DNA of 64,000 nucleotides from Candidatus Poseidoniaceae archaeon (lineage in GTDB: Archaea; Thermoplasmatota; Poseidoniia; Poseidoniales; Poseidoniaceae). Both the position numbers and the translations under genes were made by a program. The notes under the pieces are model-generated. The model ran no database searches and was not told the DNA's origin. It saw nothing but the letters and a program-made list of their open reading frames with translations. This document shows, in pieces, positions 1 to 64,000 of this stretch (positions within the stretch are counted from its first letter, which is position 1; each line of letters starts with the position of its first letter). The stretch lies in contig CASIAW010000001.1 of the NCBI GenBank assembly GCA_949372875.1, positions 62,001 to 126,000 of the forward strand. Reading direction: 5' to 3'.

Positions 1-2
1 TA

Positions 3-3000
3 TGGACAGGATTATCCGACCATGCTGCTGATGGTATTTACAAGTGGCAGGATGGAACTCCATTCTACTACAACAATTGGGGCGAAAGCCAGCCGTCAGC
101 GGGTGGCGATGAAGATTATGTTCACATTGCCAGTACAAACATGGGTAACATCATGCCAGGCAGTTGGAATGACCTCGAAAATGACCCACAATACTTTCCA
201 GTCTACGGTGTTGTAGAAGTTGGAGAAGGTGCAGATTTTTCACTTCGATTCAACGGTGATGGTGATCGCATCGTCATTCCTCATGAAGACGGGCTCAATG
301 TGTCTGAAAGCATTCACATCTCTGCGTGGGTCTATCCATATTCAATCCAAGGAATTCAGTTCATCACCATGAAAGGAGATTATGGCTGGGGCATGTATCT
401 GAATAACGGGGCAGTCGGATATGCGTCTGAATACAGCCTTTCTCAACACCCTCTCTCGAATGTGAGCATCAATGCAAATGAATGGTCACATGTGGAAATC
501 TCGCTTTCTGAAACTGAGGGTGGACATTTCATGATTAACGGCGAAGAAGCCGGATTGATTGCTCTTGAAGATGCTACTATACCGGTCGGTGACTTTGGTT
601 CCAATGACTGTTTTACATCGGGTGATTCTTGCGATGAGCTCTATATTGGCAGTATGGGTGCTGGCTGTGAGTGTAACTACTTCGAAGGTATCCTCGACAA
701 TATCTCCATTGGCACCAACATCTCGAATCTCGGCGCTGATTGGATTTCCAACTGGACTTTCCCAGAAGGTGAAGGTTCAACGACCACGGATTTTTCTGCC
801 CATACTGGAGAAATCTATGGCGCAGATTGGGTTATGCCTGACGGAACGATTGTCACCCAAGCAGTGGAACTTTTCAACGATGAAGACATTACGATTGAAC
901 TTGCTGAAGCAGGTGACCAATTACTGTTTTATGGCGACGTAGAGGAAATGACACAGGAGATGTATTTCAACATGTTTTCATGGAATGAATTCGGTAAAGA
1001 ACCGATCACAGTTGACGTCTACATGTCGCATGAGTCGATCCCGAGTTCGTGGGAACATGACTTCTATTTTGAAGCCGAATTCAGCTATCTTTGGGAAAGT
1101 TGGAGTTGGCCCGATTCTGGAACCTGGTGGATTGTCATTATACCGTCCGAAGACATTGAAGATTTGACGCTCACATTGTCTTGGGTAATCGCCGATCCCC
1201 CTCCAGCACTTGAGGAAATGACTGAATTAATCAACGGAATTCCAGTGACTGACCAATCAATCGATGTTGGCCGTCAAGCCGATTTCGATGAAAGAATGAT
1301 GTTTTATTATGTCAATGTCACTGAACCACTTGCGAGTTTAACTGTGGAAACTTACAGCGGTACTGGCAACATTAACCTCGGTCTATCTTGGGGAACAGTC
1401 CCTGACCCATTTTCTTTGTTTGAAGATATTTTCATTCCAGACAATGAAGATTCGTCTTCAAAAACGGCTTGGAGCAGTGGCCAAGGTAATGAAGAAGTCG
1501 CAACATTGTATGATGTTGAACCCGGAATGTATTACGTGACTGGGTATACTTTCCAACGTGCACTTGATTACACCATCAAAGCCAGTTTTGCCTACGCCCC
1601 AGACAATGTTGCTCCAGAGGATGCAATTGAACTTTCACCAGGTATTGCCTATGGCGAAATAAGTGGCTATGCGGGCCTTTTACAATACTTCAAAATCGAC
1701 GTTCCTACAGGTACTGAGCGACTTGAAGTTGACCTCGATGAAGGATACGGAGAGGCAACACTCTTCATGCAATATCTCGAAGCTCCCGATACAGTGAATT
1801 TCGATTATCTCTCAGGAAGCCCTGGTGCGGGTGATATGATCGGATTCAATGACCCAACGCCGGGTATGTGGTATATCTTGGTCTACACAGATGAAATCTT
1901 TGCTAATGTCATGATTACCGCTTCCTTCGAAGATCGCTACGTATGGAGTTATGATGGAACGCCAATCGAATTGTTCAACGGAGAGGAAATCTCCGGAATC
2001 GAAGCACCAGCAGGAGAGCAGTTGTTCTTTTTCGTTCAACTTGAAGAACCTGGTGAATATTTGGAAATAACTTCTTTTGGTGGTGAAGGTGAATTGGTCA
2101 TCAAGGGCGAGGGTGAACAACTAACATTCAATTTCGATGATGACTTTGAACAAGGCAATGGAGGCGGTGGAGGCGGCCCTGGTGGCCGTCAAATGCCTGG
2201 TTTGGAACTCGGTTCAGAAACCATCACCATCGAATCCTTTGGTGAAGGCACCGAGCAATCAATCTTTATTGAAATGCCATCGAATGGGCGGTTTAACATA
2301 ACGCTCTTGGCCGAGGAATCATTTTCCGATGTATCACTTGTTGCAAGTTGGGAATACTCAGGTTTACCTCCTGTTGAACCAGACGAACCCGATGAACCAG
2401 TAGAAGTGAAGACATGTGAAGAGATAGCTAAGGATGTATTCATGGAAGCTGATCTTGATAAAGATGGAGCGTTAACTCCTCGCGAGTTTGAAATGTTTGA
2501 AATTGATGATATTACTTTTGAGAGCGTCGATGTTAACGATGATGGTGAAATAGAATACCGTGAAGTTCTTCAAGAATCATGCTCGTGCAGTAATGAACTG
2601 TGGGTTACCTTCGACCAACTCGAATTCAGGAACAGCGTTTCACTCGAGCTTTTTTCGTCGCAAACTTTCCTGAACTCGTATGAACCCATAGCGTTTGATT
2701 CAAATGGCGATTTTCAGCTCGATGACGATGAAATTGAAATCGCCTCACTTGTGTGCAAAACGACCTTTGATGCCTTTGATGGCGATAAGGACGGAGTCCC
2801 TGATGATGAAGATGCTTTCCCGAATGACCCAGATGAAACCCTCGACACCGACGGTGATGGTGTAGGCGATAATGCCGACATTGCACCGAGTGTAGCAAAC
2901 GACATGATCTATTCCGCTGGAGGTGCATTGTTTGTTATGCTGATTGGAGTGCTCGTCTTTTTCCTCCGAGGTAATAGTGGTGGTGGCTCTTCGAAAGATT

Positions 3001-3344
3001 GGGACGCCCCTGGTCCTTCGGATTTTGATGAAAGAATGATGCAGGTCGAAGACAAAGAACTCCCTTCGCTCGAACCAATGTCTCCCGTAGTGGAACTCGC
3101 TTCGAATACTTCCACTCAAGTTGAGTCGCAAACAAATCCATTTGAAGCATACAAAGAGCCTCAAACTACCGTATTTCCTTCTCTTGGTGATGTCAGCGAC
3201 TTATTCGACACTCCAGCTCAAGCACCATCATCTGCTCTCATGGGCATGATTGATGCATCCGGCCGAGAAGTGATTGAATTCCCAGCAGGTAGTGGCACAA
3301 TGTGGATGCGAACAGACGCTACACAGAACTGGGCTCAAAAGTAA
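3..3344 (+). CDS. Large surface protein: C-type lectin, LamG, EF-hand/TSP3 repeats, TM anchor (5' partial)
   Basis: The frame is open to the left edge, so the N-terminus and any signal peptide lie outside; 1113 residues are visible. Residues 1-73 look like a C-type lectin domain (WTGLSD, YKWQDGTPFYYNNW, SWNDLEN). A LamG/concanavalin-like jellyroll follows (about 80-230), then several beta-rich repeats resembling pre-peptidase C-terminal domains and a Gly-rich linker. Near the C-terminus come EF-hand-like loops (DLDKDGALTPREF, DVNDDGEIEYREV) and thrombospondin type 3-like aspartate repeats (DGDKDGVPDDED). One hydrophobic segment (MIYSAGGALFVMLIGVLVFF) is followed by a cytoplasmic tail of about 115 residues. 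It is probably a calcium-stabilised adhesion or glycan-binding protein facing outward. I see no PGF-type sorting signal. The ligand is unknown. It converges on the archaeosortase gene with a 1-base gap. Confidence 0.85.
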   Translation, partial: WTGLSDHAADGIYKWQDGTPFYYNNWGESQPSAGGDEDYVHIASTNMGNIMPGSWNDLENDPQYFPVYGVVEVGEGADFSLRFNGDGDRIVIPHEDGLNVSESIHISAWVYPYSIQGIQFITMKGDYGWGMYLNNGAVGYASEYSLSQHPLSNVSINANEWSHVEISLSETEGGHFMINGEEAGLIALEDATIPVGDFGSNDCFTSGDSCDELYIGSMGAGCECNYFEGILDNISIGTNISNLGADWISNWTFPEGEGSTTTDFSAHTGEIYGADWVMPDGTIVTQAVELFNDEDITIELAEAGDQLLFYGDVEEMTQEMYFNMFSWNEFGKEPITVDVYMSHESIPSSWEHDFYFEAEFSYLWESWSWPDSGTWWIVIIPSEDIEDLTLTLSWVIADPPPALEEMTELINGIPVTDQSIDVGRQADFDERMMFYYVNVTEPLASLTVETYSGTGNINLGLSWGTVPDPFSLFEDIFIPDNEDSSSKTAWSSGQGNEEVATLYDVEPGMYYVTGYTFQRALDYTIKASFAYAPDNVAPEDAIELSPGIAYGEISGYAGLLQYFKIDVPTGTERLEVDLDEGYGEATLFMQYLEAPDTVNFDYLSGSPGAGDMIGFNDPTPGMWYILVYTDEIFANVMITASFEDRYVWSYDGTPIELFNGEEISGIEAPAGEQLFFFVQLEEPGEYLEITSFGGEGELVIKGEGEQLTFNFDDDFEQGNGGGGGGPGGRQMPGLELGSETITIESFGEGTEQSIFIEMPSNGRFNITLLAEESFSDVSLVASWEYSGLPPVEPDEPDEPVEVKTCEEIAKDVFMEADLDKDGALTPREFEMFEIDDITFESVDVNDDGEIEYREVLQESCSCSNELWVTFDQLEFRNSVSLELFSSQTFLNSYEPIAFDSNGDFQLDDDEIEIASLVCKTTFDAFDGDKDGVPDDEDAFPNDPDETLDTDGDGVGDNADIAPSVANDMIYSAGGALFVMLIGVLVFFLRGNSGGGSSKDWDAPGPSDFDERMMQVEDKELPSLEPMSPVVELASNTSTQVESQTNPFEAYKEPQTTVFPSLGDVSDLFDTPAQAPSSALMGMIDASGREVIEFPAGSGTMWMRTDATQNWAQK

Positions 3345-3345
3345 A

Positions 3346-4269
3346 TTAAGATTTGTTCTTGACATTTGGCTGTAACAATCCAAACGGACGCAACAGTCGG
3401 ACGATATGCCTGTGCAGTTCTGGTAGAATGTCAAACATGATGAGAGCCATCAAAAACATCGCACCCAATGAAACGACTCTTGCTGCATAGGCGTGTCCAA
3501 ATTCAAACACCGACATCCCTAGATAGGACCATTCCGTATACGTCATGTGCATCCAAATCAGTCCAGCGTTTCGGAACAAATTGAGAATATGGATGACTGG
3601 CAGAGTTAGAATAAGAGCTCTGCACCGTCGCTTCCAATCAATGTCGAGAACTGCAATTGCGCCAATAAAAATCACCATTGATTGCAATGCAGTGCACGCT
3701 AAAACAAAATTGATTCCAATTGCAGTGCCATCGCTGAGTAGAAGTTCAGTTTGAAACGGGTATTCTCCTACAAACTCGCCCATAAACCAACGGTTTCCAT
3801 CCCAACTGCTCCAGGCGACTTCTCCGTTCACTGTGTTGACCGTTGTTTCTCCAAGAACGACATCTCCTGAACCCGAAAAACGAAGAAAGAGTGCAGCTTG
3901 ACTTGCAACAAACCAAATGGCGAGAACATTCAGCCACGGCACATGAGCAATGAGCAAATATGGGCCTCCTGCATAAGCAACTGCGCCCCTCGCCCAAATC
4001 AATGAACGTGCAGTTTTTGGATCATCGACTCGTTGCTCCCAAAGGGCCATACCGACTGCCATTGGCAAAGTGGCAATAGAAAATATAGTGAGAACTGGGT
4101 CATCATGTTCGAGATATTTAGAGGCATCATTGAAGAACGTCAAACCGACTAAAATCCAGCCAAATTGTGCGAGCCGAACCTCAGATTTTTTACGTCTATG
4201 CCAAGAGATTGCCAGAGAGATTAATCCAATCGCTCCGATAAGCGAAGCCACCTCCGGACTAAACAGCAT
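3346..4269 (-). CDS. artA: Archaeosortase A family transpeptidase
   Basis: This 307-residue polytopic membrane protein has the exosortase/archaeosortase hallmarks in order: ACTALQSMVIFIG with the catalytic cysteine, HILNLFRNAGLIW with the conserved arginine, and FEFGHAYAARVVSLGAMFL in the last helices, ending MFDILPELHRHI. In haloarchaea ArtA removes PGF-CTERM tails and couples surface proteins to lipid. The start is taken as the ATG at 4269 (MLFSPEV); a GTG at 4302 would add 11 residues. It lies tail-to-tail with the lectin-type surface protein and back-to-back with the HAD gene. No protein in this window shows a PGF-like C-terminal signal, so substrates must be encoded elsewhere or carry a different signal. 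Confidence 0.85.
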   Translation of the reverse strand: MLFSPEVASLIGAIGLISLAISWHRRKKSEVRLAQFGWILVGLTFFNDASKYLEHDDPVLTIFSIATLPMAVGMALWEQRVDDPKTARSLIWARGAVAYAGGPYLLIAHVPWLNVLAIWFVASQAALFLRFSGSGDVVLGETTVNTVNGEVAWSSWDGNRWFMGEFVGEYPFQTELLLSDGTAIGINFVLACTALQSMVIFIGAIAVLDIDWKRRCRALILTLPVIHILNLFRNAGLIWMHMTYTEWSYLGMSVFEFGHAYAARVVSLGAMFLMALIMFDILPELHRHIVRLLRPFGLLQPNVKNKS

Positions 4270-4351
4270 GTCGCATTCCACATGCTGATTCCATTTCAAC
4301 ACTGTGTTGATTCGACCAAAATCACTTCACCTTCGACCCTCTGGCCTTACC

Positions 4352-5020
4352 ATGCGAGGGTTTGTTGTGCAGTATACCCCCGCTCCGTTACCTGCCTCAG
4401 CGCCTCTTCATGGTGGTATTGCGTTTATCGATCGTGACGGCGTTCTCAACATTGGGAGTTCTGAATACATCAATCATCCGAGCGAGTTTGTTTCACTCCC
4501 GAAAGCTGCGAAGGCAGTTGGTATGCTTCGAAGAGCTGGATTCCAAATTTGTGTGGTTACGAATCAGTCTCCAATAATGCGTGGTCTTTGGGACGAACAT
4601 CGATTGCATGAAATCCACAATCACATGCGTGCCGTTTTTCTTGAAAGTGATGAAGATGCACACTTCGATATGATTCTTGCATGCCCTCACCGTCATCGGG
4701 ACCGTTGCATCTGCCGTAAACCAATGCCAGGGATGCTGAGGTTTGGCCAAAACGTCCTTCGAGGTAATGTAGACCACTGTGAAGGGGAGTCTGTTGCTGA
4801 ACTTTCTTCTCAATATGGTCAAGTCGATTGGTGGGGAGAAAAGCCGACGCCAACAAACCCAGTTGATTGCATGGTGGGCGATAGAGGTAGCGATATGGGT
4901 GCGGGATGGGCCCAAGGGCTGCGGTTATTCCAAGTCGATGCAACTCATGGAATCTCTCCAGTTATCGATGCCATTCTCGATATGGAGAACTCAGGTGATG
5001 ACTTTCATCCAGTTCGGTGA
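4352..5020 (+). CDS. HAD-family phosphatase, GmhB/histidinol-phosphatase type
   Basis: A soluble 222-residue HAD hydrolase. Motif I is FIDRDGVLN with the nucleophile and acid/base aspartates, motif II is VVTNQSPI, and later CPHRHRDRCICRKPMPGML matches the Cys/His zinc loop and Lys of the D-glycero-D-manno-heptose 1,7-bisphosphate phosphatase (GmhB) subgroup. Motif IV is CMVGDRGSDMGAG. The insert QVDWWGEKPTPTNP is unusual. The substrate could be a sugar bisphosphate or histidinol phosphate; sequence alone does not decide. The ATG at 4352 (MRGFVV) is preferred; a GTG at 4304 is possible. The 3' end abuts tiaS, suggesting co-transcription. Confidence 0.8.
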   Translation: MRGFVVQYTPAPLPASAPLHGGIAFIDRDGVLNIGSSEYINHPSEFVSLPKAAKAVGMLRRAGFQICVVTNQSPIMRGLWDEHRLHEIHNHMRAVFLESDEDAHFDMILACPHRHRDRCICRKPMPGMLRFGQNVLRGNVDHCEGESVAELSSQYGQVDWWGEKPTPTNPVDCMVGDRGSDMGAGWAQGLRLFQVDATHGISPVIDAILDMENSGDDFHPVR

Positions 5021-5024
5021 TTTG

Positions 5025-6215
5025 ATGGGTTGGCTTGGGTTAGATGACACAGACAGTCTCGATGAAGGCTGCACGACATATTCTCTCCACCTGCTTCTAG
5101 AAAGTTTGCCTGATGGGATTACCGTCCAATCACCAAGATTAGTTCGACTTTGGCCTTTTGCACAACATCGAACAAGAGGAAACGCTGCGGTGGCAGTCGA
5201 ACTTCTTACAGACGACGAACATCGGCTTCTCGAGCATCTTGACTCTTTCTGGAACCAGCACCTCGTACCTCTCAAGGGTAAAGTTTCATCTTCCGAACAT
5301 GATACGCGAAACCAATCTCCCGCAGATCCAGGTATGGTTTGGTTTTCATCAACTCGACCTGATGAATCATATTACACAATGTCCGTACAATCTGAAGTCA
5401 GATTGGACCAAGTTCCACCCTCAGACCGTTCTTGGGGTGGCCACGGTAAGATTGGAGCAACCGCAGCAGTCGCTTGGCGCCAAAGGGATGTGACTTGGGA
5501 ATCGATTGCATGGCGGCAACCGAATCGTCATGGGCAAAAGGAGCGTCAGGTTTGCGAGCAAACCTTGACCTTAGTTGATGCAATGCCTTCGACGTTTCTT
5601 TCGCGCGATCCCCGGAAGGGCAAGGGTTTGGTAGCCCCGCGTGGCCCATGTCCAGTTCTTTTTGGATTGCGGGCACGTGATGAACATTCTTCTCGAGAGG
5701 GTGCGCAACTTTTGCTTGCTTCTGAATCAACAGAATCCAGTATTGGATTTCGAACTTTTGTCACAAATCAAGCATCTGATGACCATCTCGGCGAAAACTT
5801 AGAGGCGACTGTAACAGAGGTTGAAGTTTTGAGTCGGGGGAATTGTGTACTTACCACGACTCATGGGACATGGCTTGCATTTGCTGAATCCGGTTCAATC
5901 AAAAAGCTTGCACAGTGGCTTTTGCCAGGAGATGTCGTTGAAGGAAATGGGCTTTCACCAGAATTAGGAGTCCTTCACCTAGAAAAATTGCGTATACTTG
6001 CTGCAGTTCCTCGCCTAGAACGACCACTGTGTGAACAATGTTCTGTCCGGATGAAGTCGATGGGTAAGAATCAGGGATGTCGCTGTCCGAAGTGCAAGCA
6101 TCGAACTGAAGATGCCTGGGTCTCAATCCCTCGCCTTCCTCCATACGATTCTTGGGTTCAACCTCCTGCAGACGCTCGCAGACATCTCGCTCGACCATTG
6201 GAATGGATAGAATGA
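5025..6215 (+). CDS. tiaS: tRNA(Ile2) 2-agmatinylcytidine synthetase TiaS
   Basis: TiaS attaches agmatine to C34 of the CAU-anticodon isoleucine tRNA so that it reads AUA. The N-terminus MGWLGLDDTDSLDEGCTTY is the diagnostic opening of the family, followed by the kinase-like region (HRTRGNAAVAVEL), an OB-fold-like stretch (TEVEVLSRGNCVLTT) and a C-terminal zinc ribbon (CEQCSVRMKS then CRCPKCKHR). Length is 396 residues, normal for the family. The ATG at 5025 begins exactly at the conserved motif; an in-frame ATG at 4998 would overlap the HAD gene. The enzyme is essential in most archaea. Confidence 0.93.
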   Translation: MGWLGLDDTDSLDEGCTTYSLHLLLESLPDGITVQSPRLVRLWPFAQHRTRGNAAVAVELLTDDEHRLLEHLDSFWNQHLVPLKGKVSSSEHDTRNQSPADPGMVWFSSTRPDESYYTMSVQSEVRLDQVPPSDRSWGGHGKIGATAAVAWRQRDVTWESIAWRQPNRHGQKERQVCEQTLTLVDAMPSTFLSRDPRKGKGLVAPRGPCPVLFGLRARDEHSSREGAQLLLASESTESSIGFRTFVTNQASDDHLGENLEATVTEVEVLSRGNCVLTTTHGTWLAFAESGSIKKLAQWLLPGDVVEGNGLSPELGVLHLEKLRILAAVPRLERPLCEQCSVRMKSMGKNQGCRCPKCKHRTEDAWVSIPRLPPYDSWVQPPADARRHLARPLEWIE

Positions 6216-6272
6216 ACAAATTCATTCACATTCTTGGGAAATCAATAAGTCACAGGTTCCGCTGTAGTGAGC

Positions 6273-6527
6273 ATGGCTAGTGAAGAACTGACCAAGAACA
6301 TCGCTTACATCGCACTCGTACTTCTGTTTTTTGGAATGGCTTGGTTCATCGCCAAGCGAGCAGGTGAAAACCGCCAATCAATGCTTGATGATGCTGCACC
6401 AAAGATTGCTGGAGAAGATATGCTTGATGGAGGCGCAAAGAATCCGAGTCAGTTCGATGAACCAGATGAAGATGCCTTAGAAGAAATGGCAGAATTACTC
6501 GGTGAAGACGACGACGACGAATCTTAG
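6273..6527 (+). CDS. Small single-pass membrane protein with acidic tail
   Basis: An 84-residue protein of unknown function. One N-terminal membrane helix (IAYIALVLLFFGMAWFIA) is followed by a basic turn and a strongly acidic C-terminus (ELLGEDDDDES). The ATG at 6273 is preferred over a GTG at 6267. The stop overlaps the end of the convergent RecA-like gene by 4 bases. No family recognised; the acidic tail is compatible with a cytosolic docking segment. Confidence 0.6.
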   Translation: MASEELTKNIAYIALVLLFFGMAWFIAKRAGENRQSMLDDAAPKIAGEDMLDGGAKNPSQFDEPDEDALEEMAELLGEDDDDES

Positions 6528-7114
6528 ATGAAGTAACCTTCTTCTTCGAGTTTTAATTCAATCGTGTCTTCGTGCTGGACCAGAGAACGAAAAGGACCAT
6601 CTTTCGGTCGTTCCAATCTCCAAATCTCAAATCCTGCCTTACGCATTGCCTCTTCTGCTCGTGCTACGATAGCGCTGCTTGATTTTCCGCTTGCATCAGC
6701 GCTTCCTTTACTCGTGAGTAACAAGCAAATGGTATCATCAATTTCTTCAGCCAGTCGTTTCACTGATGCGATTTTTTCAGTAGATATTTTTCCTGATTTA
6801 TCACACCAGTCATCCAAAACAACTAATTCTACACTTGGTAATGAGTTTGAAGTGTCGATCAAGATGTCCATTGCTTGATTAAAATCCCCGACCAAATTCA
6901 TCGCATGGTAACGTGATGAATGTGCTAAAGAGATATGTGAGAACAGTTGTCCAAAGCGAACATTATCTGGCATAAAGGGTGATGCCCAAAGCACTCGCCC
7001 TCCCTGTTCAATTACATCTGTTGCAATGTGGAGTCCCAAGGTGGTTCCACCTATGCTTCCCTCAACAGCGAGGTGGATATTTTTCCCGCTAATCTCAAAT
7101 CGAGCTCTCCCCAT
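6524..7114 (-). CDS. RecA-fold-like protein with degenerate Walker A
   Basis: A predicted 196-residue protein resembling the RecA/RadB/KaiC core. GSIGGTTLGLHIATDVI sits where a P-loop is expected but lacks the lysine of GxxxxGK[ST]. VELVVLDDW looks like Walker B, and TICLLLTSKG like the following core strand. ATP binding may be lost or altered. The ATG at 7114 (MGRARFEIS) leaves 89 bases to the divergent gene at 7204; a GTG at 7255 would run into that gene. It could be a RadB-like accessory protein; this is tentative. Confidence 0.55.
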   Translation of the reverse strand: MGRARFEISGKNIHLAVEGSIGGTTLGLHIATDVIEQGGRVLWASPFMPDNVRFGQLFSHISLAHSSRYHAMNLVGDFNQAMDILIDTSNSLPSVELVVLDDWCDKSGKISTEKIASVKRLAEEIDDTICLLLTSKGSADASGKSSSAIVARAEEAMRKAGFEIWRLERPKDGPFRSLVQHEDTIELKLEEEGYFI

Positions 7115-7203
7115 ATTATCGCTCAGGAGAAACCCGTCATTGATACTTACCCTCGCTCGTTTTTTTGAGGAACATTCATCGCCTACCCTCTCAACCCCGA
7201 TGT

Positions 7204-7428
7204 ATGAGCGACGAACTAGTAGTCCGTAAAGGAGAACGAATTCCTCGACGCCCACTTCCCGATTATGAGGAAGCAGCGTCCTTTGTTGAAGCTATCAAAC
7301 GGGACGGAATCATGGGTACTTTATTCCGTGATTCAAATCAGTATGGACCACTTTCGATGCTCTTCGTACTCTTGATCTCAGCAACTATTACCGGTGCAAT
7401 GATTAAGATTTTCTCGATAATTGTCTAA
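7204..7428 (+). CDS. Small protein with C-terminal membrane helix
   Basis: A 74-residue protein with a charged N-terminal region (VVRKGERIPRRPLPDYEEA) and one C-terminal helix (LSMLFVLLISATITGAMI), so probably tail-anchored. The layout resembles Sec61-beta/SecG-like archaeal subunits, but the characteristic motif is not convincing, so it is left unnamed. The start is the ATG at 7204 directly after CCCCG; it is divergent from the RecA-like gene. Confidence 0.55.
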   Translation: MSDELVVRKGERIPRRPLPDYEEAASFVEAIKRDGIMGTLFRDSNQYGPLSMLFVLLISATITGAMIKIFSIIV

Positions 7429-7514
7429 CCGACACCTCGATTGGTTCGTGAAACGCTCGTTTTTACTCCTCTTTGGACGGTAAACATCAAACCCTTTGCC
7501 AGTGGCGGGGATTC

Positions 7515-7946
7515 ATGGGTAGTGGGGATTCGGTCAATGTTGAAAGTCGAACCTCATCTCAAGATAAGCGCTGGACAATCATGGCTGCTCTTCTTGGAAC
7601 GAACACAGCATTCATGCTCTTTCAAGGCATTCAGCAAGAAGCGGACCCTACCTTCATTCGTGAAATTGCTCTAGCCATAATCGCTGCAACAATTCCTTTC
7701 CAGGGCATCTATTTCTTGATTTATACATTCTTAATGGAACACGGCAAAGATTTGAGTCAAGAACGTATCGATCGTCTCAACACGGCATCGGCAATCTGCC
7801 AAGTTGTATCCTATGGTTCACTGCTCGGTGTTGCAATGATGTGGTATAATATCTCTCTTTATGTCGGTGTTTCGTTCGTCCTTTCCGGGGCTCTGGCTAT
7901 TATTTTGATACGTTCGGTGATGGGTCCTGTTATCACAGAAGAATAG
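7515..7946 (+). CDS. Four-helix membrane protein, unknown function
   Basis: A 143-residue integral membrane protein with about four helices: IMAALLGTNTAFMLFQGI, IALAIIAATIPFQGIYFLIY, an amphipathic link (DLSQERIDRLNTAS), QVVSYGSLLGVAMMWY and VSFVLSGALAIILI. The start is the ATG at 7515; a TTG at 7473 is also open. No family recognised. It precedes purB with a 77-base gap on the same strand. Confidence 0.6.
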   Translation: MGSGDSVNVESRTSSQDKRWTIMAALLGTNTAFMLFQGIQQEADPTFIREIALAIIAATIPFQGIYFLIYTFLMEHGKDLSQERIDRLNTASAICQVVSYGSLLGVAMMWYNISLYVGVSFVLSGALAIILIRSVMGPVITEE

Positions 7947-8023
7947 TTCCGGGATAATTTCTCAACCCGAACAGCATCATTTTCAAAGGCAATGTTGATG
8001 AAGCGTGGAGTGGAGTCGATAGT

Positions 8024-9373
8024 ATGTCCTTCTGCCCACTTGATTACCGCTATGGCTGCCAAGACTTCAAACGAATCTGGTCTGAGGTCGGACGTCACGA
8101 ACGTCAACTTGAGGTTGAACGTGCTCTTATCTGGGCTCACATGCAACTTGGACGAGTCACAGAGGAGGATTACAACATTGTTGCCTCAATCTCAAATCCT
8201 GTTTCAGTCACCAAAGAACGTGTGTCCGAAATCGAAGCTGAAACCCGTCACGATATCATGGCACTGACAAAAGCAATGGCAGAAGCTGCAGGTGATGCAG
8301 GATGGTGTATTCACCTCGGAGCGACTTCAAATGATATTGTTGATACAGCAGTTGCTCTTCAACTCCGAGACAGTATTATCATGCTCCGTGAACAATTGTG
8401 TTTACTTATCGGTGTGTGTGCAGATGTGGCAGAACGTGAACGTGACACTGTCATGCTTGGACGCACCCACGGTCAAGCAGCAGTTCCTATTACCTTTGGA
8501 CTGAAAGCAGCAGTTTGGCTTGATGAACTTCGACGGCAACTCATCCGTTTGGATGAAGCCTCACCTCGAATTTCAGTGGGCAAGTTCCTTGGAGCCGTAG
8601 GCACAGGCGCTGCCCAGGGCGAAAATGCCCGTGAACTGCAACGCCTGATACTTACGCACTTGGGTCTTGGTGTGCCTTTAGCAACAACTCAAGTCGTCGG
8701 TCGAGACCGTTATATTGAGTATGTTTCATGGTTGGCAAATGTCGCAGCAAGTTGTGAGAAAATTCTTCAAGAAGTTCGAAACCTTCAACGCTCAGAAATA
8801 CGTGAGGCCGGTGAAGGATTTGATGTCGAGAAACAGGTCGGCTCTTCGACGATGGCTCACAAAAAGAATCCAATCAAGTCCGAAAATGCTTGTGGACTGG
8901 CCCGAATTGTCCGTGCGATGATTATTCCAACCTACGAAAATGCCTTGTTATGGCACGAACGTGACTTGGCAAACTCAAGCAGCGAACGATTCACTCTTTC
9001 CCATGCTTCGGCTCTTTGCGAGGATGTAATGGCCAAAACCCGGGATGTTCTCAAAAACATGTGGGTTGATGCAGACCGATGTCTTGCCAATATCCATTCG
9101 CAAAAGGGCTTAGTAATGGCGGAGAAGGTCATGATTGACCTTGTTGACCACGGTATTCCACGTGATGAAGCACACGAGATTCTGCGAGCTGCATCTTTTG
9201 AGGCTGTGGATAAGAACATTGAACTGATTGATGTTTGCAGTCGAACTCCTGCCATTGTAGCAGCCTTCTCTGCGGAAGAATTGGAAGCGATGTTTGAACC
9301 ATCGAACCACATTGGAGTGTCTGGAGAAATTGTTGACGAATGCGTTGCACTTGCCCGTCAAGCAATACTTTGA
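8024..9373 (+). CDS. purB: Adenylosuccinate lyase
   Basis: Cleaves SAICAR and adenylosuccinate, releasing fumarate, in purine and AMP synthesis. The 449-residue sequence carries the fumarase/aspartase superfamily signature GSSTMAHKKNPIKSEN, the substrate loop HLGATSNDIVDTA and TMLGRTHGQAAVPITFG with the active-site histidine. The start MSFCPLDYRYG is typical of archaeal and Gram-positive PurB. The 3' end overlaps the convergent dph6 gene by 16 bases. Confidence 0.95.
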   Translation: MSFCPLDYRYGCQDFKRIWSEVGRHERQLEVERALIWAHMQLGRVTEEDYNIVASISNPVSVTKERVSEIEAETRHDIMALTKAMAEAAGDAGWCIHLGATSNDIVDTAVALQLRDSIIMLREQLCLLIGVCADVAERERDTVMLGRTHGQAAVPITFGLKAAVWLDELRRQLIRLDEASPRISVGKFLGAVGTGAAQGENARELQRLILTHLGLGVPLATTQVVGRDRYIEYVSWLANVAASCEKILQEVRNLQRSEIREAGEGFDVEKQVGSSTMAHKKNPIKSENACGLARIVRAMIIPTYENALLWHERDLANSSSERFTLSHASALCEDVMAKTRDVLKNMWVDADRCLANIHSQKGLVMAEKVMIDLVDHGIPRDEAHEILRAASFEAVDKNIELIDVCSRTPAIVAAFSAEELEAMFEPSNHIGVSGEIVDECVALARQAIL

Positions 9374-10023
9374 ACCCGTTCGATTTCATATGTTCCTCGC
9401 CGACCGTCCCAGTTTACCGTTCCAGTCAATTCTAAACATCCCGGCAGATGTGGTCCTCCGGTGACCAGTGTTTCATATTCCCCGCCTTCTCCATCAATAC
9501 TGAATCGAAACTTTTCAGCCAGTTGTTCAAGTTCTTGAAGGGATGATTCGTCGAGTGTGCGGCCAATCCATTCTTCCCCTAAACCTTCACAACTCACGCT
9601 AGTGATGAAGACTTTGAATCCATTTTCAATGAGTCCGTTCATGTGGTCGTGGCTCTTTTGATGCCAGAGAGGGGTCCAACTTTTGATATTGAGACGCTCA
9701 GCCATCCGCTCAATTCTGCTCTTTTGGTAGTCCGAACGCAATGCTCCGCTTACCACCCCATCGATTTTGAGTGCAGCCAATGCTTGTTCAAGATCACTGA
9801 TTTCAATCTCTTGTACGCCCTCTGAAAGGACCTCAATCCATTTGACACCAGCAAGTTTTGCCTGATGCTCGACCAGGTGGGTTCCCGGAACTTGAAACAT
9901 CCATGAGTCTCCGCCTGTGATTCGAACGGTTACCAGGTGCGTTACATCCCATCCCTTGCACATAGCCCACCACCAAGCAGCGGCGGAATCCTTTCCTCCA
10001 GAAGACAGGACTGCGACACGCAT
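9358..10023 (-). CDS. dph6: Diphthine-ammonia ligase Dph6 (ATP-PPase)
   Basis: Catalyses the ATP-dependent amidation of diphthine on EF-2, the last step of diphthamide synthesis. The N-terminus VAVLSSGGKDSAAAWWWA is the PP-loop, and GEGGEYETLVTGGP is the diagnostic C-terminal motif of the MJ0570/Dph6 family. The 221-residue length matches archaeal members. The target, EF-2, is encoded at 21162 and retains the AIHRGPAQ modification loop. Confidence 0.88.
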   Translation of the reverse strand: MRVAVLSSGGKDSAAAWWWAMCKGWDVTHLVTVRITGGDSWMFQVPGTHLVEHQAKLAGVKWIEVLSEGVQEIEISDLEQALAALKIDGVVSGALRSDYQKSRIERMAERLNIKSWTPLWHQKSHDHMNGLIENGFKVFITSVSCEGLGEEWIGRTLDESSLQELEQLAEKFRFSIDGEGGEYETLVTGGPHLPGCLELTGTVNWDGRRGTYEIERVQSIA

Positions 10024-10139
10024 GTTGGTGCTACAACGCCATGTTTGAAGAGTTTAGGGGTCAAGCCTTTTTGGGTGAGGGTTCAAATGGGGTGGCGGAC
10101 TCAGCAATATGTCTCGGCCTATATGTGATGATTCAACCC

Positions 10140-10150
10140 TAAGAACCCTC
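10140..10150 (+). promoter_or_regulatory. TAAGAACCCTC element upstream of the proteasome operon
   Basis: This element lies about 45 bases before psmA. A closely similar TAAGAACCCC precedes fusA, CAAGAACCCTC precedes priS and TTGAGAACCCCC precedes the terminal oxidoreductase gene. A TATA-like CTATATGTG lies about 20 bases upstream at 10120-10128. Interpretation as a promoter or initiator element is inference. Confidence 0.35.
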
Positions 10151-10194
10151 ATCCTCATAAAGCGTCGATTCAACGAGACATTGAGAGTGACGAC

Positions 10195-10917
10195 ATGCAA
10201 CCAAGCGGAAGAGGATATGACCACGGAATTACGACATTCAGCCCAGACGGACGATTGTTCCAAGTTGAATATGCAAGAGAATCCGTTAAGCGAGGAACTA
10301 CAACTGCCGGTTTGAAATTCCGAGACGGTGTCGTTTTGGTTTGCGATAAGCGCATCGTTAGCCGTCTCATCATTCCTGAATCCATTGAAAAGATGTTCAA
10401 AGTTGACGGCCACATCGGTATTGCAACTTCAGGACTCGTCGCTGATGCCCGCCAATTGGTTGCTCGAGCTCGAGTTGATGCTCAAGTAAACCGTATCACG
10501 TATGCCGCTCGTGTACCAGTCGATGTATTGGTCAAAAAACTCTGTGACTTCAAGCAATCTTTCACTCAGTACGGAGGGTCCCGTCCGTTTGGAACAGCGC
10601 TCCTCATCGGCGGAGTCGATGATAACGGCATTCATTTGTATGAAACAGACCCAAGTGGCGCATATCAGTCATACCACGCTGGAGCTATTGGAAGCGGACG
10701 TAACACAGTTATCGAATTCTTTGAATCAAACTGGAAAGATGGTCTTACCCTCAATGCTGCTATGAAACTCGGACTCGAAGCTCTTCGCAGCGCAAACGAT
10801 ACCGAACTCAACCGAGAAGCTGTTGAAGTAACTGTTGTTGACGCTGATGGTTACCGTGTTTTGGACCGTTCTGAAGTCAACAAACAGATTGACCGCCTCA
10901 AGCCTCTTGAAGAGTGA
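10195..10917 (+). CDS. psmA: 20S proteasome subunit alpha
   Basis: Outer-ring, non-catalytic subunit of the archaeal 20S proteasome. The N-terminal gating region YDHGITTFSPDGRLFQVEYA is typical, although YDHG replaces the common YDRA. VLVCDKRI and GTALLIGGVD follow as in the family. At 240 residues it is standard length. It heads the operon with SBDS and the exosome genes, an old archaeal arrangement. Its partner ATPase PAN is at 60212-61480; PsmB is not in the window. Confidence 0.96.
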   Translation: MQPSGRGYDHGITTFSPDGRLFQVEYARESVKRGTTTAGLKFRDGVVLVCDKRIVSRLIIPESIEKMFKVDGHIGIATSGLVADARQLVARARVDAQVNRITYAARVPVDVLVKKLCDFKQSFTQYGGSRPFGTALLIGGVDDNGIHLYETDPSGAYQSYHAGAIGSGRNTVIEFFESNWKDGLTLNAAMKLGLEALRSANDTELNREAVEVTVVDADGYRVLDRSEVNKQIDRLKPLEE

Positions 10918-10971
10918 ACTTGAAGGGCACGTTCAAGTGCTGTCTCCCTTTTCACTAACTGAGGGGACACA

Positions 10972-11658
10972 ATGGTAAGTCTAGATGATGCCGTGCTTGC
11001 ACGGATGGAAAAAGGCGGTAAGCGCTATGAACTTCTGGTTGACCCAAATTCTGTTGAGGATTTCAAAGCCGACCCTTCATCAGTTGACTTGAATCAATTT
11101 TTGGCAATGGATGAAGTCTTTCACGATATCCGTGGTGCGGAACGCCCTACTGAAGAAGCCATTGAAAGTACTTTTGGAACACAAGACATACTCGAGATTG
11201 CCAAGATTATCTTATCCAAAGGTAGTATTCAACTGACCACAGCACAGCGGAAAGCACGTGTTGAAGAAATGCGCCAACAGATTGTTCATGAAATACACAC
11301 AATGGCAGTCGACCCAAAATCAAAAAGTCCTCATCCAAAGACTCGAATAGAATTAGCGCTTGAAGAATCAAGATACTCTGTCGACCCTTTCAAACGCCTT
11401 GATGACCAAGTCAAGGATGCAATTGAGTTGTTGAAACCCATGATTCCCTTGTCATTTGAATCGATTCGGTTAGCGGTTCGAGTTCCTGGATCAGCATATG
11501 GTTCAGCCTCACGGATTTTAAGACCTTATATGGAGAAAGAACAGTGGTTGGAAAACGGCACATGGGCTGCAATAATTGAATTACCAGCTGGAATGAAAGA
11601 CACTGTCATTGGCAAACTCATGCGCCAATCGTCGGACACTGAATTCAAGGAATTATAA
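10972..11658 (+). CDS. sdo1: Ribosome maturation protein SBDS/Sdo1
   Basis: Archaeal orthologue of the Shwachman-Bodian-Diamond protein, which in eukaryotes helps eject anti-association factor 6 from the 60S subunit. The FYSH-like N-domain (KGGKRYELLVDPN, DEVFHDIRGAERP), the helical middle domain (GSIQLTTAQRKARVEEMRQQ) and the ferredoxin-like C-domain (IRLAVRVPGSAYGSASRIL) are all present in 228 residues. It begins just after GAGGGGACACA, a possible ribosome-binding stretch, and lies 54 bases after psmA. Confidence 0.93.
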   Translation: MVSLDDAVLARMEKGGKRYELLVDPNSVEDFKADPSSVDLNQFLAMDEVFHDIRGAERPTEEAIESTFGTQDILEIAKIILSKGSIQLTTAQRKARVEEMRQQIVHEIHTMAVDPKSKSPHPKTRIELALEESRYSVDPFKRLDDQVKDAIELLKPMIPLSFESIRLAVRVPGSAYGSASRILRPYMEKEQWLENGTWAAIIELPAGMKDTVIGKLMRQSSDTEFKEL

Positions 11659-11741
11659 GTTTGAGACTTCGTATTCTGTTAGACGCTCAAGGGGTCGGCT
11701 TTATCATGGGATGGCGATTCGCCAAGAATGGAGAGAAAGAA

Positions 11742-12437
11742 ATGTCCAACGGTCAAAACGGCGCCGAGCTGCGCCTCGTGACCCCGGGGATGGCTATTGG
11801 GCCATCTGCTGGGATGCGCGTAGGAAGTGGTGCACTCGCACAAAACGATACAATCATAGCCACCCGACTCGGGTGGGTTAAACAACTCAATAACACGGTG
11901 TCTGTAGACCCAATTAACAGTGCCTACATGCCCCGTTCCGGTGACTTAATCGTCGCTACAGTTGCTGAAGTCCGAAACAATCTCTGGTTCATGAACATCA
12001 ACGGTCCTTTCCAAGGATTGTTGCCAATGTCCTTGGCTCCTTGGAAAGTCGAGTTTGGTGCTGCTCGCCAACACATGGGCATCGGAGATGTTGTCCTAGC
12101 TCGCGTTCAAGAAGTCGATGAATGCCACAATGTCGTTCTTACAATGAAAGGTGTTGGATTGCGCCGACTTAACCAAGGCTCCGTTCATTCAATCCCTGTT
12201 ACTCATATCGAACGCCTTCGTGGAGAAGGCAATGCGACCATTCAAAGACTTCGAGACGCATGTGATTGCAGAATCATCGTCGGCGAAAATGGAAAAGTTT
12301 GGGTCGATGGTGACGCAGATGGAATTGCTTGGGCTCGCCAAGCAATTGATTTAGTCCATACTTCAGGACACAAGAAAACATTCGAAGCAGATATGTCTGC
12401 TCTTGAAAAAAATGCTCCAAATAATGGTGATGCTTAA
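11742..12437 (+). CDS. rrp4: Exosome RNA-binding subunit Rrp4
   Basis: Cap subunit of the archaeal RNA exosome that feeds RNA to the Rrp41/Rrp42 ring. The N-terminal domain (LRLVTPGMAIG), the S1 domain (GDLIVATVAEVRNNLWFMNI) and the KH-like C-domain (ERLRGEGNATIQRLRDACDC with RIIVGENGKVWVDG) are in order, followed by a short charged tail. The ATG at 11742 is preceded by GGAGAGAAAG; earlier in-frame TTG (11661) and ATG (11706) starts are possible. It overlaps rrp41 by one base. Confidence 0.93.
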   Translation: MSNGQNGAELRLVTPGMAIGPSAGMRVGSGALAQNDTIIATRLGWVKQLNNTVSVDPINSAYMPRSGDLIVATVAEVRNNLWFMNINGPFQGLLPMSLAPWKVEFGAARQHMGIGDVVLARVQEVDECHNVVLTMKGVGLRRLNQGSVHSIPVTHIERLRGEGNATIQRLRDACDCRIIVGENGKVWVDGDADGIAWARQAIDLVHTSGHKKTFEADMSALEKNAPNNGDA

Positions 12438-13165
12438 TGGGCGGATACGGTGATGTACAATTATTACGCGACGACGGTCTTCGACTGGACGGACGCAAGC
12501 TTGACGAAATGCGACCAGTTTCTATCGAGGCAGGAATCTTACCTGCTGCAGATGGTTCAGCAATGGTTACGCACGGATTGAACGTTGCAGTTGCTGCAGT
12601 CTATGGACCTATGGAGGCACACCCTCGTAAGATTCAGAGACAAGATCGTGCTGTGATTGATGTTCGTTACAATATGGCTCCTTTCTCGACCAGCGACAGA
12701 ATTCGTCCAGGATTTAACCGCCGGTCTCGAGAAATTTCCAAAGTAACTGCAGAAGCACTGGAATCAGTTGTTCTGGTAGAGCGTTACCCACGTTCGAAAA
12801 TCCGTGTTGAAATTGAAATCCTTGCTGCTGAAGCCGGAACACGCTGTGCAGGTCTCACTGCAGCAGCAGTGGCTCTCGCTGATGCTGGAATTCCTATGCG
12901 TGACCTCATTGTTGGTGTTGCATCTGGTAAAGTCGAAGGTATCGTCGTTCTCGATCTCGACAAAGCTGAAGATAACTATGGGCAAGCTGACTTACCAGTT
13001 GGAATCTTGCCGAACACTGGAGAAATTGCTTTCTTACAAATGGATGGAGACCTTTCTCCAGATGAATACAATCTTGCCATGGAATACAACTTCAAAGCAG
13101 CAGCAGAAATTCATGAAATCATGGTTGATGCTCTCAAGCGCCGATACGAAGGAGGTGAGAACTGA
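12437..13165 (+). CDS. rrp41: Exosome catalytic subunit Rrp41
   Basis: Phosphorolytic RNase PH-type catalytic subunit of the exosome hexamer. It shows GLRLDGRKLDEMRP at the N-terminus, RYNMAPFSTSDRIRPGFNRR with RNA- and phosphate-contacting arginines, AAEAGTRCAGLTAAAVALAD, and the acidic site VLDLDKAEDNYGQADLP typical of active Rrp41. Length is 242 residues. Start and stop overlap both neighbours, which indicates translational coupling. Confidence 0.96.
   Translation: MGGYGDVQLLRDDGLRLDGRKLDEMRPVSIEAGILPAADGSAMVTHGLNVAVAAVYGPMEAHPRKIQRQDRAVIDVRYNMAPFSTSDRIRPGFNRRSREISKVTAEALESVVLVERYPRSKIRVEIEILAAEAGTRCAGLTAAAVALADAGIPMRDLIVGVASGKVEGIVVLDLDKAEDNYGQADLPVGILPNTGEIAFLQMDGDLSPDEYNLAMEYNFKAAAEIHEIMVDALKRRYEGGEN
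13151..13158 (+). promoter_or_regulatory. Strong Shine-Dalgarno site for rrp42
   Basis: GGAGGTGA lies 6 bases before the rrp42 ATG and inside the end of rrp41. It shows that internal operon genes here use Shine-Dalgarno initiation. Confidence 0.7.
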
Positions 13166-13950
13166 TGGTCGAACTCGTACCTACACTTCTCCGCCAAGAA
13201 CTCGCACGTCTTGCTGAAGACGACCTTCGACTCGATGGCCGTGGACAATGGGAAGGACGCGATGTTGATTTGCAAATTGACTGCCTCTACAATGCGGAAG
13301 GTTCTGCTAAAGTGGTCATGGGTAAGACAATCGTTTACGCTGGCGTCAAGTTTGAACTCCGAACACCTTGGCCTGACCGTCCATCACAGGGCTCTCTCAT
13401 GTGTGGTGCAGAGTTGCGACCTGTTGCTCATCGAAAGTATGAACCAGGACCACCATCCCCTCAATCCATTGAACTCGGCCGTGTTGTCGATCGTGGAATC
13501 CGTGAATCTGGTTGTATCGATATGGAAAGTCTGTGTATCGTCCCTGGAGAGAAAGTTTGGGGTGTCATGATTGACATCCACGTACTCTCAGATGGTGGAA
13601 ACGTCTTTGATGCATGTGGCTTAGCTGCTATCGCTGCTCTACGCACTGCAGTGGTTCCTGCTGAACGGTTTGATGTCGGAGAAGATTACACTTTGAAAGT
13701 TAAGGGGACGCCTATTATGGCATCTTTTACCCGAGTTGGTGGACGTTACATCTACGACCCTTCAGAAGAAGAAGAACTTGGTGGCGATGAACGCATTCAT
13801 ATCACTCTCGGAGACGAGGGTCACCTTCATTCCCTACAAAAGGGGTTAAGAGGGGTGTTCACGCCGGCAGAATTTGCAGAGATATTCGATGTGGCACATC
13901 AGCGATGTGCTGAACTTCGTAAACTCGTTGCAACCCAGGAGGGGAACTGA
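13165..13950 (+). CDS. rrp42: Exosome non-catalytic subunit Rrp42
   Basis: RNase PH-fold partner of Rrp41. It has DDLRLDGRGQWEGRDVDLQI, GSAKVVMGKTIVYAGVKFEL and SGCIDMESLCIVPGEKVWGV, the usual Rrp42 signature, in 261 residues. It keeps the ring-forming fold but lacks the acidic catalytic cluster of Rrp41. It overlaps rrp41 (TGATG) and is followed without a gap by L37Ae. Confidence 0.95.
   Translation: MVELVPTLLRQELARLAEDDLRLDGRGQWEGRDVDLQIDCLYNAEGSAKVVMGKTIVYAGVKFELRTPWPDRPSQGSLMCGAELRPVAHRKYEPGPPSPQSIELGRVVDRGIRESGCIDMESLCIVPGEKVWGVMIDIHVLSDGGNVFDACGLAAIAALRTAVVPAERFDVGEDYTLKVKGTPIMASFTRVGGRYIYDPSEEEELGGDERIHITLGDEGHLHSLQKGLRGVFTPAEFAEIFDVAHQRCAELRKLVATQEGN
13937..13944 (+). promoter_or_regulatory. 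Shine-Dalgarno site supporting a TTG start
   Basis: AGGAGGGG lies 6 bases before TTG at 13951 and overlaps the end of rrp42. It fixes the TTG as the start of the L37Ae gene, since the first residues after it (AKRTQKAGATARFG) match the family N-terminus. Confidence 0.7.
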
Positions 13951-14310
13951 TTGGCAAAGCGAACACAGAAAGCAGGTGCAACAGCACGTTTTGGAGCTCG
14001 ATACGGTGTATCCGTTCGTCGAAATACTGGAACTGCATTAGCTAAGAAGACAGCAAAATACACTTGCCCGGTATGTCAATACCGCAAAGTTCGAAGAGTT
14101 TCTGTCGGAATCTGGAACTGTACAAAGTGTGACCACACCTTTGCAGGTGGCGCATGGGAACCATTCACTCGAGCATCCGATACCAACAGCCGTATTCTAC
14201 GACGTTCAGTCGAAGGTGCTACAACCGCTGACATGGCATTTATCGCTCAACAAGCAGCGCTTGATTACGAGCGTGCCCTAGCCGCTGGCGAGATTTCAGA
14301 AGAAGAGTGA
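13951..14310 (+). CDS. rpl37ae: 50S ribosomal protein L37Ae
   Basis: Zinc-ribbon protein of the large ribosomal subunit. The basic N-terminus (AKRTQKAGATARFGARYG) is followed by the C4 ribbon CPVCQYRKVRRVSVGIWNCTKC and AGGAWEP. At 119 residues it is longer than the usual 70-95 because of an extra C-terminal helical tail. The TTG start is supported by the AGGAGGGG site. In many euryarchaea rpoP (Rpo12) follows; here a Pcc1-like gene follows directly. Confidence 0.92.
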   Translation: MAKRTQKAGATARFGARYGVSVRRNTGTALAKKTAKYTCPVCQYRKVRRVSVGIWNCTKCDHTFAGGAWEPFTRASDTNSRILRRSVEGATTADMAFIAQQAALDYERALAAGEISEEE

Positions 14311-14333
14311 ATACACTCCGAGGAGTGTTGAGC

Positions 14334-14594
14334 ATGGCTTCCAATTGGTCGCTTACTCTCACAGTACAGTCGAGTACTCCGGCAGATACCAAAGCCCTGG
14401 CAGACGCACTTACAACCGATGAGATCGTTTTTTGGACAACTTCGAGAGATTCCTTTCATTTCACACTCCGAGAACAAAAATCAAAGGATTTGAGAGCGAT
14501 GTGGAATACACGAATGCGTGGAATCATCGCAGTCGATTCTTTGCTTTCATCACTTTCAATGGAGTCCGAGGGTTCTTCAACCAATACCCAATGA
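14334..14594 (+). CDS. KEOPS subunit Pcc1-like protein
   Basis: An 86-residue protein in the position usually held by Pcc1, the dimerisation subunit of the KEOPS complex that makes t6A in tRNA. ADTKALADALTTDEI and the C-terminal DLRAMWNTRMRGIIAVDSLL fit the Pcc1 pattern (helix, strands, then a LRA-LNS-LR-like helix), but similarity is modest. The ATG at 14334 is chosen. The call rests on synteny plus this weak pattern. Confidence 0.55.
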   Translation: MASNWSLTLTVQSSTPADTKALADALTTDEIVFWTTSRDSFHFTLREQKSKDLRAMWNTRMRGIIAVDSLLSSLSMESEGSSTNTQ

Positions 14595-14611
14595 GAACAA
14601 CAGGTGAGAAC

Positions 14612-14932
14612 ATGGATAACCTCGAACAACTCCAAGTCGTCGTCAATGAAGTACAATCTGCTCGTCAACAACTTGCCAACCTTCGTGCACAAGTTGTCGA
14701 GTTAGAAGCAACGGTGGAAGCGGTAAAGAATCAACCTGAAGAACTCGCACTGCACCAACAAATGGGTGGAGTTTTAGTTGAGGTCTCTGACCGTCCGAAC
14801 TTAGTCAAAGATTTGGAAGAAACACTCGTTGCCCTGAAAGAACATCTTGAGCGCTTTACTGAACGTGAAGCAGAACTCTTGTCCACGTACAATCAACTGA
14901 AGCAAATGATTGCGGGGTCGGAAAACGCATGA
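14612..14932 (+). CDS. pfdB: Prefoldin subunit beta
   Basis: Subunit of the hexameric prefoldin chaperone that captures unfolded protein. The 106-residue sequence is two long coiled-coil helices (LEQLQVVVNEVQSARQQL and EETLVALKEHLERFTEREAE) joined by a short beta hairpin (YVxVG-like region around MGGVLVEVSD). The start is the ATG at 14612 after CAGGTGAGAAC. It overlaps the DHH gene by 4 bases. Confidence 0.88.
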   Translation: MDNLEQLQVVVNEVQSARQQLANLRAQVVELEATVEAVKNQPEELALHQQMGGVLVEVSDRPNLVKDLEETLVALKEHLERFTEREAELLSTYNQLKQMIAGSENA

Positions 14933-15933
14933 GTTCTTCTGATGCCCACGAAGCAGAACTCGAGTCTTTCCATGCCTGGCTAACCGAAGCATGCTCGAGA
15001 GGTGCAGTCCCTATTGTGACAGGTAAAAACGGCGATATGGACACCATCGGTTCAGCGGTGGCTCTTTCAGCAGCACATCCCAATCTTATGGCTTGTGGAT
15101 TACATTTAGGCAGAACTGCAAAACGAATGGTTGAGAACCTTCAAGCACCGTTTCGCAAACTTTCAGATCAACAAACTGTATGGCCTCAATCATTAGGCGG
15201 CATCATCATTGTTGATGCTGCGGCTCCTGGACAAGTTGGGATTGAATTACCTGCTGGAATACCTGTATGTGTTCTGGATCATCATTCAACCTGTGATTGG
15301 GACTTAGGTGAAGACGACCTTCTGCTGCAATGGAATGTTCGTGCTACAACACAAATTGTTGACGCTTATCTTTGCAAATTTTCCCCAGTATCTCGTTCTC
15401 TGGTCGTGCGGAAAATGCTTCTGGCTGGACTGTTGACCGATACAGGTCGGTTTCGTCATGCTGACAAAGGAGCCTTCCAGACAGCTGTCGACTTGTTGAC
15501 TGGTGGTGACTTAGATTACGCCTCTTTCGTCGAATATGTTGAAACGGAAACGACAACACCGAGTGAACGTGGTAGTCTTCTTCGTGGTTTGGGACGGGCA
15601 AACTCAGTCGATTCTGGACCATGGAACATTGTCTATACCCATTCAGGGACTCTTGAAGGAAGATTAGCCAGCCTTCTTATTGGAACTGGAGCAGAAATCG
15701 CACTCGTGAGTCGATTCAGAGATGGTGAGACGAGATTGACAGCCCGTGCTTCACGGCATACGACCCAAAAAGGAATTCATCTTGGTGAACTCATGGCATC
15801 CGTTGCTCAACAGATCGGCGGCGAAGGTGGCGGGCATGATGGTGCGGCAGGTTGGAGCGGCAAAACCGACCGCATTGCAGCAGAATCCTCATTTATTGCC
15901 TTAGTTGCCTCTATTAAAAGGAGAGATGATTGA
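14929..15933 (+). CDS. DHH-family phosphoesterase (RecJ/NrnA-like)
   Basis: A 334-residue DHH/DHHA1 phosphoesterase. Metal motifs are GKNGDMDTIGSAVAL (DxD), IIIVDAAAPG, and VLDHHSTCDWD (DHH); the C-terminal DHHA1 domain carries GGEGGGHDGAAGWSG. Such enzymes cleave short oligonucleotides or cyclic dinucleotides. Position behind the exosome operon suggests a role in finishing RNA turnover, which is inference. It overlaps both neighbours by a few bases. Confidence 0.85.
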   Translation: MSSSDAHEAELESFHAWLTEACSRGAVPIVTGKNGDMDTIGSAVALSAAHPNLMACGLHLGRTAKRMVENLQAPFRKLSDQQTVWPQSLGGIIIVDAAAPGQVGIELPAGIPVCVLDHHSTCDWDLGEDDLLLQWNVRATTQIVDAYLCKFSPVSRSLVVRKMLLAGLLTDTGRFRHADKGAFQTAVDLLTGGDLDYASFVEYVETETTTPSERGSLLRGLGRANSVDSGPWNIVYTHSGTLEGRLASLLIGTGAEIALVSRFRDGETRLTARASRHTTQKGIHLGELMASVAQQIGGEGGGHDGAAGWSGKTDRIAAESSFIALVASIKRRDD

Positions 15934-16997
15934 TGTCGGAAATTGATGTCCCTAACGCCCCTGGATACTTTATTTCACGCTGGCGTGAGCAAGGACCAGT
16001 CGACATTGACACATTGGAGCAATGGCGAGCTGAATTGAATTGGAACACTTGGCTTCCGCTCGCTGAAGCAGCACTTTTTTTGGATGCTGCAGAACTTCTT
16101 GCTCTCATTGAATCGGTTCTCTCTCCGGCCCAAAAAGCAACTTTGTCTCTTGTTCGACGTCGAATGCTCGGTGACACTCGTCTCCAGCAAGCCATTGAGG
16201 CTGCACTTGATATTGCACGTCACCCCGAAACGAGAGACTTAGCGCTTGAAGGTCGACTTCGTATGGAGTTGGGTCTGGCTAAGTATGAACTTGGTGATAC
16301 GGAAGCTGCGAAAGAAGATTTGACTTGGGCAGAAACCCGTTTGAAGTCAGTTGCTCTTGCGAGTCGCGACCATGATCTCTCACTCATCAACAAGGCCGCA
16401 CTTCACTCTGCATGTGGTGAGCCACTGATGGCGCTCACCGTTTATTCTGAAATACCTCGAAACGGTGACCATGCAGACGAAACTGTCGCATTATCACGGT
16501 TAGGTGCAAGTCGAATTAGCGCTGCTTTGGGTCATCATTTTGATTCAGTTCGTCATGCTTGGAATGCACATGCATTTGCTCTTAAAGCGAAGCAAATCGG
16601 TATGGCTATCGAAGGTGGAGCACTTTTCCTTGATTTTGCATCCGATTCACAAGATGATACCGCTGAACGAATGCATATTCAGATCTCAAATTCGAAACCG
16701 AGAGATGCGGGTGAAGAATTACGAGAACTGAAAGTTCACCCAGAAGATATCTCAGATGTGTTCTCGTGGTGTTGCTCTCATCTTCCTGAGAATCATGCTG
16801 GCAATGATCGTCCGGACCTACGTGCAATGATCAGTTTGGCGCATCGCTTGAATCAGATGGAACATTTTGACGCTTTGATTCAAAACCCTGATGGAATTGA
16901 AGACCCCATGCTGGTTGCTGTTGTGCAAAATTGTATTGAAGACCCAGAATTAAAGAAACTTTGGAATGTTCGTCTCGCCACATTGACAATGCTTTAA
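15933..16997 (+). CDS. Helical-repeat (TPR-like) protein, unknown
   Basis: A 354-residue soluble protein made almost wholly of alpha helices, with TPR-like pairs around ARHPETRDLALEGRLRMELG, AKYELGDTEAAKEDLTWAET and LSLINKAALHSACGEPLMAL. No catalytic motif recognised. The ATG overlaps the DHH stop (TGATG), so it ends this operon and may be a scaffold for operon products; that role is a guess. Confidence 0.65.
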   Translation: MSEIDVPNAPGYFISRWREQGPVDIDTLEQWRAELNWNTWLPLAEAALFLDAAELLALIESVLSPAQKATLSLVRRRMLGDTRLQQAIEAALDIARHPETRDLALEGRLRMELGLAKYELGDTEAAKEDLTWAETRLKSVALASRDHDLSLINKAALHSACGEPLMALTVYSEIPRNGDHADETVALSRLGASRISAALGHHFDSVRHAWNAHAFALKAKQIGMAIEGGALFLDFASDSQDDTAERMHIQISNSKPRDAGEELRELKVHPEDISDVFSWCCSHLPENHAGNDRPDLRAMISLAHRLNQMEHFDALIQNPDGIEDPMLVAVVQNCIEDPELKKLWNVRLATLTML

Positions 16998-17401
16998 TCT
17001 ATAGATGAGCACCATTGATTTAAATCGGAAAACTCTTCATGTGTCCATTCGATAAGTGGTGGTATCTCATTCCACCATTTGACCATCTGAACCTTAGCGT
17101 CATCAACGCTCCATTTTTCGTTTTTCGGCACTTGGACATGAACATGCGCCACCCAACCCTTCGGGTAGTAGGTTTTATTCCATTTTTGTATGACGCCTTC
17201 AAGTCCAGTTTCCTCTTTCAATTCTCGGAGTAAGGCTTGTTCAGGAGTTTCACCTTTCTCGATATGTCCTCCGGGAATTTCCCATCCACGTTCAGGATGT
17301 TCCACAAATACAACACTTCCACCTTCACCGAGAATATGTTTGCTTTTGTCCTCGGTAGTCACCCATGCAAGAACAAAAATTGGTTGTTTCTCTGTTGCCA
17401 C
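16994..17401 (-). CDS. Nudix hydrolase
   Basis: A 135-residue single-domain Nudix hydrolase. The Nudix box reads GHIEKGETPEQALLREL followed by KEETGLEG, matching GX5EX7REUXEEXGU. GWEIPGG precedes it as usual. The substrate (a nucleoside diphosphate derivative) is not predictable. The start is a GTG at 17401. It overlaps the preceding convergent gene by 4 bases and follows the helical-repeat gene at 17411 on the same strand. Confidence 0.88.
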   Translation of the reverse strand: MATEKQPIFVLAWVTTEDKSKHILGEGGSVVFVEHPERGWEIPGGHIEKGETPEQALLRELKEETGLEGVIQKWNKTYYPKGWVAHVHVQVPKNEKWSVDDAKVQMVKWWNEIPPLIEWTHEEFSDLNQWCSSID

Positions 17402-17410
17402 TGTATCAAC

Positions 17411-18442
17411 TCAAAAACTGTCTTTAATTTTAGCTACCCACTCTTCAGCCCATTCTTCACCTTGGGACACTAATCTTCTGGCTAAGAAGAACGCTTCCGA
17501 TGCATCTCCAGCATCCATGAGTGATTGCAGTCGTATTCTATCTGGATGGATAGTTTCTACTTCTCCTGATTGAACTGAAACGGAATCCAAAACTGGTTCT
17601 GATGTTGAAATACGCTTGGAAAGTTGAAGCATTTGTTCCAAAAACTGAGACCTCTTCTCGATACTTGGAGCACTCCATGGCTTCTCTTTCTCACCCATCA
17701 TTCGACCTGTGATTCGATTTAAAAAGGAGTCACGTGGAGTTTGATGCGGTTGCAATTGTTGAACATGGTCATAGCAAGACCACGCTTCATCCATCTCATC
17801 ACGTCGCTCATACAGCCGACCGAGTTCCATCCAGAGTTCATGGTTATTTGGTCGGTGAGCAAGAAGATGGCGTGAGAGTTCGATGAAGAGGTCCTCATGA
17901 CCACCTGCACGAATACGTTCGAGTCTTCGCCCATAGACAATGTTCGCACGCTGATCGCTAAAATCTAAATGACGGCAACGTTGAGCAAAATCTTGAATTT
18001 CATCTTCGAGAGACTCAGCAGATGCAAAAGTATCCCACCAAGCGTCAGGGTCTAATGGGTCTCGAGCAAATGCTGCTTCGAGCAGTTCGAGACCTACGAG
18101 AAGAAAATCAATGTCTTTCAATTGATCAACTTGGTCGGGGTCTCGGCCCAATACGATGAAGATGTCCTCAAGGACCGCACACAGCCCCATGCCATCACCA
18201 ATAACGATCTTGATATCTGCAAGGCAACGCCAATTTCTCTCATCTGTGAAGTCATGGAGTAGAGCTTGTCGAGCGTTCTGTTCCGCCCATGCAAGGTTTT
18301 CATCAAATCTCTGAGGGTCTCTTGAAGCGAGTCGGACAAATTTTTGAGCTTGTGACCGATAGCGGTTTCCAAGGTTTCTGCGAGGGTGTTGCAAAAGGTC
18401 TGCACTTTCCCCAACCATGTATCGCACACCAACTCTCTGCAT
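17411..18442 (-). CDS. TPR-like helical protein, unknown
   Basis: A 343-residue protein with TPR-like helices, for example RPNNHELWMELGRLYERRDE followed by MDEAWSCYDHVQQLQPHQ. Other parts (FDENLAWAEQNARQALL, DERNWRCLADIKIVIGDGMG) look like further helical repeats. No enzyme motif seen. An ATG at 18418 (MVGES) is an alternative start. It lies 21 bases after the UbiD-type gene on the same strand. Confidence 0.65.
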   Translation of the reverse strand: MQRVGVRYMVGESADLLQHPRRNLGNRYRSQAQKFVRLASRDPQRFDENLAWAEQNARQALLHDFTDERNWRCLADIKIVIGDGMGLCAVLEDIFIVLGRDPDQVDQLKDIDFLLVGLELLEAAFARDPLDPDAWWDTFASAESLEDEIQDFAQRCRHLDFSDQRANIVYGRRLERIRAGGHEDLFIELSRHLLAHRPNNHELWMELGRLYERRDEMDEAWSCYDHVQQLQPHQTPRDSFLNRITGRMMGEKEKPWSAPSIEKRSQFLEQMLQLSKRISTSEPVLDSVSVQSGEVETIHPDRIRLQSLMDAGDASEAFFLARRLVSQGEEWAEEWVAKIKDSF

Positions 18443-18463
18443 TCAATATCTTCGTTGCAATGT

Positions 18464-19756
18464 TCATTGAACCGACATGAAACCATCATGGTCTACACCC
18501 CAAGGCAAGGTGGCATCAAAACCAACCTTTGCAGTTAGGCCATCGGAGTCACGGGAAGGGTCCAAAGAACTCCCCTTCTGATTTGATAGAATCACTGTGT
18601 CTGTGTCCGGTTGCCAACGGGTCACCATTGCCCATTCGACACGAACGGGGTCTCCGATGTCGATATCTTCATCAACAACTGTAACCATCTTCATGCTTCT
18701 ATGTCCTGCTAAGGCTGCTTCAATGGCACGAATTGGATCGTCTTTGTTCACCTTTCTGATCTTGATTACGGCTGCTAACCACCCGCACCCTCCTTCAGTC
18801 ATGTGGACATCAATGCAGTCGCATACTTCACTCACAGCGGATTTAATGGTTGGTGCACGAGGCAGACCCATGAGCGTCTTGTGTTCAGCCTCTCCTGGAA
18901 TGAGTGCGTGGAAAATCGGGTTGTCTCGGTGAATCACACCATCAATTTCAATCACGGGCTCTTGACGAACATCATCGACCGTTCCTGTAATGTCGACATA
19001 GGGTCCTTCGTCGTCGTCTTCATTCGTAATTCGTCCCCAGAGGACATACTCTGCATCAGCAGGTGCAAGTATACCGTTTGGCATACGTGTTAATCGAAGT
19101 GGCTTGTTGTAGAGTTTTTCGTGTAAGGCAGCAGCGATTGTCAACTCGTCGATGTTCTCATCAAAAGACATAGCAGCAGCCAGTAAGACCACAGGGTCTG
19201 GAGCGTTGACAATAGCAATATCTACCTCTCTTCCCTCTTTACGTGCATTCATTGTCATGGTTCGCAAATGCCTTGGAACCAATCGAACCACCAGGTGGTT
19301 TGAGTCTCTCACGAACTGCCGGTGGAAGGACATATTTCGAATGCCATTATCTTCAGCAATGATGACGCTTGCTGAAGAATAACGGCCACGGTCTTGAGGC
19401 CAATGGTGAGGGATTGGGAGTTTGGTGATGTCAATACTCTGTTGGAGGTTTTCAAAGCACTCAGCTTCTGATGCATCAACGATTACTGGTTCGCTTGGGT
19501 TTTCCATTGCCCACCCTAATGTGTCAATGTATTCTTCCGGTGTGATTCCAATCGCCTCGCATAACCTGTCGCGTGTCAAAATATTAATCGCTGCACGATG
19601 ACCTGGAGATTCAGAGATATTGGTAAACAAAGTAAGATCGTGATGACTCGCTCGTGAGTGTTCCCACATGCCGTGGATGAGGCTTACAGGGTTGGGTTCT
19701 TCGGTTGCTGCACCGAGGTGGTCACGAAAGGCCATATTCTTGCGAAATGAACTCAT
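18464..19756 (-). CDS. UbiD-family decarboxylase, probable anhydromevalonate phosphate decarboxylase
   Basis: A 430-residue UbiD-family prenyl-FMN-dependent decarboxylase. Visible marks are SSASVIIAEDNGIRNMSFHR, VRLVPRHLRTM, the catalytic-domain stretch NAPDPVVLLAAAMSF and ADAEYVLWGRI. In archaea one UbiD subgroup converts trans-anhydromevalonate 5-phosphate to isopentenyl phosphate in the modified mevalonate route. Isopentenyl phosphate kinase and IDI-GGPPS lie 4-6 kb away, which makes that role likely but not proven. The ATG at 19756 (MSSFRKNMAFRDHL) fits the family N-terminus; 27 more residues are open upstream. It would need UbiX-made cofactor; ubiX is not in the window. Confidence 0.82.
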   Translation of the reverse strand: MSSFRKNMAFRDHLGAATEEPNPVSLIHGMWEHSRASHHDLTLFTNISESPGHRAAINILTRDRLCEAIGITPEEYIDTLGWAMENPSEPVIVDASEAECFENLQQSIDITKLPIPHHWPQDRGRYSSASVIIAEDNGIRNMSFHRQFVRDSNHLVVRLVPRHLRTMTMNARKEGREVDIAIVNAPDPVVLLAAAMSFDENIDELTIAAALHEKLYNKPLRLTRMPNGILAPADAEYVLWGRITNEDDDEGPYVDITGTVDDVRQEPVIEIDGVIHRDNPIFHALIPGEAEHKTLMGLPRAPTIKSAVSEVCDCIDVHMTEGGCGWLAAVIKIRKVNKDDPIRAIEAALAGHRSMKMVTVVDEDIDIGDPVRVEWAMVTRWQPDTDTVILSNQKGSSLDPSRDSDGLTAKVGFDATLPWGVDHDGFMSVQ

Positions 19757-19886
19757 CGCTTGAACCTTGTTTAAGACATACAAGGTAATTCGGCTTAATT
19801 CGCCGATTAAGGTTGGTTCACACCCATCGATTTTCACCTTCTCTTGTCGTAATGGTCGATGTTATCTACGCAGGCTTTGAGGGTCG

Positions 19887-19895
19887 TTTTAAATA
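19887..19895 (+). promoter_or_regulatory. TATA box for rpsL-rpsG
   Basis: TTTTAAATA lies 42-50 bases before the S12 ATG in the divergent gap after the UbiD-type gene. Archaeal TATA boxes sit about 25 bases before the transcript start, which predicts a short leader beginning near 19920. Confidence 0.55.
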
Positions 19896-19936
19896 GGGGA
19901 TTCAAGTCGGCAGAGTGCTTCAATGCGGTGATTATG

Positions 19937-20365
19937 ATGGGTAGAGGACTCTTCGCAGGTGCTAAAATGGCAAAGGACCGTCAAAAGTTTCGTTGGTCGG
20001 ACCGCCGATACAAGAAGCGAATGCTCAAGTCACGAGCAAAGCACGACCCTCTTGCGGGCTCTACACAAGCCAAAGGTATCGTCATTGAAAAGGTCGGTAT
20101 TGAGGCTAAACAGCCGAACTCAGGTATCCGTAAGGCAGTGAAGATTTCACTCATCAAGAACGGTAACAAACTCACTGCTTTCGCTCCTGGCGATGGTGCA
20201 ATTAACTTCATTGATGAACACGATGAAGTGATGGTCGAGGGTATTGGTGGACGCATGGGTCGTTCATACGGAGACATTCCCGGTGTCCGCTACAAAGTCA
20301 TTCAAGTCAACGGCGTTTCTCTCAATGAAATGGTCCGTGGCCGAAAAGAAAAGCCAATCCGCTGA
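19937..20365 (+). CDS. rpsL: 30S ribosomal protein S12
   Basis: Decoding-centre protein of the small subunit. [20 protein letters not shown] is the archaeal/eukaryal S23/S12 N-terminus, and [20 protein letters not shown] contains the universally conserved PNS loop. [20 protein letters not shown] closes the fold. Length is 142 residues, normal for archaea. The second of two adjacent ATGs (19937) is chosen. It leads the classic rpsL-rpsG-fusA cluster. Confidence 0.96.
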
Positions 20366-20374
20366 GGTGTAAAT

Positions 20375-21013
20375 ATGTCCGAATCAGAAATGGTAGATGA
20401 AGAAGAACAAGAAGAAGTCGTCGTTGAAGACGTCCGCCCTATTGCTGGAATCGGAACACTCGTTTTTGGTAAGTGGGATGCATCTGCAATCACGTGTAAA
20501 GATCCTGGACTTGCACCTTACATCAACCTCACAACTGTGGGTGTTCCTCACACCGGTGGCCGACATGCCAACGCATGGTTCGGAAAAGCCAAGTTGTCTG
20601 TCGTTGAGCGCTACATCAACAAACTCATGCGTACTGGACCTTACACTGGTAAGAAGCAAGGCGCAATGAAGGCCTTCGAGTCTGCTCTTGACACAATTGC
20701 TGAAAAGACTGGTGAAAACCCCCTTCAAATCTTCGTTAACGCTATTTGTAACGCTGCGCCTATGGAAGAAATCACTCGTATCAAGTTCGGTGCAGTGTCT
20801 CAACCGAAAGCAGTTGATTCATCACCTTCTCGACGTCTGGATGTTGCTCTTCGCAATCTTGCTAAAGGTGCTCAACAAGGGACTCACAAGTCAAAGCGAA
20901 CTTTGACAAACTGTGTCATCAACGAGATTTCTAAGGCCGCATCTGATGATGCTACTTCATTCGCAGTTGCGAAGAAGGAAGAATTAGAGCGTATCGCCTC
21001 TTCTGCTCGCTGA
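20375..21013 (+). CDS. rpsG: 30S ribosomal protein S7
   Basis: Primary 16S rRNA-binding protein of the small-subunit head. NLTTVGVPHTGGRHANAWFG, NKLMRTGPYTGKKQGA and NPLQIFVNAICNAAPMEEIT match archaeal S7. A strongly acidic N-terminal extension (DEEEQEEVVVED) precedes the fold. Length is 212 residues. It follows rpsL by 9 bases. Confidence 0.95.
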   Translation: MSESEMVDEEEQEEVVVEDVRPIAGIGTLVFGKWDASAITCKDPGLAPYINLTTVGVPHTGGRHANAWFGKAKLSVVERYINKLMRTGPYTGKKQGAMKAFESALDTIAEKTGENPLQIFVNAICNAAPMEEITRIKFGAVSQPKAVDSSPSRRLDVALRNLAKGAQQGTHKSKRTLTNCVINEISKAASDDATSFAVAKKEELERIASSAR

Positions 21014-21110
21014 GCATTTCGAGACGCTTTTCTATCGAACTTACATGATGCATGCGTACGCCTTTTTTGCTTCACTGTCTGCACCAGCCGTATCTTCGTT
21101 GCGAGTCACT

Positions 21111-21120
21111 TAAGAACCCC
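21111..21120 (+). promoter_or_regulatory. TAAGAACCCC element before fusA
   Basis: It sits about 42 bases before the EF-2 start and matches the element before psmA (TAAGAACCCTC). It suggests fusA has its own transcription start in addition to readthrough from rpsG. This is inference from the repeat of the motif. Confidence 0.35.
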
Positions 21121-21161
21121 TTTCCGGTGGCCGATATTGACGAGAAGTCACGGGTGATTCC

Positions 21162-23369
21162 ATGGGCCGAAAGGAAGACAATATTAACAAAGCAACAGAA
21201 GTCATGCACATTTTACCACAAATTCGTAATTTATGTATTGCTGCACACATTGACCACGGAAAAACGACACTCTCTGACAACTTGATTGCAGGTGCGGGAA
21301 TGATGTCCAGCGACCTAGCTGGATCCGCTCGTGTTCTCGATTTCGATGAGCAAGAGTCCGCACGTGGAATTACAATTAACGCAGCATCAGCCTCGATGGT
21401 TCACGCTGTCGAAGGAACAGACTACCTCATCAATCTCATCGATACACCAGGTCACGTAGACTTTGGTGGTGACGTGACTCGTGCCATGCGTGCAGTTGAT
21501 GGATGTTTCATTCTCGCTTGTGCTGTTGAAGGACCAATGCCGCAAACTGAAACTGTTGTTCGCCAAGCACTCAAAGAAAAGGTCAAGCCTGTTCTTTTCA
21601 TCAATAAGGTCGACCGTCTTATCAACGAATTACAAGTTACTCCTGAAGACATGATGGCTCGTTTTACAGAAACCATCAAGAAAGTCAACCGACTCATTTC
21701 TCAATTCGCTCCTGAAGAGTTCAAGAAAAGCTGGCAGGTTAGCGTCATGGACGGAACTGTTGCTTTCGGAAGCGCATATCACAACTGGGGTATTACCATT
21801 CCATACATGCAGAAGTCCGGAGTTTCAATGACTGAAATTTTTGAATACTGTAACAATGAAGACCAGAAGACTTTGGCTACCAAAGCACCAGTCCACGAAG
21901 TTCTTCTCGACATGGCAGTTACCAAACTACCAGGTCCAGTCCAAGCTCAACCTTACCGTATCCCGAACATCTGGACCGGTGACCTTGACTCTGAAATTGG
22001 AAAGGCTATGGTCAGTTGTGACCCAGAAGCAGAACTTGCAATGATGATTACGAAGATTTGGATGGATCCACACGCTGGTGAAGTTGCAGTAGGACGTATC
22101 TATTCTGGTTCGATTTCTCAAGGTGAATCAGTCTATGCGATTGGTGCTGCAAAGGCAGAACGTGTTCAACAAGTGAGCATGATGGTTGGTGGAGACCGAA
22201 TCACAGTCCCTAAGGTCGTTGCAGGAAACATTGCAGCACTGACTGGAATCCGTTCAGCCGCTGCTGGTGTTACGCTCTCACGAGACAAAGACTTCACGCC
22301 GTTTGAAGCAATTCGACACTACTCGGACCCCGTAGTTACTGTCGCTGTTGAGCCAAAGAGTATGAAGGACCTTCCAAAGTTCATCGATGCTCTTCGTTCA
22401 CTTGCTAAGGCAGATGCATCGCTCCAAGTTACTACCAACCAAGAAACCGGTGAAGCATTGCTCGCAGGTATGGGTGAATTGCACTTGGAAATTACAGTCT
22501 ACCGGATTGAAGAAGAACAGAACATCAAGGTCAGCGTGAGCCCACCTATTGTTGTCTACCGTGAAGGTATCCAAGGCACCAACCGTGGAAATGCGTTCGA
22601 AGGTAAATCTCCGAACCGTCACAACCGTTTCTTCTTTGAAATTGAACCTCTCACACCTGAAGTTGTCGCAGCGCTCCGTGCTGGAGATCTCGGTTCAGGA
22701 ACCATCCGTCCGAATGACGCAAAGGAAACTGGACGAAAGTTCGGGGAACTCGGAATGGATAAAGATTTGATGCGTAAAATTTACGCTATCAACGGTTCAA
22801 ATGTCCTCGTAAACGACACAAAGGGTATTCAAGGACTTCACGAAACTCGTGAATTGATTATTGAGGCATTCAATGGTGTTTGTTCAAAGGGACCAATCGC
22901 AGATGAGCCTGTTCAAGGAATGTTTGTTCGACTTGTCGATGCAAAGCTACACGAAGACGCTATCCATCGTGGCCCTGCACAAACAATTCCAGCAGTTCGA
23001 AACGGTATTAAGGGCGCAATGATGCGTGCCCGAACCGTTCTACTCGAACCTATGCAGAAAGCCTTCGTATCAGTTCCAAATGACTGGCTTGGGCAGGTCA
23101 CTCGTGAAGTCACCAACCGCCGTGGCATCATTGAAGATATGCCTTCAGAAGGCGAAGTTACTACAGTTGTTGGTGTTTTGCCAATTGCTGAGACATTCGG
23201 TTTCTCCAACGATATTCGTGCCGCATCTCAAGGTCGTGCTGTTTGGAATACTGAAAATCTCGGATTCGAAATGCTCCCACCTCAATTGTTTGACAAGGTC
23301 GTAGGCCAAATTAGAACACGCAAGGGTCTGAAGCCAGAACCTTACCCAGAGTCATATTACTCAGAGTGA
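21162..23369 (+). CDS. fusA: Elongation factor 2
   Basis: Ribosomal translocase GTPase, 735 residues. G1 is AAHIDHGKTTLSDNL, G2 is ESARGITINAA, G3 is DTPGHVDFGGD and G4 is INKVD. GMGELHLEITVYRI and the domain IV loop LHEDAIHRGPAQTIPA follow, the latter with the histidine modified to diphthamide. Dph6 at 9358 supports the presence of the modification. MGRKEDNINKATEVM is the usual archaeal N-terminus. Confidence 0.97.
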   Translation: MGRKEDNINKATEVMHILPQIRNLCIAAHIDHGKTTLSDNLIAGAGMMSSDLAGSARVLDFDEQESARGITINAASASMVHAVEGTDYLINLIDTPGHVDFGGDVTRAMRAVDGCFILACAVEGPMPQTETVVRQALKEKVKPVLFINKVDRLINELQVTPEDMMARFTETIKKVNRLISQFAPEEFKKSWQVSVMDGTVAFGSAYHNWGITIPYMQKSGVSMTEIFEYCNNEDQKTLATKAPVHEVLLDMAVTKLPGPVQAQPYRIPNIWTGDLDSEIGKAMVSCDPEAELAMMITKIWMDPHAGEVAVGRIYSGSISQGESVYAIGAAKAERVQQVSMMVGGDRITVPKVVAGNIAALTGIRSAAAGVTLSRDKDFTPFEAIRHYSDPVVTVAVEPKSMKDLPKFIDALRSLAKADASLQVTTNQETGEALLAGMGELHLEITVYRIEEEQNIKVSVSPPIVVYREGIQGTNRGNAFEGKSPNRHNRFFFEIEPLTPEVVAALRAGDLGSGTIRPNDAKETGRKFGELGMDKDLMRKIYAINGSNVLVNDTKGIQGLHETRELIIEAFNGVCSKGPIADEPVQGMFVRLVDAKLHEDAIHRGPAQTIPAVRNGIKGAMMRARTVLLEPMQKAFVSVPNDWLGQVTREVTNRRGIIEDMPSEGEVTTVVGVLPIAETFGFSNDIRAASQGRAVWNTENLGFEMLPPQLFDKVVGQIRTRKGLKPEPYPESYYSE

Positions 23370-23374
23370 GACGT

Positions 23375-23836
23375 ATGCAAGGCTCAATTGTGGGCCTTTT
23401 TGCAGCCCCTTTAGGGGGGGTTCCAAAACCAAAGGTGCAAACCTTGCACGTAACGGAAAACGGTTGTACTGGTGACAAACAAAACGATTTGAAACATCAC
23501 GGTGGTCCAAACCGGGCTGTTTGTTTATTCAGTTCAGAAGTCCTTACCACACTCACACATGAAGGAAATCCGATATTTCCTGGTTCAGTCGGTGAAAATG
23601 TATTGGTTCAAGGAATCGACTGGGATTCAGTTCAGATAGGAACTCAATTCCATTTTAAAAATGTGATTTTAGAAATAACATCAGACGCTCCTCCATGCCG
23701 AACAATCAAAGCCTCTTTTACGAATGATGAATTTACTCGAATTTCGGTGAAGAAATATCCGTTTTCAACACGTTGGTACGCCAAAGTGATTCAAGCGGGT
23801 GAACTCATTACCGGTGAAAGTGCAACCATCAACTGA
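23375..23836 (+). CDS. MOSC domain protein
   Basis: A stand-alone 153-residue MOSC (molybdenum cofactor sulfurase C-terminal) domain. GCTGDKQNDLKHHGGPNRAV has the expected HGG-P-AV motif, FPGSVGENVLVQGID follows, and SDAPPCRTIKASF carries the conserved cysteine. MOSC proteins bind Moco or sulfur-carrying intermediates. The ATG at 23375 is used; a GTG at 23366 overlapping the fusA stop is possible. Molybdenum use is supported by fdhD and the oxidoreductase at the right edge. Confidence 0.85.
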   Translation: MQGSIVGLFAAPLGGVPKPKVQTLHVTENGCTGDKQNDLKHHGGPNRAVCLFSSEVLTTLTHEGNPIFPGSVGENVLVQGIDWDSVQIGTQFHFKNVILEITSDAPPCRTIKASFTNDEFTRISVKKYPFSTRWYAKVIQAGELITGESATIN

Positions 23837-25586
23837 TTCGCTTAAGTTGGAAGTCGGTGAGTTCTCGCAATGCTCTCATTGCAGGACCTTGTGGGATTCT
23901 GTCAAGACAAGCATGTGCTTTTGCATGGTATTCAGTGGCTCTTTTCTTGGCATAATCAATCGAACCGATTTTACCAAGAGCTTCGAGGGCGTTTTGAATC
24001 GATTCTTCGTCAGCAGTTTCTCCTTTGCCAAGTGCTGCTAGAAGAGTCGTCTTGTCCTCAGAGTCAGGTTGCGATAATGCATGGATAACCATCAGTGTAC
24101 GTTTTCCCTGGGCGACATCTGAGCCTGCTGGTTTGCCTGACACTGCGGAATCTGAAAGAACGTCAATGAGATCATCCATTAATTGGAAGCATAGACCGAC
24201 TGCAAGCCCCCAATCTGCCATGCAATCAATGGTTTCTTGATCTGCACCAGCCATACGAGCACCAATTTCAGCACATGTCAAGAACATGACAGCGGTTTTA
24301 CCTTCAATCATCTCGATGTAGTCCTCCTCCGAAACAGCGAGTTCATCTTCAAACTCGATATCCATCTGTTGGCCTTCGCTGACTCTACGAACCATCCATG
24401 CAATTCTATTGACAAGAGGTGCAACATCGGCATCTTCCAGACCTTCTGCTTGGACCAAGCGCTCGAATGCAATAGCGAGCATAGCATCACCGGCATTGAT
24501 TGCAGTTGGAAGGTCAAATTCAATGTGAACTGCATTTCTTCCTCGACGAACATCATCGTCATCCATGATATCATCGTGAACGAGTGTGAAATTATGAACC
24601 GTTTCAATAGCAGCGCCTACATCAAGCATTCCAGAGTGCGTATCACCTACCGCTTTACCGACAAGCCAAGGCAATGTTGCGCGAAGTCGCTTACCGCCAC
24701 CGTGGATTAAATGCGTCATTGCTGATGCGAGTCGTGTATGACGTGAAGCCATCAAACTGTTCATAATTCGCTTTTCGACGAGTGGTTTAACTTCAAGAAT
24801 CGAGATGTCTAAGCCAGCTCCTTCTGCTTCCGGAAGCATGTGTGTTACATCGCCCATGTCATGGATTTTATCATCTGCCAGCTCGGCTAATGCAGAACTG
24901 TTTCCAGCCGCACCCCACCATTCTTCAGTCATAATAAGCGCAGCAATGCAACGGAACCACGGAGCAATAGAGCCATTTTCCGGTTTCTCAGCAATCAGCA
25001 TCTCTTCGAGCTCTTCATACGTCACCCAAGTCACTTCCGAGACTTCATTTGGATTAGGGTTGAGTTCAACATCGACCTTAGCAACCAAGATGTGATCAAC
25101 TTCTCGCTCAATCCATGTCTCATTCATTCGAGAGGAATACCGCATTTTCGTCATGAAGTGAAAGTCATCAGTCGAAAGTGATGAGGGTGAGATTCCGAGT
25201 TCCTGCTCCATTTTACGTATGGCAGCATTTTTCACACCGAGTGCATTTTCCTCAATCAACTCGCTTTCTGAGTGCAAAGGATGTGAGCAACACGAGTTTG
25301 CCCAGACACCCGGGAATGTGACTTTGTCATCTGCTCTCCGCTGAAGTAAAAGTCTGTTTTGAGAGTCAAAAAGGAGTACACTGAAGGCTCTGTGCAATGC
25401 TCCAGCATCCCTGTGTGCAGATATCTTTGAGATTGGACCTAGAACCTCATCGGTTTCGCTGACCATGATTATTGATTCAGCCATAAGTTGCGACTGAATA
25501 GAATCTGCACCAATCGTATTGAGCAATTCTTGTTCAGAGTCGGTGAGTTCAACACTCGGAACGTCGTTTATGTCGTAGCCTGCCAT
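23829..25586 (-). CDS. Fused type 1 IPP isomerase and GGPP/polyprenyl synthase
   Basis: One 585-residue chain with two isoprenoid enzymes. Residues about 35-225 are a Nudix-fold type 1 isopentenyl diphosphate isomerase: HRAFSVLLFDSQNRLLLQRR, ANSCCSHPLH with the catalytic cysteine near 90, NAAIRKMEQELGI, and WIEREVDHI with the acidic site. Residues about 265-585 are a trans-prenyltransferase: GGGKRLRATLP near 296, first aspartate-rich motif DDIMDDDDVRRG at 338 and second DDLIDVLSD at 471, plus KT at 430. The isomerase makes DMAPP, and the synthase condenses it with IPP to GGPP for archaeal lipids; fusion would couple the two. The IPK gene lies 99 bases upstream on the same strand. It overlaps the MOSC gene tail by 8 bases. 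Confidence 0.92.
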   Translation of the reverse strand: MAGYDINDVPSVELTDSEQELLNTIGADSIQSQLMAESIIMVSETDEVLGPISKISAHRDAGALHRAFSVLLFDSQNRLLLQRRADDKVTFPGVWANSCCSHPLHSESELIEENALGVKNAAIRKMEQELGISPSSLSTDDFHFMTKMRYSSRMNETWIEREVDHILVAKVDVELNPNPNEVSEVTWVTYEELEEMLIAEKPENGSIAPWFRCIAALIMTEEWWGAAGNSSALAELADDKIHDMGDVTHMLPEAEGAGLDISILEVKPLVEKRIMNSLMASRHTRLASAMTHLIHGGGKRLRATLPWLVGKAVGDTHSGMLDVGAAIETVHNFTLVHDDIMDDDDVRRGRNAVHIEFDLPTAINAGDAMLAIAFERLVQAEGLEDADVAPLVNRIAWMVRRVSEGQQMDIEFEDELAVSEEDYIEMIEGKTAVMFLTCAEIGARMAGADQETIDCMADWGLAVGLCFQLMDDLIDVLSDSAVSGKPAGSDVAQGKRTLMVIHALSQPDSEDKTTLLAALGKGETADEESIQNALEALGKIGSIDYAKKRATEYHAKAHACLDRIPQGPAMRALRELTDFQLKRIS

Positions 25587-25685
25587 GTGAACCCCTGCTT
25601 CAATGGATTCGCGCTCGCTACATGAAGAGTTCTCTGTATTAAGTTGGAGAATATTGGTCTTTCTATTAACAAAAAGGGGCGCAGT

Positions 25686-26510
25686 TCACTTTTTGGCAGT
25701 AACAACAGTTCCACGAACTGGTTTTCCGAGCATAGCGCCTAAAACCCGTTCTGGTATTCCGCCATTGATCATCACCACTTGGACTCCTTTTGAAGCAACA
25801 AAAGAACCGCGAGAGGCCTTTAATCCGATACCTCCAGTTACGTCAATGTCTGATTCATGAGTTCCTTCAAACGAAATGTCTGGGGACCAATTTTCAATCA
25901 AATCTTGCTCATTTGCTTGTTCAGGAGGTACTCGTAAGAGTCCATCAACCCCTTTGATGGCAAATACAAGTCTCTTCACGTTTGGTAATTCAAGCGATAA
26001 TCTGACGACGAGGTCATCTCCAGAGAGTATTCCGAATTCTCGAGAATCTTCAACTTCGACTACGTCACCAAATGTCACATGTATCTTGGATACGTCTTGG
26101 GATGAAAAACGGTCAAGGTTTCCGATGAAAGACGGTCCAGTATTCTTAGCCCATTGATGCGGTGGATGGATTAGAGGCTTCAGATTTTTCTTGAGCAGTG
26201 CTTCACAAACATGAGAATTGAGTTCAAGCATTTCTTTTCGAACAACTTCCATTGCTTCATGTTGGGTGGAACAAATTCCATCGTTCTCAAAAATATGGTC
26301 TGGAAGGTATCCCTCGTTGAGACGCCAATGCTTAGAGCGGAGGTGCCCGAATGAACCAGCGCCATGTACGAGAATAACATCGAATCCGTGTTCTATGCAG
26401 GTAGCTACACATGCTGCGAGTTGCTCCAAGACTTCCAAATCGGGTGTACAGAGGGAGGTTTTGTCTGTGATGAGGCCGCCACCCCATTTGATGACAACCC
26501 GTTCGCGCAT
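25686..26510 (-). CDS. ipk: Isopentenyl phosphate kinase
   Basis: Amino acid kinase-fold enzyme that phosphorylates isopentenyl phosphate to IPP. RVVIKWGGGLITDK is the N-terminal nucleotide loop, LVHGAGSFGHLRSKHW carries the histidine specific to IPKs, and IKGVDGLLRVPP and DVTGGIGLKASRG complete the fold. Length is 274 residues. The ATG at 26510 (MRERVVIKWGG) fits family starts better than one at 26543. IPK is the final step of the archaeal mevalonate route and pairs logically with the UbiD-type gene at 18464. Confidence 0.92.
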   Translation of the reverse strand: MRERVVIKWGGGLITDKTSLCTPDLEVLEQLAACVATCIEHGFDVILVHGAGSFGHLRSKHWRLNEGYLPDHIFENDGICSTQHEAMEVVRKEMLELNSHVCEALLKKNLKPLIHPPHQWAKNTGPSFIGNLDRFSSQDVSKIHVTFGDVVEVEDSREFGILSGDDLVVRLSLELPNVKRLVFAIKGVDGLLRVPPEQANEQDLIENWSPDISFEGTHESDIDVTGGIGLKASRGSFVASKGVQVVMINGGIPERVLGAMLGKPVRGTVVTAKK

Positions 26511-26614
26511 GAATACAGCGAAGGTGAAATGGCTCAAGAGCATGCCCCTCCATTTTCACACAAATGATTGTTTTCTCACCAAGCATTCATGACCCACGGT
26601 GTGAACCAACCATT

Positions 26615-26950
26615 ATGTCCGAGGGTCCGTCATTGAGTGACTTTATGCGCCATCTCCAGGCCGTTCTTGAAGAATCAGAAGAAATCGGAGACCGAATCGA
26701 ACGTGATTCACGCCAACTCCAAATTGAATCTGCCATCCAAGAGGCTATCATTTTCGGAAACCGATTCCGTGAACTTCAAGAAAAAGGCATTGACCCACTT
26801 CATATTGTTCTGCCAAACTCTCGGGAAGATGCGACTCAACACGTTTCCAAATTAGAAACTCTCAACGTCGGACACAGTAACTGTGGCAGTTGCGGTGCTC
26901 GATTAGAAAATGATCTTGACTTCTGCCCATCGTGTGGGGAAAAGCGATAA
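26615..26950 (+). CDS. Small protein with C-terminal zinc ribbon
   Basis: A 111-residue protein: a helical N-terminal part (LQAVLEESEEIGDRIERDSR, ESAIQEAIIFGNRF) and a C-terminal ribbon CGSCGARLENDLDFCPSCGE. No known family name. It is divergent from ipk and ends flush against kptA. The start is the ATG at 26615. Confidence 0.65.
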   Translation: MSEGPSLSDFMRHLQAVLEESEEIGDRIERDSRQLQIESAIQEAIIFGNRFRELQEKGIDPLHIVLPNSREDATQHVSKLETLNVGHSNCGSCGARLENDLDFCPSCGEKR

Positions 26951-27673
26951 TCACTCTTCTTCTGACTCTTCAAGTTCCCATTGTGCGATGATTTCCAAAA
27001 CCATTGGGTCATCAGACTCAATCCTGTAGAGGTATTCACCTGGCATTTCATCAACCAAGAAAACGGTCTTACCTGCTCGATAGATGATGTGCCCATCAGC
27101 AATTGCCCGGACAGTGTCAACTTCGAGAATTGCTGGACGGTTGATTTGAGAGGAGCCTTTGTATCCTGCCTCCATAGCATTGGAAATACTTCGGGAAAGG
27201 TGAATGTGCTTTCGGTCTCCGGTCGTGATTCCTAATTCCATGATTGTCTCAACCTGGCCTTCTTCACATGGCCAATAGAGTGCCTCTGGGATTTGGTCTG
27301 TAGGTAGGTCAAGTTCCAGTTCAATAGAGTGCCCATATGTGGCACGAATCATTTCACCCTCAACCTGGTATCTTCCTTTGTCATCAGAATTAGCGATTGC
27401 AGAAAAATGCCAGCCTCGTAGCCAGTGATAGTTTCGACGTTGCTTACCAATTGCTTCTGAAAGTTCTCGACTGTTAACCCAGCCGTTGATATCCATCTCG
27501 ACATTGAATTTTTCAGGAGCGTGTCGCAAAACGAGTGCGAGCATTCGACCAAGCGAATTTGCTTCACGGTCACTCATGATGAATTTGCCTTCTTCGTTGC
27601 AGATATGGCAATTTGGGCCAGTGAAGAATCCGTTGTTTATTTTGCAAGAACGTTCTCGACATTGTCGTAGCAT
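26951..27673 (-). CDS. kptA: tRNA 2'-phosphotransferase Tpt1/KptA
   Basis: Removes an internal RNA 2'-phosphate with NAD+. The N-terminus has a Cys-rich zinc site (CRERSC then CHIC), a feature of archaeal KptA. Then come MLALVLRHAPEKFNV with the first Arg-His pair, IRATYGHSIEL, HIHLSRSISNAMEAGYK and IIYRAGKTVFLVDEMPGEYL. The 240-residue length suits an archaeal member with zinc finger. The ATG at 27673 keeps all four cysteines. In archaea the natural substrate is uncertain, since splicing there leaves no 2'-phosphate. Confidence 0.9.
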   Translation of the reverse strand: MLRQCRERSCKINNGFFTGPNCHICNEEGKFIMSDREANSLGRMLALVLRHAPEKFNVEMDINGWVNSRELSEAIGKQRRNYHWLRGWHFSAIANSDDKGRYQVEGEMIRATYGHSIELELDLPTDQIPEALYWPCEEGQVETIMELGITTGDRKHIHLSRSISNAMEAGYKGSSQINRPAILEVDTVRAIADGHIIYRAGKTVFLVDEMPGEYLYRIESDDPMVLEIIAQWELEESEEE

Positions 27674-27769
27674 ATTTTGAGGGGAGCGGGGCGTGTTCTT
27701 AGACTCTACGGGTGCTTGCAACGGTTTTGATGCCCAAATTGACCGACTTACTCAAGTGCTGGTCCCTCT

Positions 27770-27784
27770 TGGGGGTGTCATGGT
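27770..27784 (+). promoter_or_regulatory. Start-site leader TGGGGGTGTCATGGT of thiolase gene
   Basis: The 15 bases spanning the thiolase start codon are identical to those spanning the mqnD start (49244-49258). In both, GGTCCC lies shortly upstream and can pair with the G run, forming a small hairpin over the ribosome-binding region. A regulatory role is inference. Confidence 0.3.
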
Positions 27785-28955
27785 CGATGTTGCCGTTATT
27801 GGTGCTGGTCAAACAAAGTATGGTAACCACCAACTTGGACTGAAAGGAATGTGGGCCGAAGCCGCAGAAAATGCATTTTCCAGTGTAGACAAAGATTTCG
27901 ATCCACGCCAAGTCGATGAAGCATTCATTGGAAGCGTGGCTTTTGGTGGTGCACAACTTGGTAATACTGCTGCCCTACTCACCGAACATTCAGGCCTGGA
28001 TGGTATTCCAGTCCGCCGTGTGGAAAATGCGTGTGCTTCCTCTGGATTTGCTCTTCGAGATGCATGGATGGCCATCAAGAGCGGCCAAGCAGATATTGTC
28101 GTAGCGGGTGGGATTGAGAAAATGAATGACCTCTCTGCTGAACGTAAGCGCTTTTGGCTCGGCGTATCTGGTGACACTGAATGGGAGCGACTTGCCGGAT
28201 TGACTTTCCCGGGCACCTATGCATTGATGGCTCGACGTCATTTCCACGAACACGCATCATCACATGACGACCTTGTTCACATTAGCGTCAAAAACCACAT
28301 GCATGGATTTGAGAATGAACAGGCGCACATCCGCAAGCAAGTCTCTTTTGAGAAGGCAGAGAGTGGATTTATGGTTGCAGATCCTCTCACCCTGTATGAT
28401 TGCTGTCCAACATCCGATGGAGCGTCATGCGTCATTCTCGCCGCAGATCACGTCGTTCAACAATTTACTGACGATCCTGTTTGGGTTCGTTCTTCTGGAG
28501 CTGCATCAGATAGGCTAGCTCTTCATGACCGACCTTCAATTACGCAATTACTTGCAACTCAAAAAGCATCGCAGTTGGCTTACTCTGCAGCCGGAATCAC
28601 CTCCAACGATGTTGATTTTGCCGAAGTTCACGACTGCTTTACTATTGCCGAATTAATGGCAACAGAGGATTTAGGCTTTGCAGCACATGGCCAAGGTGGC
28701 GTTTTTGCTCGTGAAGGTCGAGGTCGACGAAATGAAGGTTCTGTTTGTATAAATCCAAGTGGTGGTCTCAAATCAAAAGGGCATCCTCTCGGTGCAACAG
28801 GTACTGGTCAGGCAGTTGAAGTTTTCAAGCAATTACGAGGTTCAGTTGAATCTTCTCGACAAGTTCGGGATGCAGAGATTGGGTTAACACACAATGTAGG
28901 CGGTTCTGGTGCCACATGCGCAGTTCATATCTTTGGGAGAGATCGCAATGATTGA
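27780..28955 (+). CDS. Archaeal thiolase (acetyl-CoA acetyltransferase type)
   Basis: A 391-residue thiolase-fold enzyme. VENACASSGFALRDAW carries the nucleophilic cysteine, AEVHDCFTIAELMA the first histidine region, and GGLKSKGHPLGATGTGQ the second. It belongs to the archaeal SCP2-type thiolases that sit beside an OB-fold (DUF35) protein and pass acetoacetyl-CoA to HMG-CoA synthase. The ATG at 27780 opens VDVAVIGAGQTKYG, the usual start. The next gene overlaps by 8 bases and encodes the OB-fold partner. HMG-CoA synthase is not seen here. Confidence 0.88.
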   Translation: MVDVAVIGAGQTKYGNHQLGLKGMWAEAAENAFSSVDKDFDPRQVDEAFIGSVAFGGAQLGNTAALLTEHSGLDGIPVRRVENACASSGFALRDAWMAIKSGQADIVVAGGIEKMNDLSAERKRFWLGVSGDTEWERLAGLTFPGTYALMARRHFHEHASSHDDLVHISVKNHMHGFENEQAHIRKQVSFEKAESGFMVADPLTLYDCCPTSDGASCVILAADHVVQQFTDDPVWVRSSGAASDRLALHDRPSITQLLATQKASQLAYSAAGITSNDVDFAEVHDCFTIAELMATEDLGFAAHGQGGVFAREGRGRRNEGSVCINPSGGLKSKGHPLGATGTGQAVEVFKQLRGSVESSRQVRDAEIGLTHNVGGSGATCAVHIFGRDRND

Positions 28956-29796
28956 ACAGCACCCTTGGAAAGGCTATTTGGTGGTATTGAATCAAGATTC
29001 ACTTTTGATTCAGTCTCCATATATGTATGAGGAAACAATCGTCTATGGTCCCGATAGCGATTCTACAACGATGGCTATTGCTGGACTACAATTTATGAAA
29101 CAAAGAGGACATGAAATCGATTTTGTTCACCTCCCTGATACAATCGATGCTGCTACAGTCTATCTGGCAACCAGTGTTGATTCTATGTCACGCAATGATG
29201 AACTTGATTTTGATGCAGTTAAGTGGGATTTTTTGGATGGTGACGAAGCCACACTCGTTTTGTCAAAGACTGGCTTAGATTCCTATGATTTTGATACTCC
29301 AATCGGTTCTGAAATAATCGATAGTCAATTCCACATGGACATACAAGAGGCTTGGATTCGTGAACGTGCTGAAAGTAATGTGTCCCAGGGAGCATACGTC
29401 TCAAAGTCAATGTATCTTGAAGGTGCCCTAGCACGGTTATCGTTGGCATCTCAAAAAAGTGATGAAAAACTTATTTGGCCACCGCGCCAACTTGATTCAT
29501 CCGGTCAACGTATCCCTTCTGGAACCCATTCGCTTACAGGCGAGGCTACTGTAGAGTCGTGGACAAAACTCAGTGCCGCTGGTGCACCTTCGGAATTCTC
29601 ACTCAGGGCACCAATTCTTGGAGGTATCCAAACAGTTTTAGTTCGCTTTGAACAAGGTCCACGTGGTGTTTTCCTCGTCTGTGATGATGTTGATTATGCA
29701 CCCCACATCGGCGATAAGGTTCATTTCACTGTTCGTAGAATCTACGCTCAAGAGGGTATCATACGGTATGGGTTGAAAGCACTCCCTCTCCCATGA
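28948..29796 (+). CDS. DUF35/OB-fold thiolase partner with long N-terminal extension
   Basis: A 282-residue protein. The C-terminal 110 residues match DUF35 acyl-CoA-associated OB-fold proteins: WPPRQLDSSGQRIPSGTHSL, GEATVESWTKLS, and HIGDKVHFTVRRIY with the final strand. The rubredoxin-like CxxC knuckle usual before the OB fold is missing. The first 170 residues (for example TIVYGPDSDSTTMAIAGLQF) are not recognised. In methanogens the OB-fold protein bridges thiolase and HMG-CoA synthase and shares a CoA tunnel, and the overlap with the thiolase gene supports the same here. The start is the ATG at 28948. Confidence 0.75.
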   Translation: MIEQHPWKGYLVVLNQDSLLIQSPYMYEETIVYGPDSDSTTMAIAGLQFMKQRGHEIDFVHLPDTIDAATVYLATSVDSMSRNDELDFDAVKWDFLDGDEATLVLSKTGLDSYDFDTPIGSEIIDSQFHMDIQEAWIRERAESNVSQGAYVSKSMYLEGALARLSLASQKSDEKLIWPPRQLDSSGQRIPSGTHSLTGEATVESWTKLSAAGAPSEFSLRAPILGGIQTVLVRFEQGPRGVFLVCDDVDYAPHIGDKVHFTVRRIYAQEGIIRYGLKALPLP

Positions 29797-29862
29797 ATTT
29801 ACAGTCGCAGTTCATTTCGATTCTCCAAAGCCTTGATAGAAAGGCAATGATGTGGCGTAAAT

Positions 29863-30879
29863 ATGGCAGGCTTTGGCAATATGCGAAAGGGTCGACGCGA
29901 GGCCGTTGATAACCTTGGGTTCAATGAAGGCGGAGATTGCCCACGTTGTGGCGGAGAAGCACAGCCATCAACCATGAATGGATATCTTCACTGTGTGTCA
30001 TGTCAACATGAGTGGAAAGATCCTGACTATGTAGAGGATACTCAATCGATAGACATCCCTTCTTACCATCAAGACACAGAGAAAATTGAAGAATTCAAAC
30101 GTGAAATCCAATCTGGAAGTCTTGCAGGCGTTCTTGGTGTCGAAAATAATCTCTCCAAAAAACAAGAAGAGTCACTTTCACGGCTCGAAGACAAATGGAT
30201 GACTGGTATGCAAGGACATTTTAACACGGCAAAGGAGGAGAGAAAACCTCTCATGATTAATTTTGACGATGAAGACAATATCGTGTCAACAGAAGTGGCA
30301 GCTCTCACTGTTGTTGCCAACGGTTTTGACGGTGGGGAAGAAATCCGTTTAGAATACCCCGGCAAAGGTACGGAATTCTACTGCTTCAATGTCAATGATC
30401 CGAATGGATGGAGAAAGGGCCGCTCCGCTGAAGATACTGCCCGATCTATTTGCACAACTATCAACAATAATTCATCACTCGTATTTGCATCAATTGAAGG
30501 TCCACGCATCTCCTTTGAACTACGTCATGAAGACCTCAAGCCAGAATCTCTTGTCCTCTTCGTCGATGACCCTGGAGGCACAGATATTGTTGCTGAAAAG
30601 AATGGAATTGTTCTTGACGCTCGCAATCTTCAAGATTTTGAAGATTACAGAAATATCGTGGAACTCGTTTTGGAAGATGGTATCATCTCACCAAGCGAAG
30701 ACCAACTGCTCTGGTCTATGCGACAACAACTCGGAATTGATGATGTTTACCATGTTCAAATGGTCCTCGAAATGTATGGTGAGGAGACGCTCAAGGAATG
30801 CACATCATGTGGGAAAATGGCACAACTTTATCCAGAGTATGCTGCTTGGTATTGTCAAGCCTGTGAAGAATGGTGTTGA
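29863..30879 (+). CDS. Protein with N- and C-terminal zinc ribbons, unknown
   Basis: A 338-residue protein with zinc ribbons at both ends: CPRCGGEAQPSTMNGYLHC with a following CQHEW near residue 26, and CTSCGKMAQLYPEYAAWYC with a final CEEWC at the extreme C-terminus. The middle holds a helical region (SKKQEESLSRLEDKW), a beta-rich domain (IRLEYPGKGTEFYCFNVND) and an acidic helical segment (VELVLEDGIISPSEDQLLW) like small calcium-independent EF-hand/TerB folds. No family assigned. It lies 158 bases before the actin-like gene on the same strand. Confidence 0.65.
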   Translation: MAGFGNMRKGRREAVDNLGFNEGGDCPRCGGEAQPSTMNGYLHCVSCQHEWKDPDYVEDTQSIDIPSYHQDTEKIEEFKREIQSGSLAGVLGVENNLSKKQEESLSRLEDKWMTGMQGHFNTAKEERKPLMINFDDEDNIVSTEVAALTVVANGFDGGEEIRLEYPGKGTEFYCFNVNDPNGWRKGRSAEDTARSICTTINNNSSLVFASIEGPRISFELRHEDLKPESLVLFVDDPGGTDIVAEKNGIVLDARNLQDFEDYRNIVELVLEDGIISPSEDQLLWSMRQQLGIDDVYHVQMVLEMYGEETLKECTSCGKMAQLYPEYAAWYCQACEEWC

Positions 30880-31037
30880 CACATTCTCCGCTTCTTACGG
30901 AGACTTGAGGCTCCTTTCTATAGAATCTTCCCGAGTCCCACCAGTGGTTATTCGAGCCCTTCACCGACAGTTAACCCCTCTCACAAGGGAGGTATTCTTC
31001 ATAAGGTAGTTCGCAATGGCAAGGATAGGCGAGTGCT

Positions 31038-32063
31038 ATGGCAGAAGACATATTGTATATTGGAATTGATTTAGGAACCTTCCGTTCCGTAATGGTATCT
31101 TCGGATAGCCATGAAGAAGAAGAACTCACCGTTATTGGAACTCCAAAGGACCCAATCGCACGTAACTTCCTCAAGCGAGATGTATTGTTTGGGGAAGAAG
31201 CTCTCAAAAACCGACTTGCTCTGAACCTTTTCCGTCCATTGGAACTCGGTGTCATTAAGGATACACAAGAAGACCGTGAATTCATTGCTCACTTCATCAC
31301 TCACCTCATTGGGCTTTCTGACCCCGAAGATTACGACCGTGTGGTCGCTGTCATTGGTGCCCCGGCAGAAGCAAGTTATGTCGATAAGACCTCTATCTTC
31401 GATGCTGCTGCTGGCTCTGTGAATGCTGCAATGATTATTTCTGAACCGTTTGCTGTTGCTTATGCTCTCGATATGATTGAACACACTCTCGTTATCGATA
31501 TTGGAGCAGGTACTGCTGATCTTTGCCGCGTCTATGGAACAATTCCTGGACCAGGCGACCAAATGCACACAGGACATGCTGGAGACTTCATTGACCGAGA
31601 AATCATCAAGCAAGTACAATCAAAATATAGCGGTGCACAAATTACCAAAGACATGGCACGACGCTGGAAGGAACAGTACTCATTTGTTGGGTCTGCATCA
31701 CCTGATGAACCGGTCATGGTCGACTTCTCAATCGAAGGAAAAGCAATGAATCTTGACATCACTGATTGCATTCAACGTGCCTGTGAAGCGATTGTTGAAC
31801 CAATCGTTGAGAATGTCAAACTATTGATTGCAGGTTCAAACCCAGAATACCACGACGAATTCCGTCGAAACATGGTTCTCGCAGGTGGCGGCTCTGGCAT
31901 CAAAGGACTCGGTGCAATGATTGAGCGCAAACTCTCCGATATGGGCGATGTTAATGTTCACGTAGTTGACGATCCAGTGCGCCTCGGTGCTATGGGAGGT
32001 CTTCGACTTGCTATGGAAGTCCCTGAAGAGATGTGGAAGAACCTCACTCTCGCAAGTCGCTGA
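31038..32063 (+). CDS. Actin-like ATPase (MamK/MreB-like)
   Basis: A 341-residue actin/Hsp70-superfamily ATPase. Phosphate 1 is YIGIDLGTFRSVMVSS, phosphate 2 is TLVIDIGAGTADLCRVYG, and the adenosine motif is LAGGGSGIKGLGAMIE. EPFAVAYALDMIE and GHAGDFIDREI between them are closest in style to MamK/MreB filaments and not to DnaK, whose substrate domain is absent. It may form a cytoskeletal filament for shape, positioning or segregation. The start is the ATG at 31038. It is followed by an AT-rich spacer. Confidence 0.82.
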   Translation: MAEDILYIGIDLGTFRSVMVSSDSHEEEELTVIGTPKDPIARNFLKRDVLFGEEALKNRLALNLFRPLELGVIKDTQEDREFIAHFITHLIGLSDPEDYDRVVAVIGAPAEASYVDKTSIFDAAAGSVNAAMIISEPFAVAYALDMIEHTLVIDIGAGTADLCRVYGTIPGPGDQMHTGHAGDFIDREIIKQVQSKYSGAQITKDMARRWKEQYSFVGSASPDEPVMVDFSIEGKAMNLDITDCIQRACEAIVEPIVENVKLLIAGSNPEYHDEFRRNMVLAGGGSGIKGLGAMIERKLSDMGDVNVHVVDDPVRLGAMGGLRLAMEVPEEMWKNLTLASR

Positions 32064-32089
32064 TTTTTAATCGATTGACTACTTTGAAC

Positions 32090-32105
32090 ACAACGCTAGC
32101 GTTGT
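32090..32105. repeat. 16-base perfect palindrome
   Basis: ACAACGCTAGCGTTGT lies 27 bases after the actin-like gene stop. It can form a hairpin in RNA (possible terminator) or a symmetric protein-binding site in DNA. No T run follows directly. Confidence 0.5.
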
Positions 32106-32652
32106 ATACGACCCACTGCAAGCCCTTGTGTATGGCAAAATATCAAGGTCTTATTGAGAACCCTTGTGAATATATCTATTCATTATTCACTGTATGTTTA
32201 CGACCTACTAAATGTCAAATTTTGAAACGCAATCCTGAACTTCATGCAGGAGTAAGGAAATGCTCAAAAATTGTATACCAATTGAGCAAGTCGTTCGATT
32301 GTCTGCCCAACATCGAATTTGAATTTTGTCTACATATCAAATGAAGGATATAATCCAATTATTGGTAGAGATGAAGAGGGCTTCAAAATACGATTCTTAA
32401 TTAATGGGTGTTCAGTGCAGTACTAGGGTACCCTTACGCTCGGTTATGGTCGTGTGGGGTCCCCATGCGATTAGTAGTAGAATCAGTAGAGATGATTACA
32501 GATACATCATAGAGGGCTACTATTGCCAGAAAGCAACGTGCGGGTATGCTGGGATAAGCTTCATCGGCATCGCTCATATTATGGCCGGTGTCCGTTATTG
32601 CAAGCATAGTGTGGGGTTTTGAACGAATCGAAAAGGATTCTCGTATGGTGTT
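32106..32652. other. AT-rich spacer with a GC-richer core, no gene recognised
   Basis: Positions 32106-32400 are markedly AT-rich. Positions 32404-32623 are by my count about 48 percent GC and contain the local palindromes GGGTACCC (32426-32433) and TGGGGTCCCCA (32455-32465). A 72-codon frame spans it, but codon use (AGG, ATA, many TGC) and lack of hydrophobic or domain pattern argue against a protein. A structured RNA is conceivable. I could not match it to tRNA, 5S, SRP RNA or RNase P RNA. TTGAGAACCCTTG at 32154 resembles the upstream element of other genes. Confidence 0.35.
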
Positions 32653-32718
32653 ATGATTTGGGTTTCAGTCGTTCTTTTGTGGACTGCACTGATTCTTGCA
32701 CTCATGACACTCTGGTAA
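32653..32718 (+). CDS. Possible 21-residue membrane peptide
   Basis: ATG at 32653 to TAA at 32718 encodes 21 residues that are nearly all hydrophobic (starts MIWVSVVLLW, ends LALMTLW), with Trp at both ends. This is just long enough for one membrane helix. A perfect hairpin follows at once. It could be a chance frame; the hydrophobicity and the hairpin make it worth listing. Confidence 0.3.
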   Translation: MIWVSVVLLWTALILALMTLW

Positions 32719-32737
32719 TTCCGTCCATATACGGAAT
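32718..32737 (+). terminator. Hairpin ATTCCGT-CCATAT-ACGGAAT
   Basis: A perfect 7-base inverted repeat with a 6-base loop starts in the stop codon of the small frame. It may be a terminator or processing hairpin. No T run follows. Confidence 0.4.
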
Positions 32738-32886
32738 AAGTTGCTTTGCTACTCAAGACCTCTCGTTCAAAATCTGAGTATCAATCAATGGTTCATCAAT
32801 GACCCAACTTCCTTCTTCAATTTTTCATCTTTCTTTTCGGGGTGTTGAACATACTTATTTGAATGAACTCAAAATATTAGAAGTTC

Positions 32887-33810
32887 GTGAATGCTCTGTT
32901 CAACCGGTTGCTAGGGCAAAGTGTCAACGAAAAATTACGTGTTGCTTGTATTCGGGCATCCATATTTGGTTTTCTTGGGCACTTACTACTCTGCTTTACG
33001 TATCAGTTCGAATTGATTGATTTGTCTGTGAAAACCAGTGGATTATTCGATTCATATCTCGACTCATTGTACACTCCCTTTTCTATATTCTTGGCCTATG
33101 AAGTCTACGAATTGATACGTACAATCCCCAAATCGTTTACCAATTCAATTGGTAAACAATTTGAAATCATTACTTTACTTGTCGTTCGGGATATTCTCAA
33201 GAGATTGTCCGACATTGATGCATCAGTCTCTTTTTCCATTGATGGCAGTATCTCGACCTTGGCGATGGAATGTATTGCTTTCGTCGTCCTTTTTTGGACA
33301 GCACTGTTCTTTAACAATGTTCAAAGAGAATCAGGCATGAATGCGAGTGATAATGAAGATCTCGCCAACTTCATTTCACAAAAGAAGCAGCTTGCGATTT
33401 TACTTTTATTCGTGTATGTCGTGATTGCATGTTACTCACTATCGACTTGGTCGTATGCTCTGTTCCAAGGGGACGGGAGTACAAATCGAATGATTTTCTT
33501 TTTGGATTTCTTCACAGTACTCATCATGGCAGATATCCTCATACTACTGCTCTCTTACCAGTATATTACTGATTTTCCATACTTGGCAAGAAATACTGGT
33601 TTTGTCTTGTCCACTGTAATTCTGCGCGTAGCGATTGCAAGCCCAGGTATCTCTGGAGCCATCCTCTTTACGCTCGCTGGATGCTTAGGTTCGTCAGTTT
33701 TGTTATCGGGAATGATGTTCAACAAAAATGAGATGAGTCGTTCTTCAGAATCAGAACGTAAATTCAATTCTGAATTAGGGCTTGAGGAAATAGAACTTGT
33801 TGAGAATTAA
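32887..33810 (+). CDS. Polytopic membrane protein, unknown
   Basis: A 307-residue protein with about six to seven membrane helices (ASIFGFLGHLLLCFTYQF, MECIAFVVLFWTALFF, LAILLLFVYVVIACYSL, FLDFFTVLIMADILILLLSY, SGAILFTLAGCLGSSVLL). The GTG at 32887 is the only good start after an in-frame TAG at 32878. The gene is AT-rich compared with neighbours and has no recognised family. It sits on the far side of the AT-rich spacer. Confidence 0.6.
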   Translation: MNALFNRLLGQSVNEKLRVACIRASIFGFLGHLLLCFTYQFELIDLSVKTSGLFDSYLDSLYTPFSIFLAYEVYELIRTIPKSFTNSIGKQFEIITLLVVRDILKRLSDIDASVSFSIDGSISTLAMECIAFVVLFWTALFFNNVQRESGMNASDNEDLANFISQKKQLAILLLFVYVVIACYSLSTWSYALFQGDGSTNRMIFFLDFFTVLIMADILILLLSYQYITDFPYLARNTGFVLSTVILRVAIASPGISGAILFTLAGCLGSSVLLSGMMFNKNEMSRSSESERKFNSELGLEEIELVEN

Positions 33811-33845
33811 GCAGAGGGGACCCTTACTCACAGAGGCCATCGACT

Positions 33846-34160
33846 TTAACCAAATGCTGAGCCACCAAGGCTACTGATGATGCTAATGAAGCCCAAAAAG
33901 GCCTTTGCAATAAACCATGCGACGATTAAGGCGCCAATGATTACAAGGATTAAGGCGACGCTTCCAACTGGGAATATCCATTGCAACCATGATGAATTTA
34001 CTTCTTTGTTGTTCGCGCTAATTCGAACTTGCTTATGTTTATCTGGATTTAATTTAACCACAAGTTCCTCAATGGGAACCCATGACTTTCCATCCGGACT
34101 TAGTTCTAAACCCATCTCCTTCGCTTGTGCTAAAGTTTTCTTTACAGAAGATTTAGACAT
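33846..34160 (-). CDS. Small membrane protein with one or two C-terminal helices
   Basis: A 104-residue protein. The N-terminal half is soluble and charged (KKTLAQAKEMGLELSPDGKS, then WVPIEELVVKLNP), the C-terminal half hydrophobic (FPVGSVALILVIIGALIVAW, then AKAFLGFISIISSLGG). Function unknown. A TATA-like TTTAAGTA 28-35 bases before the ATG implies an almost leaderless message. Confidence 0.6.
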   Translation of the reverse strand: MSKSSVKKTLAQAKEMGLELSPDGKSWVPIEELVVKLNPDKHKQVRISANNKEVNSSWLQWIFPVGSVALILVIIGALIVAWFIAKAFLGFISIISSLGGSAFG

Positions 34161-34187
34161 AGGCTCATTGAGAACTCAAGAAGAGTT

Positions 34188-34195
34188 TACTTAAA
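34188..34195 (-). promoter_or_regulatory. TATA box for the small membrane protein gene
   Basis: On the minus strand TTTAAGTA lies 28-35 bases before the ATG at 34160, in the 66-base gap after proS. The usual archaeal spacing puts the transcript start within a few bases of the start codon. Confidence 0.45.
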
Positions 34196-34226
34196 TTTTG
34201 GCCCAACACTTTCGATGAAACAGAAA

Positions 34227-35756
34227 TCAATAGGTCTTGGCGAGAATTACCCGACGCTTTGTCATTTTACCACTCATGTGGCATGGTATTTCTTCTTCAA
34301 AATCTTCAGTTGAATCCCCGAGGAATGTCATTCCAGTCGCACGTTCAATTGCTTCTGCATGAGCATCGGTTCCATCGAATGGAATTTGGTAGATTTTCCC
34401 ATCTTCAATTTCTCCATGCATAACCCACGTTCCGTCATTCTCTTCAAAGGCAGGTAGAGGTTGAATGACGTCTTGCATGTGCGCTGACGAACGCTTGCGT
34501 AATTCCGTAGCAATTTCATCCAATATAGCTAGACAAGCATTCGGTAAATCATCCATAGGGATTGGTTCTTTCCCTCCAGTCCTGCGTGCTGCAAATGCAG
34601 TTCCTTGGGCAATGTCTCTTGGACCGACATCCAATCTAAGGGGCACACCTTTGATTTCCCAATCGTAATATTTCTGACCAGCATGGATATCTCGTGAATC
34701 AACTTTCACTCGAAGCCCGTGCTTCTTGAGCGTAGCCGCCATCTCTTGAGCCACTGCAACGGTGTCCACATCGGAGTTCTTACGAATCATTGGGCAAATG
34801 ACAACCTGGAAAGGTGCAACTGCAGGCGGCATAATCAGGCCGTTTTCATCACCGTGCATACCAACAACGGCTCCAAGTAATCGTTCTGACATTCCATAGG
34901 TCGTCTGATGACAATATTCTTGTTTTGCATCGAGATTCTCATAGGAAAGATCGAATGCTTTGGCCCACTGGTCTCGATAATGGTGGCAAGATGCAACTTG
35001 CAAGGTTCGTCCGTTTGGCATCACAGCATCGATTCCGATGGTGTACCATGCACCAGGGAATGTATCCCAAACCGGTCGCTTCGCCTTGATGATTGGAAGG
35101 CACAAGTCATGCATGATATTGTCTACAATCTCTAAGTCTTGAGCGATTTGTCGTGAAGCATCTTCTTCATCAGCATGTGCAGTGTGGGCCTCAAAGAAAT
35201 GTATTTCTCTAACACGAATGAATGAGCGTGTTTGCTTTGTCTCATACCGGAACGTATTGACTGTTTGATAGACCTTGAGTGGTAAGTCTTTGTGTGAGCG
35301 TATCCATAAAGGGAACATGGTATACATTGCTGTCTCAGAGGTAGGGCGTAGGAACATAGGGATGTCGAGTTCATTCTCGCCAGCATGCTTGACCCAATAC
35401 ACTTCTTTCTTGAAGCCACCTTCTTCCTCTTCGTCTCGTAGATCATCCGGGTCTACGCCTTCTTCACGGGCTCGCTTTAATCGAGCAACCAGAGCATTTT
35501 CTTTTTCAAGCAAGTTTTCAGGAATCAAGAGTGGAAAATTCACTTCTTCGTGTTCTGTCCGTTCCATCTCTGCATGGGTGAGTGCATCGATGAGTTTCAT
35601 GGTCTTCCAACCATAGGGTCGCCATACATCCATTCCCTTTATTGGATAGCGTTTGTCGACCAATTCAGCCGCTTCAACCATGAATGGATACCACTCATTG
35701 AAATTCTCAGCCTTCGATGGAATACCGCGCTTGGCCTTACCAGGTCCTTGGCTCAT
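34227..35756 (-). CDS. proS: Prolyl-tRNA synthetase (archaeal/eukaryal type)
   Basis: Class II aminoacyl-tRNA synthetase charging tRNA-Pro. Motif 2 is VYQTVNTFRYETKQTRSFIR followed by VREIHFFEAHTAH. Motif 3 is GVPLRLDVGPRDIAQG within the anticodon-domain junction, and the C-terminal domain ends with the conserved tyrosine (VILAKTY), as in archaeal enzymes lacking the bacterial editing insert. Length is 509 residues. A Glu-rich insert (PDDLRDEEEEGGFKKEV) interrupts the early catalytic domain. Confidence 0.95.
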   Translation of the reverse strand: MSQGPGKAKRGIPSKAENFNEWYPFMVEAAELVDKRYPIKGMDVWRPYGWKTMKLIDALTHAEMERTEHEEVNFPLLIPENLLEKENALVARLKRAREEGVDPDDLRDEEEEGGFKKEVYWVKHAGENELDIPMFLRPTSETAMYTMFPLWIRSHKDLPLKVYQTVNTFRYETKQTRSFIRVREIHFFEAHTAHADEEDASRQIAQDLEIVDNIMHDLCLPIIKAKRPVWDTFPGAWYTIGIDAVMPNGRTLQVASCHHYRDQWAKAFDLSYENLDAKQEYCHQTTYGMSERLLGAVVGMHGDENGLIMPPAVAPFQVVICPMIRKNSDVDTVAVAQEMAATLKKHGLRVKVDSRDIHAGQKYYDWEIKGVPLRLDVGPRDIAQGTAFAARRTGGKEPIPMDDLPNACLAILDEIATELRKRSSAHMQDVIQPLPAFEENDGTWVMHGEIEDGKIYQIPFDGTDAHAEAIERATGMTFLGDSTEDFEEEIPCHMSGKMTKRRVILAKTY

Positions 35757-35858
35757 GAACCCTCTCGGTCATCACTCGCACATCAAGATGACGCTTGAAA
35801 CAGTAGAATCAGAACGGTTCGATATCCTTGACCGTGATCCGAAGTTTCAATCAAACAT

Positions 35859-36116
35859 TCACTCTTCTCTCGGTGACTTTTGAAGATAGAGTAATCCTAT
35901 GGCGGCTGTCAAAAACCATGCAACTTCTAAGATAAAAAAGGCCCATTCTGCGATTAAAAAGGCGCGGATGGCTAAAAATCCAGACCCAGTTGCCATCAGT
36001 AAAAGGTATAATGGCGCCTTACTTTGGATGATGTTTTGAGTTTCCAAAAAGAATGCACAGAGTATCAAAAGCATGCCAAGATAGGCGATAATTTCAGTAC
36101 TGAATCCAATCGACAT
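35859..36116 (-). CDS. CBU_0592-like small membrane protein
   Basis: An 85-residue protein with three membrane helices: IIAYLGMLLILCAFFLET, PLYLLLMATGSGFLAIRAFL and AFFILEVAWFLTAAIGLLYL. The G-x-L-x-I-AFFL, N/W pattern resembles the CBU_0592 family of unknown function. The ATG at 36116 is used; a GTG at 36131 would overlap the upstream stop by 4 bases, so the two genes are co-transcribed. Confidence 0.65.
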   Translation of the reverse strand: MSIGFSTEIIAYLGMLLILCAFFLETQNIIQSKAPLYLLLMATGSGFLAIRAFLIAEWAFFILEVAWFLTAAIGLLYLQKSPREE

Positions 36117-36127
36117 CGATAACACAA

Positions 36128-36697
36128 TCACTTTCGGCGTAAAGCTAAGAAAGCCACGCCGAGAACGATAACTGCAACAATATCAGGGATGCCGAATGCA
36201 CCTGTTTGCACCGGTTCAGACCATCCATAGCCGGTGTTCAACTTGTAAACCTCCATCAAATTAATTCGTGTATATCCATCGCTGGGGCACAAATCACCTG
36301 CTTGACAATAGCTGCCTAGAACATATGACCAAACCCCAATCAAATTGAGTACGACGAATCCGAAACCCGCTAAGACCATATATTGCAAGGCGCTTGATTT
36401 CTTTTTGGTTTCCACCGGTGGCACTGCAAGCGCTGGGAGTTCCATGTTCGCCAAAGGAAGTGCTGGAGCAATGTCGCCAATAACTTCGATGAGCATATCG
36501 GTGGGCGGGGCAACTTCTGTTACTTCTGTAGCACCTTCATGCGCCACAAAGTCTCGAGGCTTAGAAGTCAAGACAGGGTCAATTTTTATGCCATAGACAC
36601 GCTCTGCCAAACTCACAAGTAAGGGATCATCAGCAATTTCTTCAGGTGAAAAATCACCCGATAGCAATCGATTGAGCAGTTCTTTGTTCGATGACAT
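36128..36697 (-). CDS. Two-helix membrane protein, unknown
   Basis: A 189-residue protein: a soluble N-terminal region with SPEEIADDPLLVSLAERVYG and an Ala/Pro-rich linker, a first helix (YMVLAGFGFVVLNLIGVWSY), an external loop with two cysteines (SYCQAGDLCPSDGY) and a second helix (DIVAVIVLGVAFLALRRK). No family recognised. Confidence 0.6.
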   Translation of the reverse strand: MSSNKELLNRLLSGDFSPEEIADDPLLVSLAERVYGIKIDPVLTSKPRDFVAHEGATEVTEVAPPTDMLIEVIGDIAPALPLANMELPALAVPPVETKKKSSALQYMVLAGFGFVVLNLIGVWSYVLGSYCQAGDLCPSDGYTRINLMEVYKLNTGYGWSEPVQTGAFGIPDIVAVIVLGVAFLALRRK

Positions 36698-36768
36698 ACA
36701 GTCCCCTCCGTAAGTTAGCGGGTGAAGCCTTCCTTCAAGAAGCCTCCTTAACAGAAAACTACCCGAGA

Positions 36769-37431
36769 TTAAGCATTTCCAGCCTTTTCAACTTCTTCCC
36801 AATCTCTCATGAAGCCTTCAAGCCCACGGTCGGTCAAGGGATGCTTCATCAATTGGCGGAATGTCTTCGCAGGCATAGTAGCTGTATGCGCACCCAGAGT
36901 AATGCATTGCAAAACATGTGTAGGATGGCGGATGGATGCTGCGAGTACTTTGGTCGTAATGGATGGATAGTTCGCCCACGTGTCCATAATTTCGGCGATA
37001 AGATTCATTCCATCGTGACCGGTGTCATCTATTCGTCCAATGAATGGAGATACGTATGTAGCCCCTGCCTTAGCGGCCATCAGTGCTTGAGCAGCCGAAA
37101 AGATAAGCGTAACATTGGTGTCGGTTCCGTCCGCAGTCAAGACTTTAGTAGCAGCTAACCCTTCAGGTGTGCACGGTATCTTGATGATGACATTCGGTGG
37201 TAAATCCGCTTTAAGTGCTCGTCCTTGTTCAATCATTCCTGCGGTGTCCATTGCAGTAACTTCCGCAGAAATTGGTCCATCGCAAATCGATGCAATTTCC
37301 GCAACCACTTGTTTAAAATCTCGTCCACTTTTCTTAATCAAGGATGGGTTTGTTGTAACACCATCGAGGATTCCCCAAGCGGCGATTTCTCGTATTTCAT
37401 CTACATCTGCGGTATCAAGGAAGAACTCCAT
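36769..37431 (-). CDS. tal: Transaldolase (TalC/fructose-6-phosphate aldolase type)
   Basis: A short (220-residue) transaldolase. [17 protein letters not shown] is the canonical N-terminus, [12 protein letters not shown] the phosphate/active-site loop, and [13 protein letters not shown] carries the Schiff-base lysine. [13 protein letters not shown] follows. It transfers dihydroxyacetone units in the non-oxidative pentose phosphate path. The ATG at 37431 is fixed by the conserved start. Both transketolase subunits lie just upstream on the same strand. Confidence 0.93.
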
Positions 37432-37483
37432 GTTACGCTGTTGTTGAAGGCACTCTTTCAAGTATTTGCTTCTAAACATTGCC

Positions 37484-37849
37484 TCACTTTTCGTAGGCGG
37501 TATATTTTGCGGAACTTCCTTTACTTATTTCCACTGGATATTTCAATCGATTCTTTTCTATTTTCGTTTGTATAATCTGGACGGGGTCAAGGCCGAGAAC
37601 CGAACATATTCGAAGACAATACGCCATGACATCAGCAAGTTCATCAGCAATTTCTGCGATGAGTTCTGGATTCTCACATACGACTTCTGCGCTGGGATTA
37701 CTCCACTGAAGAGTTTCATTCAATTCACTGGCTTCGATTGATACCGACGCCATAAGATTCTTCAAACTATGGAACTGTTCCCAATCCCGTTCCTTTGTGA
37801 ACGCATCAATTGCTCGAATGGTCTGGTCGAGTGAATCTGTAGAGGACAT
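37484..37849 (-). CDS. MazG-like nucleotide pyrophosphohydrolase
   Basis: A 121-residue all-alpha NTP pyrophosphohydrolase of the MazG/RS21-C6 (dCTP pyrophosphatase) group. The metal site is [13 protein letters not shown] and [16 protein letters not shown] (ExxE and ExxD). RLKYPVE near the end is also typical. It hydrolyses a nucleoside triphosphate, possibly non-canonical dCTP, to clean the nucleotide pool. It lies between transketolase and transaldolase. Confidence 0.85.
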
Positions 37850-37892
37850 ATACAGCACAAAGCCGATTGGCATAAAGCGTTTCTTAGCAGAA

Positions 37893-38828
37893 TCACTTAC
37901 GTGATATTGCTTTTTTAGCGGCCAATGCGATGTATGGTGCTGAAATCTTCATGATTTCAAGCATTTCATCAGCCTGGCCGGATTCTCCAAAGCGGTCTGG
38001 GACACCGACCATCTCCAGCGGTGCGAAAGAGTTGGCAACAATGTGTTCTGCTACTGCACTTCCAAGTCCACCGATGACGTTGTGATCTTCAGCGGTCACT
38101 AATGCCCCACATTGAGCAACCAAGTCATCAATGAGTTGTCCATCGATTGGCTTGAGTGTGTGCATGTCAACAACAGTCGCATTAATCCCTTCCTCGGCAA
38201 GCGATTCAGCAGCCTTGAGTGATTCAGACACCAAGACTCCGCAGGCAATAATGGCTACATCGTTTCCTTCACTTAGAACAATACCTTTGCCAATTTTTAC
38301 TTCGTTCTCTCGACCGTCGTAAAGAACAGGAGTTTTGTTTCTTGCAGTGCGCATGTAGGATGGCTTCCCAAGAGCTGGGAGTTGCATGGTAAGTTCACGT
38401 GTACTCACATCATCACATGGATGCATTACTACGACGTTCGGTAAGGTGCGGAATACTGCTAAGTCTTCTATTGATTGAGCCGAGGAGCCGTCAGTTCCAG
38501 TGTGAGTTCCTCCGTGACTTCCACAAAGGTGGACTGCTAGATTCGGCCGAGCCACACCGTTTCTCATCTGTTCAAATGCACGTTCGGTGAAAATTGCAAA
38601 GGTACTGGCAAATGGAATATATCCTGATGCCGCTAGTCCTGCGCCAACAAGAAGCATATTTTGTTCACCAATTCCACATGAGATGGTTCGGTGCGGGTAT
38701 GCCTTTCGAAAATGGAGAGATTTTGTGGACTTCCCGAGGTCTGCTTCGAGGACAACTACTTTTTCATTGCCTGCGAGGTCGAGCAATGCTTGGCCATATC
38801 CATCACGTGTAGCAGCCATTCTTGTCAT
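37893..38828 (-). CDS. Transketolase, C-terminal subunit
   Basis: A 311-residue subunit with the pyrimidine-binding (PYR) and C-terminal domains. RTISCGIGEQNMLLVGAGLA holds the glutamate that activates thiamine diphosphate, and GSHGGTHTGTDGSSAQSIED is the substrate loop. VVDMHTLKPIDGQLIDD and TAEDHNVIGGLGSAVAEH belong to the C-domain. The gene overlaps the N-subunit stop by 4 bases. Confidence 0.92.
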   Translation of the reverse strand: MTRMAATRDGYGQALLDLAGNEKVVVLEADLGKSTKSLHFRKAYPHRTISCGIGEQNMLLVGAGLAASGYIPFASTFAIFTERAFEQMRNGVARPNLAVHLCGSHGGTHTGTDGSSAQSIEDLAVFRTLPNVVVMHPCDDVSTRELTMQLPALGKPSYMRTARNKTPVLYDGRENEVKIGKGIVLSEGNDVAIIACGVLVSESLKAAESLAEEGINATVVDMHTLKPIDGQLIDDLVAQCGALVTAEDHNVIGGLGSAVAEHIVANSFAPLEMVGVPDRFGESGQADEMLEIMKISAPYIALAAKKAISRK

Positions 38829-39658
38829 GCTTCCACCTCCCCAAGTTCAATCATGGCTTGATGGAACTGCTCGTCATTGGGGGCAGCGCCGTGGAAAGAA
38901 GGATTATTTTCCATGTAAGAAATACCACCGCCCTTGATTGTGTGAGCGATAAGTATTGAAGGGCCTTGGCAGTTTTCAGGTGATTCTAAGAAATCCAGTC
39001 CTTCCATTATTTCATTCATGTTATGGCCATCAATCTCCTTGACATTCCATCCAAAGGCTTTCCACTTTGCAGGAATATCGAACATTCTCATTTGTTCCTC
39101 ACAGAAGTCATCATTTTGGATTCTGTTTCGGTCGAGAATTACTTTGAGATTGCCCAGTTCATGGTGGGCAGCAGCCATTGCTGCTTCCCAAACACTACCT
39201 TCTTGCATCTCTCCGTCCCCAATCATAACAAAGGCCCGCCGGTCACTTTTATCGAGTCGTGCAGCAGTTGCGCACCCCATTCCAAACGAGAGCCCCATTC
39301 CGAGAGAACCGGCAGAGAAGTCAACACCTGGGCACCATTTCATATCGACGTGACCTTGGCAAACGCCTCCAAGAACGCGATAAGATTTCAGATCCTCATG
39401 CGAAATGAACCCCATTTCAGCGAGAATTGCATACATGCCAGGAGATGCATGTCCTTTCGATAGGATGAATCGGTCTCTATCTGACCATTTCGGATCGTCA
39501 GGACGAATACGCATTCGTGTAGCATACAATGCAGCAAGCAAGTCAATTTCAGACAATGAACCGCCTGGGTGTCCTGCTTGAGCGCGATGAACCATCTTGA
39601 CAATTTCAACACGACATTTTCGGGCAATTTCTTCTAATTCGGAGATTGACTTGGACAT
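38825..39658 (-). CDS. Transketolase, N-terminal subunit
   Basis: A 277-residue thiamine diphosphate-binding half. HRAQAGHPGGSLSEIDLLAA, RFILSKGHASPGMYAILAEM and FVMIGDGEMQEGSVWEAAM (the GDG...N cofactor motif) are clear. Split transketolases are common in archaea. With transaldolase it interconverts hexose and pentose phosphates. The ATG at 39658 (MSKSISELEE) is chosen. Confidence 0.93.
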   Translation of the reverse strand: MSKSISELEEIARKCRVEIVKMVHRAQAGHPGGSLSEIDLLAALYATRMRIRPDDPKWSDRDRFILSKGHASPGMYAILAEMGFISHEDLKSYRVLGGVCQGHVDMKWCPGVDFSAGSLGMGLSFGMGCATAARLDKSDRRAFVMIGDGEMQEGSVWEAAMAAAHHELGNLKVILDRNRIQNDDFCEEQMRMFDIPAKWKAFGWNVKEIDGHNMNEIMEGLDFLESPENCQGPSILIAHTIKGGGISYMENNPSFHGAAPNDEQFHQAMIELGEVEA

Positions 39659-39737
39659 AAAATCGGCTCGCAAACCTTTGGCTCGGCGGGAGACCTTTGA
39701 TGGTTTTCATCCATATTGGATGAATCCAGGACCAGTT

Positions 39738-41786
39738 TCACTTGAAATTTGTAAGTTTGAAGGCATTGATGAAATTACGTAAAATGTTCTGGAGAATTAT
39801 TATTGCCTCGGTAAACAAGTTTCCACCCTTCGGTAAAGCCCGTGTTGCAAGCCAAATGAAGACGGCTACAAACCACCCAAAGAAGAGAAGTGAAAAGAAA
39901 TCATTCAGCGTCGTTACACCAAAGAGAACGTTGAGCTCGAGTTTCGCCACAATAAGAACGGCTACGAGTACGCCCATAATTGACTCACCAGCGATGAATC
40001 CCGCACCAATAAGTACACCTCGATTTTCAACATCTTTACCTGCCTTCAGCGCATCCTCAGATGGTTCTCGATCGAGTTTACCATCAATTCGCAAGATAGC
40101 GGCATTGATTGCAAAATAAGAAATAATACCACCGAGCATAATTGGGACTGACAGTAGAAGTGGAAGATAAATACCGATTGCAATGCTCATTACAGGCATT
40201 CGTAGAACGATTAGCACAACGGCAATGATGGCACCAAGCATGACCATTTCGATATTGAGGTCCCCTCCAAATGCACCCTGTACGATTGCCCCAATCAGTT
40301 CTGCTTGAGGAGCAAATAATGCATCTTCACATAACGGGTCTGATGCTTTCGGATTCATTTCACAAGCGGTCGGCGAGATTCGGAATGCTTTGTGTAAGAG
40401 TTGGAGTGTTGGACCGATGACAATGGCTCCCGTTATGACACCGATGATTTCTGCAATTTGCTGCTTCCAAGGCGTTGCACCAACCATGTGACCGGTTTTG
40501 AGGTCTTGCATTACGTCGCCCGCTATAGCCGCAGATGACGCAACAATCGCTGCGATGAGCATCGTTGCCAGCATTAATTCTTCAGTCGCAAGTCCGAGGA
40601 AAAAGTCACCAACGACCCAAACCAACGCTACGGTAAACAGCAATGTTGCAATTGTCATCCCCGATACTGGGGAGTTCGATGAGCCAACAACACCAGCAAT
40701 ATATCCCGCAACAGCTGCGAAAAAGAAAGAGACTATGCCGAGGAACAGTGCACCAGTAAGTGCGAGTATAAGTGAGCCAGTTGCCCACCAGTAATACAGG
40801 AATGTTAGACTCACTAATATGGCACATACAATCAAAACTTTATCGAGGGGTAGGTCAATTTCAGTTCGAAGTAGTTCTTCATCAGCGTTGTTCGATTTTT
40901 TAAGCGCCTTTGAGAGACCAGTAATGATTGTTTTTCGCATTGACCAGAGCGTGTAAACGCCACCGACAACCATTGCCCCTACGCCAACAAAACGTACTTG
41001 AGATTTCCAAAGTAAATAAAATCCGTATGCAAAATCAGGTGTGTCTGGCCAACCTCTGATGAGTCCATACATCGGCACAAGCAACCCATATCCAATCACA
41101 CCCCCTAGGAAAATGAATGAAGCAATACGAATTCCAACAATGTAGCCTACAGACAAAAGAGCAACTGAAAGGTCCATGCCTGCATAGACTCGAGTTCCTA
41201 AGAACCCCCATGCAGCCTCTACTCCGTCATGTGTAACTTTGAAACCCTTCACCATAAGTCCGTAGATCGCACCAATTCCCAAAGCGTAGATAATGGCCAA
41301 TGCACCTTCTCCACCTTCTTCTCCAGCCACAAGCACTTCTCTGCATGCGACACCTTCGGGATATGGAAGCGCTTCTTCTACGATAAATAATCGTCGTAGT
41401 GCAATCGTAAACATGGTTCCTAGAAGACCACCTAACAGGGCAATAATGAGTGTGTCAAGCCACTGTATGTCATCCCAAATTCCAATGACAAGTAGAGCAG
41501 GTACGGTGAATATCACACCTGCTGCTAGAGATTCTCCTGCGCTTGCCATTGTTTGAACAGCATTGTTTTCAAGAATTGAAACATCTTCGAAAAGAGTTCT
41601 CAATATAATCATCGACATTACCGCAGCAGGAATGCTTGCCGAAACAGTAATTCCGACCTTAAGTCCCAAGTATGCATTTGCAGCAGTCATCAATATACCG
41701 AGTAAAATACCGACAACGACGACTCGTCGTGTTAGTTCTTTGGGGGACTCCGAGGCTGGGATGTAGGGTTCACCCGTAGCGCTCAT
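39738..41786 (-). CDS. OPT-family oligopeptide/metal transporter
   Basis: A 682-residue transporter with about 14-16 helices. MTAANAYLGLKVGITVSASI and LPYPEGVACREVLVAGEEGG are family signatures, and GDVMQDLKTGHMVGATPWKQ is the conserved internal motif. OPT carriers import oligopeptides or metal-siderophore complexes with protons, which suits a proteolytic heterotroph. It starts 9 bases from the open frame of the divergent ATPase gene. Confidence 0.9.
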   Translation of the reverse strand: MSATGEPYIPASESPKELTRRVVVVGILLGILMTAANAYLGLKVGITVSASIPAAVMSMIILRTLFEDVSILENNAVQTMASAGESLAAGVIFTVPALLVIGIWDDIQWLDTLIIALLGGLLGTMFTIALRRLFIVEEALPYPEGVACREVLVAGEEGGEGALAIIYALGIGAIYGLMVKGFKVTHDGVEAAWGFLGTRVYAGMDLSVALLSVGYIVGIRIASFIFLGGVIGYGLLVPMYGLIRGWPDTPDFAYGFYLLWKSQVRFVGVGAMVVGGVYTLWSMRKTIITGLSKALKKSNNADEELLRTEIDLPLDKVLIVCAILVSLTFLYYWWATGSLILALTGALFLGIVSFFFAAVAGYIAGVVGSSNSPVSGMTIATLLFTVALVWVVGDFFLGLATEELMLATMLIAAIVASSAAIAGDVMQDLKTGHMVGATPWKQQIAEIIGVITGAIVIGPTLQLLHKAFRISPTACEMNPKASDPLCEDALFAPQAELIGAIVQGAFGGDLNIEMVMLGAIIAVVLIVLRMPVMSIAIGIYLPLLLSVPIMLGGIISYFAINAAILRIDGKLDREPSEDALKAGKDVENRGVLIGAGFIAGESIMGVLVAVLIVAKLELNVLFGVTTLNDFFSLLFFGWFVAVFIWLATRALPKGGNLFTEAIIILQNILRNFINAFKLTNFK

Positions 41787-41912
41787 ACCCTGTCCATGAC
41801 AAAGCAGTTGTTGAATACATCGCTTAGAATCAAAGGGACCCCCACCACCATTATCATAAGTCCACTACATTACCGGAGATTGCTTGCGTTTGCAAGTTGG
41901 GGGGACTTTTAC

Positions 41913-44804
41913 TTGAACTCATGGCATGATTTGGATTCAGAAGAAATTATTCATAATTTAGATACCGATTTGAACGGTCTTGATGAAAAAGAAGTTGTCA
42001 AACGCCGTGAACTTCACGGCAAAAACAAGTTGAAGGAACCTGAAAAAACCTCCTCAATACTACGTTTTTTCTCTCAATATCATGACCCACTCAATTATTT
42101 GTTAATCAGTGCAGCAATCGTTGCCCTTCTTATTCATCCGGATGAACCAGGGGATGCTATTTTTATCTTTACCGTTTTGACAGCGAATGCGGTTTTTGGT
42201 TTTTGGCAAGAGGGTCAAGCTGAACAGGCAATGGACGCGCTTAAGCAGATGTCTGTTTCGACATGTGTCGTTATTCGAGATGGAGTCGACTGGTCGATAC
42301 CAACACCTGACTTAGTACCGGGAGACGTTGTGAAATTGGATGAAGGCCAAAACGTTCCCGCAGACATTCGCGTTGTTGAATCATACCAGTGTAAAATCGA
42401 TGAATCATCACTCACGGGAGAATCAAACAGTATCTTGAAGTCAACTGCACCCCTTCCTTCTACGACATTGTTAGCAGATCGTAATAACATGGCATACATG
42501 GGCACATGTGTCTCTACTGGTCGGGCTATTGGCGTTGTTGTGGAAACCGGTATGACGACTGAACTTGGACGTATTGCGAGTAACATTGTTGGTACTGAAA
42601 CCCCAAAAACCCCTCTTGAACTTAAACTAGAATCTCTCGGAAGATTCCTTGGATTCATTGCTCTTGTGGTCGCTACGCTCTTGGTCTCTCTCAATGTCCT
42701 CGTTGCATATGTAGATCCAGCAGTAAGTAACACCGGTCTTCGAGATGTTGCCGTGGAACAATTCATTATCGCCATTGCTATCTTTGTAGCAATTGTACCC
42801 GAAGGATTGCCAATCATTCTCGTCATTACCCTCGCCCTAGGTATGCGCAACATGGCTCGACACAAGGCTATCATTCGCCGAATGAAGGCTGTTGAAACAT
42901 TAGGTTCGACAACCGTTATCTGTTCCGATAAAACCGGTACTCTTACCAAGAATCAAATGACTGTTCGACAATTAACCACTACAGATGGAACGTTCACTGT
43001 CTCCGGGGAAGGATTCAAGCCGAAAGGAAAACTTTCGTTTGAGGGTGAGGAAGTTTCGGATGCGAGGATGGAAGAGTTGCAAAGTGATTTATCTTTCAGA
43101 CTTTCTGCTGCTTGTATGAGTCTTTGTCACAATTCACAAATCTCCAAAGTGGACTCTCAATGGCAAGCAATAGGTGATCCAACGGATTCAGCCTGTGCAG
43201 TTCTTGGTTGGAAAATTAACGGCGACGTTCGTAAATTTGCTCAACGACATTCTCGTATTCATGAGTTTTTCTTTGATACCACTCGCAAGCGGATGACTGT
43301 TATCCATGAGTATGAAGGCGAACGCTGGGTCTTCTCTAAAGGTGGTGCAGGAGGATATGTCCCTCTCACAGACTGGAAAATAGTAGATGGGGATATTGTT
43401 CCAATTGAATCGGAGGACATTGATTCAGCATCCATTGTCAATAAGGAGATGGCAGGACAGGCAATGCGTGTTCTTGCGTTGTGTGCACGACGTCTTGATG
43501 AGGATGAGGATATCTATGACATTTCAACCGTTGAATCTGGTTTCATTTTCTTAGGCCTTGTAGGTATTATGGATCCACCTCGAGCGGAGGTGAAAGATGC
43601 TATTGCAATATGCCAACAAGCAGGTATTACAGTGAAGATGATTACGGGAGATCAACAGTATACAGCGGAAGCAATAGGTCGTGAACTCAATATTACCGAA
43701 GGTGGTATTGCTCCAGTAAACGGTAATATCCTTGCAACTCTCGATGATGATGCAATAAGCGAAGCAGCGAGTCAGGCCAGCATATTCTCGAGAGTGACTC
43801 CAGAACAAAAGATGCGTATTGTTTCTGGACTCCAAGCTCGTGGTGAAATTGTTGCGATGACTGGAGACGGTGTAAATGACGCCCCAGCACTCTCCCGCGC
43901 AAACATAGGTATCGCAATGGGTATTGCAGGAACCGACGTAGCCAAGGATGCTGCAGATATGGTTCTTCAAGATGATAATTTTGCAAACATCGTTCATGCT
44001 GTTGAAGAAGGTAGGAAAATTTATCAGAACATTCGAAACTTTGTCCGATATCAAGTTTCTACCAATGTTGCAGCAGTTGCTCTCATCATAATTTCTACGT
44101 TTGTTTTCGGCTGGAATTTACCGCTTACTGCGACCCAAATCCTTGTGATCAATATCCTCATGGACGGCCCCCCCGCAGTTGCATTGGGCGTGGAAAAGAA
44201 GCACGGAAACGTCATGTCACGTCCACCTCGTCCCGTGGATGAGGGCCTACCAAATTTCAGTGATATGGTCCTCATTTTCTGGCTGGGTGCCGTAATGGTA
44301 ACCGGGACTTTATTGGTGTTTTTCTTGGCAGGTGGCGGTATCGATGTCGATGATTGCGGCGTTGCGCCCCTCACCGACCTCGACACATTTGATGGGTATG
44401 ACCGGGATGCATGTTTGGCAGGAGAAGTATCTGGAGTTCAAGAATATGCAGATGACAAGTTTGCATATGCGCAAACCATGACATTCTCGGTCTTTATTTT
44501 GTATCAATTATTCAATGTCTTGAATTGTCGTTCGAGTGACGAGAGTATATTCAAACTGGGATTGTTTTCCAATAAAGCCATCAATTTGGCCTTGCTGATT
44601 TCGACTGGTTTACTTCTTTTCTTTGTCCAACTTTCGAGTCACACCATTCCTCTCATCGATGTTCAAATCGGAAACCTCCTCTCAACGATGAGTCTACAAA
44701 CCTTAGATTGGGTCGTTATTACCTTGGTCGCCTCGGGAGTATTCATCATTGATGAATTTAGAAAGTTCCTCATTCACTCACGCATATTTGCTGTGAAGAA
44801 CTGA
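41913..44804 (+). CDS. Type II P-type cation ATPase (Ca2+/Na+-K+ ATPase-like)
   Basis: A large P-type pump. LDEGQNVPADIRVVE and SSLTGES are the actuator motifs, VPEGLPIILVITLALGMRNM the ion-site helix 4, ICSDKTGTLTKNQMTV the phosphorylated aspartate loop, FFDTTRKRMTVIHE and FSKGGAGGYVP the nucleotide site, and MTGDGVNDAPALSRANIGIA the hinge. Ten helices are expected. The frame is open back to an ATG at 41796, but that lies 9 bases from the OPT start. TTG at 41913 after GGGGGG gives the typical N-terminus (NSWHDLDSEEII) and leaves room for promoters. VPEGLP and the C-terminal half fit SERCA/PMR1-like pumps; the ion is not certain. Confidence 0.9.
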   Translation: MNSWHDLDSEEIIHNLDTDLNGLDEKEVVKRRELHGKNKLKEPEKTSSILRFFSQYHDPLNYLLISAAIVALLIHPDEPGDAIFIFTVLTANAVFGFWQEGQAEQAMDALKQMSVSTCVVIRDGVDWSIPTPDLVPGDVVKLDEGQNVPADIRVVESYQCKIDESSLTGESNSILKSTAPLPSTTLLADRNNMAYMGTCVSTGRAIGVVVETGMTTELGRIASNIVGTETPKTPLELKLESLGRFLGFIALVVATLLVSLNVLVAYVDPAVSNTGLRDVAVEQFIIAIAIFVAIVPEGLPIILVITLALGMRNMARHKAIIRRMKAVETLGSTTVICSDKTGTLTKNQMTVRQLTTTDGTFTVSGEGFKPKGKLSFEGEEVSDARMEELQSDLSFRLSAACMSLCHNSQISKVDSQWQAIGDPTDSACAVLGWKINGDVRKFAQRHSRIHEFFFDTTRKRMTVIHEYEGERWVFSKGGAGGYVPLTDWKIVDGDIVPIESEDIDSASIVNKEMAGQAMRVLALCARRLDEDEDIYDISTVESGFIFLGLVGIMDPPRAEVKDAIAICQQAGITVKMITGDQQYTAEAIGRELNITEGGIAPVNGNILATLDDDAISEAASQASIFSRVTPEQKMRIVSGLQARGEIVAMTGDGVNDAPALSRANIGIAMGIAGTDVAKDAADMVLQDDNFANIVHAVEEGRKIYQNIRNFVRYQVSTNVAAVALIIISTFVFGWNLPLTATQILVINILMDGPPAVALGVEKKHGNVMSRPPRPVDEGLPNFSDMVLIFWLGAVMVTGTLLVFFLAGGGIDVDDCGVAPLTDLDTFDGYDRDACLAGEVSGVQEYADDKFAYAQTMTFSVFILYQLFNVLNCRSSDESIFKLGLFSNKAINLALLISTGLLLFFVQLSSHTIPLIDVQIGNLLSTMSLQTLDWVVITLVASGVFIIDEFRKFLIHSRIFAVKN

Positions 44805-44861
44805 GATTTCACCTCACGGTAACAACCACATCTTGAAGAATGAAGCGCCACAGGTCGGGAC

Positions 44862-46076
44862 ATGTCAGCATGGGAGTCCTCAACCCTTGATGCTGGTAGT
44901 GATGTTGACTGGAAAGTGAAACTTGCAGACACTGTCGGACAACTTTCCTCATGGAGTCAATCCCTTCGACCTCTTGCCAAAAAAGTAGCCAATGGAGAAC
45001 GACTTTCTCTTCAAGATGGCGTTCTTCTTTATTCTCACCCAAACCTCTCGGAGGTCGGAAGATTGTCGAATTGTGTTCGAACAGCCAGATTCGGTTCCTA
45101 TGCTTTTTTCAACTCCAATGTTCACGTCAATCAGACAAATGTCTGTGTTCTAGCATGCAAGTTCTGTGCTTTTCGTCGTTCGAAACGTGCGAAGGATGCC
45201 TATGCTCTGGATGTTGAAGCATACATCGAAGATTTAGCTCAATATGCTGATTTTGTCGATGAGGTACACTCGGTAGGCGGTCTTCACCCTGATTGGGGTG
45301 TTGAGCATTATGAAGCACTCTTTCGTGAATCGAAACGAAGATTCCCCCATATCTCCATCAAAGCGTTAACCGCCGTTGAAATAAAACATCTTTCTCAACT
45401 TTCAAACCTTACCTTCAAAGAGACGTTGAGCCGTTTGAAAGCAGCGGGACTTGGCTCTTTACCTGGTGGCGGTGCCGAGATCTTAGACGACGATGTCCGT
45501 GCGATAATTTGCAATGGGAAAGAAAGTTCCTCGGAATACCTTGAGATTCACCGCTGTGCCCATGAACTTGGCATCCCTACAAATTGTACAATGCTCTTTG
45601 GAACCATTGAAACGATTGAACAGCGATTAATGCATATGATTCAATTGCGTGAACTCAATGATGATACGAACGGATTCCAATGCTTTGTTCCATATCCATT
45701 CTTGCCTGACGACACACGTCTGCCCGAAGCCCAACTCGCCACTGGTAGTGAGATATTGAGAACCATTGCCATATCTCGGTTAATGCTTGATTCAATTCCA
45801 CACATCAAAGCATACCGCATGAACATTGGAGATGAATTGGCTGAACTCGCTCTGCAATACGGCGCTGACGATATTGACGGGACCGTCCAAAAGGAATCGA
45901 TTATGCATCTTGCAGGTTCTACAACACCTCTGGATCATGATCGGATTCGTTTGGCTCGACTCATCAATGATGCTGGTTGCATTCCAGTTCAGCGGAACAC
46001 AACATACGAACATTTCGAAATCTTTGTCCCCCCCGAACCGAAGCGTCGGAAAAAGTTGAAAATGGCAAATGTTTGA
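44862..46076 (+). CDS. mqnE: Aminofutalosine synthase MqnE (radical SAM)
   Basis: Radical SAM enzyme of the futalosine menaquinone route. NQTNVCVLACKFCAFRRSKR holds the CxxxCxxC cluster site. VDEVHSVGGLHPDWGVEHYE, ISIKALTAVEIKHLSQ and AAGLGSLPGGGAEILDDDVR are MqnE signatures that separate it from MqnC. Length is 404 residues. TMLFGTIET replaces the usual FGHIE. mqnA follows after 9 bases and mqnD lies 3 kb downstream. Confidence 0.92.
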   Translation: MSAWESSTLDAGSDVDWKVKLADTVGQLSSWSQSLRPLAKKVANGERLSLQDGVLLYSHPNLSEVGRLSNCVRTARFGSYAFFNSNVHVNQTNVCVLACKFCAFRRSKRAKDAYALDVEAYIEDLAQYADFVDEVHSVGGLHPDWGVEHYEALFRESKRRFPHISIKALTAVEIKHLSQLSNLTFKETLSRLKAAGLGSLPGGGAEILDDDVRAIICNGKESSSEYLEIHRCAHELGIPTNCTMLFGTIETIEQRLMHMIQLRELNDDTNGFQCFVPYPFLPDDTRLPEAQLATGSEILRTIAISRLMLDSIPHIKAYRMNIGDELAELALQYGADDIDGTVQKESIMHLAGSTTPLDHDRIRLARLINDAGCIPVQRNTTYEHFEIFVPPEPKRRKKLKMANV

Positions 46077-46085
46077 GTTGATTCC

Positions 46086-46883
46086 ATGGATAATTCACGT
46101 TGGATGAAAACAATAGGTAGAGTCGCATTCTTGAATTGCGATCCATTATTTTACGGTATAGATTCACAGTGGGATGTCCTCCCAGCGCCTCCCGCATGGT
46201 TAACTGGGCATTTATTGCGTAAGGATTGCATTCTCGCTCCAATTCCCGCGGCGGACTATGCTCGACATTCAGACGAACTCATTCTCTTGCCTGATATCGG
46301 TATCAGTAGCAGGGGCGAAGTTGGTAGCGTGCTTGTATTTGGAAGCATGCCGCTTGAAAAAATGACTTCAATCGCTCTTCCAACTGATTCGGCAACCTCT
46401 GTTCAACTACTGAAATTCCTTCTTGAAAAGCGGAATTTAAATCCGCATTTAACACTCATGGGCCCTGACCTCGAGAGTATGCTCGGCAAATGTGACGGGG
46501 CACTTCTTATTGGAGATAGGGCGCTTGAAGGGGCAAAAATGCGTCCTGGTGAAGTGCAACTGGACCTCGGTAAAGATTGGCTGCATTTCACACAAAAACC
46601 CATGGTTTTCGGAGTATTTGCTGCACGCAAAGACACTCCAGTTGAAGATTTAAGAGTGGCACAAGGCGTGTTAACGCATAATTTACATCTTTTTGAACAG
46701 GAACCAGCGCAGCGTGAGAAGGTCATTCAATGGGCTCTTTCTCGTTCCGACTTAGATTACGAACGTCTCGACCGATATTTTGGCGAGGTATTCAACCGTA
46801 TTGACCAAGAACATCTCGATGGTCTAAATGAGTTCCTCGTTAACGCTTGTGGATTATCCAGCGGCGCTGAATTTGCTTGGTGA
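46086..46883 (+). CDS. mqnA: Chorismate dehydratase MqnA
   Basis: Converts chorismate to 3-enolpyruvyl-benzoate, the first futalosine-route step. The periplasmic-binding-protein fold shows IGRVAFLNCDPLFYG at the start, LAPIPAADYARHSDE, ISSRGEVGSVLVFG, and LLIGDRALEGAKMRPGEVQL with DLGKDWLHFTQKPMVFGVFA. Length is 265 residues; an ATG at 46104 gives a more typical N-terminus. It is co-oriented with mqnE. Confidence 0.9.
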   Translation: MDNSRWMKTIGRVAFLNCDPLFYGIDSQWDVLPAPPAWLTGHLLRKDCILAPIPAADYARHSDELILLPDIGISSRGEVGSVLVFGSMPLEKMTSIALPTDSATSVQLLKFLLEKRNLNPHLTLMGPDLESMLGKCDGALLIGDRALEGAKMRPGEVQLDLGKDWLHFTQKPMVFGVFAARKDTPVEDLRVAQGVLTHNLHLFEQEPAQREKVIQWALSRSDLDYERLDRYFGEVFNRIDQEHLDGLNEFLVNACGLSSGAEFAW

Positions 46884-46900
46884 GTTTTCGCACGCCATTC

Positions 46901-49138
46901 TTACTTCCCTGGCTCACCACTATCGGATTTATCTTCCGAAGATGATGTTACAACCCTTCGAGTTTTAACATTCGATTTCTTTTTTTCTTGAGTAACGACC
47001 TTACGCTTTTTGGATGTTTTACGTGTTGTTACATTTGAACTGGTCGGAAGAGAACTATCTAATCTTCTTCTTTTGACCTTCGTAATAGGCCCATCATCTT
47101 CATCGTTCTTTGGTCGGGCCTTTCTTCTTGTAACGGCGGGGGGATTCGTGCTCTCTTGCCTCGGTTTTCTCATAGTTTCACGAGGCTCAGATTTTTCAAC
47201 GGTGGTTTCTTCTCTTTCTGAATCACTTTCTTCATCAATTTCCGCCACTCCTTCATCAAATGGGTCACTATCGTTTTCATCATGTTCTTCTTTTTCTGAA
47301 TCTTTATCATCTTCCAAATCCATATCAATAGAGTTTTGACGACGTATGACAACCAATACGCCACCGATCATGATTGCGATAATCGGGATAAGTAGAACAG
47401 GGGAGTCTATGAACAACTCAATAATTTTACCAATAAAACTTGGTTCAGATTCAATTTCTTCTTCCAATATAAGCGTGAGGTCACCTTCAATTACCCACCA
47501 TGGTGACCAATAAACCGGTACTGATTTAGAACTTAGAGCGGAGATATCAATGGGATGCATCTCAGCATGCTGTGCTAGCGAAGAATCTGTAGCAGTTGGT
47601 TGGGATTGCATCGTAAACTCAAATGGATATTGTACTTCTTCGCTCAAATTGAACACGATCACGTACGTCACGGCTACACGTGTTCTGTAGTCGTTTTGTG
47701 CAGTTATCGTCATCCCGCCATATATTTCGCAATCTACAGAACCATCGAGAAGTTGACCAGATGATAATTCAATCACATTTTTCCAAGAGCTCATGTAGTG
47801 GTTCCCATTCATGTTCTTACAGATTGCATTTGCAAATAACTCCTCTTCACTGGTACTGAGTTGAGAGTCTGCTACTAACGACCGTCGAGAGAGATTCCTC
47901 ATTATTGATGAGGTTTCAGAGTCGAGAGTAAAGGTATCTCTGAGAATCATGTTGGTCGAATCCACGGTGATTTCCACAGATCGGATTGAATCAATATCTG
48001 GAGTCTTACTGCATACTTGAGAGACAGATTGACAGTTATTGTCTAATGAATCGGTTATGGAATCTCCGTCATCGTCTTGATCGAATGTATCAGGTACATT
48101 GTCTCCGTCAAGGTCTGCACCGCTTTCACCATAGCCCTCAGGTAGCGAGATCGCTCCATAAACAGCAATATGACCGGTATTCGTGGCAATAAATGCTAAT
48201 TCACGGGTTCCGAATTGATTTTCTTTAATGGAAAAGTCCATGGCTTGGTGTGTGAGGTAGATCGAGCTTGATTCTTCTAAACTCGTAGATTCAAGCGTCA
48301 CTATTCTCGGCATCACACCTGCCTCTAATATGTGTATAGCGCTGTTGTCGGAGGACCATTGTAGAGCTGCCCCCCTCTCGAGCGAAAGGTTCGAAATCTT
48401 TCCACCTGCAAACGACCATGTGCTCAAATCCCCCTCCTCGGTATATACCGCAAATCTTTCGTCCGCAGAATCAAAACCACAATCCTGTATACGCGAGTCA
48501 AGAGTCCATTCTTTTCCAGTAGGGTTTCCTTCAGAAGTCCACATGACAACGCGTCCCGATTCATCTCCCGTGAGAATATAACTTCCAAGATGAGAATATG
48601 AAATGCAAGTAACTCGTGTGTTGTGCTCACCATTCATTGTATTCTCTGTTTGCATATCTGCGATGCGAAGGATGTCAACACCGTTATTGCTGTTTGGTAT
48701 GGCTAAGAGGCTTCCATCGGGGGACCACTGTACCATACGCGATTGTGAATTCGAGCCATGTATTTTTGAAGTTAATACCATAGTATCTACATTGATAATT
48801 TGTATTGTGTTGGTATCCGCTGATGACCCAGAGCGTGAAAATGCCAAATAGTTTCCATCTGGTGAGAACTCGACATCTAAAACATCACTTTGGACTTCAA
48901 AAGTACTAATGAGTTCGAGAGTTTCCACATCGTGAATGGCGACCATTTTCTCGTACCCGCTCGCCAAATAAGTCCCATTTGGATTGAGATCCGTTGTCCG
49001 AGATTCAGATGCTGATGGAGTCATTGTGGCATCCATGAAGGCAATATCCGAATATTGTCCGGCACTTGTAGGAAGAATGCAAATGAGGGCCATTAACAGA
49101 CCCAGGAATATTTTGGATTTTGAAAATCCCGCCGACAT
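46901..49138 (-). CDS. Membrane-anchored WD40-like beta-propeller protein with charged tail
   Basis: A 745-residue protein with a signal peptide (SKIFLGLLMALICILPTSAG). Residues about 45-330 are WD40-like repeats (VLDVEFSPDGNYLAFSRSGS, MVQWSPDGSLLAIPNSNNGV, ISYSHLGSYILTGDESGRVV). A calcium-type repeat DLDGDNVPDTFDQDDDGDSI follows, then a beta-rich region and one membrane helix (SPVLLIPIIAIMIGGVLVVI). The cytoplasmic tail of about 140 residues is acidic first (DDKDSEKEEHDENDSDPFDE) and then Lys/Arg-rich (TRRKARPKND, KVKRRRLDSS, RKTSKKRKVV). Function unknown. It is inverted between mqnA and mqnD. The ATG at 49138 follows an in-frame GTG. Confidence 0.75.
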   Translation of the reverse strand: MSAGFSKSKIFLGLLMALICILPTSAGQYSDIAFMDATMTPSASESRTTDLNPNGTYLASGYEKMVAIHDVETLELISTFEVQSDVLDVEFSPDGNYLAFSRSGSSADTNTIQIINVDTMVLTSKIHGSNSQSRMVQWSPDGSLLAIPNSNNGVDILRIADMQTENTMNGEHNTRVTCISYSHLGSYILTGDESGRVVMWTSEGNPTGKEWTLDSRIQDCGFDSADERFAVYTEEGDLSTWSFAGGKISNLSLERGAALQWSSDNSAIHILEAGVMPRIVTLESTSLEESSSIYLTHQAMDFSIKENQFGTRELAFIATNTGHIAVYGAISLPEGYGESGADLDGDNVPDTFDQDDDGDSITDSLDNNCQSVSQVCSKTPDIDSIRSVEITVDSTNMILRDTFTLDSETSSIMRNLSRRSLVADSQLSTSEEELFANAICKNMNGNHYMSSWKNVIELSSGQLLDGSVDCEIYGGMTITAQNDYRTRVAVTYVIVFNLSEEVQYPFEFTMQSQPTATDSSLAQHAEMHPIDISALSSKSVPVYWSPWWVIEGDLTLILEEEIESEPSFIGKIIELFIDSPVLLIPIIAIMIGGVLVVIRRQNSIDMDLEDDKDSEKEEHDENDSDPFDEGVAEIDEESDSEREETTVEKSEPRETMRKPRQESTNPPAVTRRKARPKNDEDDGPITKVKRRRLDSSLPTSSNVTTRKTSKKRKVVTQEKKKSNVKTRRVVTSSSEDKSDSGEPGK

Positions 49139-49243
49139 CACCCCGCCTCATACCCTCTTAGACGGCTCCACTTGAATACTTGGCGTATGGTTCGATGCAT
49201 CTTTGGTAAATTGATATCGGTTGGTTCATCAAGGTCCCCAATG

Positions 49244-49258
49244 TGGGGGTGTCATGGT
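49244..49258 (+). promoter_or_regulatory. Start-site leader TGGGGGTGTCATGGT of mqnD
   Basis: Identical over 15 bases to the thiolase start region at 27770. Just upstream, CCCC-AATGT-GGGG can fold over the ribosome-binding run. A regulatory role is inference. Confidence 0.3.
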
Positions 49259-50138
49259 GGCCCAGTTACCCCTCGACGACAACGGCGATAAGATTGTTCG
49301 AATTGGACATTCTCCAGACCCTGATGATGCATTTATGTTCCATGCAATGACGACAGGGGCTTTCCCAACTCCAGGCTATAATTTTGTTCACGAACTTCAA
49401 GATATTGAAACGCTTAACCACCGAGCAATGAACAGTGAATTGGAAGTCTCAGCAGTCTCAATCCATGCATTTCCAGAGATTTCGAAGGATTATTCTTTGA
49501 TGAATTGTGGTGCTTCAATGGGTGAAGGTTATGGTCCAATGGTTGTTTCCTTGCCAAACACTTCCAGTGACGAGGTCCGTTCTTCGACCATCGCCGTTCC
49601 TGGATTGAAAACAAGTGCCTACCTTGGCCTCCGTCTTGCATGGGGCGACTGTGATATTGCGGTCGTTCCTTTTGACGAAATCATCCCTCGTATTCTGGAT
49701 GGAACGTATAAGAGCGGATTGATTATTCATGAAGGTCAGTTAACCTATGTGGACAATGATTTACAAGTTCATATCGATCTTGGCGTATGGTGGAACGAAC
49801 GTACCGGCGGATGGCCTATGCCCCTAGGCGGAAATGTCGTTCGACGGGACCTTGGGCAACAAGTGATGGAAGACATTACCAAATACACAAAAATGAGTAT
49901 TGAGTTCGCGCTTCAATCACCCGATGAGGCATTGCAGTTTGCTAAGAAATGGGGGAGAGGGATTGACGATGACACGAATCGAAAGTTTGTGGGGATGTAT
50001 GTCAATGACCGAACAATCGATTATGAAGATGAAGGTCGTGCATCTGTTCGGCAATTTATTCGTGAAGGACAAGAACTTGGATTAATACAATCTGACTTCA
50101 ACTCCGAATCGATGTCTTTTATCGGTTCTGGCGAGTAA
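49254..50138 (+). CDS. mqnD: 5,8-dihydroxy-2-naphthoate synthase MqnD
   Basis: Converts cyclic dehypoxanthinyl futalosine to dihydroxynaphthoate. RIGHSPDPDDAFMFHAMTTG is the diagnostic N-terminal motif, followed by HELQDIETLNHRAMNSELEV, EGYGPMVVS, and LIIHEGQLTYVDNDLQVHID. GGWPMPLGGNVVRRDLG is the C-lobe signature. Length is 294 residues from the ATG at 49254. MqnB and MqnC are not in the window. Confidence 0.92.
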   Translation: MVAQLPLDDNGDKIVRIGHSPDPDDAFMFHAMTTGAFPTPGYNFVHELQDIETLNHRAMNSELEVSAVSIHAFPEISKDYSLMNCGASMGEGYGPMVVSLPNTSSDEVRSSTIAVPGLKTSAYLGLRLAWGDCDIAVVPFDEIIPRILDGTYKSGLIIHEGQLTYVDNDLQVHIDLGVWWNERTGGWPMPLGGNVVRRDLGQQVMEDITKYTKMSIEFALQSPDEALQFAKKWGRGIDDDTNRKFVGMYVNDRTIDYEDEGRASVRQFIREGQELGLIQSDFNSESMSFIGSGE

Positions 50139-50441
50139 ACTACACGAGTCTGAAGAACGGAAACCTGGTGTTACTCAATTCAGCTCTGTTAACCCAGCAC
50201 CCCTCAATCGACAGGAACATTGAGATTTAGTCAGCCATTCTTGTAACGAGTCCCTACGAATGTTGCAGAATATGAGAAGTGTTTTCCATTCCAGACAACG
50301 GTTCTGAGGATACCTAACTCTCTCTTTGCTATGGATTTGCTAAACTGGTGTTCAACATTTGAATGAGAAGATGCAGAATTGTGAAAATCTAGACCTCAAG
50401 TTCAAAGACTCAATGCTCCTGCCATGTATGAGAGGGATTCA
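50139..50441. other. 303-base gap without recognised gene
   Basis: Short frames only, none with a domain or composition like the neighbours. I see no tRNA-like arms, strong hairpin or TATA box that I would defend. It separates mqnD from the small Cys/His protein. Confidence 0.4.
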
Positions 50442-50648
50442 ATGCCACACGAACACATTACGCTTGCTCAAGCACCAAATGGCGAAATCGGCCCTCGTTG
50501 CGAGAAGTGTGGTGTCCGCCTCACTTTCGGTAATGCAATGGTTGTCGGCAAGTACTACATGTGCTGGGAACACTATGTCGAGGCGACTGGTGCGGATACT
50601 TCCACTACTCTCGGCGAACCTGAAGAACGATTTTGGATGACCGAATAA
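50442..50648 (+). CDS. Small Cys/His protein, possible zinc binder
   Basis: A 68-residue protein. IGPRCEKCGVRLTFGNAMVV with the later MCWEHYVEA supplies C-x2-C and C-x2-H, a plausible zinc site. Function unknown. The ATG at 50442 (MPHEHITLAQAPNG) is used. It ends 51 bases before priS and may share its transcript. Confidence 0.6.
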   Translation: MPHEHITLAQAPNGEIGPRCEKCGVRLTFGNAMVVGKYYMCWEHYVEATGADTSTTLGEPEERFWMTE

Positions 50649-50661
50649 TCCGGCGTGCATT

Positions 50662-50672
50662 CAAGAACCCTC
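50662..50672 (+). promoter_or_regulatory. CAAGAACCCTC element before priS
   Basis: It lies about 28 bases before the priS ATG and matches the element seen before psmA and fusA. Function inferred only from recurrence. Confidence 0.3.
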
Positions 50673-50699
50673 AACCTCTGCGTATGACCGGGGTCTACT

Positions 50700-51902
50700 A
50701 TGTCGACGGGTTGGGCGAGATTTGCACATCGTTTCGGTGCATATTACCGAAGTGCAGAATTTTGGACACCTCCGCGTTTGAAAACAAGGGAGTGGATGTT
50801 CATTCCTTTTGGTGGCGCTCCGCCAATTCGCCACAAAGGATTCAGTGACATGAACTCTGTTCGTCAATTTGTGACGGAGCGTTCGATGCATTCATGTTTC
50901 TATTCAACTGCCTACTGGGATCGGCCCTTTGAGCTGAAAATGTCCGACAAGATATGGCGTGGAGCGGACTTGATTTTTGACTTGGATGGCGACCACTTAC
51001 CCGGGGTGACCGACAAAGATTTCCCCGGAATGCTCGAGGTTATCCACGAGCAGGCTTGGTCCCTTTGGAATGACTTTCTTGAACCTGAGTTCGGATTCGA
51101 TCAAAAATACTTACAGGTCACATTCTCTGGACACAGGGGCTTTCATCTTCATTATCGTGATCCATCTTTGTTTCATCTTGATTCTGAGGCACGCCGAGAA
51201 ATGGTTTCCTTCATTCGAGGTGAAGGTGTCGATGTCAAAGGTGGCTTGGCCCGTTACCACGACCTCACTTCGGAGGGATGGACCCGAAGAATTCGCGATG
51301 GTATGGGCGGGATGATTGAAAAGTTACGCTCGATTGACCGTAAACAGAAAGGCTACATGGCAGACTTAAATAGCCTTCATCAAGGACTTTTAAGTCAATC
51401 TCAGCGAGAAGGAAGGACGACCACGAAAGGAAAGGCATCGATTCAGAGTTTAGCCGGTGTTGTCAACCATGATGCAAGAGCTGAGCGATTGCGTAACGGA
51501 AGTTTTGGCGTCTTAGAAAAATATGAAGGTCTCTTCCTCGATTTACTCAAAACAGATTCATCGGTCGTTCTCGGTTCTGCTGGAGAGACAGATGAGGTTG
51601 TCACTATTGACGTGCGAAGGCAGATTCGTTGGCCCACCTCTCTTCATGGAAAGTCCGGTATGCGTGTTAGTGAATTTCCATTAAGCCGCCTTGACCCTGA
51701 TGGTTCGAACCCTTATTCACCATTGCATGAGGCGTTGGCACTCAGCACTCAAGATATGATGGAGGTCGAAATGATTGTCGATGATTCAATCTCGAAATTC
51801 GGAGATAAAGTATTTGACAAGCAATCAGGAGAACGTTTTGAGATTCATGAAGCAGGTGCGACTTTCCTTATTTTGAAGGGTTGGGCGAGAATAGTTTCCT
51901 AA
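50700..51902 (+). CDS. priS: DNA primase small (catalytic) subunit
   Basis: Archaeo-eukaryotic primase catalytic subunit, 400 residues. REWMFIPFGG is the conserved opening, ADLIFDLDGDH the catalytic DxD, and VTFSGHRGFHLHYRDP the third catalytic motif. The cysteine zinc knuckle found between the DxD and SGxRGxH motifs in thermococcal PriS is absent here (no Cys in that stretch). It makes RNA or DNA primers with PriL, which is encoded elsewhere. Confidence 0.92.
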   Translation: MSTGWARFAHRFGAYYRSAEFWTPPRLKTREWMFIPFGGAPPIRHKGFSDMNSVRQFVTERSMHSCFYSTAYWDRPFELKMSDKIWRGADLIFDLDGDHLPGVTDKDFPGMLEVIHEQAWSLWNDFLEPEFGFDQKYLQVTFSGHRGFHLHYRDPSLFHLDSEARREMVSFIRGEGVDVKGGLARYHDLTSEGWTRRIRDGMGGMIEKLRSIDRKQKGYMADLNSLHQGLLSQSQREGRTTTKGKASIQSLAGVVNHDARAERLRNGSFGVLEKYEGLFLDLLKTDSSVVLGSAGETDEVVTIDVRRQIRWPTSLHGKSGMRVSEFPLSRLDPDGSNPYSPLHEALALSTQDMMEVEMIVDDSISKFGDKVFDKQSGERFEIHEAGATFLILKGWARIVS

Positions 51903-51994
51903 TCGAAAGGTCACTCATTTTTGCTCATTATTGAGTATATGAGAAGGTAAGGTTCAAGACTCCATCCGCATCCAACGGTTTAGAGGTGAACCAC

Positions 51995-53002
51995 ATGGGT
52001 CTACGCAAAGGCAAGAAAAAGAACGCTCAAACACCACCTGCAACCGGTTTACCATTACCGCTACCTGGTATGCCAATGCCGCCACTAGGCGCCCTACCAA
52101 CACCACTTCCACTACCGGATGCTCCATCCCCACTCCCACTTCCCGAAGCACCTGCTCCACTCCCACTCCCTGCAGCACCTGCTCCACTTCCACTCCCAGT
52201 TGGACAAGCCCCTCTCCCTGCTGCTGTTTCCGAGCCAGCACAAGAGACGAAGAACGAATATGGAGAAATGTGGGCCAAAAGATCTACTAAACCCCTTCAA
52301 CAGATTTACGGGCACATCGATCGATTGGCAAAGAAAGAGACGGGTTCATTACTCGACAGATATGCTGACCGATTTGGCCATTCCCTTGACCGTGAAATCA
52401 TTGTTCTCAGAAAGCAGGAACATGATTCCAAGGTTTCTGAAATACGCGACGCTCCTGTCGTAGAACTGCTCGGTGATGAGTCGTCAGGTGATTTGCAATC
52501 GCAACTTGCTGCAATTGAGAACGAACTTCGTACACTTAAACCGGAGTATCAAGCAGCGAAAGTTTCCGGAGACTCCGATGTTCTTTCCCAACTACGCCCA
52601 GTTCTTGAAGGATTGATGTCTGAGCGCAAAGCAATCATGTCCATGATGGACGGTTCATCCGAGCCGACCGTTGCTGTAGAAGCGGTTGATTCTCAATCCG
52701 CAGGCGATGAAGACGAACTCTTTGCATCCTTTGTTGCCATTGTTGACGATTTACTGGGTTCCAAACTCTCTGAATCTGTTGTCGCAACCTTCCTTGCAAG
52801 TGATGAGTTTTCAATATATGAGCAAGTTGGAATGGATCCTTCAGCTTCCGACCATGACATGCGTGTTCAGTTTGTAGCCATTGTCGATGAACAACTTGGT
52901 AACATGAGTGCTGAATCTGTCAACGAGTTCACCGAAACTGAAGATTTCCAAATCTATGAAACCATTGCAACACTGTACCAGAGTGTTGCTGATGATGATT
53001 GA
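51995..53002 (+). CDS. Proline-rich repeat protein, unknown
   Basis: A 335-residue protein. After a basic start (GLRKGKKKNAQT), residues about 18-80 are repeats of the LPLP.AP.P type (PLPLPEAPAPLPLPAAPAPL). The rest is helical and acidic, with a coiled region (LQSQLAAIENELRTLKPEYQ) and two similar short blocks (FVAIVDDLLGSKLSES and FVAIVDEQLGNMSAES, each followed by an F.IYE segment), so an internal duplication. No family recognised. The ATG at 51995 follows GAGGTGA. The next gene is 21 bases away. Confidence 0.65.
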   Translation: MGLRKGKKKNAQTPPATGLPLPLPGMPMPPLGALPTPLPLPDAPSPLPLPEAPAPLPLPAAPAPLPLPVGQAPLPAAVSEPAQETKNEYGEMWAKRSTKPLQQIYGHIDRLAKKETGSLLDRYADRFGHSLDREIIVLRKQEHDSKVSEIRDAPVVELLGDESSGDLQSQLAAIENELRTLKPEYQAAKVSGDSDVLSQLRPVLEGLMSERKAIMSMMDGSSEPTVAVEAVDSQSAGDEDELFASFVAIVDDLLGSKLSESVVATFLASDEFSIYEQVGMDPSASDHDMRVQFVAIVDEQLGNMSAESVNEFTETEDFQIYETIATLYQSVADDD

Positions 53003-53023
53003 CATAACAAAGGATGTGAATAA

Positions 53024-53989
53024 ATGGGATTACTCGACAAGGCAAATGATGCAAGTTCTAAACCGGCCAACAAGACTGTGGCGAAGGCTGTGGCTAAAGC
53101 AAAGCCAGTAGCTAAAGCAAAGGCTGTGGCCAAAGCAAAGCCTGCTGCGAAAGTTATTTCCAATGAGGTCATGCCAGCTGCTGTAGCAGCAAATGCAAAA
53201 CCCCTCAAGGCAAAAAGAGAAAAAACAGCATCTGCAGGTCTCCCAGATAGTTTTGAAATCGCTTCTCCAAATGCTCGTCGTATTGCTTGGTTCACGAACT
53301 TCGTTGTCAATCTCGGTCCGATATTTGCTTTCCTTTTCTCTGTTGCAATCCTCGATGCATTCACGACTATTTTTGCGATAGTTGCATTGGCTGCTCTTAT
53401 CTTCAACCTCGTCGTCATACCAATCATGTCGGGTCGAACGCTCGGGAACTTTATCTCTCGAACAAAAAACATCCGTTCAAATTCAACAAAACCAAATTTC
53501 CTCCACGCCCTTTTGGTAAACTCCACTGGGATTTTTGCACTCGCAGGGGTCATTTTCTTGATGATCTTCGCTGGAAAGATGTTTACTGAAACCGGCAGCG
53601 CTCAAATTGTAGCATCTGTCTGGTCTGTTCTCGGTCTCATATTCATTGTCCTTTACTTTGTGAACTCTTCTATGAAGCGCAGCAGTGATATGCGTCAAGG
53701 GCTGTATGACTCGATTTTTGGTGCTTACCTCGTAAAGCACGTTCCAGCGGAAGGTGAAGTTTCAACTGGATTCATCGGTAAACTCGAAAATATGTCATCC
53801 TATGGAGACCGATATACGAAGCGTCAAGAAGAAAAGCTTGCTAAGAAAGCAACAAAGAATATTGCTGACGCATCGGATGTACAACCTTCCGAAGTCGCCG
53901 CAAAGAAAGCCGAAACCGCAGACGATCCGAAGACCGCTAAGAAGGCCGTAAAAAAGACTGCTAAGAAGGCCACTAAGAAAGCAGACTGA
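53024..53989 (+). CDS. RDD-like membrane protein with histone-H1-like Lys/Ala tails
   Basis: A 321-residue protein. The N-terminal tail is an AK repeat (TVAKAVAKAKPVAKAKAVAK) and the C-terminus is KKAVKKTAKKATKKAD. Between them are four helices: WFTNFVVNLGPIFAFLFSVA, FTTIFAIVALAALIFNLVVI, LLVNSTGIFALAGVIFLMIF and VASVWSVLGLIFIVLYFV. ARRIAWFTNFV and SGRTLGNFISRTKNI resemble RDD-family motifs. The basic tails look like histone H1 or other nucleic acid-binding tails on a membrane core. Function unknown. Confidence 0.65.
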   Translation: MGLLDKANDASSKPANKTVAKAVAKAKPVAKAKAVAKAKPAAKVISNEVMPAAVAANAKPLKAKREKTASAGLPDSFEIASPNARRIAWFTNFVVNLGPIFAFLFSVAILDAFTTIFAIVALAALIFNLVVIPIMSGRTLGNFISRTKNIRSNSTKPNFLHALLVNSTGIFALAGVIFLMIFAGKMFTETGSAQIVASVWSVLGLIFIVLYFVNSSMKRSSDMRQGLYDSIFGAYLVKHVPAEGEVSTGFIGKLENMSSYGDRYTKRQEEKLAKKATKNIADASDVQPSEVAAKKAETADDPKTAKKAVKKTAKKATKKAD

Positions 53990-54009
53990 ACACTATCCTA
54001 CGTGATTGT

Positions 54010-55008
54010 ATGGCTTTGCTTCAATCCAAATGGTTACGCATGTTTGCGTGGATTCTGCTTATGGTCACCTCATTTGTTTTCGTCATAACAGGGACCTTCT
54101 TTGATTCGAAACTTCTTTGGTTGTCTTTATCCGTCATCTGCTTGTTTAATGCATATCTTGAGTACACAGTAAGTGCACTCTTCATCTCCCCTGGCAAACG
54201 CAAAAAATCAATAGATTCAAAAAAATGGAATTCTCATTACTTTCAGCATGACTCTATTACGACGCACATGCAAATTAATCAGAAATCTGAACCCGCTCCT
54301 CTTGTTGTTTTTATTCATGGCTGGAGGGGTTCATCCGCTTCAGTATTCGAACGCGCAGAGTGGTTTGTAAAAAACGGATGGCACGCCGTTATCTTTGAAC
54401 TCCCTGGGCACGGGAAGTCAACGTCTCTCTATCGATGGAACGCAATTACAGCTTCACGTCACATCCAACGACATCTTCAAAACTTAGATGGTATTCTTGA
54501 CTCTGAAAGAGTTACAGATTTCTTTTTTTATGGGCACAGCATGGGTGGCTACATCTCAACACGACTTTCTTCTAAGAAGGGGAATATTCCGAATGGAATG
54601 AGTTTGACAGGTGTTATTTTAGAATCTCCACTGCTTCTTTATTCAAACATTTTGAATGAAATTGTTGATCATCTGAAAATCCCTACAGTATTGCGCCCTC
54701 TCCATTTACGCCGTGTTTTCCGAGATGTGACTTCAATGCACCCCGATATTCAAATCGATGATGGATTGAAACAATTTGATGTCCCTTCTTGGGGGGTTCC
54801 TCTTGCACCCACATTAGTTTTGCAGTCCATGAACGATACTCGTCTTGGAAGGGACCATTATGATGCTGCAGTCAAAGAATTCCCAAAGAGTATACCATTT
54901 GAACACCACTTGATTGAGAGTTTATCCCATACCGGGGCTCGAACGAATGAAGAGCGAGAAGAAATTTTACTCAACTGGCTGAAAGAGTTCGATTCACTCC
55001 AATTCTGA
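54010..55008 (+). CDS. Membrane-anchored alpha/beta hydrolase
   Basis: A 332-residue protein. Two N-terminal helices (MFAWILLMVTSFVFVITGTF, SVICLFNAYLEYTVSALF) are followed by an alpha/beta-hydrolase domain: VVFIHGWRGSSASVFERAEW (oxyanion HG), FELPGHGKST, and the nucleophile elbow FYGHSMGGYIS. SLSHTGARTNE supplies the probable catalytic histidine. Substrate unknown (esterase, lipase or acyltransferase-like). It overlaps the convergent CNNM gene by 15 bases. Confidence 0.82.
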   Translation: MALLQSKWLRMFAWILLMVTSFVFVITGTFFDSKLLWLSLSVICLFNAYLEYTVSALFISPGKRKKSIDSKKWNSHYFQHDSITTHMQINQKSEPAPLVVFIHGWRGSSASVFERAEWFVKNGWHAVIFELPGHGKSTSLYRWNAITASRHIQRHLQNLDGILDSERVTDFFFYGHSMGGYISTRLSSKKGNIPNGMSLTGVILESPLLLYSNILNEIVDHLKIPTVLRPLHLRRVFRDVTSMHPDIQIDDGLKQFDVPSWGVPLAPTLVLQSMNDTRLGRDHYDAAVKEFPKSIPFEHHLIESLSHTGARTNEEREEILLNWLKEFDSLQF

Positions 55009-56028
55009 AAGGTCTGCTTGTTCACGCGCAAGTTCTCGCATGTCTTCGACTTCATCCAGTTCATCAACGATTTCTTCACCGAGAAGAGTTTCTAAAACGT
55101 CTTCCATGGTTACGATTCCTGCAGTTCCACCAAATTCATCACGAACCAAAGCGAATTGTTGACCTTCTTCCAAGAACATTTCCAACACTTCATCAACATT
55201 CGCATTTACGTCGAGTGAAATAACCGATTTCTTGAAATCATTCATTGTCAAACTCCATTCGTCACGACTTGCAGCCATCAAAATTTCCGAGCGAATAACG
55301 ATGCCTGAGGCATCATCAATCGTTTCGTCATACACAGGTATTCGAGATACTCGTATGATTTTGTGTTCATCGAGAACCTGTTGAACAGTGCTTGTTGAAT
55401 TGAATGCCGTCATGACCACTCGAGGAGTCATTATGTCGACAACTTTGATGTCACGAAGTTTGAGAAGATTTTGGATGACCTTTTCTTCATCTTCCTCGAT
55501 AATCCCTTCTTCACCACCGAGGTCAGCAAGCGCAGCGACATCATCACGGGTAACAAGTGCTTGATCGCCTTTCGGAAGTATTGCTTTGAGTGCTTGAATC
55601 GGTATGATGAGGAACACGAGGAGTTTGACAATAACATTCAGCGTTTTTCCAGTGATAGGTGCCAACTTCTTCCAGTATGCAGTTCCAAGAGTTTTTGGAA
55701 TGATTTCTGATAAAAACAATACCGCTATGGTCAAAATTACTGAGGCGAGTGTTAGCGCACTTTCCCCCCAGATAGATTGTACTTCTGAACCAACACCCGC
55801 CGCTCCCATTGTGTGAGCGATGGTATTGAGCGTCAATATCGCTGTGAGTGGTTTAACCGCATCATCTTCCTTGAGATTCGCCCAAGTTGCACCATTTTTA
55901 TCGCCATCTTTTTCCAAAACTGCAATGTATGTATGAGGTATTGAAAGAACGACTGCTTCCAAAATAGAGCAAATAAATGAAACGACAAGTGCGAGTGATG
56001 CATAGAGGATTAGTGTGGTCATTGCCAT
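54994..56028 (-). CDS. CNNM/CorC-type DUF21-CBS membrane protein
   Basis: A 344-residue protein with an N-terminal DUF21 transmembrane domain (SFICSILEAVVLSIPHTYIA, LNTIAHTMGAAGVGS, LFLSEIIPKTLGTAYWKKLA) and two CBS domains (VVDIMTPRVVMTAFNSTSTV, FALVRDEFGGTAGIVTMEDV). The family handles Mg2+ or Na+ efflux or supports heavy metal resistance. There is no CorC_HlyC C-terminal domain, so it is shorter than bacterial CorC-like proteins. Confidence 0.88.
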   Translation of the reverse strand: MAMTTLILYASLALVVSFICSILEAVVLSIPHTYIAVLEKDGDKNGATWANLKEDDAVKPLTAILTLNTIAHTMGAAGVGSEVQSIWGESALTLASVILTIAVLFLSEIIPKTLGTAYWKKLAPITGKTLNVIVKLLVFLIIPIQALKAILPKGDQALVTRDDVAALADLGGEEGIIEEDEEKVIQNLLKLRDIKVVDIMTPRVVMTAFNSTSTVQQVLDEHKIIRVSRIPVYDETIDDASGIVIRSEILMAASRDEWSLTMNDFKKSVISLDVNANVDEVLEMFLEEGQQFALVRDEFGGTAGIVTMEDVLETLLGEEIVDELDEVEDMRELAREQADLSELE

Positions 56029-56190
56029 GTGACTTCTGTGACTCCTAGCGGGTGGCCTGTTACGAGGACAGGCTAGGGGTTATTGAAAATGCCCCAAGTA
56101 ATTCTTGCCGTACAAACAGACTTCGATACTTGCCTCGGAGGGGTGAAAGTCAAGAGGTGTGTTCATCACGCCAAATTGAGAGGAGCCGAT

Positions 56191-58485
56191 ATGACCGACG
56201 AGCATGTCCTAATTTGTGTCGCTTGGCCATATGCCAATGGACCCTTACACCTCGGCCATGTAGCAGGATGTTATCTTCCACCAGATATCCAAGCAAGATT
56301 TGAACGAGCACGCGGTAATCGAGTGCTTATGGTTTCAGGTTCGGATGAACATGGAACACCAATTACTGTATCTGCTGAACAAAATAACATCACACCCCAA
56401 GAAGTGGTCGATACCTACCACTCGATGAATTCACAGGCCCTCCTCGATCTTGGATGCTCCTGGGAGCCTCATGTTGATGCCCGTGGAATTGAATATGGTG
56501 GAGCGCTCTTCAACAGAACGACTGACCCGCGACACAAGAAAATGGTACAAGATAACTTCCTCAAATTGATGGAGGCTGGGTTGTTCGAAACGAAAACAAT
56601 GGAACAATATTTTGAACTTCATGAAGATGGAGGTGGCCGCTTTTTGCCAGACAGGTATGTCGAAGGCACGTGCCCAGCATGTGGTGAAGATGGGGCAAGG
56701 GGCGACCAATGTGACGCTTGCGGCGCAACATATGAGGCTGCCGAACTGAAAAACCCCGTTTCGAAAATGAACCCAAGTGCTGAAATTGAAATCCGGGACA
56801 CAGATCACCTCTTTTATCGTCTTGATCTTTTTCAGTCTGCTTTAGAACAGCATGCACAGAATCAACATCCTGTTTGGAAATCAAACGTACGGGCAATGAC
56901 AAAACAATGGTTGGATATGGGCCTTCGCCCACGAGCCGTTACCCGTGACCTCTCATGGGGCATTCCATTGCCAATCGATGATGCACAATGGGATAGTAAG
57001 TGCGTTTATGTTTGGTTTGAGGCAGTTCAAGGATACTCGACATGTGCACGTATTTGGGCTCAAGAACACGCCGTTAAGCACGACCACTCACTTGGTGCGG
57101 ATGCTTGGAAAAAGTGGTGGTGTGTTTCAGACGATGGAGTAGAACCGCGTCACTTGTATTTCCTTGGAAAAGATAACATTCCTTTCCACACTGTCATTTG
57201 GCCTGCATTAATCATGGGATTAAACCATGCGAACAATGGCTTGACCTCTAGTGACCCAATACAGCTCCCACAAGCAGGTGACCTCGCACTTGAGACCAAT
57301 GTTCCTGCGATGGAATACCTCATGCTTGCTGGCGGTCAATTTTCTAAATCTCGTAAACACGCTGTATGGCTCCCTTCTTTCTTAGAACGATTTGATCCAG
57401 ATACTCTTCGGTATTATCTCGGAATCAATATGCCAGAAAATGGTGATGCGGATTTCAATTGGCCTGATTTTGTTGAGAAAATCAACAGTGAACTCATTGC
57501 AGCCTACGGTAATTTTGTTCATCGCGTCTTGACTCTCGGAGCACGTTTACCGAACTCTGGTGACGGCCCTTTCCTGGAATTCGACAATCTGGAACAAACT
57601 CTTTCCATTCAACAAAAACTCGAAGACCTTCATTCATCCATCACAGAATCTCTCTCTCGCCATCGCTTCAAAGAAGCCTTACGATTTGCAATGAATGCTG
57701 CACAAGTTGGAAATCAATTCCTTCAATCATCTACTCCTTGGAAATACCTTGCAGAACATGACGATGATTCAAGCGCAACCTATTCTACCGAACGAATGCA
57801 AGCACTCTCTGCTTTGTCTTTCGGTTGGCGCACGGCGAGATACTTGGCTATCGTTATGCAACCATTCTTACCGTTTAGTTCTGCAAAATTGTGGGAATCA
57901 CTCGGACAATCCGGAGATGTATCCCAAGTTCCATGGAATTCTGCGATTGACTGGAGCGCAACGATGACGTGGAACGATGCAAAACCAGAACCGCTGTTTA
58001 AGCGCCTTGACCTCGAAGAAATTCTCGAGTCCGAAAAATCACTTGTTGAAGTGTCGGATTCTAGCGAAGAGTCCGGCCACACGGTAAAAGGCGGAAAAAA
58101 GAAAAAGAATACCCCAAAGGAGGAAACAGAAATGACCGATGTACCCGAAGGAATAACCTATCTCAATTTTGAGACATTCATGGAAGTCGACTTACGAATT
58201 GGAAATATTCGCTCTGTCGAGGACCATCCAAATGCTGACCGATTATATGTCGTTTCTATTGACGACGGTACCGAAAATGGGCGGACAATTTGTGCTGGAC
58301 TCAAAGAGTATTATTCGCCAGAAGATATGGTTGGCAAGAATGTTGTATTTGTAGCGAACCTCAAACCGCGCCCACTGCGAGGTATTACTTCCGAAGGTAT
58401 GATGCTTGCAGCAGATGATGGTGAAGGGGTCGTGCGACTCATTACCACAGACGGATCAATATCGACTGGATCACAAGTCCGTTAA
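56191..58485 (+). CDS. metG: Methionyl-tRNA synthetase
   Basis: Class I synthetase, 764 residues, charging tRNA-Met. The HIGH motif is NGPLHLGHVAGCYLP, the zinc insertion CPACGEDGARGDQCDACG, and the KMSKS equivalent GGQFSKSRKHAV. A Lys-rich linker (GGKKKKNTPKEE) joins a C-terminal Trbp111-like tRNA-binding OB fold (VDLRIGNIRSVEDHPNADRL, VFVANLKPRPLRGITSEGM). The ATG at 56191 follows GAGAGGAG, and the first residues TDEHVLICVAWPYANG match the family. An earlier ATG at 56083 is open but not needed. Confidence 0.95.
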   Translation: MTDEHVLICVAWPYANGPLHLGHVAGCYLPPDIQARFERARGNRVLMVSGSDEHGTPITVSAEQNNITPQEVVDTYHSMNSQALLDLGCSWEPHVDARGIEYGGALFNRTTDPRHKKMVQDNFLKLMEAGLFETKTMEQYFELHEDGGGRFLPDRYVEGTCPACGEDGARGDQCDACGATYEAAELKNPVSKMNPSAEIEIRDTDHLFYRLDLFQSALEQHAQNQHPVWKSNVRAMTKQWLDMGLRPRAVTRDLSWGIPLPIDDAQWDSKCVYVWFEAVQGYSTCARIWAQEHAVKHDHSLGADAWKKWWCVSDDGVEPRHLYFLGKDNIPFHTVIWPALIMGLNHANNGLTSSDPIQLPQAGDLALETNVPAMEYLMLAGGQFSKSRKHAVWLPSFLERFDPDTLRYYLGINMPENGDADFNWPDFVEKINSELIAAYGNFVHRVLTLGARLPNSGDGPFLEFDNLEQTLSIQQKLEDLHSSITESLSRHRFKEALRFAMNAAQVGNQFLQSSTPWKYLAEHDDDSSATYSTERMQALSALSFGWRTARYLAIVMQPFLPFSSAKLWESLGQSGDVSQVPWNSAIDWSATMTWNDAKPEPLFKRLDLEEILESEKSLVEVSDSSEESGHTVKGGKKKKNTPKEETEMTDVPEGITYLNFETFMEVDLRIGNIRSVEDHPNADRLYVVSIDDGTENGRTICAGLKEYYSPEDMVGKNVVFVANLKPRPLRGITSEGMMLAADDGEGVVRLITTDGSISTGSQVR

Positions 58486-59115
58486 TTATTGAGATATTCT
58501 ATCATGCACAGCATGCATAATCTTGCGTGATACTTCACTGCACTTCATTCTGAGTTCAGGGATTTGTTGCCGCATGTCTGCGCCCATGTCTTCTGGTAAT
58601 GATTGGAGATTAATTTCTACGTTAAACAATGCACCCTTGACTGCAGCACTCGCTAAGAGGGCGGCTACACCTACATCGGAAACGGCATTTGCGTTACCTC
58701 GCTCTGCCAAAGCCTGCTGGCAGGATAAGAGTTCCATGCCCAGTTCCACAGTTTCAAACGGGACTTCTGCAGCCTTCAATGTGGCTAAGCGAATACTATT
58801 ACGGCGTGATGCTTTCTGTTCATCTGTTGCTTTTTCCATTCGAAATGCAATCATCACTTCATCAAATGAATCACTATCGAGCTGTGCAAGTTCACCAGAA
58901 CGCAAATAGATTCTCCCTACGGTTTCTTCTGCCATTTGAGCATCGTCCCAACCAGATTGCCATTTATCTTTTCCAAGTGTCAAATGGGCAACCATTCTTG
59001 TGAGTGCTGATGCTTGACCCAGTGCGACAGCGGCCGCAGTCCCTCCACCAGGGGTCGGGTCTGAAGATGCTAATGCATCTTGAAACTCACCAAGACTCAT
59101 ATCCATCCAATTCAT
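58486..59115 (-). CDS. Formimidoyl-THF cyclodeaminase / methenyl-THF cyclohydrolase (FTCD_C)
   Basis: A 209-residue helical protein of the FTCD C-terminal/FchA family. SLGEFQDALASSDPTPGGGT is the conserved N-terminal loop with PxPGGG-like folate site, and later AVSDVGVAALLASAAVKGAL is the second signature. It releases ammonia from formimino-THF, giving methenyl-THF. It overlaps the formiminotransferase gene by 4 bases and meets metG end to end with no gap. Confidence 0.88.
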   Translation of the reverse strand: MNWMDMSLGEFQDALASSDPTPGGGTAAAVALGQASALTRMVAHLTLGKDKWQSGWDDAQMAEETVGRIYLRSGELAQLDSDSFDEVMIAFRMEKATDEQKASRRNSIRLATLKAAEVPFETVELGMELLSCQQALAERGNANAVSDVGVAALLASAAVKGALFNVEINLQSLPEDMGADMRQQIPELRMKCSEVSRKIMHAVHDRISQ

Positions 59116-60158
59116 TGACTCACCGCCTCATGCAATGCCCATTCAATGATACGTTGTTGGGGGTGAAACTCTCCGAGTGAATCGAGTCCTAATCCCTTGA
59201 TTGCCTCCCTGACAAGTATCGATTCATCAGTCACGCCGTCTTCCGCATACCAGCGGCCAGAAACGAGCATTGCCGCAAGTGGCACGAGGCCAACCAATTC
59301 ACTGCCTGGTGCATCAACGCCATGATCGCCTGCAATACTTTTACATGCTTCAAAAGCAACATGCATAGGGCATTGCTCAACATCTCGTAAATTCATGGAT
59401 ACCTGGCTGATTCCGTGTGTTTCAAGAGGCACACCCATGCCTTGAACCATCTTTAGCATGCCACCAATTCTCATTTTACGTCCATCTTCTTGCTTAATCA
59501 TCCGCCCAGTTGAACGAACAAGAGAACCTATTTTCTTCGCTACGACTGCCTCCTTTTCATCTATATTGACGTTATAGGCGACCAGTATTCCTCTTGCGCC
59601 AATTGTAATTGCACCAGATTTCTTCGCATCTTCATTCCATTCCTTCGTACCATAGTCTGGTAGTCGAGTTTCATCAGTGTGTGGAGTTTCACCCCCGCTC
59701 ATCCGAGCCTCTAATCCTTCATACTGTCCTTTTCGTATAGTTGAAAGCAAATTTTTCTCTACATTCAATGCAGCAGCACCATAGAGGAATGTGGGGACTC
59801 TACACTCCTCTCCAACTCTTTTTGCTAATGAACGGGCTAAATCAACGCAGTTTTCCATAGAAGTTCCTTTGAGCGGCACAAATGGACACACATCGACTGC
59901 CCCGAGACGTGGATGCTCACCCTCGTGAACAGACATGTCAATCTCCTCAATTGCTTTGCAGATTAAGAGAAAGGCTGCTTCTTTGACAGCCTCAGGATCT
60001 CCAGCGATTGTAATTACAGTGCGATTATAGTCGCTGTCAGGTTCTACGCCGAGTACAGCACAGTTTTCTCTACCTCGAACAACGCGAACAATACGCTCTA
60101 TTTTCTCTGAATCTCTGCCTTCGGAGATGTTGGGTACACATTCGACTATTGCTTCCAT
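59112..60158 (-). CDS. Glutamate formimidoyltransferase
   Basis: A 348-residue formiminotransferase. MEAIVECVPNISEGRDSEKI is the canonical start, SVHEGEHPRLGAVDVCPFVP the catalytic histidine region, and ARGILVAYNVNIDEKEAVVA the second-domain signature. It moves the formimino group from formiminoglutamate to folate at the end of histidine breakdown. Together with the next gene it makes a two-gene version of the bifunctional animal FTCD. Confidence 0.92.
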   Translation of the reverse strand: MEAIVECVPNISEGRDSEKIERIVRVVRGRENCAVLGVEPDSDYNRTVITIAGDPEAVKEAAFLLICKAIEEIDMSVHEGEHPRLGAVDVCPFVPLKGTSMENCVDLARSLAKRVGEECRVPTFLYGAAALNVEKNLLSTIRKGQYEGLEARMSGGETPHTDETRLPDYGTKEWNEDAKKSGAITIGARGILVAYNVNIDEKEAVVAKKIGSLVRSTGRMIKQEDGRKMRIGGMLKMVQGMGVPLETHGISQVSMNLRDVEQCPMHVAFEACKSIAGDHGVDAPGSELVGLVPLAAMLVSGRWYAEDGVTDESILVREAIKGLGLDSLGEFHPQQRIIEWALHEAVSQ

Positions 60159-60211
60159 GGCCCGAGGTTACGGAGACGGACTTTGAATGTTAACGCTTTA
60201 CAATTCGAAAA

Positions 60212-61480
60212 TCAGCCATACAAAGCATCGGGAGATAAAGTCACACCGCTTGTTGATTTCTTAAGTTGAATCCTTTCAACAGCTTTCAACAAATCAGATT
60301 GCGTAATCTTATTTCTCTTGTCGCGTATTGCAATCATTCCTGCTTCCACACACGTTGCTTTGAGTTCCGCTCCTGAATATCCTTCAGTTTTCTCAACAAT
60401 CGCCTTCAGATGTATTCGCGAAGTCGACATATTGGATGTATGGAGTTGCAAAATGGCTTTCCTCCCAGTCGGGTCAGGGAGCGGAATTGTGACAATTCTG
60501 TCAAATCGGCCCGGCCTAAGTAACGCATCATCAAGAATATCTGGTCGGTTGGTAGCCGCAATAATCTTGACATCCTCAAGCGAGTCAAAACCGTCAAGTT
60601 CTGCAAGGAGTTGCATCAATGTTCGTTGAACTTCTCGATCACCGCTTGTAGAACCGTCGAGTCTCTTCGCACCTATGGCGTCAATTTCATCGAGGAAAAT
60701 AATCGATGGTGACTTTTCTTTTGCAAGCGAAAAGAGTTCTCGAACCATCCGCCCACCTTCACCAATGTATTTTTGTGCCAGCTCACTTCCCACCATGCGG
60801 ATAAAAGTCGCATCAGTTTGGTTCGCCACTGCTTTGGCGAGTAACGTTTTACCACACCCTGGTGGGCCGACGAGTAGGATTCCCTTCGGAGGCGTAATAC
60901 CAACTTTGACAAAGAGTTCTGGTTCAAGGAGTGGTAATTCAATTGCCTCCCGGACTGTCTCGACTTGCTCATCAAGACCTGCTACTGAATCGTACGTAAT
61001 GTCTGGCTTTTCAACCATCTCAGCACCACTCACCATTGGGTCCCATGCCTCGTGAAGCACCTCAATGACTGCTAATGTGTCTTGATTCAGTGCAACACGT
61101 GTTCCTGGCTTCAAACGTTCCGGCTCAAGCCTTTGATTGAGAGAAACTTGGAATACAGTTCCGTTGGAGGAGCGGACAATTGCAGTTCTGTCATCTAAGA
61201 CATCTTGTAGGTGTCCGATGATGAGAGGAGGTGTTTTCAAGAGTCGGACTTCATCATCAAGTCGTGTAGCTCGCTTCTTTAAAGTTCGAATTTCAGTTTC
61301 TAAATAGGACCTTTCATTAATCAAATTCTCTGAGACTTCGAGAAGTTTTTGATAATCTTCTTCCAACTTTACAATCTCGTCATCTGATTTTGATGCGAGT
61401 GGAGTGCTGTTATTTCCAACATCTGAACTCATAGGACTCAAACACTCGTCGTGGCTACAGTTTGTTAAGTCGTCGCTCAT
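60212..61480 (-). CDS. pan: Proteasome-activating nucleotidase (PAN)
   Basis: AAA ATPase that unfolds proteins and opens the 20S gate. The N-terminal coiled coil (LEEDYQKLLEVSENLINERS) is followed by an OB domain (GHLQDVLDDRTAIVRSSNGT). The AAA core has GPPGCGKTLLAKAVANQTDA (Walker A), SIIFLDEIDAIGAKR (Walker B) and AATNRPDILDDALLRPGRFD. The protein ends in ALYG, a HbYX-type C-terminus that docks into alpha-ring pockets of the proteasome (psmA at 10195). The N-terminal start is uncertain: ATG at 61480 or 61432. Confidence 0.93.
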   Translation of the reverse strand: MSDDLTNCSHDECLSPMSSDVGNNSTPLASKSDDEIVKLEEDYQKLLEVSENLINERSYLETEIRTLKKRATRLDDEVRLLKTPPLIIGHLQDVLDDRTAIVRSSNGTVFQVSLNQRLEPERLKPGTRVALNQDTLAVIEVLHEAWDPMVSGAEMVEKPDITYDSVAGLDEQVETVREAIELPLLEPELFVKVGITPPKGILLVGPPGCGKTLLAKAVANQTDATFIRMVGSELAQKYIGEGGRMVRELFSLAKEKSPSIIFLDEIDAIGAKRLDGSTSGDREVQRTLMQLLAELDGFDSLEDVKIIAATNRPDILDDALLRPGRFDRIVTIPLPDPTGRKAILQLHTSNMSTSRIHLKAIVEKTEGYSGAELKATCVEAGMIAIRDKRNKITQSDLLKAVERIQLKKSTSGVTLSPDALYG

Positions 61481-61550
61481 ACAAATTGCAGTCATTCGTT
61501 CCGAAGGCTTCAAAGACAGTCACCATAACCAGCATACTGGGACTGATAAC

Positions 61551-62042
61551 ATGGCTGACTGTGAATTATGTGGCGCAATGAAGGTAAGTGTCCGTCATGT
61601 CAAAATGGGCAAGGCTGAAGTGGCTGCATGCGCTCGGTGTTCAGATAAAATGAATCTTGGACCCAAAGAAGCAGCGCCAGGGCTGGCTCGCGCTCAAAGC
61701 ATGAGTGCCCGGCCTACTTTTTCAGCGAAGGGGAAAAAAGGAAAAGACATTATGCTCAAAGCTGAAAAGGAACTTGCTGGTGATTATGCAATGCGAATTT
61801 CCAATGCACGTAAAGCCAAAGGTTGGAATCAAGCCACTCTTGGCAAGCGAATGGCAGAAACGGTCAACATCATCAAATCGACAGAAAGTGGAAAGCGCCC
61901 GACCGATTCCGTTTTGAAAAAATTCGAAAGAGTTCTTTCCATTACATTATTTGAAAATTCGCGTCCATCTGAAACTCAAAGGGTTGATTCATCTTCTTCT
62001 CGCGGAATGACGTTAGGAGACTATCTGGATGACATCCGGTGA
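61551..62042 (+). CDS. mbf1: Multiprotein bridging factor 1 (MBF1)
   Basis: A 163-residue archaeal MBF1: an N-terminal zinc ribbon (CELCGAMKVSVRHVKMGKAE with CARCSDKM) and a Cro-type helix-turn-helix (YAMRISNARKAKGWNQATLG, TVNIIKSTESGKRPTDSVLK). In archaea MBF1 binds ribosomes and may link translation with transcription. The ATG at 61551 begins just before the ribbon. It is divergent from pan. Confidence 0.92.
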   Translation: MADCELCGAMKVSVRHVKMGKAEVAACARCSDKMNLGPKEAAPGLARAQSMSARPTFSAKGKKGKDIMLKAEKELAGDYAMRISNARKAKGWNQATLGKRMAETVNIIKSTESGKRPTDSVLKKFERVLSITLFENSRPSETQRVDSSSSRGMTLGDYLDDIR

Positions 62043-62046
62043 GAAC

Positions 62047-62607
62047 ATGCCACCAATTTCAGTACATGCCATTTGGCTGGCTCAAGACGATCCCAAAAAA
62101 AACACGGCCGTTCTTGCTTCGAAACGAGGCGACATGCGTCTTCACAAAAAAATCCAAACTGTCCCAAAGAGGGGGATAATCCTTGAACCACTTTGTGGAA
62201 AGGTATTCGGTCCCGAGGACCATAACATACTCCTCAATGGTGGCTCACTGGTAGGTCTTGATTGTAGCTGGGCACACATCGAAGAAAGTGTCGAACAAGT
62301 TATGAAAAAGACAAGGCTCAAACCGCGAATGCTCCCCCTCCTTCTGGCAGCAAACCCGGTGAATTGGGGCAAGCCTGGCCGTCTTTCGACTGCTGAAGCG
62401 CTCGCTACAGTTCTCTATTTGATTGGAGAACAGGATCAAGCAAGACAAGTATTGGGTGCATTTCGATGGGGCGAGAGATTCTTTGAACTCAATCAAGAAC
62501 CACTGGATGCATACGCTCAAGCAACCAGCAGTCAAGAATTAGTCGAACTCCAATTCGAATTCTTTGACATCGAACGGCCGAATGATTCCGAAGAGACTTC
62601 AAGTTGA
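62047..62607 (+). CDS. tsr3: rRNA aminocarboxypropyltransferase Tsr3
   Basis: DUF367/Tsr3 moves the 3-amino-3-carboxypropyl group of SAM onto a hypermodified pseudouridine of small-subunit rRNA. GGSLVGLDCSWAHIEE is the signature, followed by RMLPLLLAANPVNWGKPGRL and STAEALATVLYLIGEQDQA. Length is 186 residues. The ATG at 62047 lies 4 bases after the MBF1 stop. Confidence 0.93.
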   Translation: MPPISVHAIWLAQDDPKKNTAVLASKRGDMRLHKKIQTVPKRGIILEPLCGKVFGPEDHNILLNGGSLVGLDCSWAHIEESVEQVMKKTRLKPRMLPLLLAANPVNWGKPGRLSTAEALATVLYLIGEQDQARQVLGAFRWGERFFELNQEPLDAYAQATSSQELVELQFEFFDIERPNDSEETSS

Positions 62608-62623
62608 GGCTTTATCGCTCATC

Positions 62624-63388
62624 ATGGAGCGAAGTCGCCGAGTTGGTATTCACCGATATTCCAATGGGATTCCAGCAGTAGATTCAGATTCACTTGCGTC
62701 AGAGACCTTACTTCACTTATATTCTGGCGGGGTTAAGATTGCCAGTTTGCTGGGAACCCCTACCGACCTTGCTGAATTATTCATTGGCCACGCCTTGGCT
62801 GAGGGTTACGGACTTCATAGTGATGGAAAGGTTTCAATTGAAAGGAGCGACTCAGGTTCGCTGTTGTTGGATTTAGATAAAATTCTCACACCAAACCCAT
62901 CCGCTGAACGCATCATTACCTCTTCATGCGGCGCATGCAATGCAGATGGATTAGAAGAACTCATTTCTCAATTACCTGCATTCAGTGGAGCGCACCCGAG
63001 ATTTACTCATGCTCTCCTGAATGATGCATTTCAATCAATGAAAACTCAGCAAATAGGTTTCATAGAAACGGGAGGGATGCACGCTGCCGCAATGTGGACT
63101 CATGAGAGTGGTCTTCAACATATTGCAGAAGACATAGGGCGCCATAATGCTGTAGACAAATGCATTGGGATGAGTATACTTTCAGGGCAACGGCTCGAAT
63201 CATCCATGCTCCTTCTGTCTGGTCGCTGCGGATGGGACCTTGTGGCAAAAGCGGCTCGTTCAGGCATCGGGACAATTGTTTGTATTGGGGCTTGTTCAAC
63301 TCTAGCAGCGGATACTGCACGCAGTTTGAACATGCGCATATTTTCATTTATGAAACCAAAGAGTTGCGTTGGAATTGGCCATCTATGA
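62624..63388 (+). CDS. fdhD: Formate dehydrogenase accessory sulfurtransferase FdhD
   Basis: Transfers sulfur to the bis-MGD cofactor of formate dehydrogenases. ASLLGTPTDLAELFIGHALA, SSCGACNADGLEEL (the CxxC loop) and AEDIGRHNAVDKCIGMSIL are diagnostic. Length is 254 residues from the ATG at 62624 (MERSRRVGIHRYSNG); an ATG at 62582 overlaps tsr3. It precedes a formate dehydrogenase-like gene, a natural partner. Confidence 0.93.
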   Translation: MERSRRVGIHRYSNGIPAVDSDSLASETLLHLYSGGVKIASLLGTPTDLAELFIGHALAEGYGLHSDGKVSIERSDSGSLLLDLDKILTPNPSAERIITSSCGACNADGLEELISQLPAFSGAHPRFTHALLNDAFQSMKTQQIGFIETGGMHAAAMWTHESGLQHIAEDIGRHNAVDKCIGMSILSGQRLESSMLLLSGRCGWDLVAKAARSGIGTIVCIGACSTLAADTARSLNMRIFSFMKPKSCVGIGHL

Positions 63389-63408
63389 GCGACTCTATAC
63401 AACAACCC

Positions 63409-63420
63409 TTGAGAACCCCC
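63409..63420 (+). promoter_or_regulatory. TTGAGAACCCCC element before oxidoreductase gene
   Basis: It lies 26-37 bases before the ATG at 63446 and resembles the elements before psmA, fusA and priS. Function inferred only from recurrence. Confidence 0.3.
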
Positions 63421-63445
63421 CCCGTCACGTAACGCTGGTGAGCGT

Positions 63446-64000
63446 ATGAGGGATGAGGTGAGAGCAGATACCCCACTTGACAAACTACCACTTAAGTTGA
63501 AGAAGAGAAAAAAGATGGCAGCAGGCATTCCGGCTGTCACTTCTTCCATGAAACACGGCATCAAAAACATGGGTTTGACTCGAACCTTCAAAACGCTGAC
63601 AATGGTGAACCAAAAGGATGGATTTGATTGCCCTGGTTGTGCTTGGCCAGACCCAACACATAGAACCCAGTTTGAGTTTTGTGAAAATGGCGCAAAGGCT
63701 GTAGCAGACGAGGCGACTAAGAGTCGAGTTACACCCGAATTTTTCTCTCAATACAGTGTCCAGGAACTTGCAGAGAAAAGCGATTATTGGCTCAACAAGC
63801 GGGGACGGCTCACTCAGCCAATGTTTCTCGAGAAAGGAAGTTCCCATTATACACCCATCTCATGGGATGATGCCTTCACTCATATCGCCTCGAAAATTAA
63901 TTCGATGGAGAACCCGGACCGCTCGGTATTCTATACTTCAGGCCGCACCAGTAACGAAGCAGCATTTCTCTATCAAGCAATGGTTCGTAGCATTGGTACA
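63446..64000 (+). CDS. YdeP/FdhF-like molybdopterin oxidoreductase (3' partial)
   Basis: The first 185 codons are visible and the frame runs off the right edge. GFDCPGCAWPDPTHRTQFEF, ENGAKAVADEATKSRVTPEF, YWLNKRGRLTQPM and FYTSGRTSNEAAFLYQAMVR match the formate dehydrogenase alpha-like (YdeP) family, which binds bis-MGD molybdenum cofactor. The usual N-terminal four-cysteine cluster of classic formate dehydrogenases is reduced to CPGC plus one later Cys. Actual substrate is uncertain. The adjacent fdhD supports a Moco-dependent role. Confidence 0.88.
   Translation, partial: MRDEVRADTPLDKLPLKLKKRKKMAAGIPAVTSSMKHGIKNMGLTRTFKTLTMVNQKDGFDCPGCAWPDPTHRTQFEFCENGAKAVADEATKSRVTPEFFSQYSVQELAEKSDYWLNKRGRLTQPMFLEKGSSHYTPISWDDAFTHIASKINSMENPDRSVFYTSGRTSNEAAFLYQAMVRSIGT

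Follow-up and report, generated by a model that had tools for sequence, protein, structure and literature searches.

A probable anhydromevalonate phosphate route with a single-chain, swivel-last aconitase X in a Poseidoniaceae archaeon

We analyzed a 64,000-nucleotide stretch of Poseidoniaceae DNA (the window) together with its genome and relatives, and we conclude, with a probability of about 0.9, that isopentenyl diphosphate (IPP) is made by the archaeal anhydromevalonate phosphate route, with a dehydratase that is a single-chain aconitase X (AcnX), most simply fused once in the ancestor of the class. HMG-CoA would be converted to mevalonate by HMG-CoA reductase (HMGR) and mevalonate to mevalonate 5-phosphate by mevalonate kinase (MVK); the AcnX dehydratase would then yield trans-anhydromevalonate 5-phosphate, which the window UbiD, with prenylated FMN from UbiX, would turn into isopentenyl phosphate. 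The window isopentenyl phosphate kinase (IPK) would form IPP, and the window IDI-GGPPS would form DMAPP and geranylgeranyl diphosphate. We infer these substrates from the presence of the genes, the clade of the UbiD, the conserved catalytic residues, the clustering of the genes in relatives and the lack of an MVD-like match in the genome. The preliminary description of this DNA had proposed the same route and is supported: the findings that it named as telling against it (a UbiD grouping with aromatic or menaquinone decarboxylases, no AcnX genes, or a full classical or Thermoplasma-type pathway) did not materialize. A 2024 survey (PMC11052028) calls the archaeal mevalonate route dominant in archaea, and its presence here is thus expected.

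The window genes concerned lie within 11 kb:
18464..19735, minus strand: UbiD-family decarboxylase, probable trans-anhydromevalonate phosphate decarboxylase (frame open to 19837)
23829..25586, minus strand: fusion of type I IPP isomerase and prenyl (geranylgeranyl) diphosphate synthase, IDI-GGPPS (TIGR02150, PF00348)
25686..26543, minus strand: IPK (NF040647)
about 27780..28955, plus strand: thiolase, possibly the acetoacetyl-CoA thiolase of the upper pathway (frame open from 27693; PRK06064)
about 28948..29796, plus strand: possible DUF35/ChsH2-like OB-fold partner of the thiolase (PF01796 below cut-off)

The UbiD matched PF01977 (169.6 bits), PF20696 (103.9) and TIGR00148 (305.9; cut-off, 244.85); translation more likely begins at an internal ATG (19735, MAFRDHL), and the 423-aa orthologue L086 starts with the same residues. 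The IDI-GGPPS matched TIGR02150 (156.2; cut-off, 105.8) and PF00348 (220.4), and the IPK, which matched NF040647 (136.3 bits; cut-off, 120), contains GAGSFGH, a motif that we take to be meaningful for IPK. The thiolase scored above the cut-off for PRK06064 (437.6 versus 420); its nearest equivalog is the acetyl-CoA acetyltransferase model NF053570 (397, below the cut-off of 600). UbiD, IPK, IDI-GGPPS and thiolase were thus found where the preliminary description had placed them. The OB-fold partner that it added is plausible but weak, because the sole domain match, PF01796, lies below cut-off (19.2 versus 27.1 bits) and is found in two of the four members scanned, and because the single-sequence model, with a pLDDT of 31, gave no usable fold. 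By its coordinates, the start of this gene overlaps the stop codon of the thiolase gene.

Next, we looked into the clade of the window UbiD. The tree placed 44 archaeal AMPD-like rows on one side of a branch (99/99, and in 100% of 200 bootstrap trees), anchored by Thermococcus, Methanocaldococcus and Methanosarcinaceae; the A. pernix AMPD was absent from the 80 loci returned and was not included. The clade of the window UbiD was set apart from all 20 other UbiD rows, menaquinone and aromatic decarboxylases among them (99/99), and the window UbiD was separated from the menaquinone-type UbiD of its own genome. As a point against our reading, the UbiDs of MGII and the sister family were not sisters (clade test with L083 left out, p-AU 1.5e-07). 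An Arg-Glu-Glu/Asp triad is catalytic in prFMN decarboxylases, and R173, E277 and D282 (numbered in the 457-aa frame) were present in 44/44 AMPD-like rows. We rejected the Asp of EGP(F/Y)xD as an AMPD marker, since it also occurs in 14 of the 20 other rows; Arg185, Asp288, Arg291, Met323 and Ser381 separate AMPD better (44/44 AMPD-like rows, at most 2/20 others). An AcnX large-subunit gene lay in the same locus in 17 of the 80 loci from the UbiD motif scan (HMM built without L115, L082 and L075), and among 34 genomes drawn from those loci, 33 had AcnX. The window UbiD is a probable trans-anhydromevalonate phosphate decarboxylase.

We then searched the window's own genome for the rest of the pathway. 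It encodes UbiX (TIGR00421, 196.5; cut-off, 108.9), an MVK above its model cut-off, HMGR and AcnX (PF04412, 315.9 bits), the swivel domain being part of the AcnX chain; UbiX and AcnX were genes that the preliminary description had named for searching. MVD-like PF22700 gave no match in this genome at E ≤ 0.001. Five GHMP kinase matches were found, one being the MVK and the other four nearest, below cut-offs, to galactokinase, fucokinase/heptose kinase, shikimate kinase and pantoate kinase. Neither the PF22700 search nor the GHMP kinase matches revealed a classical diphosphomevalonate decarboxylase or haloarchaeal phosphomevalonate decarboxylase in this genome, and by PF22700 it showed no Thermoplasma-type mevalonate 3-kinase or bisphosphate decarboxylase. 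We take families f1 and f2 to be Poseidoniales (MGII), the sister family f3 to be MGIII and f27 to be Thermoplasmatales. The pattern was reversed in the 12 genomes of f27, where PF22700 was over cut-off in 12/12 and AcnX in 0/12. Weak PF22700 matches in 18 of 37 class genomes (best E 2.7e-6) count against the route; two were over cut-off only when neighboring pieces were counted, and those in f3 genomes G003 and G092 fell within the clustered MVK. The genes for UbiX, MVK, UbiD and fused AcnX formed one cluster in 10/10 f3 regions, which had been chosen for UbiX and swivel on one contig; they came from the 13 f3 genomes that gave a UbiX-like match (that of G161 being a 129-aa piece).

The AcnX of this class departs from published architectures, which have either two subunits or the swivel first. 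Among 60 genomes searched, 56 had a swivel match (4 had none), and in 54 of the 56, AcnX and swivel shared one frame of 546 to 636 aa, with the catalytic domains first and the swivel last (1-2-3-linker-4); the exceptions were G103 and G161 (frames of 303 and 238 aa). This recurrence led us to reject an assembly error. A supposed bacterial fusion of the same order, from Cupriavidus (L261), was also rejected, since it consists of two ORFs. In a tree built without L110 (truncated), L236 (containing X) and L097 (close to L222), the fused proteins formed a 100/100 clade, for which one origin of the fusion suffices; the clade lies on a long stem (1.18). Most simply, the large subunit would have fused to the swivel subunit once, in the class ancestor, giving the order 1-2-3-linker-4. 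The clade joined one archaeal row (L112; 95/85) where long branches meet, and the archaeal/bacterial split received only 51/94. As far as our literature searches reach, a single-chain, swivel-last AcnX is new.

We compared the catalytic residues of the fused proteins with those of type IIb AcnX (TkAcnX, 7CNR/7CNS, and ApPMDh), using alignments of 21 fused rows (fetched L229 and L214 were left out). As in type IIb, Cys was present at sites A, 1 and 2 and no site-C Cys was found (21/21), the catalytic Ser of domain 4 was kept (21/21) and the GVS phosphate loop was present in 20/20 rows covering that stretch. Gly48-Val49-Ser50, Asn79, Ser130 and Lys361 were likewise kept in the readable rows; Thr63 could not be matched. 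Unlike type IIb, the protein is one polypeptide (1-2-3-linker-4), not two subunits. Its long stem tells against a type IIb function, as do the replacement of Pro80 of the phosphate site by Ser/Ala and the loss from domain 4 of the NKETET stretch seen in stand-alone small subunits. An Asn53-to-Thr change is common in two-subunit forms too. Judged by these residues, the fused AcnX would work like type IIb, but as a single chain, it falls outside type II as defined. Its order matches that of mitochondrial aconitase/AcnA (order as given in PMC8184944), which belongs to another superfamily branch; the likeness most simply reflects a separate fusion.

How much weight the neighborhood itself can bear is a separate question. 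The UbiD, IPK, IDI-GGPPS and thiolase genes are not an operon: UbiD is divergent from S12-S7-EF-2, and these genes, with a MOSC gene, lie on the opposite strand between UbiD and IDI-GGPPS. All of UbiD, S12, S7, EF-2, IDI/GGPPS and IPK occurred together in 8/8 related loci annotated (six selected for UbiD and IPK on one contig), with IPK and IDI-GGPPS adjacent and codirectional in every one; the thiolase and its partner were near the isoprenoid genes in only 3/8 and absent from the other five. Among 34 genomes of the order, by score band, AMPD-type UbiD was missing in 2 and IPK in 3, which tells against the route, although the three genomes lacking either are drafts. In the 31 with both, not selected for it, UbiD lay within 8 kb of IPK on one contig in 24 and on a separate contig in 7. 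We rejected this nearness as strong evidence in itself, since ribosomal genes intervene and AcnX, the key partner, is encoded about 460 kb away, which makes the neighborhood alone weak evidence. Somewhat more likely than not, the 11-kb stretch is no functional unit, its lipid genes staying together only as flanks of the conserved S12-S7-EF-2 genes. The opposite strands, the intervening ribosomal genes and the location of AcnX, MVK, UbiX and HMGR elsewhere fit this explanation, as does the patchy thiolase pair, whereas the constant IPK/IDI-GGPPS pairing and the 24 close UbiD-IPK pairs speak against it.

Two further explanations concern substrates. The intervening ribosomal genes would also suit an aromatic or quinone-precursor acid decarboxylase that has no isoprenoid role and lies near IPK by chance. 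The UbiD family is substrate diverse; the AlphaFold model of the window UbiD (pLDDT 91.7) has HmfF (6h6v; TM 0.88/0.91) as its nearest solved fold, and AnInD is the row nearest the AMPD-like clade, joining it on a long branch (95/79). The genome's other, menaquinone-type UbiD adjoins a UbiA-like protein. (We take HmfF to be a furoic/aromatic decarboxylase.) We nevertheless consider this extremely improbable, given the 99/99 split described above, the clustering of the relatives' UbiD with AcnX, MVK and UbiX and the single UbiD match in each of three f3 genomes searched. We also consider it very unlikely that the fused AcnX acts as a dehydratase of the hydroxyproline type, with an unrecognized enzyme handling mevalonate 5-phosphate. 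Other single-chain AcnX proteins are hydroxyproline dehydratases (PMC8184944), the WAESNAV motif is as in type I, the best NCBIfam match, far short of its cut-off at 215.7 versus 700, is to a hydroxyproline dehydratase model, and phmmer scores are nearly equal (TkPMDh, 152.3 bits; hydroxyproline dehydratase, 146.3 for the wild type and 151.0 for a mutant chain). However, type I (cis-3-hydroxyproline dehydratase), although also a single chain, has the reversed order 4-1-2-3 and a [2Fe-2S] Cys pattern with a site-C Cys and without the site-1 Cys, traits that the fused AcnX does not show, and it has GCI in place of the GVS of the fused rows. Moreover, the f3 fused AcnX clusters with MVK, UbiD and UbiX, and the window's genome has no MVD-like match.

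Judged from sequence, the anhydromevalonate phosphate route is the probable source of isoprenoid units in an uncultured lineage that we read as Marine Group II plankton; the same group is noted in PMC7852524 as seemingly without glycerol-1-phosphate dehydrogenase. The AcnX family gains a third architecture. The known phosphomevalonate dehydratase is oxygen sensitive, and the rebuilt route worked in bacterial cells only near-anaerobically (PMC10040528); the fused AcnX is a candidate single-gene, perhaps oxygen-robust, phosphomevalonate dehydratase. One rather unlikely extension is that in Poseidoniia, the swivel-last fusion, in aconitase A order, and the changes in domain 4 and the phosphate site might protect the labile [4Fe-4S] cluster and thereby allow the ATP-saving route to operate in oxygenated surface seawater, a setting in which the known two-subunit form would be oxygen sensitive. 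The set of MVK, AcnX, UbiD with UbiX, and IPK would be shared with the route of A. pernix and Methanosarcina mazei, but here the dehydratase is one chain, the genes are scattered and HMG-CoA synthase is nearest to haloarchaeal/bacterial models, not archaeal ones.

Sequence evidence leads us to predict, with a probability of roughly 0.92, that the anhydromevalonate phosphate route runs in this genome. This main reading of the preliminary description was supported by the clade of the window's UbiD-family protein, by the presence of aconitase X (AcnX, a putative phosphomevalonate dehydratase), mevalonate kinase and UbiX, and by the lack of any match resembling diphosphomevalonate decarboxylase (MVD). 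As a pathway, the route is ordinary for archaea: the archaea-type route is described as dominant over 229 archaeal genomes and all 138 orders in the accessible part of PMC11052028, and its presence here is thus expected. The notable feature is the single-chain dehydratase rather than the pathway itself. In a search of mostly open-access literature, neither a fused archaeal AcnX nor the lower mevalonate pathway of the class Poseidoniia turned up as the subject of a paper.

The source genome, which we take to belong to Poseidoniales (Marine Group II, MGII), comprises 2.16 Mb in 13 contigs (completeness 94.9%); the 64-kb window lies on its contig C1. The UbiD, isopentenyl phosphate kinase (IPK), IDI-GGPPS (IPP isomerase/geranylgeranyl diphosphate synthase fusion) and thiolase genes were all found where the preliminary description had placed them. 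The small gene after the thiolase is likewise present; its claimed OB-fold identity came down to a sub-threshold match with no usable model. The relevant genes are as follows.

Window: UbiD, start probably the ATG at 19735, divergent from the genes for S12, S7, EF-2 and a MOSC protein
Window, after these: IDI-GGPPS and IPK on the minus strand; then RNA 2'-phosphotransferase, thiolase and its small partner
C5:132521-134653 (L001:961-3093): second UbiD, with a long C-terminal extension, adjoining a gene that we take, from its sequence, to encode a UbiA-like prenyltransferase
C5:51634-53211 (L220:1635-3212): HMG-CoA synthase

The UbiD, S12, S7, EF-2, IDI/GGPPS and IPK genes kept the same order in 8/8 annotated related loci, six of which had been selected for carrying UbiD and IPK on the same contig; the thiolase/OB pair occurred in only three of the eight. 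Without such selection, 31 genomes of the order had both UbiD and IPK, and in 24 of these the two shared a contig and lay within 8 kb of each other. The UbiD-to-IPK block is stable, yet it is no operon, and the key partner AcnX lies about 460 kb away, at 544 kb on C1. In two of the eight annotated loci (L184:4561-6227 and L193:4593-6292), IDI and GGPPS are separate adjoining ORFs, unlike the one fused gene.

Next, a 64-row tree was built to place the window UbiD. Forty-four archaeal rows resembling anhydromevalonate phosphate decarboxylase (AMPD), including Thermococcus, Methanocaldococcus, Methanolobus, Methanoregula and Bathyarchaeota, were split from the rest by a single branch (99/99, present in 100% of 200 bootstrap trees). 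The window protein fell among them, apart from its own genome's second UbiD (711 aa), which is menaquinone-type (TIGR03701, 459 bits, under the cut-off of 496). None of the 20 other rows joined this group; AnInD, on a long branch, came closest to it. A scan with the motif EGP(F/Y)(V/L)D was the source of 17 of the 44 rows, for which the motif is therefore no evidence; the remaining 27 were obtained otherwise. That scan yielded 80 loci: an AcnX large-subunit gene occurred in 17 and UbiX in 9, with neither in the Thermococcus- or Methanomassiliicoccales-titled loci; when 34 of the 80 were given to a genome search, AcnX was present in 33/34 genomes. The structural model of the window UbiD (pLDDT 91.7) matched HmfF with TM scores of 0.88/0.91.

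Elsewhere in the genome we found mevalonate kinase (TIGR00549, 190.8 versus a cut-off of 163.05), UbiX (TIGR00421, 196.5 versus 108.9), HMG-CoA reductase (347 bits) and AcnX (315.9 bits), the last a 605-aa chain that also contains the swivel domain. The remark that no MVD was seen now extends genome-wide, with nothing MVD-like matching at E ≤ 0.001. Of five GHMP kinase matches, one was the mevalonate kinase, and the other four came closest to galactokinase, fucokinase/heptose kinase, shikimate kinase and pantoate kinase. Weak MVD-like matches appeared in 18/37 genomes of the class, and two of them were traced to mevalonate kinase. Seven genomes of the phylum sample (G004, G090, G001, G013, G043, G022 and G077) had strong MVD-like matches (158 to 212 bits) without AcnX over cut-off, possibly a haloarchaea-type route outside Thermoplasmatales.

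We compared 21 fused AcnX rows with the solved T. kodakarensis enzyme. The cysteines at sites A, 1 and 2 and the catalytic serine of domain 4 were kept in 21/21, the phosphate-loop GVS in all 20 rows covering it, and Asn79 wherever readable; Ser130 and Lys361 were also kept. No fused row had Cys at site C, whereas the three AcnX type I rows had a second Cys there, Ser or Asn at site 1, and GCI. Pro80 (to Ser/Ala) and the NKETET stretch of domain 4 were altered in the fused rows. Overall similarity does not settle whether the protein is T. kodakarensis-type or a hydroxyproline dehydratase, the scores being nearly equal (152 versus 146 to 151 bits). The aerobe A. pernix has the two-subunit form, which argues against oxygen tolerance requiring fusion. 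Its enzyme, in which Cys122, Cys297 and Cys356 bind a [4Fe-4S] cluster, is oxygen-sensitive, and the rebuilt route functions only near-anaerobically in bacterial cells (accessible part of PMC10040528). An AcnX with the domain order 1-2-3-4, as in the fused proteins, is absent from the superfamily architectures in the accessible part of PMC8184944. There, mitochondrial aconitase and AcnA are given as 1-2-3-linker-4, AcnB and AcnX type I as 4-linker-1-2-3, and AcnX type II as separate subunits.

The swivel domain exceeded its cut-off in 56/60 class genomes, in 54 of them within an open frame of 546 to 636 aa, and a search of the 60 with this domain showed no stand-alone small subunit. In the phylum sample outside the class, complete large-subunit matches lay in frames of 389 to 495 aa, with one outlier of 668 aa accompanied by a small subunit in its own 129-aa ORF. 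Among 34 named-record genomes searched, a long AcnX frame occurred in only two (G200 and G201), both with the MGII gene order. Eighteen fused rows formed one clade in the AcnX tree (100/100, 100% of bootstrap trees) on a long stem (1.18), so that one fusion suffices.

The sister family f3, which we take to be MGIII, accounts for 21 of the 60 class genomes searched. UbiX, mevalonate kinase, UbiD and fused AcnX stood side by side in 10/10 fetched regions (L222-L229, L236, L237), those of f3 genomes with UbiX and the swivel domain on one contig. These compact clusters have UbiX divergent from the other three genes, and the UbiD frame of L237 is split in two. Three further f3 genomes had a UbiX-like match (in one case a piece of 129 aa) with the swivel match on a different contig or absent; each of the three f3 genomes in the UbiD search had a single UbiD match. 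Elsewhere in the phylum, UbiD stood with an AcnX large-subunit gene and a distinct small-subunit gene in 8/8 regions picked for UbiD-AcnX closeness (L076-L081, L084, L085), with mevalonate kinase in seven and UbiX in three.

The MGII and f3 proteins grouped together in the AcnX tree but not in the UbiD tree, where the AMPD-type UbiDs (window UbiD versus L222, L223, L224, L225, L228 and L097) were not sisters. Constraining them to one clade, a group named on taxonomy though after the tree was seen, cost 85 log-likelihood units (p-AU 1.5e-07). Because the fused AcnX is nonetheless one clade, these trees suggest that AMPD was exchanged or replaced in one of the two lineages. In place of the archaeal type, MGII carries an HMG-CoA synthase closest to haloarchaeal/bacterial models (in this genome NF041302 with 247 bits and TIGR01835 with 233 bits, both under cut-off). 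The archaeal type exceeded its cut-off in 20/21 f3 genomes and in 0/39 of the remaining class genomes.
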